From NCBI RefSeq assembly GCF_025028335.1, contig NZ_JAFEUW010000001.1, forward strand, positions 1,178,001 through 1,242,000: a DNA stretch of 64,000 nt, read 5' to 3'. Positions 1 through 64,000 of this stretch are shown piece by piece (the stretch's first letter is position 1; each line of letters starts with the position of its first letter). Position numbers and translations under genes: made by a program. The notes below the pieces were generated by a model that did not search any database, was not told the origin of the DNA, and saw nothing but the letters and a program-made list of their open reading frames with translations. This DNA comes from Brachybacterium sillae. Its GTDB lineage: Bacteria > Actinomycetota > Actinomycetes > Actinomycetales > Dermabacteraceae.

Positions 1-2430
1 GGCCGGTCGCGGCCGCTGCCGCAACAGCTCGGTCAGCCTCTCCGCGTCCTCGCGAAGCGCCCGTGCGGCGGCCCGGGCCTCCCGGGGTGCCTCACCGGAG
101 TCATCCGTGGGCGCACGGTACCCGTCCCGCGCCGGCGGGGGTGCGTAGCGGGCCCGGACGATGGCCTCGGCGATGCGTGAGGCGGCGGCCCGGTGGGCCT
201 CGGTGACCTCGACCCCCTCGGTCTCCAGCCGCTCGAGCATCCCGGTGAGCGCCTCCCGTTCGGGCAGCGCCGCGTCCAGGACGGCGCCGTCGCCACCCGG
301 CCGCCGCCGATCCCGTCGCTCTGCCTGCCGGGCGATCTCCTGCCAGGCCAGGTGTGCCGCGGCCGCGGTCGGATCCTCGGCGGTCGAGGCCTGCTCCCAG
401 CGCCCCTCGCGGGCGGCGAGCTCTCCCCGACGCCGCAGCAGCACAGCCCCGGCGGCCGCACCGATCGTGGCGAGCCCACCGAGCACACCCAGCACGTCGC
501 CACCACCGTCGCCGCCCGCGCCGCCGTCGGTGCCCGCGGTCGGCTCGGCCTCCGCCGATGCCGACGGTTCGGCGGCCTCGCTGCTGGGCGTCTCCGCCGC
601 CGAGGAGGAGGGGCTCGGGGACGGCGCCTGCGAGCTCGGGGACGGTTCCGGGGCCGCAGCCGGCTCGTCCGCACCGCGCTCGGGATCGGTGACACCGTTC
701 CCGGCGGCCGCGGGTGTCGGTTCGAAGCGCACCCATCCGGCCTCGGGGCCGAACCACACCTCCGGCCAGGCGTGGGCGTGGTGGTTGGTGATCACCCGTT
801 GCTCGCCCTGGGCGGTGCCGGAGGTGAAACCGATCGCCACCCGGGCCGGTGCTCCGAGGGACGTCATGGCGAGCGCGAAACAGGCCGCGAACTGCTCGCA
901 GTAGCCGATGCGGTCGCGCAGGAAGGACTCCAGGGGGTCCTCATCGGGGCGGGTGCGGATGGTCAGCGAGTAGTCGTAGGCGGTGAAGTGGTCCACCAGG
1001 GCGCGGGCGGCCTCCCACGGGGTGGTGGCGCCCGCCTCGCGGGTGACGGTGGCGGCGAGATCCCGTAGCACCTCGGGCACGTCGACGGCGGAGACGTATC
1101 CCTCCTGCAGGGGCACCGCCAGCTGCGGGTCGTCGTAGGCGACGGCGGCCAGGTCCTGCGGGGTCGGCGTCCCGGGGGGCAGCACCTGCACCGTGTAGCG
1201 GCGGCCGGAGAGGTCCTCGGGCGAGGGCAGTCGCAGCTCCCCCGAGCGGGGGTCCTGCAGCGTCTGCGGGGGCAGCGGGGCGTCGGTCCAGCGGATCGGG
1301 TCCTGCGGCACCGGGAGGCGGTCGGAGGTGAGCGCGGTGACGGTGATGTCGTACGGCACCAGGGTGTCGTCCGGTCCGTCGTCGAGGGCGGTGTCGGTCA
1401 GCGACGACGCCCAGTCGTCGGCGCGGCGTCGACGGCGTCCGCGGCCCCCGGGCGGCCCGGCGGAGAACACCACGCCGTCGAACCGGGTGAGAGTCCGCAG
1501 CCGCACGTAACCGGGGGGATCGGCCGGGGTGGTGATGCGCAAGAGCTCGGTCTCCTCGGCCCGCAGCAGGTCGCGGCGCACGGAGATGGTGTCGTCGATC
1601 ATCTGCGGATCGAGCGCCGCCGAGGGGCGACCGAGCCAGGCGTTGACGACGTCGACGTCCACGGGGATGCGGGCACGGGGCACTGGCAGGCGGTCGGTGA
1701 GCAGCGGGGCGAGGGCGGCGATGCCCGCCGCGGAACCGACGGTCGCCAGGGCGGTGCGGCGGGGTAGCCGCGGCACCGCGGGCCCGGCCTGCGGCCCCCC
1801 GCCGGGGCGGGGCGGGGTCGGACCGCACCACAGCAGCAGCGCCCCGAGCGCCGGCCCGGCCACGGTGGACCACGGCATGCTGGTGGGGTTCATCAGCGCC
1901 GGCACCAGCACCGCCGCCAGCAGCACCAGGGCGGGCGGCAGGTCGAGATCGAGCTCGAGGTACAGCAGGGCCAGGGACATCACCGCACAGCCGCTCACGA
2001 TGAGCACCAGCAGCAGGCCGGGCCCGTCGACGGCGAGCGGGGCCACCCCCTGCGCGAACTCCTCCGCCCCCTCTCGCAGGACGGTGATGACGCGTTCGAG
2101 GGTCGCAGGCGCGCGCGCCGGGGCGTCCGGCAGCGGAACGCGCCCCAGCAGGATGAGCCCGCCGACGACGATCAGAACCAGGGCGGTGGCCTGCACCAGG
2201 GTCGACGGCACCGGCCGTACCCGCAGGATGCGCAGCAACGCGGTGAGCGGGACCTGCACCAGCAGGCACACCAGCAGGCACAGCAGCCAGTTCCCGCCCT
2301 GCAGCAGCAGGCTGAACGGGGTCGAGGCCAGCAGCACCGCCCCCATCAGCAGCGCGGCACGCAGCACCGTCACACCCGCGGCGGACGGGACAGCGGTGAC
2401 GGGCGCGGTGGTGGACGTCGGCGTCGTCAT
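1..2430 (-). CDS. Transglutaminase-like membrane protein (TgpA type), 3' end cut by window
   Basis: This is a membrane protein with an external transglutaminase-like domain. The first 260 or so residues hold several hydrophobic helices. A soluble region follows with the core motif YCEQFAACFA (Cys near residue 508), then NHHAHAWPEVWF (His near 548) and GWVRFEPTP, where Glu stands at the usual Asp position. Next come a Ser/Pro/Glu-rich linker, another membrane helix and an Arg/Ala-rich cytoplasmic tail. The frame stays open to base 1, so the C-terminus is missing. The ATG overlaps the stop of the DUF58 gene (ATGA), so the two are probably translationally coupled. MoxR-DUF58-transglutaminase is a recurring bacterial operon; its substrate here is unknown. 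Confidence 0.87.
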   Translation of the reverse strand, partial: MTTPTSTTAPVTAVPSAAGVTVLRAALLMGAVLLASTPFSLLLQGGNWLLCLLVCLLVQVPLTALLRILRVRPVPSTLVQATALVLIVVGGLILLGRVPLPDAPARAPATLERVITVLREGAEEFAQGVAPLAVDGPGLLLVLIVSGCAVMSLALLYLELDLDLPPALVLLAAVLVPALMNPTSMPWSTVAGPALGALLLWCGPTPPRPGGGPQAGPAVPRLPRRTALATVGSAAGIAALAPLLTDRLPVPRARIPVDVDVVNAWLGRPSAALDPQMIDDTISVRRDLLRAEETELLRITTPADPPGYVRLRTLTRFDGVVFSAGPPGGRGRRRRRADDWASSLTDTALDDGPDDTLVPYDITVTALTSDRLPVPQDPIRWTDAPLPPQTLQDPRSGELRLPSPEDLSGRRYTVQVLPPGTPTPQDLAAVAYDDPQLAVPLQEGYVSAVDVPEVLRDLAATVTREAGATTPWEAARALVDHFTAYDYSLTIRTRPDEDPLESFLRDRIGYCEQFAACFALAMTSLGAPARVAIGFTSGTAQGEQRVITNHHAHAWPEVWFGPEAGWVRFEPTPAAAGNGVTDPERGADEPAAAPEPSPSSQAPSPSPSSSAAETPSSEAAEPSASAEAEPTAGTDGGAGGDGGGDVLGVLGGLATIGAAAGAVLLRRRGELAAREGRWEQASTAEDPTAAAAHLAWQEIARQAERRDRRRPGGDGAVLDAALPEREALTGMLERLETEGVEVTEAHRAAASRIAEAIVRARYAPPPARDGYRAPTDDSGEAPREARAAARALREDAERLTELLRQRPRPA

Positions 2431-3656
2431 CACACCCCCTCGCTGCTGAGGGCGCGCAGGGCCTCCGCCAGGGAGGTGGCGGTGCCGAGCCGCGCGATGG
2501 CCCACCGGCCGCGGGAGGTGACCTCCACGGGACCGTCGGGCGGCGTCGCCGGGTCGACCACCAACACCCAGCGGCGAGCGGAGCGGCCCGCGACCTGGTC
2601 GATGTCGAGACCGTCGGCATCGGGCCGCCCGGCGCCGGCCGCGACCACCGCCACGGCCAGCACGGCACCGGTCCCGAGCGCTCCGGCGACCGGCAGGTCC
2701 CCCCGCCCCCGGCCGGGGGTCTCCCCGGCGAAGCCGACCTGGGCCAGGGCGATACGGGAGCGGCGCACCGCGACCGCGTCGACCTCCCCACCCAGGGGTG
2801 ACCCCTGCCGCCCGCTGCGGGGTTCGGCGCGGGTGATCTCCTCTCCCCCGGCGTCCAGGACATGCACCGTCCAGGCGTGGGTGCGGAGGGTCTCCAGCAG
2901 GCTGGCGGTGAGCTCCACCAGGCGGTCATCCGCAGGGGTGCTGCGGCGGGTGTCGAGCATGATCACGGCGCAGTCCGCCTCCGCGGGTTCGTCCTCCCGG
3001 GTCATGAGGGACCCGGTGCGGGCGGTGGCGCGCCAGTGGATGCGGCGGATGTCGTCTCCCGGGACGTAGGGCCGGGGGAAGGTGCCGATCTCCCCGCCGC
3101 CGCGGGGAGCGGCGGCGTTCCGGCCGTCCCGGCGGGCGATGCCCGCGGCGGCGGCGATCTCCTCGCTGATCCGCTCCCAGCGGGGCAGACCGATGACAGC
3201 GTCGTCACCGGTGGGCACACGTCGGCGCATCCGCCACAGTCCCCACGGGTCGTGCAGATCGAGGTCCACCGCACCGAGGGGGTGGATGCCGCGGTGCCGC
3301 ACCGGCAGGGTCCCCTGCAGGCCATTCACCAGGGGGACCGTGGCCGGGCCGCCGAGGGCCTGCGGGAGAGCCTGCCGCACCGTGAGACGACCCCAGGGGG
3401 CCCGACCTGTCCGGGTGAGCTGGAGGTGGGTCTCCTCCCCCACCTCCACGGCGTCCTCCCGCAGCTGCCGTCGCACGCCCCGCCCGCCGCTCCCCAGAAG
3501 CACCGCCAGCAGGCCGACCAGCAGCGCCAGGGCGAGCACCACGGCGGCGGCACGGGCGGCGTACAGACCGGTGACGATGCCGAGGGTCCCCAGCAGCACG
3601 GCGAGGACCAGGAGGGTCAGGCCGCGCCCGGTGGGCAGCGGACGCGGGATGCTCAC
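2430..3656 (-). CDS. DUF58 domain-containing protein
   Basis: This 408-residue protein starts with two hydrophobic segments (about residues 10-55). It continues with a beta-rich region and the DUF58 signature around PYVPGDDIRRIHWRATAR, followed by a von Willebrand A-like fold with MLDTRRS. DUF58 proteins partner MoxR ATPases and are thought to act in assembly or maturation of envelope complexes. I chose the GTG at 3656 because it overlaps the MoxR stop (GTGA) and gives the expected VSIPRPLPTGRG membrane-proximal N-terminus; longer frames only read across moxR. It sits between MoxR and the transglutaminase gene and overlaps both by four bases. Confidence 0.86.
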   Translation of the reverse strand: MSIPRPLPTGRGLTLLVLAVLLGTLGIVTGLYAARAAAVVLALALLVGLLAVLLGSGGRGVRRQLREDAVEVGEETHLQLTRTGRAPWGRLTVRQALPQALGGPATVPLVNGLQGTLPVRHRGIHPLGAVDLDLHDPWGLWRMRRRVPTGDDAVIGLPRWERISEEIAAAAGIARRDGRNAAAPRGGGEIGTFPRPYVPGDDIRRIHWRATARTGSLMTREDEPAEADCAVIMLDTRRSTPADDRLVELTASLLETLRTHAWTVHVLDAGGEEITRAEPRSGRQGSPLGGEVDAVAVRRSRIALAQVGFAGETPGRGRGDLPVAGALGTGAVLAVAVVAAGAGRPDADGLDIDQVAGRSARRWVLVVDPATPPDGPVEVTSRGRWAIARLGTATSLAEALRALSSEGV

Positions 3657-4669
3657 GCCGAGACCGGGGTCGAGGCCAGCACCTCGTCGAGGATGTCGCC
3701 CGCGGTGATCCCGCGGGTGACGCCCTGGGGCGCGAGGTGGAGCCGGTGCCGCCACACGGGGGCGATGATCGCGCGGATGTCCTCCGGTTCCGCGTACGGG
3801 CGTCCCCGCAGCGCAGCGTGGGTCTTCGCGGCCCGCACCAGGTGGACGGCGGCGCGGGGACTGGCCCCCAGCACCACCTGCGGGTGGCTGCGGGTGGCGG
3901 TGGCCAGCCTCACCACGTAGTCGAGCAGGGAGGAGGAGGCGTGGACGCGACGCACCACCTCGGCGTGGCGGAGGATCTGCTCGGGGCTGGTGACCGCCCG
4001 CAGCAGGTCCACGGGCTCCTGGGCGTTCCCCCGCAGGGGCCCGGTCTGGGCGGCGAGCATCCGCGCCTCGGCGCTGGGCTGCGGGTAACCCATGGAGGCC
4101 TGCGCCAGGAAGCGGTCGCGCTGGGCCTCGGGGAGGCGGAAGGTGCCGTCCATCTCCACCGGGTTGGCGGTGGCGACGACCATGAACAGCCGCGACAGCG
4201 GGTGGGTGGCGCCGTCGACGCTGACCTGGCGCTCCTCCATGGCCTCCAGCAGGGCCGACTGGGTCTTGGGGGAGGCGCGGTTGATCTCGTCGGCCAGCAG
4301 GACCTGGGTGAACACAGCGCCCGGTCGGAACTCGAAGCTGCTGGTGGACTGGTCGAAGACGCTCGCCCCGGTGATGTCCCCGGGCAGGAGGTCCGGGGTG
4401 AACTGGATGCGCCGACTGGTGGCACCCAGTGTCGCGGCGAGGGATCGGGCGAGCATGGTCTTGCCGACGCCGGGGACGTCCTCGATGAGCAGGTGACCGC
4501 CCGCCAGCAGCACCAGCAGCGCGAGGCCCGCCACGGGGCGCTTGCCCTCGATGACGGTGCCGATGGCGTCGATCACGGCCTCGCCGGTGCGGGCGACCTC
4601 CTCGACCTCCGCCGCCGTGGCGGGCATGCTCTCCTGCCCGAGGTCCTCCCTGCTCGCCATGCGTCGCAT
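3653..4669 (-). CDS. MoxR family AAA+ ATPase
   Basis: This is a 338-residue AAA+ ATPase. Walker A is EDVPGVGKTMLARS (about residues 63-74), Walker B is LLADEINRASPKTQ, and sensor regions follow (VVATANPVEMDGTF, LPEAQRDRF). MoxR proteins act as chaperone-like ATPases with DUF58/VWA partners. The start at 4669 (MRRMASRED) lies 7 bases after GGGGGAGG; a second ATG lies 9 bases further in. It is the first gene of the three-gene operon MoxR-DUF58-transglutaminase, each junction being a four-base overlap. Substrate cannot be told from the sequence. Confidence 0.9.
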   Translation of the reverse strand: MRRMASREDLGQESMPATAAEVEEVARTGEAVIDAIGTVIEGKRPVAGLALLVLLAGGHLLIEDVPGVGKTMLARSLAATLGATSRRIQFTPDLLPGDITGASVFDQSTSSFEFRPGAVFTQVLLADEINRASPKTQSALLEAMEERQVSVDGATHPLSRLFMVVATANPVEMDGTFRLPEAQRDRFLAQASMGYPQPSAEARMLAAQTGPLRGNAQEPVDLLRAVTSPEQILRHAEVVRRVHASSSLLDYVVRLATATRSHPQVVLGASPRAAVHLVRAAKTHAALRGRPYAEPEDIRAIIAPVWRHRLHLAPQGVTRGITAGDILDEVLASTPVSA

Positions 4670-4940
4670 GCACGTTCCTCCCCCGGCTCCTGCGCGAGCC
4701 GATCCACCGTGGCCGGGCGTCCGGCCGACCTCGCGCGCCGGGCACGTCCAGTCATCGTCCCGGACCGTTCCGCTCCGCGGGTCGGCGGTCTCTCGCGGAC
4801 CGGCAAACTTCGGGCAAACTCCGCCGTCCGATGGTGCGAGGGCGTGCCGACCCGCGTCTACTGTGGACGGTGGTTCCCGGGAGGTGCCTGAGCGCCCGAC
4901 GCGATACCGCCGGGAGCGATCGACTGCGATCCGTCGGATC

Positions 4941-6169
4941 GTGCCCCCTCCCGGCCCCAAGGAGAGTCCCCGCGGCCCGTCGAGCCCCGCGCCCCCTCAC
5001 GGCCCGCGCCTCGCCGCGGCGCTGGCGACCGCCGCCCTGGGAGCCACCGGCCTGTTCGCCGCGACGGCAACCGGCCCGCGGACGCAGGCCCATGCTCTCC
5101 TTCCGGCCTTGCCGACGGTGTGCGAGAGCGCGTACGTGGAGGCCACCCCGCAGGCGGTCGCCGCGGGCGATCCGGTGACCGTCACGGGGTGCGGTCTGGA
5201 GGGGGGCAGCAAGGGGCACGCTGCTGTGGATCGGTCCGGCGGAGGGCCAGATGCAGGTGTCGGTGGGCTCGGCGGGCACCATCACCCAGGAGATCAGCCT
5301 CGACGCTCCGGGGGAGTACGAGGTGGTGCTGCGTTCAGCGGACGGGTCACTGAACGTCTCCACCCGCGTGACGGTCACGGAACCCGGCACCGTGGAGCAG
5401 GTCCCGCCTGCCGATCCGGAACCGGCCCCGACGGCTCCGGCGCCCTCCGATCCCCCTCCCTCCGAGCCGACGCCGAGCGAGCCGACGCCGAGTGAGCCGA
5501 CTCCCTCGGATCCCGCTCCCTCCGAGCCGACGCCGAGCGAGCCGACGCCGAGCGAGCCGACGCCCGGTGACCCCACCCCCAGCGAGCCGGTCCCCAGCGA
5601 GCCCTCGCGCAGCGCACCGAACCCCAGCGACCCGGCGGACCCCTCCCCGGGTGGCTCCGCCCCCACGCAGCCCTCCCCGGAGACGCCGACGGATGACGGT
5701 TCCAGCACCGCGGGGCCGACCTCCCCCGCACCGGGGGCACCCGTCGGAGACAATGCGCCGGTGACCGGTTCGCCCGCCCCCGGAACCCCCGGGACCGAGG
5801 GCCCATGCACCGGTGCGGGGGACGCCGCCGAGCGTGACACCCCGGCGGACGTCACCGGACCAGCGCAGGGTCAGCCCTCCCCCGCCGCCCCGGATCGTCG
5901 GCACGACCCTGGGGCACCGGCCGCGCCCCGTCCCGGAACTGCCCCCCCTGGCCGGTGGCGAGGCCGCCGGGATGCTGCTGGGCGGGGCCGTGGAGCGGAT
6001 GGCCGGGGCGTTCGCTGCGGCCGCCGCGACGGAGGACACGACGGCCCCCGGTGACGAGCAGAGGGCGGGCGCACTCGAGGAGATGCCGATGACCGGTGCA
6101 GATCTCACCCTCGGCGGTGCCGGGGCGGTGCTCCTCGTCGGGGGTGCGGCGGCCCTCGCCGGCCGATGA
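4941..6169 (+). pseudogene. Frameshifted secreted surface protein with S-E-P-T-P repeats and sorting-signal-like tail
   Basis: Three forward frames together read as one surface protein. The first (GTG near 4941; start uncertain, no clear RBS) has a signal peptide (LAAALATAALGATGLFAATA) and a short beta domain ending CGLEGGSKG. The second picks up at TLLWIGPAEGQMQVSVGSAG and runs through about 25 SEPTP-like units and a Pro/Ser/Thr stalk. The third ends in PMTG, a hydrophobic stretch and AGR, which resembles an LPXTG sorting signal. Each change needs one base too many, in G runs at 5201-5206 or 5213-5216 and in C runs near 5879-5891. It could be a decayed gene, length-variable tracts or sequencing error. 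Confidence 0.68.
5455..5620 (+). repeat. Tandem S-E-P-T-P coding repeat
   Basis: An approximately 15-base unit (ccgagcgagccgacg and variants) is repeated imperfectly and encodes SEPTP or SDPAP units. It forms the stalk of the frameshifted surface protein. Repeats of this kind usually span the cell wall and vary in copy number between strains. Confidence 0.8.
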
Positions 6170-6205
6170 CACCTGCACCGCGGGGCCTGAGCGGGCGCCG
6201 CGGGG

Positions 6206-7639
6206 TCAGGCACGCAGGTAGGCCCGCAGGGCCTCCCGCTGATCCCGGGGGGTGAACCCGGTGGCGCCCAGCTTCTCGAGGCTCAGCACAGAGCGCCGGG
6301 GCCGCGGGGCGACCTGTCCATCGCCCTCCCGCTTGTCCTGGGCGGCGTAGTAGTCGGCGGTGGCGACGGCGCCGACACGGCCGCGATCATGACCGTCGAG
6401 TTCGAAGACGTCCGCGGCGATCCCCGCCCAGGAGGTCGGCTCCCCGCTGTTGCTGAGGTTGTACACCCCGGGCTCGGGGCGGGTGCGCAGCAGGTGGTCG
6501 ATGCCGGCGGCGAGGTCGTCGGTGAAGGTGAGACGGCCGATCTGGTCATCCACGACCTGCGGGTCCACGCCCTTCGCGGCGAGGGCCTGCATGGTCCGCA
6601 CGAAGTTCTTCCCCTCGCCCACCACCCAGCTGGTGCGCACGATGTAATGCTGCGGGAGGGTCGCCACGAGGCGATCCCCGGCGGCCTTCGTCTGCCCGTA
6701 CACCCCGAGCGGCGTCAACGGTTCGTCCTCGGTGTGCTCCTGCTCGGTGCCGTCGAAGACATAGTCGCTGGAGACATGCACCAGGGTGGCACCGGAGCGC
6801 CGCGCGGCCTCGACCAGGCGCGCCACGCCGTCGACGTTGACCGCCCACGCCTGCCGACGCCCCTCAGGGGTCTCGGCGGCGTCGACCGCCGTGTACGCGG
6901 CGGCGTTGACGATGGTCGAGTATCGCGAGAGATCCAGGTCGGCGCCGGAGTGCGGGTCGCCGAGGTCCAGGCGGTCGCGGCCGACGAGGTCGACGTCGTC
7001 GCGGTCCTCCCACAGGGCGGCGAGGGCACGGCCCAGCTGACCGGTGGCACCGACGACGAGGGTGCGGCCCGAGGTGGTGGGGCGCATGGGGGTGACCTGG
7101 TCGAGCCGCGGATGCTGCCGGTCCTTCTCGGACAGCTCCGCGTCCTCCAGCGGGATCGGCCAGGGGATCGCCACGGTCTCATCGGCCAGGTTCAGGAAGG
7201 TGTACTGCGACTGCGCCTCGGCCGACCAGTGGTCGTTCACGAGGTACGTGTACGCGGCGGGAGCCTCCAGGGTCTGGAAGGCGTTGCCCACGCCCCGCGG
7301 CACGAAGATCGCGACATCGGGGCGGATCTCATGCCAGTAGACCGCGCCGAAGCTGTCGCCCTCACGCAGATCCACCCACGCCCCGAACACGGCGCCGGTG
7401 GCCACGGAGATGTACTTGTCCCACGGCTCGGCGTGGATCCCGCGGGTGACTCCCACCGCCTGGTTGAAGGAGATGTTGTTCTGCACGGGGCCGAAGTCCG
7501 GCAACCCGGCGGCGACCATCTTCTCCCGGTGCCAGTTCTCCTTGAACCAGCCCCGGTTGTCCCCCGAGACAGGGAGGTCGATGACCAGGAGTCCGGGGAT
7601 CGGGGTCTCGTGCACGGCGAGGGGGCGGGGATCGGACAC
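6206..7639 (-). CDS. Bifunctional dTDP-4-dehydrorhamnose 3,5-epimerase / reductase (RmlC-RmlD fusion)
   Basis: This 477-residue protein catalyses the last two steps to dTDP-L-rhamnose. Residues 1-185 are an RmlC cupin (SGDNRGWFKE, GVTRGIHAEPWDKY, VPRGVGNAFQ). From about 192 an RmlD short-chain reductase begins with GATGQLGRAL and continues with HVSSDYVFDG and the catalytic YGQTK (YxxxK). It has a GTG start after GGAAGGAA. It is last in the run rmlA-rmlB-rmlCD, 53 bases after rmlB. Fused epimerase/reductase proteins are known in Actinobacteria. The product feeds rhamnose-containing wall polysaccharide. Confidence 0.92.
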   Translation of the reverse strand: MSDPRPLAVHETPIPGLLVIDLPVSGDNRGWFKENWHREKMVAAGLPDFGPVQNNISFNQAVGVTRGIHAEPWDKYISVATGAVFGAWVDLREGDSFGAVYWHEIRPDVAIFVPRGVGNAFQTLEAPAAYTYLVNDHWSAEAQSQYTFLNLADETVAIPWPIPLEDAELSEKDRQHPRLDQVTPMRPTTSGRTLVVGATGQLGRALAALWEDRDDVDLVGRDRLDLGDPHSGADLDLSRYSTIVNAAAYTAVDAAETPEGRRQAWAVNVDGVARLVEAARRSGATLVHVSSDYVFDGTEQEHTEDEPLTPLGVYGQTKAAGDRLVATLPQHYIVRTSWVVGEGKNFVRTMQALAAKGVDPQVVDDQIGRLTFTDDLAAGIDHLLRTRPEPGVYNLSNSGEPTSWAGIAADVFELDGHDRGRVGAVATADYYAAQDKREGDGQVAPRPRRSVLSLEKLGATGFTPRDQREALRAYLRA

Positions 7640-7692
7640 GGCGGGTGTTCCTTCCGGGGCGTCAGACGAAGGGGAGGGTCACTGACGGCGGG

Positions 7693-8718
<1,026 letters not shown>

Positions 8719-8865
8719 TCACCATGAACGGCCGGGGTGATGACCGTGTCCTCCGAATCCGCCGCGGGGATCCGCGACCGCCCCCATCCTGCCATCTCGG
8801 GCGATCCGGACAGGACCGGGACCCCACCCGGGTGGGGCAGCCCACCCCGGGGGTTCTCCTCGGGG

Positions 8866-9744
8866 TCAGCGCTCCGCGCGTTCCCGCTCCAGGGTGTCCA
8901 GCAGATACCGCCCGTACCCGGACTTCACCAGCGGCTCGGCGAGCTCGCGCAGCTCGTCGTCGCTCAGCCAGCCCATCCGCCAGGCGATCTCCTCGGGGGC
9001 GCCGAGCGACAGCCCCTGGCGCTTCTGCACGGTGCGGATGAAGTCACCGGCGGCCGCGAGATCGTCGAAGGTGCCGGTGTCGAGCCAGGCGGTGCCACGG
9101 GTGAGGACCTCGACGTGCAGACGGCCCTCGTCGAGGTAGGTGCGGTTGAGGTCGGTGATCTCCAGCTCCCCGCGGGCGGAGGGCTTCAGGGCCTTCGCCC
9201 GCTCGGAGACCGTGCCGTCGTAGAAGTACAGACCCGGCACGGCCAGGTTGGAGCGCGGTGCAGCCGGTTTCTCCTCCAGGGAGACGGCGCGGCCGTTGTC
9301 ATCCATCTCCACCACGCCGTAGGCGGTCGGGTCGGCCACCCAGTACCCGAAGACGGCAGCGCCGTCGACCTGTGCATACCGCCGCAACTGGGTGCCCATG
9401 CCCTGGCCGTAGAACAGGTTGTCGCCGAGCACCAGGGCGGCGTGGTCACCGCCGAGGAAGTCCTCCCCCAGGGTGAACGCCTGCGCCAGGCCGTCCGGGG
9501 ACGGCTGCACGGTGTAGGTCAGGGAGACGCCGAAACGGGAGCCGTCACCGAGTACCCGCTGGAAGGCCTCCGAATCGTGGGGAGTGGTGATGACCAGGAT
9601 GTCGCGGATCCCCGCGAGCATCAGGGTGCTCAGCGGGTAGTAGATCATCGGCTTGTCGTACACCGGCATCAGCTGCTTGGAGACGCCGATGGTGAGCGGA
9701 TGCAGACGGGAGCCGGTGCCACCGGCCAGGATGATGCCACGCAT
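8866..9744 (-). CDS. rmlA: Glucose-1-phosphate thymidylyltransferase
   Basis: This 292-residue nucleotidyltransferase joins dTTP and glucose-1-phosphate to give dTDP-glucose, the first step to dTDP-rhamnose. The N-terminal [18 protein letters not shown] is the nucleotide-binding loop, followed by [17 protein letters not shown]. Later motifs include VLGDNLFYG and SLEEKP. Length is normal. The gene starts 12 bases after the PRC-barrel gene on the same strand, so they may share a transcript. rmlB and the rmlCD fusion follow. Confidence 0.93.
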
Positions 9745-9756
9745 GGGGCCAGTATG

Positions 9757-10155
9757 TCAGGACGGCTCGGCGGGGCCCGCGGGCTCTGCCTGCGGCGCGA
9801 CATCCCGGGTGAAGGCGACGCGGGCCTCATCCAGGGCGGCCCGCGGCAGGTGCCCGTTCACCGGAGCCTCCGGGCCCCGGCGGATCCGCGCACGGGGCGC
9901 GGCCACGCGCAGGTGACCGTGCTCGTCCATCATCAGCGCCTCCGCCGGGATCAGCACCTGCCGGGGCCGCCACCATCCCATCCGCAGGGCGACCGCCTCC
10001 AGGCGTCCGTCGGCATCCGACAGGTACACGTCGTGGACGTGCCCGCTGCGTCGGCCCTCCTGGTCCAGCACATGCGCGGCCGAGAGCGCGAGCACCTCCG
10101 GGCGGGCGGCGGTGAGCCCGCGCCGGCGTGCGCGTCGCTGCTGCGTGGTCGGCAT
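9757..10155 (-). CDS. PRC-barrel domain protein
   Basis: This 132-residue protein has the pattern of a PRC-barrel: LSAAHVLDQEGRRSGHVHDVYL, then GRLEAVALRMGWWRPRQVLIPAEAL. PRC-barrels are small beta-barrels found in photosynthetic reaction centre H subunits, RimM and many actinobacterial proteins of unknown role. The start has aggggagg 7 bases upstream. It precedes rmlA by 12 bases and follows the Asn-synthetase/CofE fusion gene by 32 bases, so it may be cotranscribed with either. No specific function can be given. Confidence 0.62.
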   Translation of the reverse strand: MPTTQQRRARRRGLTAARPEVLALSAAHVLDQEGRRSGHVHDVYLSDADGRLEAVALRMGWWRPRQVLIPAEALMMDEHGHLRVAAPRARIRRGPEAPVNGHLPRAALDEARVAFTRDVAPQAEPAGPAEPS

Positions 10156-10187
10156 CCGGTGGCCTCCCCTGTCCGTGGTCGCGGTCG

Positions 10188-12616
10188 TCAGGGTCGCTCG
10201 AACACCACGGCCATCGGCGTCTGCTCACGCCCCTGGCCGAGGGGATTGTCGGCGAACTGACCCTCGTAGTGGGCACCGCTGAGCGGGGCCGCTTTGCCGA
10301 GGGTATTGCGTCCGATGTCGTTGGCGTCCATCACCACGGTGCCGGTGAAGGTGCGGGCCCAGCGTTCCGGCAGGGCCGCGCGGATCGCCTCGTTCAGCTG
10401 TTCGGCGACCCGGTCGGGGTCCTTCGGCGGGAGCTTCGCGGAGACGTTCGCCGGGTACACGGAGTACTCGGTGGGGCCGTCGATCGCCCGCACGTTCCCG
10501 CCGACGACCTGGTAGAACAGACCGCGGCGACGCACCAGCTTCCCGGCGGCGCCGGCGGCGGAGGCCAGCAGCACCCGCGGCAGGCCGGCCTCCTGGATCG
10601 CCAGGTGCATGGTGACCGGGTCCCCCAGGCCGATGCCGGCGGGAGTGCGCGAGACGAACCGCGACAGCTGCCGAGCCCACCAGGACGGCTTCACGTCCCA
10701 CACGAAGTAGGAGCGGCCCTGCATGATGGCGATGATCTTCTCGCTGATCGTGAGGTTCCAGGAGCGTCCCTCGGTGGCCTCGCGATGGTCCGCCGCGGTC
10801 GAGCCGTCCGCGGCGAGTGCCGCGTCGAGGTCCGCGAAGAACCCGGTGACGTACGGGACGACATCCTCGACGAGGCGGGAGTCGGCGGAGAACTTCGCGG
10901 TGCGCAGCGGGTAGCGGCGGGCGATGCGACCGCCCTCCCGGTCCGTCAACTCGAGGTCCAGCTGCTTGCCCTCGTTCGGAGTCAGCGGTTCCTTCGGCTC
11001 GGGCTCATGGCTGCGGCCGTGGTCGTCCTCCCCGTCCCAGTCGGTGATGCCGTCGGTGGTCTCGACGCCGCCATCCACGCCGGCGGCCGGCCCGGCGGCC
11101 TCCCGGGGATCGGCGTCGATCCAGGTGCGCATCCACAGTTCCAGCACGAACAGGCGCCAGAACACCTCGATGCCGGTGAGACGACGGGCGACGAGGCTGT
11201 CGAAGGCGTCCAGCACGTCGCGCTGCACCACCCACGGGCGACCGGCGAACGAAGCGGAGCGGAAGACCTGGTGCAACAGGCCCTTCAGGCGACCGGTCCA
11301 CTCCTCGGCGTCGATCGCCGCAGTCCGCTCGTAGCGGGCCGTGGCCAGTGCCGGATCGACCAGGGCCGCATAGGAGGCGAGACCGTCCTGACCGGCGGCG
11401 GTGCGGACGGCCGGATCGAGCAGCGGCATGCGCAGGTGCACCCGGAAACGGACGGCGCTGCGGGCGGCGGCGACGACCGCCCCGGTGTCGCGGTCCCGTC
11501 CGAGCTCCTCGGGACGGTGCCCGGTGGCGGCGGTGCCGGTGACGAACCGCGGGTCCAGCAGCGCATCGGCCTCGACGAGCATCCGCCGGGCCTGCCGCAC
11601 ACGGTGCGCGAGACCCGCGGCGCGGTCCGTCACCCGGCCGACGAGGGCATCACCGGAGCGTTCACGGCGGGGGCCGACCACTCCGGGCGACCCGGCCTGC
11701 AGACGGGAGGTGCCGACCAACCCGGCACCGATCGGCCCGGTGGCGTCGACCACCACCCCTTCGGGGGCGAGACGGGCAGCGGCGCGCACGGCGCAGTAGT
11801 GCGCGTAGACACCGAAGACCTCGAAGGGCTCGACCTGGCTGCGGATGAGGTCCGGCAGGTCCTTCTTGAACTGTTCCGTGGTCGGGCGCACGTCCTCCAG
11901 GTCCAGGCCGCCGCGCTGCACGAGGGTGGAGACGCGGGAACGACCGAGATCCTCCCGGGCGGCGTCGGCACTGCGGGTGGAGGCGGCACGGACGGACACG
12001 GCCCGGCGGGCGGCCACCCGACCGGCGAGAGCGGTGGAGGCGTCGTCCTCCGCCAGCAGCAGGACATCGGCCGGGCCGATGGCTGCGACGGCGTCGGTCA
12101 CGGCGTCTGCGAGGGCTGCGGGCGCGGCGGGGCGGGCCGAGGCCGCCCCCGACCCGGGCTGGTCATCCCCGCGTCGGCGCTGAAGGGTGCCGTCGGGCAG
12201 CACCCGGACCTCGTCGTGGGCGTCGAGCCGCTGGATGCCCTGGAAGAAGGTGAGGCGGCCGGTGGCGGTGTCGTCGCCGCGCAGGTACGCGAGCACGGTG
12301 CCATGGTGCGGCTGGGGGGCGATCCCGGCGTCGCGGCGGGCATGCACCAGACGCGCCAGGTCCGTCGCCCAGCGCACCACCGGCGCGGTGCCGCCGGCCG
12401 GGGCCGGGTCCACCGCGAGGTACAGCTGGGCCGCGGCGGGCGCGAGGCGGCGCAGCAGCACACTGCCGTCATCCTGTCGCTCGACCCCGACGCCGAGTCG
12501 TTCGGCGCGGTCACCCTCGAGCAGCTGCGCAGGACCGGAGGGCGCGAGGGTCACCTCCCCGCTGGCACCGTCGGTTCCGCCGATGCCGTACGGCTGCGGG
12601 AGCGGCCGGGCCGGGT

Positions 12617-12620
<4 letters not shown>
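10188..12620 (-). CDS. Asparagine-synthetase-like / F420 gamma-glutamyl-ligase-like fusion protein
   Basis: This 810-residue protein looks like two enzymes joined. The N-terminal half has asparagine-synthetase-like hallmarks: an FFQGIQRLDAHDEV stretch near 125-140, MPLLDPAVRTA in the middle and FWRLFVLELWMRTW near 490. However, the SGGLDS-type ATP-pyrophosphatase loop is replaced by LLLAEDDAS, so adenylation may be lost or altered. After an acidic linker, the C-terminal half (about 560-810) resembles the CofE family: YPLRTAKFS, ISEKIIAIMQGR, TGTVVMDANDIGRNTLG. CofE adds glutamate to F420-0, but other CofE homologues have other roles. The start overlaps the TetR stop (ATGA). No other F420 gene is visible. 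Reaction unknown. Confidence 0.72.
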
Positions 12621-15905
<3,285 letters not shown>

Positions 15906-16273
15906 CGAGGAGGGCTCCTGGAGGTGGGGGGAAGGACGAGGGACAGAGGCGCCCGCGGGCGCGAGCCCCTACAGCATACGAATCCCACGACGAGCACCGG
16001 GGATGCGACCACGCCACGGCCCCGGCATGTCCGATCCCTCGGACGCGGGAGGCCCGATGGAGGCGCCCGGATCCAGCACCCGCCCGCTCCGCGACCCGCC
16101 GCCCGGCCGCCCGGTCGACCCCGCCCCTGGGAGGACCGAGGCACCCGCGGTGTCCACCCCAGGTCGGATGCCCACGGACCGGGCCCGTGCCAGGATCGAC
16201 CCGACGGTCGGTGACAGTCCCCGGGCCGACGGCCCGGGCCACGGGGCAGACCGGGGTGAGGAGAGACCACGAG
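15906..16273 (+). other. Intergenic region between lysC and an ABC transporter
   Basis: These 368 bases separate two divergent operons and must hold both promoters. I see no convincing -10/-35 pair, riboswitch or hairpin, and no coding signal. Confidence 0.5.
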
Positions 16274-17323
16274 ATGACGACAGGACAGCGATGGGTCCAC
16301 GGGGAGGATCCGTCCCCGCTGACGGCGACGGCCGTCGGAACGGCGCCGACCGGCCCCCCGGGCGCCCCTGCGCCCACACCGGCGGTGGAGGTGCGCGGGG
16401 CGTCTCGGGCGTTCGGGACCGTGCAGGCCGTTCAGGGTCTGGACCTGGTGGCGCCCCGCGGTTCGGTCACCGCCCTGGTCGGCCCCAACGGCTGCGGGAA
16501 GTCCACCCTGATGCTCATGCTGGTCGGGTTGCTGGCCCCCGACAGCGGCGAGGTGCGGGTGCTGGGGCACGACCCGATGCGCGAGGGCACGGCGGTGCGA
16601 GCCCGGGTGGGGTGGATGCCCGACCAGTTCGGCGCCTGGGACTCCCTGACGGTGCGGGAGGTGCTGTACCTCGTGGGCCGGGCCTGTTTCCTGCCGCGCG
16701 ATCAGGTGCGCCTCCGGGCCGAGGCGCTGCTGGAGCGGCTGGACCTCACGGCGCTCGCCGCCACCCCCGCGCATGTGCTCTCGCGCGGGCAGAAGCAGCG
16801 GCTCGGTCTGGCTCGGGCGCTGATGCCCGGCCCCGAGCTGCTGGTGCTCGACGAGCCCGCCTCCGGCCTGGACCCCGCCTCCCGCCGACGCCTGCTGCAG
16901 ATCGTGCGGGGTTTCGCCGCCGACGGCGGCAGCGTGCTGATCTCCAGCCACATCCTGTCGGAGCTGGAGGAGATGGCCGACCAGGTGGTGATGATGGACC
17001 GCGGCCGGGTGGTCGACGCGGCGAGCGTGCGCGGTCTCGCGCAGCGCCCCCGCCCCTGGAGGGTCGCGGCGCTGGACGCCACCGGGCTGCACTCCGCCCT
17101 GCAGCGCCTGCAGGTGCGCGTCGACGTCCTCACCCCGCCCTCGGAGTCGACCAGTGGTCACGCGGAGGCGGAGATGACACTGCCGGATGACCGCACCGCG
17201 GCGCGCCTGCTGCGGGACCTGCTGCAGGAGGGCACCGAGGTGGTGTCCTTCGCCCCCGCCACCGGGCGGCTCGAGGCCGCCTACCTCTCCACCGACGCCG
17301 CCCGACGCGAGGGAGCCCTGTGA
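16274..17323 (+). CDS. ABC transporter ATP-binding protein
   Basis: This 349-residue ATPase has Walker A GPNGCGKSTL near residue 70, a signature-type stretch LSRGQKQRLGLARAL and Walker B LLVLDEPASGLD followed by SSHILSELEEMADQV. The signature reads LSRGQ rather than LSGGQ, as in many export-type (NatA-like) ATPases. I chose the ATG at 16274 (MTTGQRW), about 8 bases after GAGGAGAG; reading further upstream gives only low-complexity sequence. Its stop overlaps the next gene, the membrane subunit. Exported substrate is unknown. Confidence 0.88.
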   Translation: MTTGQRWVHGEDPSPLTATAVGTAPTGPPGAPAPTPAVEVRGASRAFGTVQAVQGLDLVAPRGSVTALVGPNGCGKSTLMLMLVGLLAPDSGEVRVLGHDPMREGTAVRARVGWMPDQFGAWDSLTVREVLYLVGRACFLPRDQVRLRAEALLERLDLTALAATPAHVLSRGQKQRLGLARALMPGPELLVLDEPASGLDPASRRRLLQIVRGFAADGGSVLISSHILSELEEMADQVVMMDRGRVVDAASVRGLAQRPRPWRVAALDATGLHSALQRLQVRVDVLTPPSESTSGHAEAEMTLPDDRTAARLLRDLLQEGTEVVSFAPATGRLEAAYLSTDAARREGAL

Positions 17324-18468
17324 TGACCACCACCACCCTGCCCACCGTCCCTCAGCCCGCGGTGGCGACCGCCCGCGCCGTTGACACCCCTGCCGCTCAT
17401 GCCCCCTGGTGGGCGCTGCGGCCCGTCGGTCTCGCCACCGTGCTGGGGTTGGAGCTGCGCCAACGGATCCGCGGGGTCCGCTGGTACATCGCCTTCGCGG
17501 TGTGGTTCCTGCTGATCAATGGGCTGGCAGCACTGACCGTGGCGGCGGTGGACTGGGCGTGGGGTGGGAACGTCACGTGGCAGGAAGCCGGGTCGCTGGT
17601 GTTCGGCATGGTGGTGTTCCTGACGCTCACCGCGCTGCTGCTGGTGCTGCCGGCGCTCGCCAGCGGCTCCGTGAACGGGGATCGCAGCGAGGGCACGCTG
17701 GCGATCCTGCAGGCAACTCTGCTCAGCCCGGTGGAGATCGCCGTCGGGAAGCTGCTGGCGGCCTGGTTCACCGGCCTGGTGTTCGTGGCGCTGGCGCTGC
17801 CGGCTCTGGTGGGGGCGGCCGCCCTGGGTGGCGCCGACCCCTGGTATCTGCTGCGGGTCCTGCTGGTGCTCTCGATCCTGGCGCTGACCGTCAGCGGGAT
17901 CGGCCTGGGGCTGTCCGCGCTGACCCGGCGCCCGCTCGGGTCAGTGGTGCTGGCCTACCTGCTGGTGCTCGGCACGACCTTCGTGCTGCCGGTGGCCTAT
18001 CTGGGCACTCTCCCCTTCACGGAGCGGCAGCACACCGTCACGGTGTGGGACACGGTGTATTCGTCGGTGACCGACACCGGGCGCTGTGTCCAGGCGGTCC
18101 GCACCGAGAGGATCTATCACACGGAGGTGGCCCTGCCGTTGCTCGCGGTCAACCCCTACGTGCTGGTCTCCGAGGCGGCACCCATGCCTCCGCCCTCTGA
18201 GCGGCCGTTCGAGCGGAACGACATGCTCGGCAACATCAAGACGGGTATGCGGATGCTGGCGCAGCCGCTGCACCCCAGCCACTTCAACCGCTGCTGGGAT
18301 CCGGCGGACCCCGGATACCCGAAGGACCTCGGAACACCGCAGACCCTGCCGATGTGGCCGCTCAGCGGCGGCGCCTGGGTACTCACCGGGCTGCTCGGGA
18401 CGGTGCTCGCGGTGCTGCGCCTGCGCACGCCGGTGCGTCGTCTGCCGCGGGGAATGCGCATCGCCTGA
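17323..18468 (+). CDS. ABC transporter permease
   Basis: This 381-residue membrane protein has six or more hydrophobic segments: a first helix around WYIAFAVWFLLINGLAAL, a group of helices in the middle, and one near the C-terminus (VLTGLLGTVLAVL). A loop with SVNGDRSEGTLAILQATLL is typical of ABC-2 type exporters. A large external loop of about 130 residues lies between the last two helices. The ATG at 17323 overlaps the ATPase stop (TGATG); a GTG three bases earlier is an alternative. It forms an export pair with the preceding ATPase. Confidence 0.83.
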   Translation: MTTTTLPTVPQPAVATARAVDTPAAHAPWWALRPVGLATVLGLELRQRIRGVRWYIAFAVWFLLINGLAALTVAAVDWAWGGNVTWQEAGSLVFGMVVFLTLTALLLVLPALASGSVNGDRSEGTLAILQATLLSPVEIAVGKLLAAWFTGLVFVALALPALVGAAALGGADPWYLLRVLLVLSILALTVSGIGLGLSALTRRPLGSVVLAYLLVLGTTFVLPVAYLGTLPFTERQHTVTVWDTVYSSVTDTGRCVQAVRTERIYHTEVALPLLAVNPYVLVSEAAPMPPPSERPFERNDMLGNIKTGMRMLAQPLHPSHFNRCWDPADPGYPKDLGTPQTLPMWPLSGGAWVLTGLLGTVLAVLRLRTPVRRLPRGMRIA

Positions 18469-18494
18469 CCCGGAGCGTCGGCCCGGCCGGGGCG

Positions 18495-18516
18495 CTCAGC
18501 GATCGCGATCGCTGAG
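18495..18516. repeat. Perfect 22-bp palindrome at a convergent gene junction
   Basis: The half-site CTCAGCGATCG is followed immediately by its exact reverse complement. It contains GCGATCGC and overlaps the stop codon of the membrane-protein gene, 27 bases past the end of the convergent ABC permease gene. It could be a protein-binding site or part of a bidirectional terminator, though it has no loop. Confidence 0.6.
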
Positions 18517-20133
18517 GCTCCACTCCCGCGACTGCGCGAGGCTGTCGGGCACGGCCCGCGAGCCGGCGCTCGTCCCGCGGCGTCGGCGCCGGGGACTCTC
18601 CGCGCGCACCCCCAGGTCCGGCAGTGTGCCGGGGTCGTGCGCGGATACCGACGCGGGCCCCGGAAGGGTCCCGGCCGATCCGGGAGCGGTCGACGCACCT
18701 GCCTCGAACGGGGAGGAGGACCACGGCCCCTGCTGCTCCCCCACCAGCGCCGCCAGATACGGGTCCGGGTCCCCGGTGAGCAGACGCCGGTGCGCCTCCG
18801 CGCGGACGGACGGGTCCCGCGCGACGTCGCGGCGGGTGCCGTGCTCGGGAGCGATCCGACGCCAGGGCACCGGTCGGGGGATCAGCGTGGTGACGGGCCC
18901 CTGGAGCACGGGCCGGGGGTCATGCCGCACGGTGCTGCGACCCGACTCCCCCGCCAGGGGTGACAGCACCAGCACGGTGAGGGCCGCGGTGATGGCCCCC
19001 ACCACCCCTACCCGTCCCGCGGGCAGATGCGCCAGCACCAGCAGGATCGTTCCGACCGCCGGGACGCCGCCGCAGATCAGGCTGACGAGCAGCGCGAAAC
19101 GCTGCAGGTGCTCCGGGGAGTCCGGCGCCACCATTCGACGGGCGAGGAGCGGGGCCACGGCCCACGCGGTGAGGGTCGCGGCCAGGAGCAGACCGAGCCC
19201 GGCCCACGTGAACCACGGCATGCCGGTGGAGACCGTCCGCGTGAGCGGCAGGTCCCCGAGACGAATGATCACGATGACCATGTCCGCCACCCCGAGCACC
19301 AGCCACATCAGCACCGCCGCGGTGAGGCCCACCCGGGGCAGCGCCTGCCCGACCGTGGCCGTGAGAGCGCGTCGGGCCACCTGGCGCGGTGCGCCGATCG
19401 CGGTGACCTCCCGGGTATCCGGCATGGCCACGGCGGCGAGGGCGCGGTCGCGCTGCGCGGAGGTGTCCTGGTGCTGGTCCGGGCTCGTGCGACCCGGTGG
19501 CGGCAGTGAGAGCAGGGTGTCGGCACGCAGCATCTGCCGCAGCCACGCCCAGGCGACGGCGAGGACGAGGATCATCAGCCCTAGCGCATGCAGGGCCCCG
19601 TAGCTGAGGTCCCGCCACGGCAGACGCACCTGGGTCGCGACCAGGAGCAACAGCACCCCGAGGGCTGCGACCGGTGGCAGGAGCCACGGCGCCGCGGCGC
19701 GGCGGGTGGCGACCTCCCGGAAACCGGCCTCGGTGGGATGGGCCGGTGGTTCGAGGGCGGCGAGGGACCGCGCCGCCCAGGGCAGCAGGGCGAAGGAGAC
19801 GAGCACGCCGAGCAGCGGGACCAGCACGGTCCCCAGCCCGACGCTGCGCAACGGCACACCGGCGCTGCGGGCGGTCATCCCGAGGGTGTTCTCCCCCGTC
19901 GCAGTGACCAGCAGGGAGAGCACCCACATGGACGGGCCGCTGCCAAGAACGAACAGCAGCCACAGGGTCGCCCACACTCCGGCGACGAGCACAGCGGGCC
20001 CGAGACTGCGGCGCCCGAGCCTCGTGAGGATCTCCCGGCGGGAGTCGAGCAGATACTCATGCGGCAGCACGACCGGGGGCAGACCCGGCGGATGTGCTGC
20101 CGATGGGCCGGTGCGCCCTGCCGGGGTGGTCAT
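18496..20133 (-). CDS. Multi-pass membrane protein of unknown function
   Basis: I do not recognise the family. The 545 residues contain about ten hydrophobic helices between 45 and 370 (for example AVLVAGVWATLWLLFVLG and VGLTAAVLMWLVLGVADMVIVII). A soluble, Arg/Ser/Pro-rich C-terminal third follows and is probably cytoplasmic. The start ATG is at 20133, 11 bases after the recR end, so the two genes may be cotranscribed with recR first. The end of the gene overlaps a perfect palindrome at 18495-18516, which encodes the final LSDRDR and stop. Confidence 0.7.
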   Translation of the reverse strand: MTTPAGRTGPSAAHPPGLPPVVLPHEYLLDSRREILTRLGRRSLGPAVLVAGVWATLWLLFVLGSGPSMWVLSLLVTATGENTLGMTARSAGVPLRSVGLGTVLVPLLGVLVSFALLPWAARSLAALEPPAHPTEAGFREVATRRAAAPWLLPPVAALGVLLLLVATQVRLPWRDLSYGALHALGLMILVLAVAWAWLRQMLRADTLLSLPPPGRTSPDQHQDTSAQRDRALAAVAMPDTREVTAIGAPRQVARRALTATVGQALPRVGLTAAVLMWLVLGVADMVIVIIRLGDLPLTRTVSTGMPWFTWAGLGLLLAATLTAWAVAPLLARRMVAPDSPEHLQRFALLVSLICGGVPAVGTILLVLAHLPAGRVGVVGAITAALTVLVLSPLAGESGRSTVRHDPRPVLQGPVTTLIPRPVPWRRIAPEHGTRRDVARDPSVRAEAHRRLLTGDPDPYLAALVGEQQGPWSSSPFEAGASTAPGSAGTLPGPASVSAHDPGTLPDLGVRAESPRRRRRGTSAGSRAVPDSLAQSREWSLSDRDR

Positions 20134-20143
20134 CGGCTGTCCC

Positions 20144-20737
20144 TCACACGGAGCGGCGCCCCGCGAAGGCGCGACTGAGGGTCATCTCGTCGGCGTAGTC
20201 GAGGTCGCCGCCGACCGGCAGACCGGAGGCGAGCCGCGTGACCGTCAGCTCCATGGGCGCCAGCAGGCGCGAGAGGTACGCGGCGGTGGCCTCCCCCTCG
20301 ATGTTCGGGTCCAGGGCGAGGATCACCTCCCGGGTCTCCCCGCTGCCGAGACGGGCCATGAGCTCCCGGATGCGCAGATCGTTGGGGCCGACACCGCCGA
20401 TGGGGTCGATGGCGCCGCCGAGCACGTGATACCGGCCGCGGAACTCGCGCAGACGTTCGATCGCGACGATGTCCTTCGACTCCTCGACCACGCAGATCAT
20501 CTCGTCGCTGCGGCGCGGGTCGGTGCAGATGCGGCAGCGTTCCTCGGCGGAGACGTTCCCGCAGATCTCGCAGAAGCGCACCGTGTCCTTCACCGTGACG
20601 AGAACGTCGGCCAGGCGGCGGACCTGCTCGACGTCGGCGTCGAGGAGGTGGAACGCGATGCGCTGCGCCGACTTCGGCCCGATGCCGGGAAGCCGGCCGA
20701 GCTCATCGATCAGGTCCTGGACGATGCCTTCGTACAC
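20144..20737 (-). CDS. recR: Recombination protein RecR
   Basis: RecR works with RecF and RecO to load RecA at gapped DNA. The protein has the helix-hairpin-helix [23 protein letters not shown], the zinc motif [16 protein letters not shown] and a Toprim domain starting [13 protein letters not shown] favour the GTG at 20737: it has GGAG 6 bases upstream and gives [13 protein letters not shown], matching the usual RecR start (about 198 residues). An ATG ten codons upstream (20767) has no convincing ribosome binding site. recR commonly lies near dnaX, as here. Confidence 0.92.
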
Positions 20738-20892
20738 GCGCTCCACTGTAGTGAGGGGGCCCGACATCCGAGGGCGGTGACCGGGGAACCGGCCACCGGG
20801 GATGGGTCCGAGCGGGTCTGAGAGGATGCGAGGGAGGCGTCCGGGGCGGGACCACCGCGGCGGTGGCCCAGCGGGCGCGGGAGGAGGCGGTG

Positions 20893-21417
20893 ATGACCAC
20901 GAGCGACGGGCTGGCTCTGCACCGGGCGGAACAGCCGCTACACACGGTGGAGATCCGGGAGGTGCCGGAGGTGCCGACCGTGGCGGTGTGCGTGCGGGAC
21001 TGGCGCACCGCCGACATGGGCCACCTGATGGACACCGTGTTCTCGCAGCTGCCGCAGGCTCTGGCGCACCACGGTCTGGAGCCGGCGGGCCCCGCCTACG
21101 CGCTGTACCACCGGATGCCGGTGGCGACGGCGGACATCGAGGTGGGGTTCCCTGTCGCGGCCCCGGCGCAGGTGCGTCTGGAGCTCGACGACGACATGGT
21201 GGCCACCCCCTCCCGGCTGCCGGGCGGGCGGGTCGCGGTGATCAGCCATGTCGGCCCGTACCAGGGCCTGGCGGAGGCGTGGGGGGCGTTCATCGCGGCC
21301 GTGGGTGAGCGCGGTGAGCGCGGGGCTCTGCCGTTCTGGGAGTTCTACGTCACGGAGCCCACGCCGGATCTGGACCCGGCCGAGGTGCGCACGGACCTGG
21401 TGACGCTGCTGGCCTGA
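20893..21417 (+). CDS. GyrI-like / AraC effector-binding domain protein
   Basis: This 174-residue stand-alone protein resembles the GyrI-like small-molecule-binding fold: [21 protein letters not shown], then YALYHRMP and DIEVGFPV, and [21 protein letters not shown] near the middle. The motif H-V-G-P-Y is typical. Such proteins bind drugs or hydrophobic effectors and may act as antidotes or hydrolases. I chose the ATG at 20893 because GGAGG lies 5-7 bases upstream. It converges with dnaX, with only three bases between the two stop codons. Confidence 0.78.
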
Positions 21418-21420
21418 GCC

Positions 21421-24400
21421 TCAGCGCGCGGTGCGGCGCGGTTCCTCCCCCGGCTGCTCGGTGATCACCTCGAGTACGGTGCCGCCGAGCAGGCGCTCGA
21501 TCACCTCGCGGCCGCTGCGGCGGGAGATCGGGTCGGCATCGGCGTCGTCGCGGGAGGCCCCACCGGTGGGGTCCGCCTCCTCGGACCCGGGGGCGGCCGC
21601 ACGCCCGCCGGTCGGGGTGTGCCCCGGGCTCGCGGCGCCTGTGCCGCGGCGACCGGTGGCCCCTCCCGCCGGGCCGGGGCGCCCGGTGGTGGACCCCGGT
21701 CCAGCACTGTGCAGGGCCGCCCGGACCAGGCTCGGCCCGCTGGGGTGCTCGTCGGTCACCGGGGAGGCTGGCGGTGCCGACCGGTCATCGATGGGGTCGT
21801 CCCGCCGGGCTGCGGGGGCCTGCTCCCCGTGGGGAAGCGAGGCCGTCGGCCAGTCCGCATCGGCGTGCACGGGGGGCGGCTCCGATGAGGTCGCGGGAGC
21901 CGACGTCGGGGTCTCCCCCTCATCCGCAGGGGCTGCGCCCGGCGACCCGGGCGTGCCGGTGACACGACGGGGGCGCACCACCCGTCCGGTCTCCAGGGCA
22001 CGGCGCAGCGCCGCCTGACCGTGTGTGCGCGGCTCCCCCTCCGGCACGGTGTCCCGAGGGACCTCGTCCGCGATCTCGGGCTCGTCGGTGCGGGCGGGGT
22101 GCTCCAGCGTCTCGTCAGCGGCATCACCGGCCTGTGAGGCGTCGCCCTGTGGCCCGGTGGCAGGCTCCGCGGGCGGGCTGGCGGGGGTATCGGTGCTGGC
22201 CGCAGCGCCGACGGGCTCGCCGGGGTGGTCCAGAGGGTCGGGCGGGTAGGGGTCGTCGTCAGGCTCCGGCGGCCAGTCGTCACCGGGCGGCGGCCCGGAT
22301 ACCCGGGCGGGGGCACCGGCCCCGACGGGGGCGGAGTCCTCCCGGCCGGCGGCGCGCGGACCGCTCCCCCGATCGGCCGGTCCGTTCCCCGGGCCGTCCT
22401 GCGGACGGTCACCGGGGCCGGGGCTGCGCACGGGCGCCGTGGCCTGCGGTGAGCGGCCCGATCCGCTCTGGGTCGGCGCAGGGGGCCGGCGGGGCCCGCC
22501 TCCATCGGCGCCGCCGCCGGTGCCGCCGCCGGTGCCGCCACCGGAGGGGCCCTCGTCCCCGACCTGCGCGTCGATCCGCAGGGTGTGGCGGGTGACGCGG
22601 CGGACGGCGTCGGCGAGGTTGTCGGCGGTGGTGCCACGGTGGAACGCCGCAACCAAACCCTGGGTGCGGAAACCGAGCACCAGCACATCGCCGCGCACCG
22701 CGACCGGGTGGGCGTTCTGCGAGACCAGCGCCCATGCGGGGCGGCGGATCTCGTGCAGTTCGTCGACGATGGCCGACCAGTGCCCGAGGATCTCCTCGAG
22801 CGTGACACCGCCCGCGCCCGGCTCATCCGCGGGGGCGTCGGCGGGGGTCGGGGACTCGGACCGCTGCTCACCGTCGTGCTCGGGGCGTCCTGCCGCACCC
22901 CGCCCACCGGGCGCGGCGACCGGGCCCCAGCCGTCATCGGCGGCGTCCTGTGATCCGGGGCCCTCCTCCCGACGGTTCGGGGTCGCCTCCGCCGCCGCGG
23001 GCTGCGCGGGTGCGGTCTGCCCGGGCGACGAATGCTCCGGTCCCTGGGTCTCGGGGCCCGTCGGGCGCGGGGCCTGGGTCTCGGGGCCCGTCGGGCGCGG
23101 GGCCTGGGTCTCGGTGGGCCACCCGTCGCCGGAGTCCCCGACCGGGGTCGAGGAACGCGGGCGGGTCTCCTCGGTCAGCGACCCGCCACCGGCCGGGGGC
23201 GTCCCCGGTCGCACCGGGGCGCCGCGCCCCTCCCGCTCGCGGCGGGCGATCTCGGCCTGTTCACGGGCGATGCGTCGCATCTGCTCCCGGCCGCTCTCCC
23301 CACCCGCGGAGGCATCACCCGCCCCGGGGACGGGGGCACCCCCGGCGGCGTCGCGTCGGGCCGTGGGCACCGCGCCGCTGCCACTCCCGCCGGATCCCGC
23401 GCCACCGGCGGGGCTGTGGGCGCTGCCGGCGGGGGCCGCAGCGAGATCGTCGCGCAGCACCAGGCGGGCGGCCAGGAGCTCGAGATGCAGGCGGGGTGAG
23501 GTGGCGCCGGTCATCGAGGTGAGCGCCTCATGCACCAGGTCACCGCAGCGGGAGAGATCAGGAGCGGCGAAGCGCTCGGCCTGCGCCTGCACCTGCTGCA
23601 GTTCATCGGCGGGCATCTGCGGCAGCAGGTCGGCGCCGCGGTCGGGAACGGCCGCCAGCACGACCAGGTCCCGCAACCGCTCCAGCAGGTCCTCGACGAA
23701 GCGGCGGGGTTCCTGACCGGAGGCGATGACCTCCTCCACCGCCCCGTACAGACCCTCGGCGTCCCGGTCGGCGATCGCGTCGACGGCGCGGGCCAGCAGA
23801 GCGGTGTCGGTGAAACCGAGCAGGCCGATGGCGGTGGCGTGGTCCAGACCGTGCTCATCGGACCCGGCGATCAGCTGGTCCAGCACGGAGAGGGTGTCGC
23901 GGGCAGAACCCCCGCCCGCACGGACCACCAGCGGCAGAACCCCCTCCCCCACCTGCACGCCCTCCGCAGAACACACCTGCTCCAGATAGGGGGTGAGGAT
24001 CTGCGGCGGGATCAGCCGGAACGGGTAGTGGTGGGTGCGGGAGCGGATGGTGCCGATGACCTTGTCCGGCTCGGTGGTCGCGAAGATGAACTTCACGTGC
24101 TCCGGCGGTTCCTCCACCAGCTTCAACAGGGCGTTGAACCCGGCCGAGGTGACCATGTGGGCCTCGTCGATGATGAACACCTTGAAGCGGTCACGGGCCG
24201 GAGCGAAGCTCGCCCGTTCACGCAGTTCGCGCGCATCGTCCACACCGCCGTGGCTGGCGGCGTCGATCTCCACCACGTCCAGGCTGCCGGCGCCGTCGCG
24301 GGAGAGATCACGGCAGGAATCGCAGTGGCCGCAGGGGGTGTCGGTGGGCCCCTCGGCACAGTTCAGGCAGCGCGCGAGGATGCGGGCGCTGGTGGTCTTG

Positions 24401-24546
24401 CCGCAGCCGCGGGGGCCGGAGAACAGGTACGCATGCCCCACCCGGCCGGTGCGCAGGGCGCGCATCAGCGGCACCGTGACATGGTCCTGGCCGATCACAT
24501 CGGCGAAGGACTCCGGGCGGTAGCGACGGTACAGAGCGGTGGCCAC
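21421..24546 (-). CDS. dnaX: DNA polymerase III subunits gamma and tau
   Basis: DnaX is the clamp-loader ATPase that also bridges polymerase cores. Walker A GPRGCGKTTSARIL lies near residue 44, a zinc knot C-x8-C-x2-C-x2-C follows, then Walker B IIDEAHM and the sensor region ATTEPDKVIGTIRSR. At 1041 residues it is long because of a Pro/Ala/Glu/Gly-rich C-terminal half, interrupted by a small folded domain near 600-680 (EILGHWSAIVDELHEIRRPAWAL), a tau-like domain. The start is GTG at 24546. No slippery site for a shorter gamma form is evident. Confidence 0.92.
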   Translation of the reverse strand: MATALYRRYRPESFADVIGQDHVTVPLMRALRTGRVGHAYLFSGPRGCGKTTSARILARCLNCAEGPTDTPCGHCDSCRDLSRDGAGSLDVVEIDAASHGGVDDARELRERASFAPARDRFKVFIIDEAHMVTSAGFNALLKLVEEPPEHVKFIFATTEPDKVIGTIRSRTHHYPFRLIPPQILTPYLEQVCSAEGVQVGEGVLPLVVRAGGGSARDTLSVLDQLIAGSDEHGLDHATAIGLLGFTDTALLARAVDAIADRDAEGLYGAVEEVIASGQEPRRFVEDLLERLRDLVVLAAVPDRGADLLPQMPADELQQVQAQAERFAAPDLSRCGDLVHEALTSMTGATSPRLHLELLAARLVLRDDLAAAPAGSAHSPAGGAGSGGSGSGAVPTARRDAAGGAPVPGAGDASAGGESGREQMRRIAREQAEIARREREGRGAPVRPGTPPAGGGSLTEETRPRSSTPVGDSGDGWPTETQAPRPTGPETQAPRPTGPETQGPEHSSPGQTAPAQPAAAEATPNRREEGPGSQDAADDGWGPVAAPGGRGAAGRPEHDGEQRSESPTPADAPADEPGAGGVTLEEILGHWSAIVDELHEIRRPAWALVSQNAHPVAVRGDVLVLGFRTQGLVAAFHRGTTADNLADAVRRVTRHTLRIDAQVGDEGPSGGGTGGGTGGGADGGGPRRPPAPTQSGSGRSPQATAPVRSPGPGDRPQDGPGNGPADRGSGPRAAGREDSAPVGAGAPARVSGPPPGDDWPPEPDDDPYPPDPLDHPGEPVGAAASTDTPASPPAEPATGPQGDASQAGDAADETLEHPARTDEPEIADEVPRDTVPEGEPRTHGQAALRRALETGRVVRPRRVTGTPGSPGAAPADEGETPTSAPATSSEPPPVHADADWPTASLPHGEQAPAARRDDPIDDRSAPPASPVTDEHPSGPSLVRAALHSAGPGSTTGRPGPAGGATGRRGTGAASPGHTPTGGRAAAPGSEEADPTGGASRDDADADPISRRSGREVIERLLGGTVLEVITEQPGEEPRRTAR
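23043..23115 (-). repeat. 30-bp tandem repeat in the dnaX linker
   Basis: Two identical 30-base units (23043-23072 and 23073-23102) are followed by a 12- to 14-base partial copy. They encode APRPTGPETQ units in the disordered linker of DnaX. Being a multiple of three, copy number can change without breaking the frame. Confidence 0.9.
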
Positions 24547-24698
24547 CCGCCCAGGCTAGTGGGTGGGCCCGACAGTCGAGATCCGGTGGTGGACGGCGAC
24601 CTCCGCGGGCAGCCCCGTGGCACGAGCAGCCGATGGTCGAGGCAATCGCCGCCCGAAGGAGGAGGACCCCGCCGCACCCTGGACGTTTGACTGGAGAG

Positions 24699-25469
24699 AT
24701 GACGAGGGAGGCGACGGAGTTCAGCGGCCGGGTCGGGAACCGGGACTACCAGGTGGCTGTGGAGTTCACCCGGGCCCGGGTGGATCCGCAGCTGCTGGCG
24801 ATCGACGGGGTGGGCGTCGCGATCCCCCGCTCCGGGGGCGGGTGGGTGATGCTCGGGGAGGACCGGCGCCTCCGCACCGCCGGCCTGCTCCCCTGGGGCC
24901 GTGAGGTCACCGTGCAGCATCGCTCCTCCGGGGAGTGGGTGGATCGCGAGGTGATCCGCTTGCGCACCTCTCTGCTGCGGCGAGGGGCGGGGGAGGTCGA
25001 TGTGCGCTCCGCCGGTGACCTGCAGTGGCACCCGCTGGCTCCGGCCGCCGGCAGTCGTGCGGACCGATGGGAGCTGCATCGAGCCGAGCACATTCCCCGG
25101 GCCGCCCTGGTGGCCGGGGTCGGCACGTCCGCGAAGTACTTGGTGCCGCTGCTGGGCATCCCCGCTCTGATCGACCGGATCACCCAGCCCGCGCAGGATC
25201 GCGCCGCCGAGGCGGCCCGTCCGGTGGCCGACACCCTGGCCGCGCTGCTGGAGCCCGTCGGCCGGATCATCGGCGCCGTGCTGGGGTTCCTGTTCGGGTG
25301 GATCCCGCCGCTGCTGGGATGGATCCCGGACGTGGACCTGCCCGACTGGGTGGGTGCGTTGCTGATCCCGATGCTGGTGGTGCTGTTCTCGGCCCTCGGC
25401 GAGCACGGGCGTCTGCGTCGCCGCGCGAGGCTGTTGGAGGCACAGAGGGCACGGCGCGACCGGACCTGA
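24699..25469 (+). CDS. Hypothetical membrane-anchored protein
   Basis: I do not recognise the family. The 256-residue protein has a soluble N-terminal part (about 150 residues, beta-rich: GNRDYQVAVEFTRARVDPQLLAIDGVGVAI). Two or three hydrophobic segments follow (LVAGVGTSAKYLVPLLGIPALI; IGAVLGFLFGWIPPLLGWIP; GALLIPMLVVLFSAL). It ends in a basic tail rich in Arg. I used the ATG at 24699 with GGAGAG immediately upstream; longer starts add unrelated Arg-rich sequence. It is divergent from dnaX and converges on the AGCS symporter gene across a strong hairpin. Confidence 0.68.
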   Translation: MTREATEFSGRVGNRDYQVAVEFTRARVDPQLLAIDGVGVAIPRSGGGWVMLGEDRRLRTAGLLPWGREVTVQHRSSGEWVDREVIRLRTSLLRRGAGEVDVRSAGDLQWHPLAPAAGSRADRWELHRAEHIPRAALVAGVGTSAKYLVPLLGIPALIDRITQPAQDRAAEAARPVADTLAALLEPVGRIIGAVLGFLFGWIPPLLGWIPDVDLPDWVGALLIPMLVVLFSALGEHGRLRRRARLLEAQRARRDRT

Positions 25470-25474
25470 ACGGG

Positions 25475-25507
25475 CCACGGCCCGCTGCCGGGGGCAGCGG
25501 GCCGTGG
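25475..25507. terminator. Bidirectional hairpin terminator
   Basis: A perfect 15-bp stem (ccacggcccgctgcc with its complement) and a three-base ggg loop lie just after the hypothetical gene and before the end of the convergent symporter gene. There is no T tract, as is usual in high-GC actinobacteria. Confidence 0.8.
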
Positions 25508-25547
25508 ACGCCAAGGCGGCGGGGGCCGCGCTCAGGGGTGCGAGGGG

Positions 25548-27125
25548 TCAGACCGCGACGGAGCCGTCGGCCGGGCCGTCGACATCGCGACGGTGGGTGC
25601 CGGCGGTGGCACCGTCCCGGGCCAGGCCGAGCTCGTCGGCGCGCTGCTCCCAGAAGTCGGCGTTGCGGATGCCGAGGCGGCGCGGGTCGAACTGCGGATC
25701 CAGACCCGCCTTCTTCTGCTCACGGTAGTCCTTCAGGGCCTTCCAGGCGGGCACCTGCAGGATGAGGATCGCGACGATGTTCAGCCACGCCATGGCACCC
25801 ACGCCCACGTCACCGAAGGCCCAGGCGGGTCCGGTCTCGGTGGAGGTGCCACCGCGCCACACGGCGGCGACGACCAGCAGGCGCAGGAGCCACTTCAGGG
25901 CGGTGCGGACACCGGCGTTGTGGATCCAGCGCGACAGGTACACCAGGTTCACCTCGGCCATGTAGTAGTACCCGACCACGGTGGTGAAGGCGAAGAAGAA
26001 CAGGGCGACGGCCACGAAGGATGCACCGAAGCCCGGCAGCAGGGTGTCGATCGCGGCCTGGGTGTACCCCGGGCCCACCTTCACCGTGTCGGCAAGGCCG
26101 CCGGAACCCTCAGCGAGGACCGGGGTGTCCTCGGCGCCGCCGGAGAACACGCGGTACATGCCCGTGGAGAGGATCATGAAGGCGGTCGCGGAGCAGACGA
26201 ACAGGGTGTCGATGTACACCGCGAACGCCTGCGCGAAGCCCTGCTTGGCCGGGTGGGACACCTCAGCGGCGGCCGCGGAGTGCGGGCCGGTGCCCTGACC
26301 GGCCTCGTTAGAGTACAGGCCGCGCTTCACACCCCACATCACCGCGGTGCCGAGCAGGCCGCCGAAGACGGCGTCGGCGCCGAAGGCGGAGCGGAAGATC
26401 AGGGAGAACACCGGCACGATCTGGTCGAAGTTCACCGCGAAGATGACCAGCGCCAGGAGGATGTAGACGATCGCCATCACCGGCACGACCAGGGAGGCGA
26501 AGTTCGCGATGGACTTCAGGCCGCCGATGATCACGACCAGCAGCACGGCCAGGGTGACGGCGGTGGGGATCCACAGCGGCAGGCCCCAGACGCCCTCGAT
26601 GGAGGTGGAGATGCCGTTGGCCTGCACGCCCGGCAGGAAGAAGCTCAGCGCCAGGATCGAGACGACCGCGAAGGCGATGGCGTAGACGAGGGAGGGGACG
26701 CGCGCCTTGTGGGCGTAGGCCTTCTCGATGTAGTAGGCCGGGCCACCGCGGTACTCACCGGTGTCGCGGTCGCGCTCCTTGTAGATCTGTCCGAGGGTGC
26801 ACTCGATGAAGGAGGTGGCGGCACCGAGGAAGGCCATGGCCCACATCCAGAAGATGGCGCCCGGGCCACCGAAGGCGATGGCCGTGGCCACACCCGCGAT
26901 GTTGCCGGTGCCCACGCGTCCCGCGAGGGACATCATGAGCGACTGGAACGAGGAGACGCCGTCCGCCGACTTCTCGCCGTTCTTCAGCTGGCTGAGCATG
27001 TCGGGGATGTTCACGACCTGCAGCAGCTTGGAGCGGATCGTGAAGTACAGGCCGGCACCCAGGCAGAGCACGATGAAGGGCGTGCCCTGGATGTTGGATG
27101 CGAGCCAGCCGATGATGTCGTTCAT
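25548..27125 (-). CDS. Sodium:alanine (or glycine) symporter, AGCS family
   Basis: This 525-residue transporter takes up alanine or glycine with sodium. It has about eleven helices and the AGCS hallmarks GRVGTGNIAGVATAIAFGGPGAIFWMW and NEAGQGTGPHSAAAA. The ATG at 27125 (MNDIIGWLASNIQGTPF) has AGGAG 6-7 bases upstream and gives the normal family N-terminus; longer in-frame sequence is non-coding. The C-terminal tail is hydrophilic. It is transcribed alone, with the SRP RNA gene about 350 bases upstream on the same strand. Confidence 0.92.
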   Translation of the reverse strand: MNDIIGWLASNIQGTPFIVLCLGAGLYFTIRSKLLQVVNIPDMLSQLKNGEKSADGVSSFQSLMMSLAGRVGTGNIAGVATAIAFGGPGAIFWMWAMAFLGAATSFIECTLGQIYKERDRDTGEYRGGPAYYIEKAYAHKARVPSLVYAIAFAVVSILALSFFLPGVQANGISTSIEGVWGLPLWIPTAVTLAVLLVVIIGGLKSIANFASLVVPVMAIVYILLALVIFAVNFDQIVPVFSLIFRSAFGADAVFGGLLGTAVMWGVKRGLYSNEAGQGTGPHSAAAAEVSHPAKQGFAQAFAVYIDTLFVCSATAFMILSTGMYRVFSGGAEDTPVLAEGSGGLADTVKVGPGYTQAAIDTLLPGFGASFVAVALFFFAFTTVVGYYYMAEVNLVYLSRWIHNAGVRTALKWLLRLLVVAAVWRGGTSTETGPAWAFGDVGVGAMAWLNIVAILILQVPAWKALKDYREQKKAGLDPQFDPRRLGIRNADFWEQRADELGLARDGATAGTHRRDVDGPADGSVAV

Positions 27126-27480
27126 CTGGACTCCTGAGGAGAGGGAGAGGGCCGGGCCCGACGGACCGTGACCGCGACTCTGCGGCGACGGGGAGGGATC
27201 CCCGGCACGCGTCGACCACCTGCTGATCGACGCGGTCACGCTACGGGACGGGCACCACTGTGACCAGAACGTCCCCCACCTCGTGTCCGGGATACCGGGC
27301 GTGTTGCGCAACTGTGACCCTCGCTGCGGGACCTCTGGCCCAGCCGCGGGGTGCGGAGGGTGAGAAAGAGGTCGGTCGGGCACTTTCCGCGGCGCAGGCC
27401 CGGACAGGAGAGGCCTTCGGGAGGGCGCGGGCGCCGGACGAGCGCACAGCCGGGTCGTTGACCGGCTGCGGGCATGCGAC
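27126..27480 (-). other. Leader/intergenic region upstream of the AGCS symporter gene
   Basis: These 355 bases hold the probable promoter and leader of the symporter gene. I looked for a glycine riboswitch, since these often precede AGCS genes. A CCGAAGG string occurs on the minus strand (near 27414-27420), but the paired stems and the conserved downstream blocks do not follow. No gene is seen. Confidence 0.5.
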
Positions 27481-27568
27481 GACCCCCCGTGCACCTGCCA
27501 GAGCCCGCCTGCCCTTGCTGCCGTCAAGCCCTGGGGGAGTTCAGCGAGGTGACACCGCACGAGGGGTC
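27481..27568 (-). ncRNA. ffs: Small signal recognition particle RNA (4.5S-like)
   Basis: On the minus strand a roughly 88-base hairpin begins GACCCCTCGTGC and ends GCACGGGGGGTC, which pair over 12 bp with one G-U. At the tip is the SRP domain IV core: CAGG, then a 10-base hairpin GCU-UGAC-GGC, then AGCA, flanked by CCC/GGG. CAGG opposite AGCA is the symmetric loop that binds Ffh. The apical tetraloop would be UGAC (URRC type) rather than the common GGAA (GNAR). Exact ends may extend a few bases. Confidence 0.83.
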
Positions 27569-27634
27569 GCGCACCACGATAACGGAGCGGGCCGGGTCGC
27601 GCACCCGCGGACCCGCCCCGACGTGATCGGCGGC

Positions 27635-29227
27635 TCAGCCGATACGGATGTCGTTGCCGGGGCCCAGAGGCAGCCCCAGGAAGAAGAACACCGCCAGGAG
27701 GAGCGTCCATACCAGCCAGAACGGCACCACGAACGGCAGCATCCGGGCCATCAGGGTGCCGAAACCGGCGGCCGGCTCGTAGCGCCGCAACATCCCCAGC
27801 AGCACGATCATGTACGGGTTCATGGGGGTGATCACCTGGGTGGCGGAGTCGCCGACACGGAACGCGGCCTGCGTGAACGCCGGTTCGTAACCGAGCAGGG
27901 CGAACATCGGCACGAAGACGGCGGCCATGATCGTCCACATCGACGAGCCCGAGATGATGAACAGGTTGAGCACGCTCGCCAGCAGGATGAACGCAAGCAC
28001 CGCCGCGAACCCGGTCAGGCCGATGCTCTGGAGGAACTCCGCGCCGGTGACGGCGATCCAGGCGCCGATGCCCGTCCAGGTGAACAGGGCGATGAACTGG
28101 CCCAGGATGAACGCCAACAGGATGAAGGGGAGCATCTCCTTCAGCGCCTCCAGCATCATGCGGGCGGCGTCGGTGACCGACCGCACCGTGCCGGTGACCA
28201 TCCCGTAGACCACGCCGACCACGACGAAGTACGCGAACACCAGGAAGGTAATCGACGACAGCAGCGGCGACTTCGGCAGGAAGCCGCCCTCCTCGTTGCG
28301 CCACGGGGACCCCGCCGGAAGCACCGCCACCAGCACCAGAGCGGTCAGCGCCACGGCGGCGAGGGTGGCCAGCACCATCCCGCGGCGCTCGACCGGGGTG
28401 AGCGACGCCTGCATCGTCTCGACGTCGGTGCCACCGGCGGAGGCGGTGGCGTCCGGATCCTCCACCTCGTCGACCGGAACCCCCTGGCGCACCAGACGGG
28501 GCTCGATCACCCGATCGATGATCAGGCCCGCGAGCAGACCCAGCAGCACCGCCGAGACGATGTTGAACCACCAGTTCGACACCGGGGTCACCGGTGCCGC
28601 CTCGAGGTTCGGAAGAGAGCTCATCACGGAGGTGGTGATGCCGGCGAAGAGCGCATCCAGGCTGGTCGGCAGCACGTTCGTGGAGAACCCGGCACCTGCG
28701 GCGGCGAAGCCGCCCAGCAGTCCGGCCACGGGGTGACGCCCGGCAGCCTTGAACACCAGGGCCGCCAGCGGCGGGATCACCACGAAGGCGGAGTCGGCCA
28801 TGATCGACCCGCTGACGCCCACCACGCCGATGACGTACGGCAGCAGCCAGCGCGGAGCGGCACCGAACAGGGAGCGGATGGCGGCGGCCAGCAGGCCCGA
28901 ATGCTGCGCGATGCCGATCGCCAGCAGGATCGGCAGCACCGTGACCAGGGGCGGGAACCCGACGTAGTTCGCCCCGAGGTTGGTGGTGAGCCAGGTGAGG
29001 CCCTCTCCGGTGAACAGACCCTTGATGACGGTCGGTTCGTCATCCCCCGGCACCTGCACTACCACCCCGGCGAGCGCCATGGCGGTGGAGATGAGGCCGG
29101 TGAGGAGGAACAGGACGAGGAACAGGGTGAAGGGCTCGGGCAGCTTGTTGCCCAGCCGCTCGACACCGGTCAGGAAGCGGTCGCCGAGGCCGCGTGGGGC
29201 CGGGGCGGAGGGGACGGAGGTGCTCAC
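27635..29227 (-). CDS. AbgT family transporter
   Basis: This 530-residue, roughly twelve-helix transporter belongs to the AbgT family: LGNKLPEPFTLFLVLFLL at the start, GSIMADSAFVVIPPLAALVF, GFSTNVLPTSLDALFAGIT and LFIISGSSMWTIMAAVFVPM later, and GDSATQVITPMNPYM. E. coli AbgT imports p-aminobenzoyl-glutamate; some relatives export sulfonamides. The start is GTG with GAGGAG upstream. It directly follows the M20 amidohydrolase gene (78 bases), a pairing that supports an uptake-plus-hydrolysis role. Confidence 0.92.
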   Translation of the reverse strand: MSTSVPSAPAPRGLGDRFLTGVERLGNKLPEPFTLFLVLFLLTGLISTAMALAGVVVQVPGDDEPTVIKGLFTGEGLTWLTTNLGANYVGFPPLVTVLPILLAIGIAQHSGLLAAAIRSLFGAAPRWLLPYVIGVVGVSGSIMADSAFVVIPPLAALVFKAAGRHPVAGLLGGFAAAGAGFSTNVLPTSLDALFAGITTSVMSSLPNLEAAPVTPVSNWWFNIVSAVLLGLLAGLIIDRVIEPRLVRQGVPVDEVEDPDATASAGGTDVETMQASLTPVERRGMVLATLAAVALTALVLVAVLPAGSPWRNEEGGFLPKSPLLSSITFLVFAYFVVVGVVYGMVTGTVRSVTDAARMMLEALKEMLPFILLAFILGQFIALFTWTGIGAWIAVTGAEFLQSIGLTGFAAVLAFILLASVLNLFIISGSSMWTIMAAVFVPMFALLGYEPAFTQAAFRVGDSATQVITPMNPYMIVLLGMLRRYEPAAGFGTLMARMLPFVVPFWLVWTLLLAVFFFLGLPLGPGNDIRIG

Positions 29228-29305
29228 GGGGACTCCTCGGGGATGGGCCGGGTGGGTGGCGTGGGTCGGGTGGCGTGGGTCGGGCGGAGAGGGCGGGGGC
29301 AGGGG

Positions 29306-30685
29306 TCAGTTGAAATAGCCGGGGACGTCGACGGGGCCGCCGGCGTCGGCGAACTCCTGCATGACGGCGCGTGCGAGCTCGGGGTCGTGCAGGGCATCGA
29401 GCGCCACGGCCGCGAGACCGTAGGCGCCGTCGGCAGCGGCCGAGCGGGCGAGCTCCCCGGTGGCGGCCTCGGCGAACTCCCGGGTGTGCAGGGCCGCCTC
29501 GGGGCCGGAGGTGCGGATCAGCGGGTGGATGCCGGGGATCCGGTAGCTGACGTTGCCGAAGTCCGTGGACGCGGCGAGGTGCTCGGAGACCGCGCCACGC
29601 GGCAGCGGGTCGCGCCCTCGGCGGCGCTGCGCCTCGACCCAGCGGCCGAGCAGGGCCCCATTCGTGCGCACAGGCAAAGAGGGCGGGTGCTCGTCCCAGT
29701 GCACCTCCACGGTGCACCCGGTCATGAGGGCCGCACCGCGGGCGACATCCTCCACCCGATGCGAGAGGTCCCGCAGGGTGGCGGGGGCGAGAGAGCGCAC
29801 ATACAGGTCCAGGCGGGCCAGGTCGGGGATGACGCTGGCACGATCCCCACCCTCACGGATGACGGCATGCAGGCGGTCCGTCGGGGGCATCTGCTGCCGC
29901 AGCAGCCCGAGACCCTGGTACATGAGGCTCGCGGCATCCAGGGCGTTGCGCCCCATGAACGGTTGCGCGCTGGCGTGGGCGGTGTGCCCGTGGAACTCGA
30001 CGGTGAGGGTGCGGCGCCCGAGCCACGCCTGGTCGGCGAGGTCATACGGGTACGCGTGCGCCATCACGGCGAGGTCGATGTCACCGAAGGCACCCTCGCG
30101 AGCCATGAGCTCCTTGCCGGAGTGCCCCTCCTCCGCAGGGGTGCCGAGGAAGACCACCCGGCCCGGCACCGCATGCGGGTCCTCGCGGGCCAGCTCGGCC
30201 AGAGCGAGGAAACCCCCGACCCCCATCGCCGCGATGACGTTGTGACCGCAGCCGTGGCCGATGCCGGGCAGGGCGTCGTACTCCGCGAGGATCGCGGGCA
30301 CCGGCGGAGTCCCGGTCGATCCTCCCGGCCGGTTCACGGACCCCGGGATCTCCGCACGCAGCGCTGTGTCCAGGCCGTGGGCGCCCCGCTGCACCTCGAG
30401 GCCGTGGGCAGTGAGCAGATCGGCGATGACGGCGGCCGACCGATGTTCCTCGAAGGCGGTCTCGGGATGTGCGGCGAGGTCGAGCATGAGGTCCACCAGC
30501 TCGGGTCGCAGCTCGTCGGCGATCTCCCCCAGGCGGCGGTGGAGATCCGCGCAGGCCCCGGTGAACGACGACCCCGGATGTCGCTGAGTCGCCACGGCGT
30601 CCGCCTGCGCGGCATCGAGCTCGTCGAGGTACGCGGTGGACGGGGCGGGCGGGATACGGCCGGGGTCGGCGTCGTCGGCGATCAT
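29306..30685 (-). CDS. M20 family amidohydrolase (AbgB-like)
   Basis: This 459-residue metallopeptidase-like enzyme probably cleaves an N-acyl-amino-acid or aminobenzoyl-glutamate amide in the cytoplasm. Visible metal-site motifs are AEYDALPGIGHGCGHNVIAAMG, GTPAEEGHSGKELM and later TDFGNVSYRIPGIHP; a dimerisation domain with GHTAHASAQPFMGRNALDAA lies between. Length and motifs fit the AbgA/AbgB/HmrA branch of M20. It is the first gene of a two-gene unit with abgT-like downstream, and divergent from the NSS transporter gene. Confidence 0.9.
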   Translation of the reverse strand: MIADDADPGRIPPAPSTAYLDELDAAQADAVATQRHPGSSFTGACADLHRRLGEIADELRPELVDLMLDLAAHPETAFEEHRSAAVIADLLTAHGLEVQRGAHGLDTALRAEIPGSVNRPGGSTGTPPVPAILAEYDALPGIGHGCGHNVIAAMGVGGFLALAELAREDPHAVPGRVVFLGTPAEEGHSGKELMAREGAFGDIDLAVMAHAYPYDLADQAWLGRRTLTVEFHGHTAHASAQPFMGRNALDAASLMYQGLGLLRQQMPPTDRLHAVIREGGDRASVIPDLARLDLYVRSLAPATLRDLSHRVEDVARGAALMTGCTVEVHWDEHPPSLPVRTNGALLGRWVEAQRRRGRDPLPRGAVSEHLAASTDFGNVSYRIPGIHPLIRTSGPEAALHTREFAEAATGELARSAAADGAYGLAAVALDALHDPELARAVMQEFADAGGPVDVPGYFN

Positions 30686-30915
30686 TCCGCCACCCTAAGT
30701 GGAGGAAGCCCACAGTCCGGGACGCCGTCCCGGATCCCGGATGACGCGCTGCCCGTCCCAGCATGTGGCCATCACGGGCGTGGTCGGCACGCCCCGCATA
30801 GATTCTGCGCGATCGTCGCCCTACCGGGCCCCGGTGGCTGCGACGAGCGTCGGCCCCGCCGACACCCAGCCCCGCTGATGTCCCTGCGCATCACTCCTCC
30901 TCGGAAGGCCCCCGT

Positions 30916-32544
30916 ATGAGCACCACCGACCGGACCACGGAGAGGGCCGACCGCGGCTCCTTCTCCGGACGCTCCGCCTTCATCTTCGCCGCCATCGGTT
31001 CCGCCGTCGGCCTCGGCAACATCTGGCGCTTCCCCGCCGTCGCTTACGAGAACGGCGGCGGCGCGTTCATGATCCCCTACCTGGTGGCGCTGCTGACCGC
31101 GGGCATCCCCCTGCTCTTCGTCGACTACGCCATCGGCCACCGCTGGCGGGCCTCCGCTCCGCTGGCTTGGCGGCGCCTGCGCCGCTGGTCGGAGGTCTTC
31201 GGCTGGTGGCAGGTGCTGATCTGCGTGATCATCGCCGCCTACTACGCCGTGATCATCGCCTGGGCCGTGAACTACGCGGTGCTGTCGATCGGGCAGCGTT
31301 GGGGAGAGGATCCGGAGGGGTACTTCTTCGGCTCCTTCACCCGCTCGTTGACCGGCGCCGACACCCACCTGGCCTTCGATTACACCTGGCCGATCCTGGT
31401 CTCGATCGCGCTGGTGTGGATCGCCACCACCCTGACCATGGTGCTGGGGGTGCAGAACGGCGTGGCCCGCACCTCGATGATCTTCATCCCCCTGCTGGTG
31501 GTGATGTTCCTGTTCCTCGTGGTGCGCGCCCTGTTCCTGCCGGGGGCCCTGACGGGCCTCGATGCCCTGTTCCGGCCGAACTGGTCGGCACTGGCGAACC
31601 CGGCGGTGTGGGTCGCCGCCTACGGGCAGATCTTCTTCTCGCTGTCGGTGGCCTTCGGCATCATGGTCACCTACGCCTCCTACCTGAAGAAGCGCACCGA
31701 CCTGACCGGTTCCGGCCTGGTGGTGGGCTTCGCGAACTCCAGCTTCGAGCTGCTCGCCGGCATCGGCGTGTTCGCGGCGCTGGGCTTCATGGCCCAGGCC
31801 AACGGCGTGCAGGTCTCCGAGGTCGTGACCTCCGGCATCGGCCTGGCCTTCGTGGCCTTCCCGACGATCATCTCCCAGGCCCCCGGCGGTGCGCTGATCG
31901 GCGTGCTGTTCTTCGGCTCCCTGGTGCTGGCGGGCTTCACCTCCCTGGTGTCGATCGTCGAGGTGATCATCGCGGCGGTGCAGGACAAGTTCGGCCTGAG
32001 CCGCGTGGCCTCCAGCCTGCTGGTCATGGTCCCGCTGGGGCTGCTGTCCACCCTGCTGTTCCCGACCACCATGGGCCTGGCACTGCTCGACACCCTCGAC
32101 GCCTTCGTCAACACCTACGGCATCGTGCTCGTGGCGCTGGTCTCCACCGTCGCGCTGGCCTGGCTGCTGCGGGCCCTGCCGACGCTGCGCGACCACCTGA
32201 ACCACTCGGGCACGTTCCCGGTCGGCCGCGTGTGGATGCTGCTCACCTCCGTGGTGGCCCCGCTGGTGCTCGCCGTGACCCTGCTGTTCGCCACCCGCGA
32301 CCTGCTGGTCGCGGACGAGCCCTACGGCGGCTATCCGGCGTGGTGGGTGGGCGTGTTCGGCTGGGGCATGGCCGCGGCGCTGATCGTGGTGGCGATCCTG
32401 TTGTCGCTGGTGCCGTGGTCGCACCGCTCGCATCTGGATCGCCTCGACTCCGAGGGCCACGAGATCGCCCCGGAGGCCCGGCCCGGCCACGGACTCGACG
32501 CCGTCGCCGCCGAGGGTGCCCACACCCCGCACGAGCTGCGCTGA
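30916..32544 (+). CDS. Sodium-dependent amino acid transporter, NSS family (MetP-like)
   Basis: This 542-residue, roughly twelve-helix symporter has the NSS hallmark GSAVGLGNIWRFPAVAYENGGGAF in helix 1 (Na+ and substrate site). Other helices include GVQNGVARTSMIFIPLLVVMF and VAYGQIFFSLSVAFGIM-type sequence. In Corynebacterium the MetP/MetS pair imports methionine and alanine. The adjacent MetS-type small gene, 58 bases downstream, argues for the same arrangement here. GGAAGG precedes the ATG. The C-terminal tail is acidic and His-rich. Confidence 0.9.
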   Translation: MSTTDRTTERADRGSFSGRSAFIFAAIGSAVGLGNIWRFPAVAYENGGGAFMIPYLVALLTAGIPLLFVDYAIGHRWRASAPLAWRRLRRWSEVFGWWQVLICVIIAAYYAVIIAWAVNYAVLSIGQRWGEDPEGYFFGSFTRSLTGADTHLAFDYTWPILVSIALVWIATTLTMVLGVQNGVARTSMIFIPLLVVMFLFLVVRALFLPGALTGLDALFRPNWSALANPAVWVAAYGQIFFSLSVAFGIMVTYASYLKKRTDLTGSGLVVGFANSSFELLAGIGVFAALGFMAQANGVQVSEVVTSGIGLAFVAFPTIISQAPGGALIGVLFFGSLVLAGFTSLVSIVEVIIAAVQDKFGLSRVASSLLVMVPLGLLSTLLFPTTMGLALLDTLDAFVNTYGIVLVALVSTVALAWLLRALPTLRDHLNHSGTFPVGRVWMLLTSVVAPLVLAVTLLFATRDLLVADEPYGGYPAWWVGVFGWGMAAALIVVAILLSLVPWSHRSHLDRLDSEGHEIAPEARPGHGLDAVAAEGAHTPHELR

Positions 32545-32602
32545 GCATTCCCCCATCCCGGCGGCGCCCCGGCGCCGCACCCGTCCCCTCGAGGAGGACC
32601 CC

Positions 32603-32710
32603 ATGTCCGCATCCGCCATCGCCATGCTGCTGATCGCGATCGCCACTCTGTGGGGTGGTCTCGCCGCCGCGATCGTGAACATCCTGCGGCACCCCGAACT
32701 GGAGGACTGA
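32603..32710 (+). CDS. Methionine/alanine importer small subunit, MetS family
   Basis: This is a 35-residue single-helix protein: MSASAIAMLLIAIATLWGG, then LAAAIVNILRHPELED. The MetS family is a tiny partner of NSS transporters and is recognised by the hydrophobic helix with W-G-G and the R-H-P-E tail. GAGGAGG lies 6 bases before the ATG. It is cotranscribed with the NSS gene, and a hairpin follows. Confidence 0.88.
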   Translation: MSASAIAMLLIAIATLWGGLAAAIVNILRHPELED

Positions 32711-32728
32711 CCCGGTTCGGCGGTCGCT

Positions 32729-32757
32729 TCGCGGGGCAGGCGCAACCTGTCCCGCGA
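32729..32757 (+). terminator. Hairpin after the metP/metS-like pair
   Basis: tcgcggggcagg and cctgtcccgcga pair over 12 bp with one G-U across a five-base loop, starting 19 bases after the MetS stop. Confidence 0.68.
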
Positions 32758-32778
32758 TGTGACCTCGGCCCCGGGGAT

Positions 32779-32808
32779 TGGCCCGCTCCCGGGACCGTCG
32801 TCTACAGT
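32779..32808 (+). promoter_or_regulatory. Possible promoter of tRNA-Ser
   Basis: TTGGCC and TACAGT are separated by 18 bases and end 21 bases before the tRNA. This fits a sigma-70-type promoter, but is weak by itself. Confidence 0.4.
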
Positions 32809-32829
32809 GGGCATGCTCTTCGGAGCGCT

Positions 32830-32914
32830 GGAGGATTCGCCTAGCGGCCTATGGCGCACGCCTGGAACGCGTGTTGGGTTCACGCCCTCGGGGGTTCAAA
32901 TCCCCCATCCTCCG
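32830..32914 (+). tRNA. tRNA-Ser (anticodon GGA)
   Basis: The 85-base class II tRNA folds cleanly. The acceptor stem is GGAGGAT with ATCCTCC, the anticodon stem CACGC/GCGTG carries loop CTGGAAC (anticodon GGA, reading UCC/UCU), and there is a long variable arm. The T arm is GGGGG-TTCAAAT-CCCCC. The 3' CCA is not encoded. No integrase or attachment repeat was found at its 3' end, although an accessory island begins about 900 bases downstream. Confidence 0.96.
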
Positions 32915-32936
32915 CCGGCGTCACCAGACGCACACA

Positions 32937-32967
32937 GCGCCCCCGCCCGGGATCCGGGCGGGGGCGC
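32937..32967 (+). terminator. Terminator after tRNA-Ser
   Basis: gcgcccccgcccgg and ccgggcgggggcgc form a long perfect GC stem followed by ttcgtc. It begins 23 bases after the tRNA. Confidence 0.82.
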
Positions 32968-33023
32968 TTCGTCGGGCCATGGCAAGATGCGGACTCAGGC
33001 GTCCGCGCCCGAGGAGGATCCGT

Positions 33024-33821
33024 ATGGCAGGTGGCACCCCCAGCCGCTCCCCCATCACCAGCGGATCCATGCGCTCCGGGAATCTGGAGACCGTGCTCCG
33101 CCACCTGCACACCCCCGGTCGAAGGTCACGTGCCCGCTTGGCGCAGGAGACCGGTTTCTCCCGGTCGGCGATGTCCTCGATCATCGGTGAGCTCGTCCAG
33201 CGCGGACTGGTCCGCGAGGGGTCCGCCCAGCGCGACGGCACCGTGGGGCGCCCCGGCACCGACATCGAGGTGACGCCGGGCCGCGTCGCCGGTGTCGGCC
33301 TGGAGGTCAGTGCCGATCACCTGGCCCTGCTGGTCCTGGACCTGGCCGGTGAGGTGCTCATGAAGAAGCTGACGCCCCTCCCCCGGTCCGGAGCCGGCGA
33401 GGGCACCGAGGTGCTGCTCGATGCCATGGCAGCCCAGCTCCGTGAGGCCCTCGCTCTGCTGGACGAGCGTTCCATGCTCGCGTCCGGACTGCCCATCGCC
33501 CCACCCGGAGTGATCGATCCCCATGAGGGGACCGTCCTCCTCGCCCCGCACCTGGGGTGGACCGATGTGCCCCTGCGCCAGGAGCTCCGACGCCGTCTCG
33601 GACCGGGATGCCCGGCCATCGACCTCGAGAACGATGCGAAGCTGTCGGCGCTCGCCACGGCACCGCCCCACGTGGCCCACGGGGTGGGGGACCTGGTGTT
33701 CCTCACCGGGGACGTCGGCGTGGGTGCCGGGATCATCGCCGGTGGCGCCCTGGTGCGCGGATGGTCGGGTTTGCGGCACGCGGTGGCTCCGGGGCGCGCC
33801 GTCGTGCCCCCGGTGGGGGTT
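33024..33821 (+). pseudogene. Truncated ROK family transcriptional regulator
   Basis: The first 265 or so residues match a ROK (NagC/XylR-type) sugar regulator. They include a winged helix-turn-helix (RARLAQETGFSRSAMSSIIGELVQRGLV), GRPGTDIEVTPGRVAGVGLEVS, and the sugar-kinase-like GTVLLAPHLGWTDVPLRQEL and NDAKLSALA. Homology stops near the end of GVGAGIIAGGALVRGWSG. The zinc motif GHx9CxCGxxGCxE and the last 100-130 residues are missing. At 33820 unrelated, lower-GC DNA begins; the frame runs on to 34013 as antisense of the next gene. The ATG has GGAGG 7 bases upstream. DNA binding might survive, effector response should not. Confidence 0.82.
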
Positions 33822-34407
33822 AGTCCCAGAGCTCGTCGACCTCATCCTTGTCGTCCGCTGACTTGGCTTGTGCTGCGGCGGCTTGCGCGTCTGCGACAGC
33901 GTTCAACGCCTGGGCGACCGCCTCGAACTGGTCCTGCAAGTCGCGCTCGGAGAACAGCCACTGTGGCAGCACCAGGCCCTGATGACGCTGGGCGTTGTCG
34001 TCGTGGACGTTGAAGCCGGCTGCCTTGAAGATCGTCGCCATGCTGTCGACGGGACTGCCGTACAGGAAGTGGAGGATCGCGGTCTGCACTTCACGCGCCG
34101 TGACCGGCGAGTAGGTGGGCTTTCGCTGGGGCCACTTGATCGCGTCTACACCACCATGAAGAACGGCGACCAGTTCGTCCGCTTTCAAACGCAGGTCCGC
34201 TCGCAGCTTCTTGACCCCGTCTCCGCCGAGGGCCTTGGTGACCTCAGGCTGGCTGTGGGCCGTCTTGCGCGCGAGCTCTTCGGCGCGAGCGGGCAACTCG
34301 GCGGCAATCGCGTGGAGGAGTTCCAGCTCGATCGTCCGTGCGTGATCGCGCGCGGAGGTCAGCTCTTCTTCGGCGCGGTGCAGCACCGCCCGCGTCTCTT
34401 CGCTCAT
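33820..34407 (-). CDS. Hypothetical protein in the accessory island
   Basis: I do not recognise this 195-residue protein. The N-terminal third is strongly helical and charged (MSEETRAVLHRAEEELTSAR). The middle part contains TAREVQTAILHFLYGSPVDSMATIFKAAGFNV, and the C-terminus is Ala/Gln-rich and acidic, ending DEVDELWD. The ATG at 34407 is my choice; codons further upstream look non-coding. It is divergent from the small Cys/His-rich gene, with about 100 bases between. Its last codon sits exactly at the ROK junction, so its end marks the left boundary of the inserted DNA. Confidence 0.62.
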   Translation of the reverse strand: MSEETRAVLHRAEEELTSARDHARTIELELLHAIAAELPARAEELARKTAHSQPEVTKALGGDGVKKLRADLRLKADELVAVLHGGVDAIKWPQRKPTYSPVTAREVQTAILHFLYGSPVDSMATIFKAAGFNVHDDNAQRHQGLVLPQWLFSERDLQDQFEAVAQALNAVADAQAAAAQAKSADDKDEVDELWD

Positions 34408-34513
34408 GACCGGGACCCTAGGGCGGCTCACCGACACAGATCGAGGCCATGCGGCGCACCGTTTTCTTGAAAGACCTGCTTGCCACGTCGTCTTGATGAG
34501 GTAGTATGGAGGC

Positions 34514-34819
34514 ATGACAGACGATGTACTCCCCCGCCTCATCCCTACGGGTACGTGCTGGTGCGGCTGCGGCCGTCAGGTCGGCCTGGGCTCGTTCTTC
34601 GCCCAAGGCCACGACAAGGTGGCCGAGGGTGCGCTCCTCGCCGCGCGCTACGGCGGCTCGGTGGCCCAACTGCTCCACGGGCACGGTTACGGGCCAGGCC
34701 ACTCCGTCACGGCCGACGCGGTATCTCAGGGAGCATGGGAGAGGTGCCCCGGCCACCTGTGCGACTACGCCGGCACCCCGGCGAGCGTCCGCACGCATCA
34801 GCGCCACGCTGGCCACTGA
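34514..34819 (+). CDS. Small Cys/His-rich protein with two putative zinc motifs
   Basis: This 101-residue protein has an N-terminal CWCGCG cluster followed by FFAQGHDKVAEGALLAARYGGSVAQLL and a C-terminal C-x4-C-x11-H-x2-H pattern (CPGHLCDYAGTPASVRTHQRH). The latter resembles a C2H2 zinc finger, which is uncommon in bacteria. GGAGG sits directly before the ATG. I recall similar uncharacterised actinobacterial proteins but cannot assign a function. The vsr-like gene starts 8 bases after its stop in another frame, so the two are probably cotranscribed. Confidence 0.66.
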   Translation: MTDDVLPRLIPTGTCWCGCGRQVGLGSFFAQGHDKVAEGALLAARYGGSVAQLLHGHGYGPGHSVTADAVSQGAWERCPGHLCDYAGTPASVRTHQRHAGH

Positions 34820-34826
34820 GCCGCTG

Positions 34827-35381
34827 ATGTGCCCTCCGGCTGCTCCGCAGGCCCCGTCCCCGGTCACCAGCAGGCGCATGAGCGCAATCCGACGTCGGGA
34901 CACCCGTCCCGAGCTGGCGTTGCGCCGGGCACTGCACCGGAAGGGTCTTCGGTGCTTCGTGGACCGGGCACCCCTGCGGGAGTTTCCTCGTCGCCGCGCT
35001 GACGTCGTCTTTCCACAGACCCGCATCGCGGTCTTCGTCGACGGCTGCTTCTGGCACGGCTGCCCGGAGCACACCCGCCCGTCCCGGGCGAACGCTCGGT
35101 GGTGGACAGCAAAGCTCCAAGGGAACGTGGCGCGCGATCGGGAGACCGATGCGCGGCTCGTGGACGCCGGGTGGTGGGGGGTCCGCATCTGGGAGCACGA
35201 GCCCGTCGAGGAGGCGGCCTGCGGAGTGAGCCAAGCCCTCATCAAGCAGGTTGTTCAGAACGGCGTGAGGACTGCGGGCAAGAAGGGCACCTCAGTTTTT
35301 ACACAGGGTAAAGGCGCGAACAGAATCCGCGTCATCGTCGACAACAAGACCGGCAACATTATCACCGTCACGAACGGGTGA
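34827..35381 (+). CDS. Very short patch repair (Vsr) endonuclease with a DUF4258-like C-terminal tail
   Basis: Residues 18-132 are a complete Vsr nuclease: MSAIRRRDTRPELALRRALH, then VFPQTRIAVFVDGCFWHGCPEH and GVRIWEHEP. Vsr nicks T:G mismatches formed by deamination at 5-methylcytosine sites. It normally ends there; here about 50 more residues follow (QALIKQVVQNGVRTAGKKGT and NRIRVIVDNKTGNIITV), less GC-rich and resembling the end of a DUF4258-type domain. No cytosine methyltransferase is in the window. The ATG at 34878 is an alternative start. The DUF2283 gene begins 3 bases after the stop. Confidence 0.78.
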   Translation: MCPPAAPQAPSPVTSRRMSAIRRRDTRPELALRRALHRKGLRCFVDRAPLREFPRRRADVVFPQTRIAVFVDGCFWHGCPEHTRPSRANARWWTAKLQGNVARDRETDARLVDAGWWGVRIWEHEPVEEAACGVSQALIKQVVQNGVRTAGKKGTSVFTQGKGANRIRVIVDNKTGNIITVTNG

Positions 35382-35384
35382 AGA

Positions 35385-35609
35385 ATGAGACTGACGTACG
35401 ACCGTGACGCGGACGCCGCCTACCTGATGGTGGTCGACAGTATCGCTCCCGGTGAAGCTACACATCAGGTCGAGCTGACCCACGACGGAGACGTCGCAGG
35501 CCAGTTCATCTTGGACTTCGACACTGATGGGAAACTGCTCGGACTAGAAGTTCTCTTCGCCTCGGACGCATTACATGCGTCCGTCATCGCCGCTGCTGAA
35601 CCAAAGTAA
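35385..35609 (+). CDS. DUF2283 domain-containing protein
   Basis: This 74-residue protein fits DUF2283 along its length: MRLTYDRDADAAYLMVV, then VELTHDGDVAGQFILDFDTDGKLLGLEVL. DUF2283 genes are often found next to DUF4258 genes and the pair is suspected to be toxin-antitoxin-like, with DUF2283 as the protective partner. Here it follows the DUF4258-like tail of the Vsr fusion by three bases, the order expected for such a pair. Its codons are less GC-rich than those of the surrounding chromosome. Confidence 0.82.
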   Translation: MRLTYDRDADAAYLMVVDSIAPGEATHQVELTHDGDVAGQFILDFDTDGKLLGLEVLFASDALHASVIAAAEPK

Positions 35610-35752
35610 GCCGCGACGATCCCCGGGCACACGAAGCTCGCAGGGGTTCGTCAGTCATGCCTTAACGCTGTGGTGTGTTGAGCCTGAGGCCTCTGCTCGC
35701 ATAAACCATGGGGTTGCGAGCCCGCGAGCGCCCGGCGTGGTGGGGGAAAATT

Positions 35753-37188
35753 GGCTCATCGCAGATGAGGGTGTAGGCGTGGTCTGAACCCGCCGGCCTC
35801 GAGTAGGGACCGGGCGATGTAGTGACTCAGGTTGCGGAACCCGAGGGCGGAGCCGCGCAGGTGTTCGAGGCGGCCGTTGATCGCCTCTGTCGGCCCGTTG
35901 CTGGTGCCGGGGCGGTCGAAGTAGGCCAGCACGTCCGCGGCCCGCTTCTTGAGCGTGCGCCCCAGCGAGGTCAGTTCCGTGAGCGCCGTGGGTACGCCCG
36001 TGGCGAGGGTGGCGATGACCTGGCTCATCAGGCCGCGCCCGGTGGCGCGGTCGGGGTGCCGGTAGGCGGCGACCATGCGTTGGTAGATGCCCCAGGTCGC
36101 CTCGACCGGCGCGTGCTGGTCGTCGGCGAACAGCGTCTCGATCCTCTTTCTCTGCTTGGCGGTGAGCAGCTCGGCCCCGGTGTGCAGGGTGCGTCTGGCC
36201 TTGTAGAGCGGGCCCCTGGCTCGTCCGCGGCGACCGTGCAGGTCCTGCTGGACCCGGCGACGACACCGGTCCAGCGCATCGCCGGCCAGGCGCACCACGT
36301 GGAACGGGTCCATGACCGCGACCGCGTCGGGGATCTCTTCGGCGGCAGCGGTCTTGAACCCGGTGAACCCGTCCATCGCGACCACCTCGATCCGGTCCTT
36401 CCATTCCTCGGGCCGCGCGTCGAGCCAGGTCTTGAAGACCTGCTTGGAGCGGCCGGAGACCATGTCGAGCAGCCGGGCCGGGCCGGTGCCGTCCCGGATC
36501 GGGGTGAGGTCGATGATGACGGTGACGTACCTGTCGCCCGAGCGGGTGTGTCGCCAGGCGTGCTCGTCCACGCCGATCACGGCCACGCCGTCGAAGCGCG
36601 CGGGGTCGTCGATCAGCACCCGCCGTCCTTCTTCCAGGACGGCGTCGTTCGCGGTGTGCCACGCCACCGCCAGAGCCTCGACGATTCGGGCGACCGTCAG
36701 ATGCTGGACGACCAGTCCCGTCAGTGCCCAGCGGACCGCCGATCGCGACAGCTTCGCCCCCGGCTCAGCCGCTGCGGTGGTCTCCTGGCGCCACACGTGC
36801 CCGCAGCCCGAGCAGCGGTAGCGACGCACCCTGATCAGCAGCGTCGTGGGGCGCCAGCCGAATGGCTCGTGCGCCAGGCGCCGGACCACCGTGCCGCACC
36901 CGACGCCCTCGGCGCCACAACGGCGGCACCACTGGTCCGGCTCCACGACTCGGCAGGCGATCACGGCACGATCGGGCTCCAGGCGCTGCCCGACAGCGAC
37001 GAGGCCGAGCTCGTCCAGGCGCGTGAAGGTGGTCAGGTCCGGGCAAGCGAAGGTAGCGTCAGGCACGTCGAGGTCTTCCAGATGAGGCGGGTAGGAACCT
37101 TCATCATCGGAAGGCCTCGACCCTTACCCGGACACCAACGCGCCGACCGGTCCCGCCACCACGCCTACACCCTCATCTGCGATGAGCC
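35753..37188 (-). mobile_element. ISL3-family insertion sequence, 1436 bp
   Basis: Perfect 30-bp terminal inverted repeats lie at 35753-35782 and 37159-37188, starting GGCTCATCGCAGATGAG. Each tip holds a smaller palindrome, CTCATC-GCA-GATGAG. One transposase gene fills the element. The 8 bases flanking each side (ggaaaatt and tcatatcc) do not match, so there is no target duplication as expected for a simple insertion. Confidence 0.9.
35756..37066 (-). CDS. ISL3 family transposase
   Basis: The 436-residue transposase appears intact. It has an N-terminal zinc-binding region (CRRCG and YRCSGCGHVWRQ), a helix-turn-helix stretch, and the DDE domain motifs GVDEHAWRHTRSGDRYVTVIIDLT, VVAMDGFTGF, MDPFHVVRLAGDALD and TSNGPTEAINGRLEHLRG. 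The stop codon lies inside the left inverted repeat, as is usual for this family. It is the only apparently functional transposase in the island and could have driven the rearrangement. Confidence 0.93.
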   Translation of the reverse strand: MPDATFACPDLTTFTRLDELGLVAVGQRLEPDRAVIACRVVEPDQWCRRCGAEGVGCGTVVRRLAHEPFGWRPTTLLIRVRRYRCSGCGHVWRQETTAAAEPGAKLSRSAVRWALTGLVVQHLTVARIVEALAVAWHTANDAVLEEGRRVLIDDPARFDGVAVIGVDEHAWRHTRSGDRYVTVIIDLTPIRDGTGPARLLDMVSGRSKQVFKTWLDARPEEWKDRIEVVAMDGFTGFKTAAAEEIPDAVAVMDPFHVVRLAGDALDRCRRRVQQDLHGRRGRARGPLYKARRTLHTGAELLTAKQRKRIETLFADDQHAPVEATWGIYQRMVAAYRHPDRATGRGLMSQVIATLATGVPTALTELTSLGRTLKKRAADVLAYFDRPGTSNGPTEAINGRLEHLRGSALGFRNLSHYIARSLLEAGGFRPRLHPHLR

Positions 37189-37250
37189 TCATATCCTGCT
37201 GGCCAGCGCCGCGAGAACCGCAGCGTGAATACCCGCCACAGCAGACCCAT

Positions 37251-37428
37251 TCACCACGAACCACGAAGAGCCTCCTTGCGTGCCGCTTCGGCGATGGACA
37301 TCTCGCCGGCCAGCACGCTCAGCACTATCCGGGTCTTCTTCTCCGCCGGAATCGAGGGTGGTCTACCCATGTCTGACTCTACTTCAGGACCTACATAACG
37401 GCCCTGCCACTAAGTCTGACGCGCGACA
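37251..37428 (-). mobile_element. IS3-family remnant: 5' end with start of orfA
   Basis: On the minus strand a tip reading TGTCGCGCGTCA (ending at 37428) is followed by the first 33 or so codons of an IS3-type OrfA (MGRPPSIPAEKKTRIVLSVL, then AGEMSIAEAARKE). The frame then leaves the family and stops at 37251. Only the 5' end survives. Its tip matches that of the other IS3 remnant at 39280 (11 of the first 12 bases). Confidence 0.76.
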
Positions 37429-37468
37429 ATGCTCGGCAGGTGTCCGAAGTCGGCTGCACAAACGATCG

Positions 37469-39256
37469 TTATTGGGATGCGCCGTTCGCGCCGGCGAGGA
37501 GTTGATGACGTGCGAGGTCGCGGTAGAGGTGACTGCTGTTCAGGAGTTCGGTGTGGGTGCCGGTGGCGGTGACGCGGCCGGCGTCGAGGACGATGATCTG
37601 GTCGGCATCGGCCACGGTGGCCAGCCGGTGGGCCACGATCAGCACGGTTCGCCCGACGGCAGCCGAGCGGATGGCCTGGTGCATGGCGCGCTCGTTGCGT
37701 CCGTCGAGACTCGCGGTTGGCTCGTCGAGCAGGAGCAGCGGGGCGTCACCGATCAGTGCGCGGGCGATCGCTAGGCGTTGGCGTTCCCCGCCGGACAGGC
37801 CCACGCCGTCGTCTCCGACCACGGCGTTCAAGCCGTCGGGGTGCTGCTCGATGCGCTCCAGCAGGTTTACGCTCGCGAGGACTTGCCGGCAGCGAGCTTC
37901 ATCCGTGGTCGGTGCGGCCAGGAGGAGGTTGTCTTTGATGGTGCCGGCCAGCACGGGGGCGTCTTGTTCGACGTAGCCGATCCGGGAGCGCAGGTCCGAT
38001 CGGGGTAGGTCTCGGATGTCAGTCCCGTCGAGGCGGATGGTTCCGTGGTCGGGTTCGTAGAAGCGCTCGATGAGGGCCAGGAGTGTGGACTTGCCCGCAC
38101 CCGATGGCCCGACGATCGCGGTGGTCGACCCGCGCGGGACGGCGTAGCTCACCTCGTTCAGCACGGGCTCGCCCTCCCGGTAGGCGAAGGAGACGCCGTC
38201 GAAGGTGACCATCGCCGGCAGGGCCGGCTCGATGGGCTTCTCAGCAGTAGACCGACGGCCCAACGCGGACTCACCGTCCTCCTCGGTCGGCAGGTCCAGG
38301 ACCTCGTGGATGCGCGCCAGGGCACCCAGGGCGGAGCGCACGGTGATGACGGCGTTGAACGCGGTGCCCAGTGGCATGAGCATCATGAACAGGAAGAGGA
38401 TGAAGGTCACCAGGTCGGCCACCGACAACGTGCCGGCGGCGACCCGGTAGCCGCCGATGCCCAGCACTGCGAGGAATGCGCCCTGCACGGCCAGCCCGCT
38501 GACCGGCCACAGCACGGCGCTGATGCGCACGATCCGCACTCCCAGGTCATAGGCGGCCTGTGCATCGGCGACGAGCGTGCCCTCCTCGCGTTCGGTGGCA
38601 CCGGCGGCCCGGATGGTGCGCACTCCCGACAGTGCTCGCTCGACCCCGGCCGCGACTCGACCCAGGGCTTCCTGCGAGGCCAGGGTCAGGGCCTGGACGC
38701 GGGCGCTGACGGCCACCACGCTGACGACGGCGACCACGATCACAGCCAAGGTGATGCCCAGCAGGGTCAGGTCCAGCAACGCCATCGCCACCAGCGCCCC
38801 GACGAAGACCAACGCGCCGCTGAGGGCGTCGACCAGACCACCGGTCAGCGCCTCGCGGACCATGGTGGTGTCCGACCCGACACGAGACACCAGGTCGCCG
38901 GTGCGGCGGGCGTCGTACTCTCTGATCGGCAGCCGCAGCAGGCGTGCGAGCAGGCGGCGGCGTGCGCCGAATACCACGCCCTCGGCGGTGCGTCCCAGCA
39001 GGTACTGCTGGACGGCCTCCACCAGGCCCGCGCCCACGACGAGGCCGACCAGCACCGCGACCGCACCGGTGAGTGCTCGTCCCTCTCCCACGGCGGTGAT
39101 GACCTGGTTGACCATCACCGGCTGCGCCAGGTTCAGCCCGGCACCCACCAACGAGATGACCAGCACGATCACCAGCACGCCGCGGTGCTCCCGCAGGTAA
39201 GAAAACAACTCACGCAGTCCCGCCTTGGGCGGTGCGGCAGTCTCGCTGTCAGTCAC
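37469..39256 (-). CDS. ABC exporter, fused membrane and ATPase domains (MsbA/multidrug type)
   Basis: This 595-residue half-transporter has six helices in the first 310 or so residues. The nucleotide-binding domain follows: Walker A VGPSGAGKSTL, signature LSGGERQRLAIARAL, Walker B LLLLDEPTASLD and the H-loop VLIVAHRLATV. It should dimerise and export a hydrophobic compound, peptide or drug. I chose the GTG at 39256 (VTDSETAAPPKAG) with AAGG upstream; a longer TTG start at 39292 would lie inside the flanking IS3 tip. The gene fits between the two IS3 ends with no other gene. Confidence 0.87.
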   Translation of the reverse strand: MTDSETAAPPKAGLRELFSYLREHRGVLVIVLVISLVGAGLNLAQPVMVNQVITAVGEGRALTGAVAVLVGLVVGAGLVEAVQQYLLGRTAEGVVFGARRRLLARLLRLPIREYDARRTGDLVSRVGSDTTMVREALTGGLVDALSGALVFVGALVAMALLDLTLLGITLAVIVVAVVSVVAVSARVQALTLASQEALGRVAAGVERALSGVRTIRAAGATEREEGTLVADAQAAYDLGVRIVRISAVLWPVSGLAVQGAFLAVLGIGGYRVAAGTLSVADLVTFILFLFMMLMPLGTAFNAVITVRSALGALARIHEVLDLPTEEDGESALGRRSTAEKPIEPALPAMVTFDGVSFAYREGEPVLNEVSYAVPRGSTTAIVGPSGAGKSTLLALIERFYEPDHGTIRLDGTDIRDLPRSDLRSRIGYVEQDAPVLAGTIKDNLLLAAPTTDEARCRQVLASVNLLERIEQHPDGLNAVVGDDGVGLSGGERQRLAIARALIGDAPLLLLDEPTASLDGRNERAMHQAIRSAAVGRTVLIVAHRLATVADADQIIVLDAGRVTATGTHTELLNSSHLYRDLARHQLLAGANGASQ

Positions 39257-39279
39257 GGCTGAACCTTGTTCCGCCGTAC

Positions 39280-39465
39280 TGTCCCGCGTCAAGTAGTTTG
39301 AAGCGCCTGGGTTTCGTTCCGAGGTCAGGACGCAACGGGCGCTACGTCTCGGTCGTGAGTGTAGGCTGCTTCGACCTCGGCGGGGGTGCGGTAGCCGAGG
39401 GCCTCATGCAGACGCTGCGTGTTCCACCAGTGCACCCACCCCATGGTGGCCAGCTCGACCGCCTG
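39280..39465 (-). mobile_element. IS3-family remnant: 3' end of orfB with terminal repeat
   Basis: The minus strand encodes the last 45 or so residues of an IS3 OrfB transposase (TMGWVHWWNTQRLHEALGYR, then TPAEVEAAYTHD), stopping at 39325. It is followed by a terminal repeat whose tip TGTCCCGCGTCA starts at 39280. Upstream of about 39465 the similarity breaks off into the glycosidase fragment. Only the 3' end of the IS remains. Confidence 0.85.
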
Positions 39466-40933
39466 CACGGACACCGCGGACCGTGAGGGCCAGGTGGTCC
39501 TCGCCGACGGCACCACCGCCACGTCGCGGGTGACCTCCGTGTCGGGCACCCAGATCCCGACGGACCGCACCATCACCACCGACGGCCAGGTGGTCTACAC
39601 CGGCGGGACGTACCTGCTGCCGTGGACCGACGGCGAACCGCGTCTGTACCACTGGAACCCTGACGGCGGGACCTCCACCTGGCACCTGACGGACCAGTGG
39701 GCCTCGCAGACCTCTCTGACCGCCTACCGCCTGACCGACACCGGTCGCGTGGATCCGGTGACGGTGCCCGTGGTCGATGGGGCCGTGACGCTCACGGCGG
39801 AGGCGGGGAGCGCGTACGTGCTCTACCCGACCTCCGAGCTGCCGACGCCCGTCGATCCCGAGTGGGGTCAGGAAACCGCGGTGAACAACCCCGGGTTCTT
39901 CTCCACCGACCTGAGCGGGTGGAACACGCACGGGAACGCCTCGGTGGAGATCACCGACCGCGGCAACGCCCAGGCGGTGCTCGGCGAGGGGAAGTCCTCC
40001 ATCTCCCAGCAGCTGCGCGACCCGGAGAACCCGGCCGCGAATCTGCCCGCCGGCACCTACTCGGCATGGGCCTGGGTGGAGGTCGAGCCCGGTCAGACGC
40101 GGCGGGTGACCGTCACCGCCTCGGGCCCCGGCGCACGGGGCCTCGACGGCACCGGCAAACCGGTCAGCGCGAGCATCGACTCCTCGACGGCTCTGAACGC
40201 CACCGCCTCCGATGAGAAGCACCGCACGTACTTCCAGCGGGTGCGCGTGGTGTTCCGGTCCACCGGCAAGCCCGTCCACCTCACCATCGCCGCCGACAAG
40301 GGATCGGCCCCGGTGCGCGTGGACGACGTGCGCGTCGTCCCGTTCACGCCGGCCGATGATCCGGCTCCGACCGCCGGCACCATCCTGTTCGAGGACTTCG
40401 AGCATGTGGACACCGGATACGGCCCCTTCGTGACCGGGAGCGGCAACGCCGGCGGTGACGCCCGGACGCAGCTGGCGGAGCGGCATGAGCCGTACTCGCA
40501 GTCCGGGTGGTACGGGATCAACCAGAGCGGCGCCGTCGTCCCCGGCGGCAAGCTCACGGACAACGTTCTGCGCGGCGACTGGTCGCTGATGGCGAACGAG
40601 GAGAACAACGGACTGATCCTGCGGGCCACCTCCGCCACGCTGCCTCTGCAGCCGGGCCACCGGTACCGCCTCACGATGGATCATCAGACGGCGTTCGCGG
40701 ACACCTACTCCGTCGTGATCGGCTCCGACACCGTCGCCGCTCCGCCGCAGGAACAGGAGCGCGAACGCATCCCCCTGCCGCAGGCCCGCGAGACCGAGCG
40801 CTTCACCCACGAGTTCGTGGTGCCCGCCGATGGGACCGTTCCCTGGATCGGGATCGTGAAGACCGGCGGCGGTCGCCAGGCCAACCTCACGATCGATGAT
40901 CTCCGGGTGGAGGACCTCGGCCGGGTGCGGTGA
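39466..40933 (+). pseudogene. Truncated glycoside hydrolase, C-terminal part (GH101-like)
   Basis: About 490 residues of a large secreted enzyme remain, joined at the 5' side to an IS3 fragment with no start of their own. The first part (TYLLPWTDGEPRLYHWNPDG, then GTSTWHL) resembles the region after the catalytic barrel of endo-alpha-N-acetylgalactosaminidases (GH101). Two carbohydrate-binding-like beta domains follow (NNPGFFSTDLSGWNTHGNA; LFEDFEHVDTGYGPFVTGSGN). Signal peptide and catalytic domain are absent. GH101 enzymes release O-glycans from mucin-type glycoproteins. The assignment to GH101 is from pattern memory and moderately certain; the truncation is clear. Confidence 0.7.
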
Positions 40934-40961
40934 TCGGGAGGCTCGCCTCTGATCCCTGAGT

Positions 40962-41005
40962 GGAGCGGGGTCGGTTCCGGTGTCTGCCGGAACCGACCCC
41001 GCTCC
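40962..41005 (+). terminator. Strong hairpin terminator after the glycosidase fragment
   Basis: A perfect 19-bp stem (ggagcggggtcggttccgg with its complement) surrounds the loop tgtctg and starts 29 bases after the stop. Confidence 0.88.
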
Positions 41006-41074
41006 GTCTGCACCGACGCCGAGGCGGCGCGCGTACCCTCGTCGGGTCGCATCCGATGCTCCCCGGAGGTCCGC

Positions 41075-41968
41075 ATGTCCGCTCGCCCGTCCCGCACCAC
41101 CACGGCTCTGATCGCCGGCGGAGTGGCCGCCGCGGGTGGGGCGCTCGCGGTGACCGGGGCGCTTCTCGCGTCGGCGCAGATCAACGGGCCGTGGCGCCCG
41201 AAGATGTTCTACACCTTCACCCCCTTCGAACTGCAGGTGCCGGCCGAGGATATCCGCTATCCGTCGGAGGACGGCGTGCGTCTGGCGGCCTGGTGGCTGC
41301 CCCAGCCGGGGGCGACCCACACCGTGATCTGCTCCCACGGTTTCCGCGGCAGCCGCGCGGACCTGCTCGGCATCGGCACCGGCCTGTGGCGGGCGGGGGC
41401 GAACGTGCTGCTGCACGACTTCCGCGGCAGCGGGGCCTCGACCGACGGACCCCGCTCCCTGGCCCACTACGAACAGGCCGACCTGCGGGCGGCGATCGGG
41501 TGGGTGCAGCAGCACGCCCCGGGCACCCGGATCGATCTGGTCGGGTACTCGATGGGCGCCGCGGTGAGTCTGCTGGTCGCCGCCCGGGACGAGCGCGTCG
41601 ATGCGGTGGTGGCCGACTCGTCCTTCGCCGACATGGCCGGGGTGATCCGGGCGGCCGCCGCCGGATACCACGTGCCCGGCGGGGTGGTGCCGCTGGTGGA
41701 CCTCGCCACCCGGTGGCGCTACGGCTACTCCTTCGCCCAGGTGCGGCCGGTGGACGTCATCGGGCAGGTCGCCCGCCGCATCCCGGTGCTGCTGTTCCAC
41801 TCCACGGCGGACACCGTGGTGCCCGTCGAGCACGGGCAGCGGCTCGCGGAGGCGGCGGGTCCGTCGGCGCGGTTGGTCCTCACCCCCGGTGCGGACCACT
41901 GCGGCTCCTACTTCGCCGACCGGCCCGGCTACATCGCGACGGTGGCGGAGTTCCTCCGGATCCGCTGA
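41075..41968 (+). CDS. Alpha/beta hydrolase, membrane-anchored or secreted
   Basis: This 297-residue serine hydrolase has an N-terminal hydrophobic segment (ALIAGGVAAAGGALAVTGALL), so it is probably exported or anchored. The fold shows ICSHGFRGSRAD (oxyanion region), the nucleophile elbow GYSMGA, the acid in HSTADTVVPVEH and the His in GADHCGSY. It resembles the BEM46/YqkD-like group. Substrate is not predictable. GGAGG precedes the ATG. It stands alone between the hairpin after the island and the monooxygenase pair. Confidence 0.87.
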   Translation: MSARPSRTTTALIAGGVAAAGGALAVTGALLASAQINGPWRPKMFYTFTPFELQVPAEDIRYPSEDGVRLAAWWLPQPGATHTVICSHGFRGSRADLLGIGTGLWRAGANVLLHDFRGSGASTDGPRSLAHYEQADLRAAIGWVQQHAPGTRIDLVGYSMGAAVSLLVAARDERVDAVVADSSFADMAGVIRAAAAGYHVPGGVVPLVDLATRWRYGYSFAQVRPVDVIGQVARRIPVLLFHSTADTVVPVEHGQRLAEAAGPSARLVLTPGADHCGSYFADRPGYIATVAEFLRIR

Positions 41969-41980
41969 GGCGGGCGGGCT

Positions 41981-42010
41981 TGCACACCGACCCAGGACTG
42001 GTTTAACCTT
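41981..42010 (+). promoter_or_regulatory. Possible promoter of the monooxygenase/FMN reductase pair
   Basis: TTGCAC is followed about 17 bases later by TTTAAC, in a locally AT-rich stretch that stands out in this GC-rich region, some 90 bases before the start codon. Confidence 0.4.
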
Positions 42011-42100
42011 CAAGTATTCCGCCGGTCGGCGCCGGCGGCCACCGCTCGGGAGACCCGCCCCAGTCCGTCGGGCCTCCCCCGACCCTCAGGACGAACCACC

Positions 42101-43279
42101 ATGCAGTTCGGCATCTTCTCCATCGCAGACATCACCCCGGACCCCACCACCGGTCGGGTCCCCACCGAGAACGAGCGCCTGCGCTCGATCGTGAAGCAGG
42201 CCCAGCTCGCCGAAGAGATGGGCCTGGACGTCTTCGCCCTCGGCGAGCACCACAACCCGCCGTTCGTGACGTCCTCCCCCACCACCACGCTGGCGTACAT
42301 CGGTGCCCGCACCGAACGCATCATCCTGTCCACCGCGACCACCCTGATCACCACCAACGACCCGGTGAAGATCGCCGAGGACTATGCGATGCTGCAGCAC
42401 CTCACCGGTGGCCGCGTCGACCTGGTGATGGGTCGCGGCAACACCGGCCCCGTCTACCCGTGGTTCGGCCAGGACATCCGCAAGGGCGTGGAGCTCGCCA
42501 TCGAGAACTACGACCTGCTGCGCCGGTTGTGGCGGGAGGACGTCGTCGACTGGCAGGGCCACTTCCGCACCCCGCTGCAGCAGTTCACCTCCACCCCGCG
42601 CCCCCTCGACGGGGTTCCGCCGTTCGTGTGGCACGGGTCGATCCGCTCCCCGCAGATCGCCGAGCAGGCCGCCTACTACGGTGACGGCTTCCTGCACAAC
42701 AACATCTTCTGGCCCATCCAGCACACCAAGCAGATGGTGCAGCTGTACCGCGAACGCTACGAGCACTACGGCCACGGCACCGCGGCCCAGGCGATCGTCG
42801 GCCTCGGCGGGCAGGCGTTCATGCGACCCAACAGCCAGGACGCCGTGCGCGAGTTCCGGCCCTACTTCGACCATGCCCCCGTCTACGGCGGCGGCCCCTC
42901 GCTCGAGGACTTCTCCCGCATGACCCCGCTCACCGTCGGCTCCCCGGAGCAGGTCGTCGAGCGGTACCTGACCTTCGCCGACGAGGTCGGCGACTACCAG
43001 CGGCAACTGTTCCTCATGGACCATGCCGGTCTGCCCGAGAAGACGGTCCTGGAGCAGATCGAACTGCTCGGCACCCAGGTGGTGCCGGCGCTGCGCAAGG
43101 AGCTCGACGCCCGCCGTCCGGCCGATGTCCCCGACGGCCCCACCCACGCCTCACTGGTGGCCGCGGCCGAGGCCGAGCGCGGCGCCTTCGACGACACGTA
43201 CCGCTTCGAGACCGGTGACAACTGGACCGGTCTGCGGGCCGAGGACCACCCCGAGCAGCAGCAGGCGGGCCGTCGATGA
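42101..43279 (+). CDS. LLM class flavin-dependent oxidoreductase (CE1758-like)
   Basis: This 392-residue luciferase-like monooxygenase begins MQFGIFSIADITPDPTTGR and has FALGEHHNPPFVTSSPTTTLAYIGA, DYAMLQHLTGGRVDLVMGRGN and GSPEQVVERYLTFADEVG, all typical of the family. It should use reduced FMN and oxygen on an unknown organic substrate. Its stop overlaps the start of the FMN reductase gene (ATGA at 43276-43279), which would supply the reduced flavin. AGGA lies upstream of the ATG. Confidence 0.9.
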   Translation: MQFGIFSIADITPDPTTGRVPTENERLRSIVKQAQLAEEMGLDVFALGEHHNPPFVTSSPTTTLAYIGARTERIILSTATTLITTNDPVKIAEDYAMLQHLTGGRVDLVMGRGNTGPVYPWFGQDIRKGVELAIENYDLLRRLWREDVVDWQGHFRTPLQQFTSTPRPLDGVPPFVWHGSIRSPQIAEQAAYYGDGFLHNNIFWPIQHTKQMVQLYRERYEHYGHGTAAQAIVGLGGQAFMRPNSQDAVREFRPYFDHAPVYGGGPSLEDFSRMTPLTVGSPEQVVERYLTFADEVGDYQRQLFLMDHAGLPEKTVLEQIELLGTQVVPALRKELDARRPADVPDGPTHASLVAAAEAERGAFDDTYRFETGDNWTGLRAEDHPEQQQAGRR

Positions 43280-43989
43280 GCGCGCGCCGAATCGTCGTCC
43301 TCACCGCAGGGCTCTCCACCCCCAGCACCACCCGCATGCTCGGCGACCAGCTCGCCCGCGCCGCCCGGGACGCCCTCGGGGCCCGCGGGGACCAGGTGCA
43401 GATCCACACCGTCGAGCTGCGGGAGATGGCCCACGAGCTCACCGACGCCCTGCTCACCCGCGTCCCCGGGGAGAACCTCGCGGCGGTGATCGAGCAGATC
43501 CGCGCCGCGGACGCCGTCATCGCGGTCTCCCCCATCTTCAACACCGGCGCGAGCGCCCTGTTCAAGATGTTCTTCGACGCGGTGGATGTGGAGCTGTGGC
43601 AGGGGCGCACCGTGCTGCTCGGCGCCACCGCCGGCAGCGCCCGGCACTCCCTCGCCCTGGAATACGCGCTGCGGCCGATGTTCGTGTACCTCAAGGCCCA
43701 GGTGGTCCCCACCGCCGTCTTCGCCGCCAGCGAGGACTTCGGCGGTATCGGCGAGGAGAGCCGCTCCCTCGCCGATCGTGCCCGCTGCGCCGGGGAGGAG
43801 CTCGCCGAGCTCGTCGTCGGGCGCACCGTCTCATCGACCACCGGTTCCGCGGACGCGCGGCGGGAGGACGGCGACGGGAACGACAGTCATGGGGAGGACA
43901 CTGCGGCGGAACGCAGCGCCCGCGGCCGTGGCCTCGATGCGGAGTTCTCCGACTTCACCCCCATGGATCAGCTGCTCGGCCGCGGCTGA
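43276..43989 (+). CDS. FMN reductase (CE1759-like)
   Basis: This 237-residue NAD(P)H-dependent flavin reductase has a flavodoxin-like fold: VVLTAGLSTPSTTRMLGDQL, AVIAVSPIFNTGASALFKMFFDAVD and GATAGSARHSLALEYALRPMF. The C-terminal 45 residues are charged and low complexity, apart from the end LDAEFSDFTPMDQLLGRG, typical of this group. It overlaps the monooxygenase by four bases and forms a two-component system with it. A strong hairpin follows. Confidence 0.9.
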   Translation: MSARRIVVLTAGLSTPSTTRMLGDQLARAARDALGARGDQVQIHTVELREMAHELTDALLTRVPGENLAAVIEQIRAADAVIAVSPIFNTGASALFKMFFDAVDVELWQGRTVLLGATAGSARHSLALEYALRPMFVYLKAQVVPTAVFAASEDFGGIGEESRSLADRARCAGEELAELVVGRTVSSTTGSADARREDGDGNDSHGEDTAAERSARGRGLDAEFSDFTPMDQLLGRG

Positions 43990-43999
43990 CATCAATGCC

Positions 44000-44032
44000 G
44001 GGCGCACCTCCACCTCCGGTGGGGGTGCGCCC
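44000..44032 (+). terminator. Terminator after the FMN reductase gene
   Basis: gggcgcacctccacc and ggtgggggtgcgccc pair over 15 bp with one G-U around a three-base loop, starting 11 bases after the stop. Confidence 0.8.
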
Positions 44033-44116
44033 CCGTCCCCGGTATGACGGGCCCCTCCCGCCGGTGTCCCGCCGGGGGATCCGCTCGCGGGCCCGCCCGA
44101 CGCACAGTGGCCCCAT

Positions 44117-45228
44117 GGACACCACCGCACCGGCCTGTCCGACAGACGCCTCACCCGCCTGCGTCGTGACCGCATCGGCTTCGTGTTCCAGGCGTTCAAC
44201 CTCGTGCCCGCCCTCACGACAGAGCAGAACATGGTGCTGCCATCGACCTCGCCGGTGGGCGCGTGGATCGCGACTGGATGGACGAGGTGGTGCGAGTGCT
44301 CGGTCTCTCGGACCGCCTCACGCATCGGCCCCATGAGCTCTCCGGAGGCCGGCAGCAGCGGGTGGCGGTCGCCCGGGCGCTGCTGACACGGCCCAATGTG
44401 GTGTTCGGCGACGAGCCCACCGGCAACCTCGACACCACCACCTCCGCGGAGGTGCTGGACCTGCTGCGGCGGTCCTCCCGCGAGATGGGCCAGACGATCA
44501 TCATGGTCACCCACGACCCGTCAGCCGCCTCCTATGCCGACCGAGTAGTGATGCTCGCCGACGGGCTGCCCGCCGGGGAGATGGTGCGCCCCAGCAGCGA
44601 AGAGGTCGCCGCGGAACTGGGCCGCCTCCACGCGGTCACCATCGGCACCGCATTCCTCGCCGCGTCGTTCCTGGTGGGGTCCACATCCCGCGCCGCCCTT
44701 CGGGACATGCTCGGGGCGGGCATGTCCCGTGCCGACCTGGTGGTCCAGGCCGCCGCCGAGCAGGGAACCGTGGACTCCGGCGGCGCTCCCGCCCGCGCGC
44801 TCTACACCTCGGTGATCAACGCGATCCTGCTGGTCGTTGTGGCACTGCTGGCGGTGTCGGTGATGATCGCCCTGATCGGGGTGGCGAACACCCGCAGCGT
44901 GTCCGTCATCGAACGGACCAGGGAGAACTCCCTGCTGCGAGCGCTGGGTCTGACCACCGGCGGACTGCGCACCATGATCGCGCTCGAGGCGATCCTCATC
45001 AGCACCGTCGCCGCGGCCCTCGGCTGTGCCCTGGGGGTGTTCTACGGGTGGGCCGGGTCGCAGCTGCTGCTCTCCGAGGTCATCGCCGGGACCGCCTCCG
45101 TGGTGGTGCCATGGTTTCCGATCCTCGAGGTGCTCGCGGTCGCGGCCATCGCCGGGCTTCTGGCCTCGCTGGCCCCGACCCGGCGCGCCACCCGGCTCTC
45201 ACCGGTCGAGGGACTGAGCACGACGTGA
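44117..45228 (+). pseudogene. Decayed MacB-type ABC transporter (ATPase fused to FtsX-like permease remnants)
   Basis: The DNA begins in the middle of a LolD/MacB-type ATPase ([20 protein letters not shown]) without Walker A. A one-base deletion near 44240 shifts the frame between NMVLP and [14 protein letters not shown]. The ATPase then continues with [24 protein letters not shown] and MVTHDPSAASYADRV. It fuses in frame to the first helix (HAVTIGTAFLAASFLVGSTS) and then the C-terminal helices of an FtsX permease, with the middle of the permease missing. A 321-codon frame (44263-45228) remains open. Transport function is very unlikely. Confidence 0.8.
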
Positions 45229-45265
45229 CGCAGCCATGAGCCCGCCGCAGGGCTCACGAGCCGAG

Positions 45266-45300
45266 GCCGGTGGCCCGGGGGACGGCCCCGGGCCACCGGC
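45266..45300 (+). terminator. Hairpin terminator after the ABC remnant
   Basis: gccggtggcccgggg and its exact complement form a 15-bp stem around gacgg, about 40 bases past the last stop. Confidence 0.78.
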
Positions 45301-45383
45301 CGTTCACCTGCACCCCGTACCGTCCCCGCCGACACCGTGGACCGACACGACGGCCGGGGCGAGCGATAAGGGGTGGAGTGGTC

Positions 45384-46016
45384 ATGGACATCACCGAGCT
45401 CTCCATGGACATCATCCGCACCCTCGGCGGCCCCGGCATCGCCCTGCTGCTGGCCGCCGAAGCACTGTTCCCGCCGATCCCCGGGGAGGTGCTGCTGCCG
45501 TTCGTCGGAGTCACCGCCGCTGCGGAGGGTCGCGGTGTGCTCGCCCCGATCCTGTGGACCACCACTGGGTCGGTCCTCGGCGGCCTCGGGGTGTACGGCA
45601 TCGGGCGCGGCCTCGGCCTACGCCGGGCACGCGGCCTGGCGGACGGCGTACCGCTGCTGGATCCCGCCGACGTCGACACCGCCGTGCGGTTCTTCGATCG
45701 TCATGGCACGGCCGCGGTGATCACCGCCCGGTTCGTGCCGGTGGTGCGCACCTTCATCTCCGTGCCCGCCGGGATCGAACGCATGCCCGTGGCACTGTTC
45801 GCCCTGGCCACCGGGATCGGCTCCGGCATCTGGAACGGCGTCTTCGTGACGGTCGGGTACCTGTTCGGCACCGCCGGGGGTGACGCCCTGCAGCGGTTCG
45901 TCCAGATCTATTCCACGGTGCTGGCGGTGATCGCGGCCGTGGCGATCGCCGGGTTCGTGCGACGGCGCCTACGGGACCGCCGCCAGCAGGTGGGGCGCTC
46001 TACCCTGGAGCCGTGA
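45384..46016 (+). CDS. DedA family membrane protein
   Basis: This 210-residue protein has four or five hydrophobic segments and the DedA motif EALFPPIPGEVLLPFVG followed by the conserved FVPVVRTFISVPAGIERMP. DedA proteins are linked to lipid flipping and envelope homeostasis. I chose the ATG at 45384 (MDITELS) with GGAG about 7 bases upstream; the upstream open frame is Arg/Pro-rich and overlaps a terminator. Its stop overlaps the sirtuin start (GTGA). Confidence 0.88.
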   Translation: MDITELSMDIIRTLGGPGIALLLAAEALFPPIPGEVLLPFVGVTAAAEGRGVLAPILWTTTGSVLGGLGVYGIGRGLGLRRARGLADGVPLLDPADVDTAVRFFDRHGTAAVITARFVPVVRTFISVPAGIERMPVALFALATGIGSGIWNGVFVTVGYLFGTAGGDALQRFVQIYSTVLAVIAAVAIAGFVRRRLRDRRQQVGRSTLEP

Positions 46017-47008
46017 CGAGCTCGTCCTCCCCCGCGCACCCCGCGGCGGACGTCGGCCGATGGTTCTCCACCGCCACCTCCCCCGCCCCCGGCACCCGCG
46101 GACTGCCGCGCATGCCCCGTTGGGACCCGATCCCCTCGGACCAGTACGGCCACGTGAGCCCCCGGGCCGAGCGCCTCGCCGCCCTGCGACTGCTGCAGGG
46201 TCGGCCAGTCGCGGTGCTGACAGGGGCGGGCATCTCCACCGGGTCCGGGCTGCCCGACTACCGCGGCCGTGACAGCGTGCCCCGCTCCCCCATGACCTTC
46301 CAGGAGTTCACCGGCTCTGACCTGGCGCGACGCCGATACTGGGCACGCTCCACCGTCGGCTGGGAGCACTTCGGGCGGGCCCGCCCCAACGCCGCCCACC
46401 GGGCCCTCTCCACTCTGCAGACCCTCACCCCGATCACGGCGGTTATCACCCAGAACGTGGATGGTCTGCACGAGCGGGCCGGGTCGCATCCCGTGATCGA
46501 CCTTCACGGCCGCCTCGACACCGTCCGCTGCCTCGACTGCGGGGCCCTCAGTTCCCGCGCCGCCCTGCACGACCGGCTGTTGCGGATGAACCCCGAGGTG
46601 GCGCGGCGGCTGCCGCACCTGGCGGCCGACGCGGCCCAGGCTCCTGACGGCGATGCCGAGGTCGACCGCACCGCGTCCTTCCGGTACCCCGAATGCCCGC
46701 TGTGCGGTGGGGTGGTGAAACCGGACGTGGTGTTCTTCGGGGAATCCGCGCACCGCGAGGTCGTGGCGCGGGCCGCACAGGCGGTCGCGTCGGCGGACGC
46801 GCTGCTGGTGTTGGGATCCAGCCTGAGCGTGCAATCGGGGCTGCGGTTCGTGCGGCAGGCGTCCCGGGCCGCGATGCCCGTGGTGATCGTCAACGACGGA
46901 CCCACGCGGGGGGACGCCCTGGCGACCGCCCGGATCCACGGCCGCCTCGAGGACGTCCTCGCGGAATGGGTCGATGAGCTGCGGCTCAGCGCCCCGCCGG
47001 GACCCTGA
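46013..47008 (+). CDS. Sir2 family NAD-dependent protein deacetylase
   Basis: This 331-residue sirtuin has the NAD-binding GAGISTGSGLPDYRG, the catalytic TQNVDGLHERAG and IDLHGRL, a four-Cys zinc site (CLDC then CPLC) and VLGSSLSVQSG. About 55 extra N-terminal residues precede the core. It removes acyl groups from lysines using NAD; a lipoamidase- or ADP-ribosyl-type activity cannot be excluded. The GTG start overlaps the DedA stop, and its 3' end overlaps the convergent DUF4184 gene by 23 bases. Confidence 0.9.
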   Translation: MTSSSSPAHPAADVGRWFSTATSPAPGTRGLPRMPRWDPIPSDQYGHVSPRAERLAALRLLQGRPVAVLTGAGISTGSGLPDYRGRDSVPRSPMTFQEFTGSDLARRRYWARSTVGWEHFGRARPNAAHRALSTLQTLTPITAVITQNVDGLHERAGSHPVIDLHGRLDTVRCLDCGALSSRAALHDRLLRMNPEVARRLPHLAADAAQAPDGDAEVDRTASFRYPECPLCGGVVKPDVVFFGESAHREVVARAAQAVASADALLVLGSSLSVQSGLRFVRQASRAAMPVVIVNDGPTRGDALATARIHGRLEDVLAEWVDELRLSAPPGP

Positions 47009-47840
47009 CGAGGTCATCGGGGCGAGACGCCCGAGCGCGGTCGGCGGGAATGTCGGGCCGCAGCAGGTGCCACACCAGCGCGGCCGCGCACAGTGCCAGG
47101 CCCAGCAGCAGCGGCACGCGGGTCACGGTGGTGAACACCGCCGACGTGAGTGGGCCGGTGAGCACGGCCGAGGTGGAGGACGTCAGTCCCGCCGCCAGCC
47201 CACCGAGCAGCGCCGCCCGCACCAGCCAGCGGGCGGGGACCTGGCCGGAGTGCCGCACGGGGCGCGGGTCGGAGGTGTCGGCGCCACGCAGCCACGCCGT
47301 GTGCAGGGCCCGCAGGATCAGCAGCGCCACCCCCATCGAACCCAGCAGTGACAGGCCGTACTGCAGCCAACTCGTTCCCGGCAATCCCGCATGCACCTCC
47401 CGGAACCATGCGACGTTCCGCCACGCCCAGCCACCCTCATGGGTGAACTGATCGAGGCCCACATGCGTCGCCGCCCCCATCCACAGCGCGACCACGGCGC
47501 GCAGCACCCCGGCGGGGGTGGTGGGCGTCGGCGTCGGAGAGATCACCAGTCCGTCGCGGAGGCGTCGGGGCAGGGCGTCGGCGAGGGGCCACCGCACCAG
47601 CAGCCACAGCGCCCACAGCACCGCGCCGGTCCCCAGGCACGCGATGAGGATCCCGGGGATCGTGTGCGTGTGCTCATAGGTGAGCCCCAGCGCCGTCAGA
47701 GACGCCGTGGTACGCGGGCCCGCGCTGCCGAGGAACAGCGGCACATCCGGGGTCATCGCCCCGATCGCGAGACCCGCGACAGGCAGACCCAGGCGCCGCA
47801 GCGGCACCGCGAACAGTGGATGGGCGAGCGTGTAGGGCAT
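46986..47840 (-). CDS. DUF4184 family membrane protein
   Basis: This 284-residue protein has the DUF4184 start MPYTLAHPLFAVPLRRLG and then IGAMTPDVPLFL, followed by five to six hydrophobic helices and the conserved ATHVGLDQFTHEGGW. The His and Asp residues in AHP, PD and THxxxD resemble the pattern of membrane metal-dependent hydrolases, but no activity is established. It converges on the sirtuin gene, sharing 23 bases at the 3' ends. Confidence 0.85.
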   Translation of the reverse strand: MPYTLAHPLFAVPLRRLGLPVAGLAIGAMTPDVPLFLGSAGPRTTASLTALGLTYEHTHTIPGILIACLGTGAVLWALWLLVRWPLADALPRRLRDGLVISPTPTPTTPAGVLRAVVALWMGAATHVGLDQFTHEGGWAWRNVAWFREVHAGLPGTSWLQYGLSLLGSMGVALLILRALHTAWLRGADTSDPRPVRHSGQVPARWLVRAALLGGLAAGLTSSTSAVLTGPLTSAVFTTVTRVPLLLGLALCAAALVWHLLRPDIPADRARASRPDDLVRVPAGR

Positions 47841-48005
47841 GGCGGCAGTCCACCACGAGCGGCCGACACCCGGCAGCGGGGCCCGGCGGTGTTCACAGGA
47901 CCCGACCGGAACAGCACCCGAATCCCCGCCGCATGCGCAGAGCCCTCACATCTCCGCCACGTGGCGGGCCCGCAGCGGCCGATGGCCGGGGCACCGCTCA
48001 CGCGG

Positions 48006-48863
48006 TCACATGTCGGCGTACCGCGCACGGAAGACGCAGTAGACCCCGAAGAGGATCAGCCCCGCCCCGGTGAGCACCAGCAGGATCGTCCCCACCGGCA
48101 TTCCGGCCAGGGCCTTCAGGGCGCCGTCCAGCCCGGTCGCCTGCTCCGGGTTCGCCCGCAGCGCCGCCCAGCCGAAGAGGATCCCCACCGACGCCAGCGC
48201 GAGCCCCTTCGCGACATACCCGACCACCCCGGTCACGACGACCGCCGGCCCCACCGCGGGATGGTGCGAGCCGCGCTCGAGGTCGTCCACGAATCGCCTG
48301 GTCGCACCCTTCACCACGTGGTACCCGCCGATCGCGAGGACCACCAACCCCAGCAGCGCCACCAGCATCCGTCCCAGCGGCATGCCCATCAGGGTGGAGG
48401 TGACACTGGCGGACTGCTCTCCGGAGTCCGAGCTCCCTCCCGCGGCGAACCGCAGCGCCGTCGCCGCCAGCACCCCGTACGTGACGGCCTTGCCCAGGGA
48501 CTTGACCGCGTGCACCGCGCGGTCGGAGGTCTCACGCTCCCGCCGCGCCCCGAACCAGGCGTCCAGCCCCAGCCACAGCGCCAGCGCGATCATCACCAGA
48601 CCACCGACCCACAGCAGCACCCCGCCGAGCGGCAGCTGCGCGAAACTGCGCAGCGCCCCACCCTGGTCGGCGTCACCCCCGGCACCGAAGGCGATCCGCA
48701 GGGCGATCCACCCGATCATGGCGTGCACCAGACCGCTCATCACGAAACCCAGCCGGGCCACCCGCTCCACCCACGGGTTCTCGGCGACGTCCTGGGCCAC
48801 ATCCTCCACGGACTGTGCGACGTCCCGCCCGGTGGCGCCCTTCTGCGGCGAAGTCCCCGTCAC
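48006..48863 (-). CDS. DUF1206 domain-containing membrane protein
   Basis: This 285-residue protein shows the threefold DUF1206 repeat, each unit with two helices: VERVARLGFVMSGLVHAMIG, AVKSLGKAVTYGVLAATALRF and VGYVAKGLALASVGILFG. The family is common in actinobacteria and has no proven function. It starts at GTG 48863 with AGGAGCAGGG upstream. It is divergent from the APC permease gene, with about 140 bases between starts that must hold both promoters. Confidence 0.87.
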   Translation of the reverse strand: MTGTSPQKGATGRDVAQSVEDVAQDVAENPWVERVARLGFVMSGLVHAMIGWIALRIAFGAGGDADQGGALRSFAQLPLGGVLLWVGGLVMIALALWLGLDAWFGARRERETSDRAVHAVKSLGKAVTYGVLAATALRFAAGGSSDSGEQSASVTSTLMGMPLGRMLVALLGLVVLAIGGYHVVKGATRRFVDDLERGSHHPAVGPAVVVTGVVGYVAKGLALASVGILFGWAALRANPEQATGLDGALKALAGMPVGTILLVLTGAGLILFGVYCVFRARYADM

Positions 48864-49003
48864 GTTCCCTGCTCCTCACCGCGCCCGTCGGGAGCGCCCC
48901 GCTGCCGCCCCGGGGCGACGCGCCCGGGCGGGTTCAGGGTAGGGCACCGGGAGAGGGTGCGCGCGGCACAATGGCCGCACCCCGACCCGACCAGGAGGCT
49001 CCC

Positions 49004-50503
49004 GTGGCCCGACTCAAACAGACCCTCGGCCTACCTTCGCTGATCGCACTGGGTGTGGCCGGTGTGGTCGGATCCAGCTGGATCTACACCTCGTCCCGTT
49101 TCTTCGCCGACCTCGGTGCCGGCGGCATGATCCTCGGTCTGCTCCTCGGCGCCTCCCTCGCCGCCTGCGTGGCCCTCGCCTACGGGGAGCTCACCAGTGC
49201 GGTGCCGCGCGCCGGCGGTGAGGTGGTGTGGGGATACACCGCCCTCGGCCGCCCCGCGGGCTTCGCCACCGGGTGGTTCCACATCGGCGCCTACCTGTCG
49301 TCCCTCGCGTTCTATGTGACGGCCTTCGGGACCCTGCTGGGCCGGTACGTGCCCGGTTTCGATGCGCTGCCGCTGTGGAGCGTGAACGGGGAGGCGGTGA
49401 CCGCGCCGGTGCTGGCCGTCGGACTGCTCCTGACGCTGATCGTGTTCGGCCTCAACTGGTTCGGGGTCTCACTCGGGGCGCAGGTGCAGGTGGTGCTGTT
49501 CGCGATCATGATCCTCATCGGTCTGGCGCTGGTGGTGACAGCGCTCATCGCAGGGTCACCCGCGAACCTGTGGCCGATGTGGGCACCCGAGCAGGAACCG
49601 GTGTCCTCGACCCTCCGGATGGTGGTGCCGGGTATCACCTACGTGGTCGGGTTCTCCCTGGTGGCGGTGCTGGCGGAGGAGTCGTCGCTGCCGCCGCACC
49701 GTGTCGGCCGGGCCGTGGTGCTCACCGTGGCGTGCGCCGCCGCCTTCTACACCGCCGTGCTGCTGGCCACCGCCTACGTGGTGCCGTGGGAGACCCTCGC
49801 CGACCCGGAGCGGCAGGGCACCATCGACGCGTTCACCGACGCCGGGTTCCCGCTGCTGGGCCTGGGGGCGTTCCTGATCGGCGTGCTGGGCCTGGTCACG
49901 AGCTTCCTGGGGCTGTTCGTGGCCGCCAGCCGGGTGGTGCTGGCGCTGAGCCGCTCCCGTCTGCTGCCCCACGGGCTGTCCGTGGTCGATGAACGGTCCG
50001 GGGTGCCGCGGCGGGCACTGCTGTTCGTCCTGGTCGCCACGATCCTGCCGGGCCTGCTGGGGCCGGGGGCGATCATCTGGTTCCTGGATGCGGGCGGGGT
50101 GTTCCTCGGCATCGTGTGGCTGCTGGTGGTGATCGCCAAGTACCGCATGCCGCGCGTGTACCCGGGCCTGCACTACGGCTACCGCGCTCGTCCGGCGTTC
50201 CTCCCGGCGATCGGGGCGATCGGGGCGGTGCTGGTGATCCTGTTCGCGCTGCTGCCCGGCACGGGTCTGTCACTGGTGTGGCCGGCGGAGCATCTCATGC
50301 TGGTGGGCTGGGCGCTGCTCGGCGTGGTGCTGTATCTGGTGACGCCGGCCCCGCGGGATGCGGAGGCGGCGTTCGACGACATGCTCGGGCCGCTGGCGCC
50401 GACGCTGCGGGAGGCGCGGCGGGGTGGGGCGCATGGCGCTGGGCGTCGTGCGCACCAGGCTGCTGATCGGGCGGTTGATCGGGCCGCTGATCCGGGCCGC
50501 TGA
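49004..50503 (+). CDS. APC family amino acid permease
   Basis: This 499-residue, roughly twelve-helix transporter carries APC superfamily features: LPSLIALGVAGVVGSSWIYT in helix 1 (G-x-G-type unwound region), AYGELTSAVPRAGGEVVWGYTALG and VGFSLVAVLAEESSLPPHRVGRAV. The GTG at 49004 follows AGGAGG by 5-6 bases, which decides the start. The C-terminal 60 residues are hydrophilic. Substrate is likely an amino acid or amine; the sequence does not say which. Confidence 0.88.
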   Translation: MARLKQTLGLPSLIALGVAGVVGSSWIYTSSRFFADLGAGGMILGLLLGASLAACVALAYGELTSAVPRAGGEVVWGYTALGRPAGFATGWFHIGAYLSSLAFYVTAFGTLLGRYVPGFDALPLWSVNGEAVTAPVLAVGLLLTLIVFGLNWFGVSLGAQVQVVLFAIMILIGLALVVTALIAGSPANLWPMWAPEQEPVSSTLRMVVPGITYVVGFSLVAVLAEESSLPPHRVGRAVVLTVACAAAFYTAVLLATAYVVPWETLADPERQGTIDAFTDAGFPLLGLGAFLIGVLGLVTSFLGLFVAASRVVLALSRSRLLPHGLSVVDERSGVPRRALLFVLVATILPGLLGPGAIIWFLDAGGVFLGIVWLLVVIAKYRMPRVYPGLHYGYRARPAFLPAIGAIGAVLVILFALLPGTGLSLVWPAEHLMLVGWALLGVVLYLVTPAPRDAEAAFDDMLGPLAPTLREARRGGAHGAGRRAHQAADRAVDRAADPGR

Positions 50504-50636
50504 TCCGGGTCGCGGTTTCCTCCCCAGGGGCGGATCATCCCCAGTCGGAACAGTGAAGCGGGCGGGTTGCCCCGCGGGGCTCCTAACCTCCTGCTGACCC
50601 GGACGGACCGGGGCGTGAGGCGAGGAGGTGCCGGCG

Positions 50637-52085
50637 GTGAGGACAGCGACATCGACCGGCCCCGGTGCTCCCACTCCCGCGGAGTGGATCGGCCAGGCGC
50701 GCGCGCTGCTGGAGGCTGCCGCCGCGAGTTTCACCCTGGACGGCACTCCCCCGCCACAGGGACCCGCTCCGAGCGACCGCGACAGGATCGAGGCGATCGC
50801 TGCCCTGGAGGGATTGCGCGGCGCCGTCGGGGCTCTGCAGGCGCGCCTCCAGGTCGCGTTCCGCGACGCCCAGGTGGAGCAGCAGCGCGAGCAGGGCGTG
50901 CGGCCGGAGCATCTGGGCCGAGGGATCGCCGACCAGATCGCTCTGGCGCGGCGCATCTCTCCGTCCCAGGAGCAGAAGCATCTGGATCTGAACGCGGTGC
51001 TGGTCGAGTCCCTGCCACAGACCCTCGAGCATCTGGCCTCGGGAACGGTCCATGAGACCGCGGCCCATGAGGTCGCGAAGGCCGTACGGACGCTGGGCGA
51101 GGCGGATCGCGCCGCGGTGGACCGGGCCCTCGCTGAGGACCTCCCGACGCTCACCCCCCGTCAGGTGGCCCGATCGGCCCGCGCCGTCGCCGACCGTCTG
51201 CAACCGACCGCCATGACGGAGCGGCACCGCGTCGCCCGAGACGGCCGCTGTGTCCTGCTGCAGCATGAGGAGGACGGCATGGTGCGGCTCTCCGCGTTGC
51301 TGCCGGTCGAGAAGGGTGTCGCGGCGCACGCCGCTCTGGAATCCCACGCCCGGGCGCGGCTCGCCACCGGGGATGAACGCACCCGGGGGCAGATCATGGC
51401 CGACGTGATGGCGGAGCTGCTGCTGCACGCCGCAGGGGCCGGACGTCCGTGCCCGCCCTCCTCGAGAGCCGACGACGTCGACGGGAGGACCGCGGCCCCG
51501 GCGGTCGGCATCGAGGTCCAACTGATCATGACCGATCTGGCTCTCCTCGGCGGCGATGACGAGACCGCGCAGCTGAACGGCATCCCCGTGCCCGCCGCCA
51601 TCGCCCGCCACCTGGCACTGGGTGAGGACCCGGCCGACCCGACCGGGACAGAAGGGATCCGAGAGGGCACCCGCTGGATCCGGCGGCTCTACACCCATCC
51701 CGCCACCGGGGATCTGCGGGCGACGGACCCCCGCCGACGCACCTTCCCCGCGGACGTGCGCCGGTTCCTCACCCTGCGGGAGCGGACCTGTCGACATGCC
51801 CACTGTGATGCCCCCGTACGGGACATCGACCACGTGCAGCGCTACGCCGACGGTGGTGAGACTGTGCCGGGGAACGCTGTGGCCACCTGCCAGCGCCACA
51901 ACCTTGCCACGGAGATGCCCGGGTGGCGGAAAGAACTGCACACCGACCCCGCCACCGGGGCCACCGAGCTGAGGGTGACCACGCCCACCGGACATCGGTA
52001 CACCAGCACCGCTCCCCGGCTGCGGGGTCCCGCGGTGGGCGACGCCACCCCTGAGGACGACAGAGCGGGGCCGGGCGCTCCCTGA
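50637..52085 (+). CDS. DUF222 / HNH endonuclease domain protein
   Basis: This 482-residue protein belongs to the actinobacterial DUF222-HNH family. The helical DUF222 part spans about residues 15-330. The HNH nuclease motif is C-terminal: CRHAHCDAPVRDIDHVQRYA, then PGNAVATCQRHN. Copies are numerous in many Micrococcales genomes and their role (nuclease, possibly mobile) is unproven. I chose the GTG at 50637, 8 bases after GAGGAGG; a GTG 9 bases earlier overlaps that site. It converges on putP. Confidence 0.88.
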   Translation: MRTATSTGPGAPTPAEWIGQARALLEAAAASFTLDGTPPPQGPAPSDRDRIEAIAALEGLRGAVGALQARLQVAFRDAQVEQQREQGVRPEHLGRGIADQIALARRISPSQEQKHLDLNAVLVESLPQTLEHLASGTVHETAAHEVAKAVRTLGEADRAAVDRALAEDLPTLTPRQVARSARAVADRLQPTAMTERHRVARDGRCVLLQHEEDGMVRLSALLPVEKGVAAHAALESHARARLATGDERTRGQIMADVMAELLLHAAGAGRPCPPSSRADDVDGRTAAPAVGIEVQLIMTDLALLGGDDETAQLNGIPVPAAIARHLALGEDPADPTGTEGIREGTRWIRRLYTHPATGDLRATDPRRRTFPADVRRFLTLRERTCRHAHCDAPVRDIDHVQRYADGGETVPGNAVATCQRHNLATEMPGWRKELHTDPATGATELRVTTPTGHRYTSTAPRLRGPAVGDATPEDDRAGPGAP

Positions 52086-52104
52086 GTGGGAGACACCCGG
52101 CCCC
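52067..52104. terminator. Hairpin at the HNH/putP convergent junction
   Basis: ggggccggg and cccggcccc form a stem that encloses a smaller ctccc/gggag hairpin and the HNH stop codon. Confidence 0.62.
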
Positions 52105-52143
52105 GGTGAGAGGCGCACCGCCCCGGAAGGACGGGTGCGTGTC

Positions 52144-53658
52144 TCAGTGACGCGCGAGCTGTGCCATCGTGCGGTCGTACTCCTCCAGCACACGCTGCGA
52201 CGGCTTCGGAGTCATGAGCGACACGACGATCGCGAGGACGAGGCAGACCAGGAAGCCCGGCACGATCTCGTATAGACGCTCCGGCAGCAGGCCAAAGAGG
52301 GTGCCCAACTCGGTCTTGCCCCACAGGAACGCGACCACCGCACCGCTGACCATGCCCGCCAGAGCACCGGCCGTCGTCAGGCGGCGCCAGAACAGGGACA
52401 GGAGCACGATCGGCCCGAAGGCGGCGCCGAAACCGGCCCACGCGAAACCGACCAGGTCGAGGATGGTGTTGCTCGGGTTCAGGGCCAGCAGCATGGCGAT
52501 GATCGACACCACCAGCACCCCCGCACGGCCGTACCACAGCTGCACCTTCTCCGAACGCTCCCGGCGGCCGCCGAGGATGCCGATCAGATCCTCCACCAGC
52601 GCGGAGCTGGTGACCACCAGCTGCGAGGAGATGGTGGACATGATCGCCGCGAGCACCGCCGCGAGCAGGAAACCCGCGGCGAGGGGATGGAAGAGGATCT
52701 GGGCGAGGTCGAGGAAGACGGTCTCACCGTTCTCGGTGTCCGTGAGGATCGCATCCTGGTTCTGCTGGAAGTACGCCAGACCGGCGAGGGCGGTGAAGAT
52801 CGCCCCGACGGCGCACAGGATCATCCAGCCGATGCCGACGACCGTGCCGTACCGGGCGTCCCGCGAGGACCGCATCGCCATGAAGCGCACGATGATGTGC
52901 GGCTGGCCGACGTACCCCAGGCCCCAGGCCAGAGCGGACAGCACCCCGATGAACGTGGCCCCACCGGTGAGGGAACCGAAATCCGGGTTCACCTCGGCCA
53001 CCGAGCGGAACATCTGCGCCGGGCCCCCCACCGCGAACATGCCCATGATGGGGACGATCAGCAGCGAGACGAACATGATCAGGCCCTGCACCACGTCCGT
53101 GTAGGTCGCACCGAGGAAGCCCCCGAACAGTGTGTACAGCACGGTCACGCCACCGACGAGCATCATGCCCGCGAGGTACGAACCGCCGAACGACGACTCG
53201 AAGAACCGACCGCCGGAGACCATGCCCGAGGACACGTAGAACGTGAAGAACACCAGGATCACGGCGCCGGCGGCGATGCGCAGCAGCCGGGAGCGATCAT
53301 GGAGACGGTTCTCGAAGAAGCTCGGCACGGTGATGGAATCACCGGCCACCTGCGTGTACTCCCGCAGACGAGGCGCGACGAAGATCCAGTTGAGAGCGGC
53401 GCCGACGGTGAGGCCGATGGCGATCCACGCCTCCACCAGACCGGACATGTACAGGGCGCCGGGGAAACCCATGAGGAGCCAGCCCGACATGTCGGAGGCC
53501 CCTGCGGAGAGTGCGGCGGTGAACGGGTGCAGAGAGCGGCCGCCGAGCATGTAGTCGTCGCCGCTGCGGGTCTTGAGGAAGGCGTAGAGGCCGATGCCGA
53601 TCATCGCGAGGAAGTAGATCGCGATCGCGATGATCTTGAAGGTGAGGTCCAACGTCAC
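52144..53658 (-). CDS. putP: Sodium/proline symporter
   Basis: This 504-residue, thirteen-helix sodium:solute symporter matches PutP closely. It has GGRSLHPFTAALSAGASDMSGWLLMGFPGA (Na+ and proline site), VFFTFYVSSGMVSGG, LGYVGQPHIIVRFMAMRS and AAIMSTISSQLVVTSSALVEDL. It imports proline with sodium, for osmoprotection or as nutrient. It is monocistronic and converges on the HNH gene. No putA is nearby. Confidence 0.93.
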   Translation of the reverse strand: MTLDLTFKIIAIAIYFLAMIGIGLYAFLKTRSGDDYMLGGRSLHPFTAALSAGASDMSGWLLMGFPGALYMSGLVEAWIAIGLTVGAALNWIFVAPRLREYTQVAGDSITVPSFFENRLHDRSRLLRIAAGAVILVFFTFYVSSGMVSGGRFFESSFGGSYLAGMMLVGGVTVLYTLFGGFLGATYTDVVQGLIMFVSLLIVPIMGMFAVGGPAQMFRSVAEVNPDFGSLTGGATFIGVLSALAWGLGYVGQPHIIVRFMAMRSSRDARYGTVVGIGWMILCAVGAIFTALAGLAYFQQNQDAILTDTENGETVFLDLAQILFHPLAAGFLLAAVLAAIMSTISSQLVVTSSALVEDLIGILGGRRERSEKVQLWYGRAGVLVVSIIAMLLALNPSNTILDLVGFAWAGFGAAFGPIVLLSLFWRRLTTAGALAGMVSGAVVAFLWGKTELGTLFGLLPERLYEIVPGFLVCLVLAIVVSLMTPKPSQRVLEEYDRTMAQLARH

Positions 53659-53754
53659 GTCCTTGTCGTCGGAGGGATGGGTGCGGCGTCACGATAGTGC
53701 CGACCGGACGGTTCTCCGAGCGGACGTGACGCATCTGGCGTGAGGGACCAGTCC

Positions 53755-54636
53755 TCAGCCCTTCACTGCGCCGAGCGAGGTGTTCATGATCCGCCGCTGG
53801 AAGATCAGGAACACAACCGCGACCGGCAGCGTCATGAGTGTCGCAGCCGCCAGCTTCAGCGGGTACTGCGACCCCTGTGACAGCTGCCCGGACGCGAGCT
53901 GCGCCACGCCCTTGGTGAGAGTGGTCAGCTCCGGGCTCTGGGTCGAGACGATGAAGTGGTTCAGCTCGTTCCACGACCCCTGGAAGGACAGGATGATGAT
54001 GGTCATGAGAGCCGGGGTGGCCATCGGCAGGACGATCGACCAGAACGTGCGGAAGGTTCCCGCCCCGTCGATCCGCGCCTGCTCCTCGACCGACCGGGGG
54101 ATCGACTCGAAGAAGTTCTTCATGATGAAGATCCCCGCTGCGTCGGCGAGAAGGGGGACCGTCATTCCGGCGAACGAGTCGTAGATCCCCAGGGTGTTCA
54201 CTACCAGGAACTTGGGGATCAGCAGCACCACTCCGGGCACGGCCATCACTGCGATAAGCAGGGCGAAGACCGCTCCCCGTCCGCGGAAGTCGAGACGCGC
54301 CAGTGCGTACCCAGCCAGCGAGTTCAGGAACACGCGCCCAAGGGTCACGATGAGGGTGACGACGAAGCTGTTCCGGATCCAGGTGGGGAAGTCGGAGTTC
54401 GCGAAGAGCCGCTGATAGGCGGCACCGGTCCAGGTCTCGGGCACGAGCGACAGAGGGTTCGACGCGGCATCCGGTTCGGTCTTGAAACTCGTCACCACCT
54501 GGACGAGGAACGGGAAGATGTAGATGGCGGCGACGAGGAACAGCAGGATCCACAACACAGGTGCGACCCCTCGGCCGGCTGGCACTCGGTGACGTCGCCC
54601 GGCTGCGGGTGCCGGGGTGCTGACAGCAGTGCTCAT
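53755..54636 (-). CDS. Carbohydrate ABC transporter permease (MalG-type)
   Basis: This 293-residue permease has six helices and the ATPase-docking EAA loop EEQARIDGAGTFRTFWSIVLP near residue 195. It is the second permease of a sugar importer of the CUT1 group. Its start overlaps the stop of the MalF-type permease gene (ATGA at 54633-54636). No ATP-binding subunit follows, so the importer must borrow one, as many actinobacterial CUT1 systems do with MsiK. Confidence 0.92.
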   Translation of the reverse strand: MSTAVSTPAPAAGRRHRVPAGRGVAPVLWILLFLVAAIYIFPFLVQVVTSFKTEPDAASNPLSLVPETWTGAAYQRLFANSDFPTWIRNSFVVTLIVTLGRVFLNSLAGYALARLDFRGRGAVFALLIAVMAVPGVVLLIPKFLVVNTLGIYDSFAGMTVPLLADAAGIFIMKNFFESIPRSVEEQARIDGAGTFRTFWSIVLPMATPALMTIIILSFQGSWNELNHFIVSTQSPELTTLTKGVAQLASGQLSQGSQYPLKLAAATLMTLPVAVVFLIFQRRIMNTSLGAVKG

Positions 54637-55727
54637 CGCACACTTCCTTCCGCGGGGGCAGCGTGGGTCGCAGCGGCGGCACGGCGTCGCCGGGAACGGG
54701 AAGCGGGATCCCGTTCCACCAGGGCGAGGCGCTGCAGAACAGTGAAGATCACGATGATCGCGAACAGGATGAAACTAATCGCGGCGCCCTGCCCCCATCG
54801 CTGGCTCTCGAAAGCCGACGTGTACGACAGATAGGCGGGTGTGAGGGTGGTCTTCGACGGCCCCCCTTGCGTGCCGGTGTAGATCTGATCGAACACCTGC
54901 CAGGTGCCGATCAATCCCAGGGTCAGAACCGTGAACAGCGTCGGACGCAGCTGGGGCAGGGTCACACGAAGGAAACGTTGCACGGCTCCGGCACCGTCCA
55001 TCATAGCCGCCTCCTCGACCTCGGGATCCAAGGCCTGCAGGGCGGCCAGGAACAGCAGCATGAACGTTCCGGAGGTGGTGAACACTGCCATCAGAACGAG
55101 GGCGCTCATCGCCACCGACGGTCCGGCGAGCCACTCCCACGGGGTGACCCCGAGGGGTCCGCGCTGCGTGAGCGCGGCGGGCGGGCTGTCCACACCGAAC
55201 CAACTGAGCAACACGTGAACGACGCCCCGAGGGTCCTGGAACCAGTTGGGACCGTTCAGACCGATGAACGAGATCGCTTTGTTAACTACGCCGTTGTCGT
55301 TGAACAGGAACAGCCACAGCACGGTGATGGCGACAGCGCTGGTGACGGATGGGAAGTAGAAGGCTGTGCGAAAGAAGCCCTTGCCCCGCAACGCTCGTTG
55401 GTTAACCGCCACAGCGAGCAGCAAAGCCACGACGGTCTGCAGCGGCACCACCGCCAGCACGTAGTAGAGATTGTTCCGCAGGGCGAGTCCGAAGTCCCGC
55501 TGCGCCAGGCCGGGTTCGCTGAGGATCGCGGAGTAGTTCCGCAGACCGACGAACCCGACCTGGGAGCTGAAGGGGCTGCCCCGTCCTGTCCAGTCGGACA
55601 GGCTCACCCACAGGGCCATGAGGACCGGGACCACCAGGAACAGCCCCAGGATCACGATGACCGGCAGCGTGAACAGCCAGCCTGCCGCGGCGTCCTTGCC
55701 CAGGAGCCGGTGGCGTCGACGGTGCAT
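54633..55727 (-). CDS. Carbohydrate ABC transporter permease (MalF-type)
   Basis: This 364-residue permease has six main helices. It has GWLFTLPVIVILGLFLVVPVLMALWVSL at the start and the EAA loop EVEEAAMMDGAGAVQRFLRVTLP near residue 240. A hydrophilic insertion of about 50 residues (GPNWFQDPRGVVHV region) precedes the fourth helix, longer than in many relatives. It lies 42 bases after the binding-protein gene and overlaps the second permease gene. It works with both in import of an oligosaccharide. Confidence 0.92.
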   Translation of the reverse strand: MHRRRHRLLGKDAAAGWLFTLPVIVILGLFLVVPVLMALWVSLSDWTGRGSPFSSQVGFVGLRNYSAILSEPGLAQRDFGLALRNNLYYVLAVVPLQTVVALLLAVAVNQRALRGKGFFRTAFYFPSVTSAVAITVLWLFLFNDNGVVNKAISFIGLNGPNWFQDPRGVVHVLLSWFGVDSPPAALTQRGPLGVTPWEWLAGPSVAMSALVLMAVFTTSGTFMLLFLAALQALDPEVEEAAMMDGAGAVQRFLRVTLPQLRPTLFTVLTLGLIGTWQVFDQIYTGTQGGPSKTTLTPAYLSYTSAFESQRWGQGAAISFILFAIIVIFTVLQRLALVERDPASRSRRRRAAAATHAAPAEGSVR

Positions 55728-55769
55728 GGCAGCGCCTTCCGTTGGTACGTTCGCGGGCAGTCGCCGCGA

Positions 55770-57047
55770 TCAGCCGCCGAGGGCAGCCTGCAGGTTGGTC
55801 TGGACTGAGTTCAGGATCGTCTTCGGGTCCGAGCTCCCCAGCGTCTCCAGCTGTGAGTTCAGGTCGGCGATGACGTCAGACGTGCCGGCCTGGGCGGGCG
55901 GATTCTTGGCGTACCCCGCTCCAGCCATGAAGGGCGCCAGATCCGGGTACTCGGCCGACCAGTCCTCGGCAGTGGACTGCACAGATGGCATCACACCGAA
56001 GGCCTTCGCGAAGGCCATCTGCTGCTCGGGGGAGGTGAGGTGCTCGATGAGAGAGCGCGCCTGGTCCTTGTTTGTCGAGCCCGCCGCGAGCCCCCAGGCG
56101 TTGGAGAACTGCAGAGTGCCCTTCCCTCCGGGACCGGCGGGCAGCTCGACGACCCGATACTTGACGTCCGGGAAGTCGTTGCTGAGGGCACCGGTGATCC
56201 AGTTGCCCTCGATGACCATCGCCGCCAGCCCCTTGCCGAACGCCTCCCCGCCCCAGCCTGCGCCGAGGTCCTTGGCGAACTTCAGCGAACCGTCGGCCAT
56301 CATGGATTTGACGAAGGTCAAGGCCTCGATGTTCTGCGGGGAGTCGGCGGTAGCCCTGCCATCCGTCACCAGCTCTCCGCCAGCCTGAGCCATGAAGGCG
56401 CCCAGGCGCTGGTACTCCGCCCCCATGGACAGACCGACGACATCACCCTGAGTCAGTTTGGTGGCAGCTGCGTGGAGTCCATCCCAGTCGGTGGGAATGT
56501 CGGCGTCGGTGAGACCAGCAGCGCTCCACAGGTCGGAATTGATGATCAACGCCAGCGTGGAGAAGTCCTTCGGAGCGGCGTAGAAGGTGCCGTCAAGGGT
56601 GAAGGCCTCCACGAGCTTGGGGAAGAAGTCCGCCTTGTTGGCGAGGTCGTCGCCATAGGCCTCGATAGACCCGTTGCCCGCAAAACCGGCGAGGGCATCG
56701 GTCGACAGGTAGAACACATCCGCCGGCTTGCCCGAGGCGAAGCCCTGGGAAAGCTGCTGGTTCAGATCGGACGCCACGATCACCTCAGCCGCGGTTCCAC
56801 TCTGCTGGCTCCACGCGGCCACCGCATCCTTCACGGCCTTGGTCTCCGCGTCACCGGAAGAACCGATCAGGACGCTCAGAGCACCGCCGGATCCACTTCC
56901 TGCGTCACTTCCACCGGAACCGGTGCCACCGGAATCGGAGTCAGCATCCTCGAAACCGCTGCCTCCGCAGGCGGCGAGTGTGAGTCCCAGAATGGGCACG
57001 GCGCCCGCGGTCAGCGCACGACGGGTGATTCGGGGGGTGGGGATCAT
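55770..57047 (-). CDS. Extracellular sugar-binding lipoprotein of an ABC importer
   Basis: This 425-residue solute-binding protein has a lipoprotein signal peptide with lipobox LAAC (GLTLAACGGSG, Cys near 28), then a Gly/Ser linker and a family 1 binding fold: LSVLIGSSGDAETKAVKDAVAAW, KPADVFYLSTDALAGFAGNG, EAFGKGLAAMVIEGNWITG and GTLQFSNAWGLAAGSTNKDQA. It captures a sugar, probably a di- or oligosaccharide, for the two permeases downstream. The LacI gene directly upstream (56 bases) is on the same strand. Confidence 0.92.
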   Translation of the reverse strand: MIPTPRITRRALTAGAVPILGLTLAACGGSGFEDADSDSGGTGSGGSDAGSGSGGALSVLIGSSGDAETKAVKDAVAAWSQQSGTAAEVIVASDLNQQLSQGFASGKPADVFYLSTDALAGFAGNGSIEAYGDDLANKADFFPKLVEAFTLDGTFYAAPKDFSTLALIINSDLWSAAGLTDADIPTDWDGLHAAATKLTQGDVVGLSMGAEYQRLGAFMAQAGGELVTDGRATADSPQNIEALTFVKSMMADGSLKFAKDLGAGWGGEAFGKGLAAMVIEGNWITGALSNDFPDVKYRVVELPAGPGGKGTLQFSNAWGLAAGSTNKDQARSLIEHLTSPEQQMAFAKAFGVMPSVQSTAEDWSAEYPDLAPFMAGAGYAKNPPAQAGTSDVIADLNSQLETLGSSDPKTILNSVQTNLQAALGG

Positions 57048-57103
57048 GGTGTCCTCCTGTTTTCGGTGTGGTGCCCGGGGGCGGGGTCAGTGGGGAAGCC
57101 GCG

Positions 57104-58147
57104 TCAACGTCGCCTGACTGTCGGCGGCAGGAGCTCCTGCGGAAGCGGGGAAAGCTGATCGGCGGAGGTCTCGATGCGGGCGACGATCCGGTCGACCATG
57201 ACCTGCGCCACCTGCTCGAGAGGCTGGTCGACGCTGGACAGACCGAGAGCCTGCGCGACGGGGGTGTCGTCGAAGCCGATCGTCCGTCCGAGCAAATCGG
57301 GGCGGCCTCCGATACGGAGGTGGGCGGCTACTCCGAGAGCGAGCGTGTCGGATACGCAGACGAATGCGTCGGCCCCGCGCTCCATTAGTGATGCGGCAGC
57401 GGCGGCACCCTCGGCGACACCGTCCTCCTGCCGGACCTCGAGTACCGGGTCGACGACTTCGCCCGCGTCGATGAGCGCGTCCCGATACCCAGCGTGTCGA
57501 TCGTCCCCCACCTCTGAACCCTCCGGCCATCCCACGAAGGCGATCTTCCGTGCTCCTTCGGCGAGCAGCGATCGTGTGGCCTCCAGGGTCCCCGCGCGAC
57601 CGTCTACGTCCACCCAGTCATGCGCGGCTACGGCATTCCCATCGGTTCCACTTCCCCAGGGGCGGCCGAACACCACGAAGGGAATGCCCTGCTCTGCGAG
57701 CCACGTCGGTCGCCGGTCTCCCCGGGCCGTGGAGGTCAGGAGGAACCCATCGAGGGAATAGGTGGCACGCAGTTCCGCGAATCGCGCGATCTCCACCTCA
57801 TCGTCCGCGGCCTCGAACAGCAGCACCCGGTAACCGCGATCCGCGGCACGGGCTGTGACCGCATGGAGGAGCCGGTCGAGCACGGTCCCGTTGATGCCAT
57901 CAGCGGCCCGATGCATGCGATATCCGAGCAGGCCGGAACGACGGGTCCGCAATTGTCGGGCGGCGGCACTGGGTCGATACCCCACCCGGCGGATCTCCGC
58001 CTCGACGATGCGTCGGGTGGCGGGGGCGACGCGGGCGGGGTCGTTGAGCACGTTGGAGACGGTCTGGCGGGAAACCCCGGTCGCGGCCGCGATGGACTGC
58101 AGAGTGGCATTCCGGGCTCTGCCCGTGCTCACCGTCGTGCGTCCCAT
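57104..58147 (-). CDS. LacI family transcriptional regulator
   Basis: This 347-residue repressor has the LacI helix-turn-helix (TLQSIAAATGVSRQTVSNVLNDPARV), the hinge, and a periplasmic-binding-like effector domain (AFVGWPEGSEVGDDRHAGYRDAL; FVCVSDTLALGVAAHL; IGFDDTPVAQALGLSSVDQPLEQ). It is the first gene of the sugar ABC operon and is divergent from the debranching-enzyme gene, with palindromic sites about 70-100 bases upstream of its start. It probably represses both units until its sugar is present. Confidence 0.92.
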   Translation of the reverse strand: MGRTTVSTGRARNATLQSIAAATGVSRQTVSNVLNDPARVAPATRRIVEAEIRRVGYRPSAAARQLRTRRSGLLGYRMHRAADGINGTVLDRLLHAVTARAADRGYRVLLFEAADDEVEIARFAELRATYSLDGFLLTSTARGDRRPTWLAEQGIPFVVFGRPWGSGTDGNAVAAHDWVDVDGRAGTLEATRSLLAEGARKIAFVGWPEGSEVGDDRHAGYRDALIDAGEVVDPVLEVRQEDGVAEGAAAAASLMERGADAFVCVSDTLALGVAAHLRIGGRPDLLGRTIGFDDTPVAQALGLSSVDQPLEQVAQVMVDRIVARIETSADQLSPLPQELLPPTVRRR

Positions 58148-58212
58148 GGGGGTCCTCCTGCGGGGTGCCGCCAGCAGGCTCCACTGCTTACCTGGGCGAC
58201 GCGCAGATGGAG

Positions 58213-58250
58213 GATCAAACCTTTCGAACCGGTTGTTTGATCGATCAAAC
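58213..58250. promoter_or_regulatory. LacI-type operator cluster
   Basis: A perfect 16-bp palindrome GTTTGATCGATCAAAC (58235-58250) has the central CG typical of LacI-family operators. The same 8-base half GATCAAAC occurs at 58213-58220, making a wider inverted repeat with 58235-58242. AACCGGTT lies between them at 58227-58234. The block stands between the lacI-type gene and the debranching gene, so one regulator could control both. Confidence 0.8.
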
Positions 58251-58431
58251 TATTGAAGGAATCGTGCGATGGCACCACTGCCGATGTCAAGCCCTCCCGG
58301 CCACATCGCCCCTCGGGCCGATGCCCCCTGCAACCTCCGGAGCATCCTGATCATGGACTCACCGAACCCCCCTCCGCCACTCCGACCGCCCCACCGAGCG
58401 CCACCAGCCGTTCATCCACGACCTGCTGGGG

Positions 58432-60360
58432 GTGCTCCGCGCCCCCATGCAGGTGTGGTCCCAACCGGATGGGTCCATCGGCTCCACCGGCGCCGAAGGC
58501 ATCTACCTCGGCGACACCCGGCTGGTGGATCGACTCACCCTTGACTCCCCGCACGCGGACCTGACACCCGTCGGAGTCCACCGCGCCTCCGCTGCCGAGG
58601 CTGTGCTGCGCACCGTGGTCTCGGCCGACGATGACGTGGTAGACCCCCTGGTGACCCTGGAGCGCCGTCGGACTGTCGACATCGACGGGGTGCGGGAGAC
58701 GATCACCCTGGCGCCGACTGACGAGCGACCGCGGCATCTACGCCTGCGCCTGACGCTTCGCACCGATGACTCCCCGATGAGCTGGGTGAAGGACCATCGA
58801 CGTGGTGCCCACCCCTCAGCGCAGCGCCCTACACCGACCCCGACCGCCGAGGGTGGTGCCACCTGGTCCACGCCCGGTGGTGCCACCGCCCTCATCACCG
58901 CATCCGGGTTCGACGCCGCTGTGACCGTTGACGGATCACTGGTGGTGCTGGACGCGCATCTGCAGTGTCCCCCGCGCGGCACTTCAGCGTTGACCTGGGC
59001 ACTGACCTGCGAGGATGCTGTGCTGCCGGTGGCTGGGCTGGCCGAGACGTGGCCCGCTGCGCACACCCGGCCGGGTCCTCCCGGGCACGCCGCGGACGAG
59101 AGGGCCGCCGCCGCGCGCCTGCTGCACCGGTCCCTGCAGGACCTGGAGTCACTGCGGCTGCACCTGCCGGGCCGCCCCGAGGAATGGTTCCTCGCCGCCG
59201 GCGCCCCCTGGTATTTCACGCTGTTCGGGCGGGACAGCCTGATCGCCGCCTCTCTGTTGTTGCCGCTCGACCCCTCGGTGGCGGCCGGCACCCTGCGGAC
59301 GCTCGCCGCCCGGCAGGGCACGCACCGTGATGCGGCCACGGCCGAACACCCGGGGAAGATCCTCCACGAGCTGCGCGCCGCGGGCATGGGCATCGGGCAC
59401 ACCCACCTGCCCCCGGTGTACTACGGAACCATCGATGCCACGCCACTGTGGATCTCCCTGCTGCACGACACCCACCGGGTTGCCCCGCACCTGGGTCTGC
59501 TCAGGGAGCTGGCACCGCAGCTGCGGGCCGCCGCGCAGTGGTTGCTCGAGGAGGGTGACGCCGACGGGGACGGTCTGCTGGAGTATCTCGACGAGCTCGG
59601 TACCGGGCTCGCGAATCAGGGTTGGAAAGACTCCGGGGACTCGATCCGTTTCGCCGATGGGAACCTCGCCGAGGGGACGATCGCCCTGGTGGAGGTCCAG
59701 GGGTACGCGGTGGCGGCCGCCCGCAACGCCGCGGACCTGCTGGAGGAGCTCGCCGCCGCCGGGAACGGCCCCACACCCGCAGCGAACCGCGCCGTCGACA
59801 CCGGCTCCGCGGACCTGCCGCAGCGCCTGCGCGAGAGGGCGGAGCTGATCCGCGCCCGGGTCCACGAGCGCTTCTGGTGTGAGGACGAACTGGGCCCCTA
59901 CCTGGCGCTCGCGCTGGACGGTCGGAAGCAGCCGGTCGATGGTGTCGCCTCGAACATGGGGCATCTCCTCGGCACGGGGCTGCTGGATGCGGCACAGGAG
60001 TCCCACGTGGTCCGGCGCCTGCTGCACCCGACGATGTTTTCCGGCTACGGGGTCCGGACCCTGTCGACCACGAACGGCGCCTACGGCCCGCTGCGCTACC
60101 ACGGCGGCAGCGTGTGGACCCATGACACGGCGATGATTCTTCGGGGCATGCTGCGAGAGGGCTTCACCGAGGAGGCCCGGCAGGTGGCACAGGGTCTGTT
60201 GCGGGCGGCGGAGGGCTTCGACCTGCGTCTGCCGGAGCTGTTCAGCGGGGTGTCCGCCGACGAGGTGTTTCCGCCGTTGCCGTATCCGGCGTCGTGCCGC
60301 CCGCAGGCGTGGGCGGCGGCCTCGGCGGTGCCGATGGCGCAGGCGCTCGGAGCTCTCTGA
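58432..60360 (+). CDS. Glycogen debranching / amylo-alpha-1,6-glucosidase-like enzyme (5' end frameshifted)
   Basis: The protein has a debranching-enzyme N-terminal domain (GIYLGDTRLVDRLTLDS) and a GH-type (alpha/alpha)6 barrel: PWYFTLFGRDSLIAASLLLPL, NQGWKDSGDSIRFADG, YGVRTLSTTNGAYGPLRYHGGSVW. It should hydrolyse an oligo- or polysaccharide taken up by the neighbouring ABC importer. The open frame starts at GTG 58432, but the family motif RHQPFIHDLLGVLRAP continues upstream in frame with no start. An ATG at 58353 with GGAG upstream lies one frame off, across a CCCC run at 58389-58392. One extra C there would explain it. Confidence 0.82.
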   Translation: MLRAPMQVWSQPDGSIGSTGAEGIYLGDTRLVDRLTLDSPHADLTPVGVHRASAAEAVLRTVVSADDDVVDPLVTLERRRTVDIDGVRETITLAPTDERPRHLRLRLTLRTDDSPMSWVKDHRRGAHPSAQRPTPTPTAEGGATWSTPGGATALITASGFDAAVTVDGSLVVLDAHLQCPPRGTSALTWALTCEDAVLPVAGLAETWPAAHTRPGPPGHAADERAAAARLLHRSLQDLESLRLHLPGRPEEWFLAAGAPWYFTLFGRDSLIAASLLLPLDPSVAAGTLRTLAARQGTHRDAATAEHPGKILHELRAAGMGIGHTHLPPVYYGTIDATPLWISLLHDTHRVAPHLGLLRELAPQLRAAAQWLLEEGDADGDGLLEYLDELGTGLANQGWKDSGDSIRFADGNLAEGTIALVEVQGYAVAAARNAADLLEELAAAGNGPTPAANRAVDTGSADLPQRLRERAELIRARVHERFWCEDELGPYLALALDGRKQPVDGVASNMGHLLGTGLLDAAQESHVVRRLLHPTMFSGYGVRTLSTTNGAYGPLRYHGGSVWTHDTAMILRGMLREGFTEEARQVAQGLLRAAEGFDLRLPELFSGVSADEVFPPLPYPASCRPQAWAAASAVPMAQALGAL

Positions 60361-60417
60361 CCTCCAACCGCGCCGCGTCCCCGCACCCCTGCCGCCGTTG
60401 CCGCGTGGTGTGACCTG

Positions 60418-60906
60418 TCACCGCCCGTGGGCGACGACGTCCGCCTGCGCCTCTCCACGCAGCACCGCGAGGGCGCGACGCACGCGCAGCGCACCCCAGC
60501 CGGAGAGCAGGTCGGCCTCGTCCTCGTCGACCAGGCGCCACTCGTCCAGCTCGGTCCTCTGCAGCACGATCCGCTCCCGCAGCTCGGCCTCCGGCAGCAT
60601 CCCGGCGTCGAACACGAAGTGCAGACCCATGGGGGCACCGATCTCCGCGCGTGGCGGGACCCAGTCGACGGTGAGCAGGCGCCCGATGGGCAGGTCGAGG
60701 CCGAGTTCCTCGCGGACCTCCCGCTGGGCGCAGCGGCGGGGGTCCTCGCCCGGGTCGACACCGCCGCCGGGCAGCAACCAGTGGGGGCGGTAGTTGGGTT
60801 TCTCGATCAGCACCCGTCCGTGCTCGTCCCGCAGGATCACGGCCCCGGAGGTGATGACCTTCGGCAGGCCCGCGAAGTACACCGGGTCCGGCAGCAGCTC
60901 GCTCAT
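60418..60906 (-). CDS. NUDIX hydrolase
   Basis: This 162-residue enzyme has a Nudix box, GGGVDPGEDPRRCAQREVREELGL, matching Gx5Ex7REUxEExGU. The position usually held by the first Glu falls on the GED region. The upstream strand WLLPGGG and the start SGAVILRDEHGRVLIEKP are typical. It hydrolyses a nucleoside diphosphate derivative, identity unknown. It converges on the debranching gene and is divergent from the oxidoreductase gene. Confidence 0.88.
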   Translation of the reverse strand: MSELLPDPVYFAGLPKVITSGAVILRDEHGRVLIEKPNYRPHWLLPGGGVDPGEDPRRCAQREVREELGLDLPIGRLLTVDWVPPRAEIGAPMGLHFVFDAGMLPEAELRERIVLQRTELDEWRLVDEDEADLLSGWGALRVRRALAVLRGEAQADVVAHGR

Positions 60907-61036
60907 CCGGCCATGGTGTCACGGCCTGCACCGTGGTCCCTCTCGCGCAGCTCCCTGCAGCGCCGGTTACTCTCCGACTGGCGACCGAACGGTACGCCCC
61001 CGCTGGGTCAGTGGGCCGCGACTCGTCAGGAGCGTC

Positions 61037-62500
61037 ATGACCACCACTTCCACTGCTCCCGCCCCCGATCGGACTGTCGACGTGGTCGTCATCGGTGCCG
61101 GCCCCGTCGGTGAGAACGTCGCGCAATACGCGATCGAGGGCACCGAGGCGACAGCGCTGCTAGTCGAGGAGGGGCTGGTCGGCGGTGAGTGCTCGTACTA
61201 CGCGTGCATGCCGTCGAAGGCCCTGCTGGGCCCACTCGCGGTGGCACGCACCACCGAGCTGCTGCCCGGGGTGAGCACCGCCCGTCCGGACCGCGATGCT
61301 CTGCTGGAGCGTCGTGACGTGTGGGTGTCGCAGTACGACGATTCCGGGCAGGTCGAGTGGGCCGAGGGCGCGGGCATCCCGGTTCTGCGCGGCCGCGGTC
61401 GCCTCGTCGGTGAGCGCCGGGTGGAGGTCACCGCCCCGGACGGCTCCCGCACCGTGGTGGAGGCTCGACGGGCGGTGGTCCTGGCGACCGGTTCGACCCC
61501 GGTCATCCCGGAGGCGGTGGCGCAGGTGGCGCCGTGGACCAGCCGCGATGCCACCGGTGTGGTGGAGGTCCCCGGTCGCCTAGCGATCATCGGCGGCGGG
61601 GTCGTGGCGGTGGAGGCCGCAACATGGATGCAGGCGCTCGGCGCCCAGGTGACGATGCTGATCCGCGGTGAGCGACTGCTCAGCCGCTTCGAGCCGTTCG
61701 TGGGGGAGGCGGTGCGGGCCGCCCTCGAGGCGCGTGGCGTCACGGTCCGCACCGGTGTGGCCGTCTCCGCCGCCGACCGGCCCACGGTGCGGCAGGACGT
61801 CGGCGAGGAGGTGCCGGGGGTTTCGACCGGCCTGGGTCGCCTGCACGGGGGCCCGGTGCGGCTGCACCTGGGCGCCGACATCCTGGAGGCCGACGAGGTG
61901 CTGGTGGCGACCGGCCGCCGCCCCGCCCTCGACGACCTCGGCCTGGACACGGTGGGGATCGACCCCTGCACCGTCACCGACGCGACGGATGGGCTGCCCT
62001 CGTGGCTTCACCTCGTCGGCGACGCCTCCGGGGAGACGCCCCTGACGCACTGGGGCAAGTACCGCGCCCGGGTGATCGGGGAACGGATCGCCGCCTCTCT
62101 GGGGGCACCGGCCACCGCCCCGGCCCCAGTGGAGGTCCCGGTGCCGCAGGTGGTGTTCACGGACCCGCAGGTCGCGACGGTCGGACTGACGGAGGCCGCG
62201 GCGCGTGAGGCCCACCGGGGCGTGGTCACCGCGACGGTCCCCTACGGCAGTGCCGCGGGCACCTCGCTGCTGCGGGATGAGGTGCAGGGGACCGCGTCGA
62301 TCGTGGTGGACTCCGAGTCGGGGTTGTTGCTCGGTGCGACGTTCGTCGGACCGGAGTGTGCAGAGCTGATCCACGCCGCGACGGTCGCGATCGTCGGGCG
62401 AGTGCCGGTGTCGGTGCTGCGGCACGCCGTGCCGTCCTATCCGACGGCCTCGGAGCTGTGGCTGCGGTTGCTGGAGGAGCTGCCGCGCGAGCTGCGGTGA
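61037..62500 (+). CDS. FAD-dependent pyridine nucleotide-disulfide oxidoreductase
   Basis: This 487-residue flavoprotein belongs to the Lpd/Mer/glutathione-reductase family. The FAD motif is VVVIGAGPVGENVAQYA, the redox-active disulfide is GGECSYYACMPSKALL (C-x4-C), the NAD(P) motif is AIIGGGVVAVEAATWM, and a dimerisation domain closes the chain. The common C-terminal catalytic HxxxxE of Lpd is not evident; HAVPSYPTASELW takes its place. The electron acceptor is therefore uncertain. I chose the ATG at 61037 with AGGAG 6 bases upstream. Confidence 0.88.
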   Translation: MTTTSTAPAPDRTVDVVVIGAGPVGENVAQYAIEGTEATALLVEEGLVGGECSYYACMPSKALLGPLAVARTTELLPGVSTARPDRDALLERRDVWVSQYDDSGQVEWAEGAGIPVLRGRGRLVGERRVEVTAPDGSRTVVEARRAVVLATGSTPVIPEAVAQVAPWTSRDATGVVEVPGRLAIIGGGVVAVEAATWMQALGAQVTMLIRGERLLSRFEPFVGEAVRAALEARGVTVRTGVAVSAADRPTVRQDVGEEVPGVSTGLGRLHGGPVRLHLGADILEADEVLVATGRRPALDDLGLDTVGIDPCTVTDATDGLPSWLHLVGDASGETPLTHWGKYRARVIGERIAASLGAPATAPAPVEVPVPQVVFTDPQVATVGLTEAAAREAHRGVVTATVPYGSAAGTSLLRDEVQGTASIVVDSESGLLLGATFVGPECAELIHAATVAIVGRVPVSVLRHAVPSYPTASELWLRLLEELPRELR

Positions 62501-62599
62501 CCGCGCGGTCCGCTCGCAGTCGTGCGACGGGCACCTCGCGAGTCCTCTCGCAGCGAACACGCCCTTGTGCCGGCGGGCTTCGGGGAGCACGGTGGAGGC

Positions 62600-63151
62600 A
62601 TGACTGACACCACCGCATCCGATCTGTCGAACCGTTCCGTCCTCTTCCTCGCCCGCAACGGGGTGGAGGAACCGGAGCTGAAGAAGCCGCTGGAGGCCCT
62701 GAAGTCCTCCGGCGCCCGCGTGACCCTGTTGTCTCCCCAGACCGAGCCGGTCGTCGCCCTGCGTGGGGATTGGGATCGCGGCGAGGAGTTCCCCGTCGAC
62801 GGCCCGCTCTCCGGCGCCTCCGCCGACGACTATGACGCCCTCGTGCTGCCCGGTGGCACCCTCAACGCCGACGCCCTGCGCGCGGATGACGATGCCGTCC
62901 GCCTGGTGAAGGAGTTCGCCGCGGCCGGGAAGCCGATCGCCGCGATCTGCCACGCCCCGTGGGTGCTGATCGAGGCCGGCCTCACCGACGGGCTGCGCAT
63001 GACCAGCTACTCCTCGCTGCGCAGCGACCTGGTGAACGCCGGGGCCGACTGGGTGGACGAGGAGGTCGTGACCGACAAGGGCATCACCACCAGCCGCACC
63101 CCGGACGATCTCGAGGCGTTCATCGGTGAGATCCGCTCGCGTCTGGCCTGA
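62600..63151 (+). CDS. PfpI / DJ-1 family protein
   Basis: This 183-residue protein has the DJ-1/PfpI glutamine-amidotransferase-like fold: VLFLARNGVEEPELKKPLEALK, YDALVLPGGTLNADALR and the nucleophile elbow AAICHAPWVLIEAG (Cys followed by His). Length is normal. Relatives act in glyoxal or stress detoxification, sometimes described as deglycases; activity here is inferred. The ATG at 62600 has a purine-rich GGGGAGCACGGTGGAGG upstream. It follows the oxidoreductase by about 100 bases, and a hairpin lies after it. Confidence 0.88.
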   Translation: MTDTTASDLSNRSVLFLARNGVEEPELKKPLEALKSSGARVTLLSPQTEPVVALRGDWDRGEEFPVDGPLSGASADDYDALVLPGGTLNADALRADDDAVRLVKEFAAAGKPIAAICHAPWVLIEAGLTDGLRMTSYSSLRSDLVNAGADWVDEEVVTDKGITTSRTPDDLEAFIGEIRSRLA

Positions 63152-63180
63152 CCCCGCCGTCCCATCCCCCTGACGACCGG

Positions 63181-63212
63181 AGGGCCCGGACACCACACGG
63201 TGTCCGGGCCCT
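63181..63212. terminator. Bidirectional hairpin terminator
   Basis: agggcccggacacc and its exact complement form a 14-bp stem around acac, between the convergent PfpI and glpK genes. Confidence 0.85.
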
Positions 63213-63280
63213 CCCCTGTCTGCTGACGTCTGCCGGCGGGCGGGTCAGCCCGCCGAGCCGACAAGGTCGGCTGATCGCGG

Positions 63281-64000
63281 TCAGCCGTACAGCGCGTCGA
63301 CGTCCTCGTCCATCCACCCGCGGGTGCGTTCCACGGCCTTCTTCCACAGACGCAGGTAACGCTCGCGGGTCTCCTCGTCCATGGAGGGCTCCCAGCGCTT
63401 GTCCTCGTCCCAGTTGTCGATGACGTCCTGCTCGCCGTCCCAGAAACCGACGGCGATGCCGGCGGCGTAGGCGGCGCCCAGGGCGGTGGTCTCGATGACC
63501 TTCGGACGCACCACGGGCACACCGATCATGTCGGCCTGGAACTGCATGAGCAGCTCGTTCTTCACCATGCCGCCGTCGACCTTGAGCTCGGTGAGCTCCA
63601 CACCGGAATCGGCGTTCATCGCGTCGAGCACCTCGCGGGACTGGAAGGCGGTGGCCTCCAGCACGGCCCGGGCGATGTGGTTCTTCGTGATGTAGCGGGT
63701 GAGGCCGACGATGGCGCCGCGGGCGCTGGCGTCCCAGTGCGGCGCGAACAGGCCGGAGAACGCGGGCACCACGTAGGCACCGCCGTTGTCCTCCACCTTC
63801 TCGGCGAGCTTCTCGATCTCCGGGGCGTCCTTGATCAGGCCCAGGTTGTCGCGCACCCACTGCACGAGGGAGCCGGTCACGGCGATGGACCCCTCGAGGG
63901 CGTAGATCGGCTTGTTGTCGCCGATCTTGTAGCACACGGTGGTCAGCAGCCCGTTCTCGGAGCGGACCAGCTCCTCACCGGTGTTGATCAGCATGAAGTT
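63281..64000 (-). CDS. glpK: Glycerol kinase, 3' part (5' end beyond window)
   Basis: The last 239 residues of glycerol kinase are present, open to the window edge. They include [10 protein letters not shown], the conserved [57 protein letters not shown] and the ATP-site [26 protein letters not shown], and the C-terminus ends DEDVDALYG. The enzyme phosphorylates glycerol to glycerol-3-phosphate in the cytoplasm. Its promoter and any glpF partner lie outside the window. Confidence 0.95.

Follow-up and report, generated by a model that had tools for sequence, protein, structure and literature searches.

The window, by which we mean the whole 64,000-nucleotide stretch of the Brachybacterium sillae genome analysed here, contains on its minus strand (10188..12620) a gene that joins an AsnB-like half to a CofE-like half in a single frame of 810 residues, beginning with ATG and free of internal stops. 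This frame had been singled out in the initial annotation and proves to be real: it is uninterrupted, the GC content of its codon positions (GC1/GC2/GC3 = 0.78/0.54/0.90) follows the pattern of minus-strand coding sequence, and both halves find matches. Its conserved portion is the CofE-like ligase domain (residues 536–810; 10191..11015, minus strand), which is supported by alignments A1 and A3, AlphaFold and Foldseek. The AsnB-like half (about residues 1–510; 11091..12620, minus strand) is degenerate, lacking both the N-terminal Cys and the PP-loop; the stretch AEDDAS (residues 190–195; 12036..12053, minus strand) lies in the region that holds the PP-loop SGGLDS in intact relatives.

Upstream on the same strand lie three genes recognised by Pfam: a TetR-family regulator (12617..13399), the aspartate-semialdehyde dehydrogenase gene asd (13396..14541) and the aspartokinase gene lysC (14538..15905). 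The ATGA overlaps claimed for this series exist between the fusion and the TetR gene and between the TetR gene and asd, but the asd/lysC junction is GTGA. Downstream, again on the minus strand, are a gene for a 132-aa protein without a Pfam match (9757..10155), an rmlA-like nucleotidyltransferase gene of the dTDP-rhamnose type (8866..9744; Pfam NTP_transferase, with the name rmlA given by eye) and, both assigned by eye from the sequence, an rmlB-like dehydratase gene (7693..8706) and an rmlC-rmlD-like fusion (6206..7639). Elsewhere in the window, a short plus-strand reading frame (34959..35381) resembles, by eye, a Vsr-type mismatch endonuclease.

The window protein has a single Pfam match up to E 1, F420_ligase (PF01996), which scores 19.5 bits with the full sequence and 21.6 bits with the isolated domain, both under the 25-bit cut-off; NCBIfam, TIGR01916 included, gives no match. 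Alignment A1 has 14 members, the window protein among them, and every one matches F420_ligase at E≤0.1 (best 6.2e-12). Against PDB sequences the A1 profile finds nothing up to E 1, and the wider A3 profile finds CofE at 4e-6. The AlphaFold model of the C-domain, made with 33 aligned C-domains, has a pLDDT of 93.2 and a pTM of 0.90, and its five Foldseek matches in the PDB at E≤0.001 are all CofE (2PHN, 2G9I, 7ULD), with E from 1e-6 to 3e-5, probability 1.00, TM 0.41–0.54 and rmsd 6.7–8.3. The half resembles the N-terminal domain of CofE/FbiB (PF01996, TIGR01916) in fold, likely in NTP-driven amide ligation and, by eye, in the order of its conserved blocks (an ID motif, LPxxDPD and a D-containing strand). 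It departs from CofE/FbiB in its profile scores, as even the standalone relatives with a TIGR01916 match, three in number, reach only 24–35 of 181 bits, although some relatives do pass PF01996. It also differs in its motifs, for the RFGASDIALGASG stretch of the FbiB-type ligase of the same genome has no counterpart in the CofE-like half, which carries a conserved DNPLGQG..TP tail in its place. Unlike CofE/FbiB, moreover, the family has no tie to F420, and in distant lineages its copies adjoin peptidoglycan genes.

Could the fusion be the F420-0:gamma-glutamyl ligase of the cell? Membership in the CofE fold family speaks for this reading, which we nonetheless regard as extremely improbable and reject. 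The genome of the window (G000) already possesses a canonical CofE/FbiB-type F420 ligase (C1:662674-663270; L001, L053) that scores 151 bits against PF01996, and the F420 pathway is therefore probably present; the earlier remark that no other F420 gene is visible is correct for the window but not for the genome. When seven fusion-bearing genomes were searched with PF01996 at E≤0.001, no match was found in G684 (a Saccharibacteria record), G687 (an uncultured Micrococcaceae) or G688 (Actinomyces mediterranea). In G685 the single match, of 32.5 bits, coincides with the fusion fragment itself by position comparison with L096, and the remaining three genomes gave strong matches. The motif differences and sub-threshold scores described above also count against this reading.

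The N-terminal half of the window protein is matched by neither Pfam nor NCBIfam up to E 1, but it is recognisable through its relatives, whose loop-bearing AsnB halves it matches in blastp with E down to 2.5e-24 (L039). The full-length AlphaFold model (pLDDT 76, pTM 0.68) matches TsnB9, beta-lactam synthetase, carbapenam synthetase, asparagine synthetases and CofE in a structure search, the best matches of the N-terminal half being TsnB9 (7YLZ) and beta-lactam synthetase (1JGT); one intact relative matches 7YLZ and 1CT9 at the sequence level. By both blastp and the full-length model the half is of the AsnB type, and since the structure matches comprise AsnB-type enzymes as well as CofE, both folds proposed at the outset were right. 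Its architecture is that of the AsnB-type amidotransferases (asparagine synthetase B, the LtsA/AsnB of DAP amidation, TsnB9), from which it differs in that the window protein has neither the N-terminal Cys nucleophile nor an SGGxDS PP-loop, and in that its family is fused to or adjoins a CofE-like partner. The reported loss of the SGGLDS loop is borne out, with AEDDAS in that region, although MAFFT places this stretch ambiguously against SGGLDS. The window protein and its G146 counterpart are 43% identical in the N-terminal half and 76% in the C-terminal half.

A genome scan with the whole window protein returned no relatives, and the C-domain profile found at least 527 among named genomes, of which 80 were kept. 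The matches listed include Brachybacterium, Dermabacter, Helcobacillus, Actinomycetaceae, Intrasporangiaceae, Dermacoccaceae-type genera, Micrococcaceae, Catenulispora and Stackebrandtia, so the fusion is not a peculiarity of Dermabacteraceae. With the protein as query, homologues occur in 54 of 396 genomes of the order; they were also found in 18 of 296 genomes of the phylum, the window's own counted, and, among 286 genomes from the phylum to which G684 belongs, in 21, two of them by weak matches. A plasmid search gave no match.

Among the loci in hand we distinguish 137 C-domains, 96 of which are preceded by an N-terminal part of more than 300 aa; removal of L188, TPR-like by Pfam, leaves 95 AsnB-fused relatives. 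The PP-loop SGGxD[S/T] is kept in 77 of these and absent in 18, so that degeneracy, as seen in the window protein, is not inherent to the fusion. In a quick tree with many weak branches, the state of the loop switches at least 10 times among the 95, and fusion and standalone forms interchange two or more times when L188, L189 and fragments are set aside. The PP-loop appears, from these sequences, to have been lost repeatedly while the CofE-like half was conserved throughout. The window copy groups with those of B. phenoliresistens, G146 and G046 (Devriesea agamarum) with an SH-aLRT of 97, and this group is nested in a clade of 12 rows (100) that also holds Actinomycetaceae and Dermabacter; the remaining copies from Brachybacterium fall in a clade of their own (99). 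In family f19, which may be Brevibacteriaceae, the CofE-like half stands alone without the AsnB half. Two further CofE-like domains, L188:3413-4807 and L189:9161-10534, carry long N-terminal extensions of a non-AsnB kind, with TPR matches in L188.

Does another AsnB compensate for the decayed one? Among 18 genomes searched for Asn_synthase, no match was found in the window's genome, G146, G222 or the f19 genomes G083 and G205, and matches of only 20–28 bits in G323, G160 and G376; the MurT-bearing Brachybacterium genomes G118 and G211 reach only 26–30 bits. G046 is exceptional in having two strong AsnB matches, one of them in a frame without the CofE-like half. This genome carries, alongside a window-type fusion, a separate AsnB-like gene (L051; G046:C1:2374557-2375663) that is related to the N-terminal half of the fusion and has no CofE-like match. 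Judged from such sequence comparisons, the AsnB half is dispensable. Housekeeping asparagine synthesis is an unlikely role for it, because G118 and G211, which have MurT, and the window-type genomes G000, G146 and G323 all lack an Asn_synthase match above 30 bits.

The distribution of the CofE-like gene is best understood next to that of MurT-GatD, which is described as amidating the alpha-carboxyl of D-Glu2 of lipid II in several Gram-positives. A search of the same 396 order genomes for MurT_C (PF08353) gave 139 matches, 138 of them above the cut-off. The 54 genomes with the CofE-like gene and the 139 with MurT do not overlap, 19 genomes with both being expected (hypergeometric P 8e-12, a value that ignores phylogeny), and 203 have neither, so either not every genome performs this step or a different enzyme takes care of it. 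A survey across Dermabacteraceae finds the CofE-like gene in 35 of 47 genomes, MurT in nine, both in none and neither in three (the incomplete genomes G980 and G983, and G222, which is not incomplete). In this family the CofE-like gene is present in a single copy per genome, that of G981 being split into two adjoining pieces. No PF08353 match exists in the window's own genome. The switch occurs inside genera: there are five MurT genomes in Brachybacterium and one in Dermabacter, and in f19 the CofE-like gene and MurT divide genus g33 by 12 to 4 and genus g26 by 1 to 2. We consider these genus-level switches stronger evidence than the significance values, which ignore phylogeny.

Exclusivity is weaker at the scale of the phylum than in the order, as three of the 18 CofE-like genomes (G434, G502, G618) also have MurT, where 8.3 were expected. 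In the 49 named fusion genomes searched for MurT (50 handles picked from the 80 loci), there was one strong match, in Stackebrandtia albiflava (72 bits), and four weak ones of 23–28 bits, three of them above the cut-off. Replacement of MurT-GatD in genomes without MurT is thus supported by overlaps of 0/54 and 0/35 and by common slots, with the 3/18 of the phylum and G222 to the contrary. The two systems resemble each other in that they exclude one another within the order and use the same chromosomal slots; in sequence they belong to unrelated protein families, the fusion having neither Mur-ligase nor class I GATase domains.

In Brachybacterium the slot is HAD-[X]-(thyX)-dapA, downstream of dapB, and X is the fusion in 9/9 loci compared and murT-gatD in 3/3; in this comparison L052 has the fusion in two frames, and L071 has no separate HAD gene according to the gene caller. 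In the window's genome the dapB-dapA slot is empty, with the HAD-type gene directly adjoining thyX, and its copy of the fusion lies beside asd-lysC. A Brachybacterium locus with neither gene, L266 (G222:C69), likewise has an empty dapB-dapA slot. The linkage to lysC-asd emphasised in the initial annotation holds for all four loci of the window-type clade (the window, L033, L034 and L067), but the other nine Brachybacterium loci compared are all in the dapB-dapA slot. As the linkage is confined to one clade, a function read from the lysC-asd operon was set aside.

Similar exchanges are found outside Brachybacterium. In Dermabacter a NUDIX gene and cmk-der neighbour both the fusion and MurT, which are oppositely oriented. 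In f19 a sigma-70 gene precedes the standalone CofE-like gene (8/8 loci) as well as murT-gatD (3/3), overlapping by four bases in the MurT loci L273 and L274 and in the CofE-like loci L049 and L062, and separated by seven bases in the MurT locus L275. Alanine-racemase-type genes adjoin the CofE-like and MurT slots of this family at L049:11050-12830 and L273:10715-12453 (by Pfam for L049:11778-12827, the rest by eye). In family f6, taken to be Micrococcaceae, two MurT loci have both flanks in common with fusion loci and two have one; in f17, taken to be Intrasporangiaceae, two share both flanks (with additional genes between them in L278) and one shares a single flank, and two of the nine fusion loci (L059, L060) are located elsewhere. 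The CofE-like gene and murT-gatD are exchanged in common slots in four families; the MurT loci L251 and L252 lie outside these comparisons.

The exclusion of MurT might instead reflect indirect constraints of wall chemistry, or recombination at common slots, with the enzyme modifying some other envelope carboxylate such as a wall-polymer uronic acid, a bridge residue or a DAP carboxyl. The window gene is indeed flanked by dTDP-rhamnose-type and DAP-pathway genes, and AsnB enzymes are described as amidating DAP in Corynebacterium and Listeria (PMC8554201). We find this explanation improbable, given that the exchange with murT-gatD takes place at differing slots across the four families and that none of the 139 MurT-bearing order genomes carries the CofE-like gene anywhere.

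Some distant homologues also adjoin peptidoglycan genes. Among 17 distant Actinomycetota loci, several of whose matches are weak (1e-16 to 1e-29), MurJ is adjacent or one gene off in at least five (L187, L189, L190, L191 and L192, the last with an internal stop in its CofE-like gene). A separate intact AsnB gene adjoins the CofE-like gene in an ftsZ-sepF-divIVA cluster in at least one of the 17 (L178), and a MurT-GatD-like fusion adjoins it in at least one (L182). At this last locus (L182:7370-10524, in G502) the 725-aa MurT-GatD-like fusion is followed directly by the CofE-like gene, placing both systems in one genome. The 18 Patescibacteria loci include three with an adjacent AsnB gene (L232, L239, L240), one in which it is fused (L224) and two with mraZ-rsmH and a PBP gene next to the CofE-like gene (L225, L227).

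What, then, might the enzyme do? Distribution and synteny make it quite likely that the CofE-like enzyme works at the point where MurT-GatD does. As its counterparts in related bacteria stand in for murT-gatD, often in the very slot of that pair, the gene probably represents an unrecognised second way of capping cell-wall glutamate. The early suggestion of a ligase or amidase acting on a wall precursor gains support from the MurT exclusivity, the slot exchange and the adjacency of MurJ, MurT and dcw genes, although its original basis, the lysC-asd linkage, does not carry it. For the target carboxyl, the glycine donor and the role of the AsnB half we infer a more specific scheme, in which we place somewhat more belief than doubt: the CofE-like gene would be a stand-in for MurT-GatD that modifies the alpha-carboxyl of D-Glu2 by ligating glycine. 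The CofE-like half would join glycine to this carboxyl of the peptidoglycan precursor; an intact AsnB half would probably amidate the carboxyl newly gained by the product or supply ammonia to the reaction; and where this half has decayed, as in the window protein and others, the ligase step alone would remain. CofE itself is described as using GTP and an acyl phosphate intermediate to couple a carboxylate with the amine of L-glutamate (PMC10861534). No paper joining CofE with asparagine synthetase or MurT/GatD was found in the accessible portions of the open PMC literature, and PMC11915815 makes no mention of CofE or F420.

Glycine on D-Glu is a classical character of bacterial chemotaxonomy (Schleifer and Kandler). 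The type strain of I. calvum is described as having Gly on the alpha-carboxyl of D-Glu2 (PMC3035309); strain PheN6 carries a fusion with an intact loop (L089) and no MurT, the glycine chemistry being that of the type strain. The peptidoglycan of B. vulturis and B. avium is reported to include Gly (PMC6090031), and both genomes (G294 and G284) have the CofE-like gene and lack MurT, the AsnB-like and CofE-like parts of G284 lying in separate frames. For B. equifaecis only DAP, Ala and Glu are listed, without Gly (PMC10581053), and its genome (G118) has murT-gatD and no CofE-like gene. Contrary to the link between glycine and genotype, B. nesterenkovii is listed with Gly, and G222, putatively of this species, lacks both genes and has its slot empty. 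The Brachybacterium data come from TLC of hydrolysates and report the presence of Gly, not its position. The link fits in four of five species, weakly in view of the chemical data, as I. calvum, B. vulturis, B. avium and B. equifaecis agree with it and B. nesterenkovii, if G222 is of this species, does not.

If the product were plain D-isoglutamine, the enzyme would be a true functional equivalent of MurT-GatD, combining the acyl phosphate of the D-Glu alpha-carboxyl with ammonia, drawn from glutamine through intact AsnB halves and from free ammonium where these have decayed. The exclusivity and slot data fit this equally well, and a glutaminase-intact AsnB fused to or beside the ligase parallels GatD beside MurT. 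In mycobacteria, amidation of D-Glu is described as essential (PMC10484409), so that its loss without a substitute would be unlikely there. We nevertheless hold plain amidation to be rather unlikely. The AsnB half can decay without another AsnB being needed, as G000, G146, G323, G160, G376, G083 and G205 lack any Asn_synthase match above 30 bits (G046 being the exception), the nucleophile described for CofE is an amino acid, and the glycine data, so far as the sources go, suit ligation better.

Returning to glycine ligation, we tentatively extend it to the family as a whole, at slightly less than even confidence: CofE-fold ligases, often fused to AsnB, would be the enzymes by which Actinomycetota and Patescibacteria attach glycine, or perhaps glycinamide in some lineages, to the D-Glu2 alpha-carboxyl. 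They would provide a third way of masking that group, swapped with MurT-GatD at the same chromosomal position in at least four families. What the analysis shows directly is the homology and fold, the order-level exclusivity with MurT, the slot exchange and the position of distant homologues beside peptidoglycan genes.

No MurT match is found in 257 of the 396 order genomes, and a gene that replaces it in place would explain part of this gap. If the proposal is true, the family would supply a candidate source of the glycine found on D-Glu and a wall function for F420-ligase-like proteins, those of Patescibacteria included. Near neighbours within Brachybacterium that carry either the CofE-like gene or MurT form natural pairs for muropeptide comparison.
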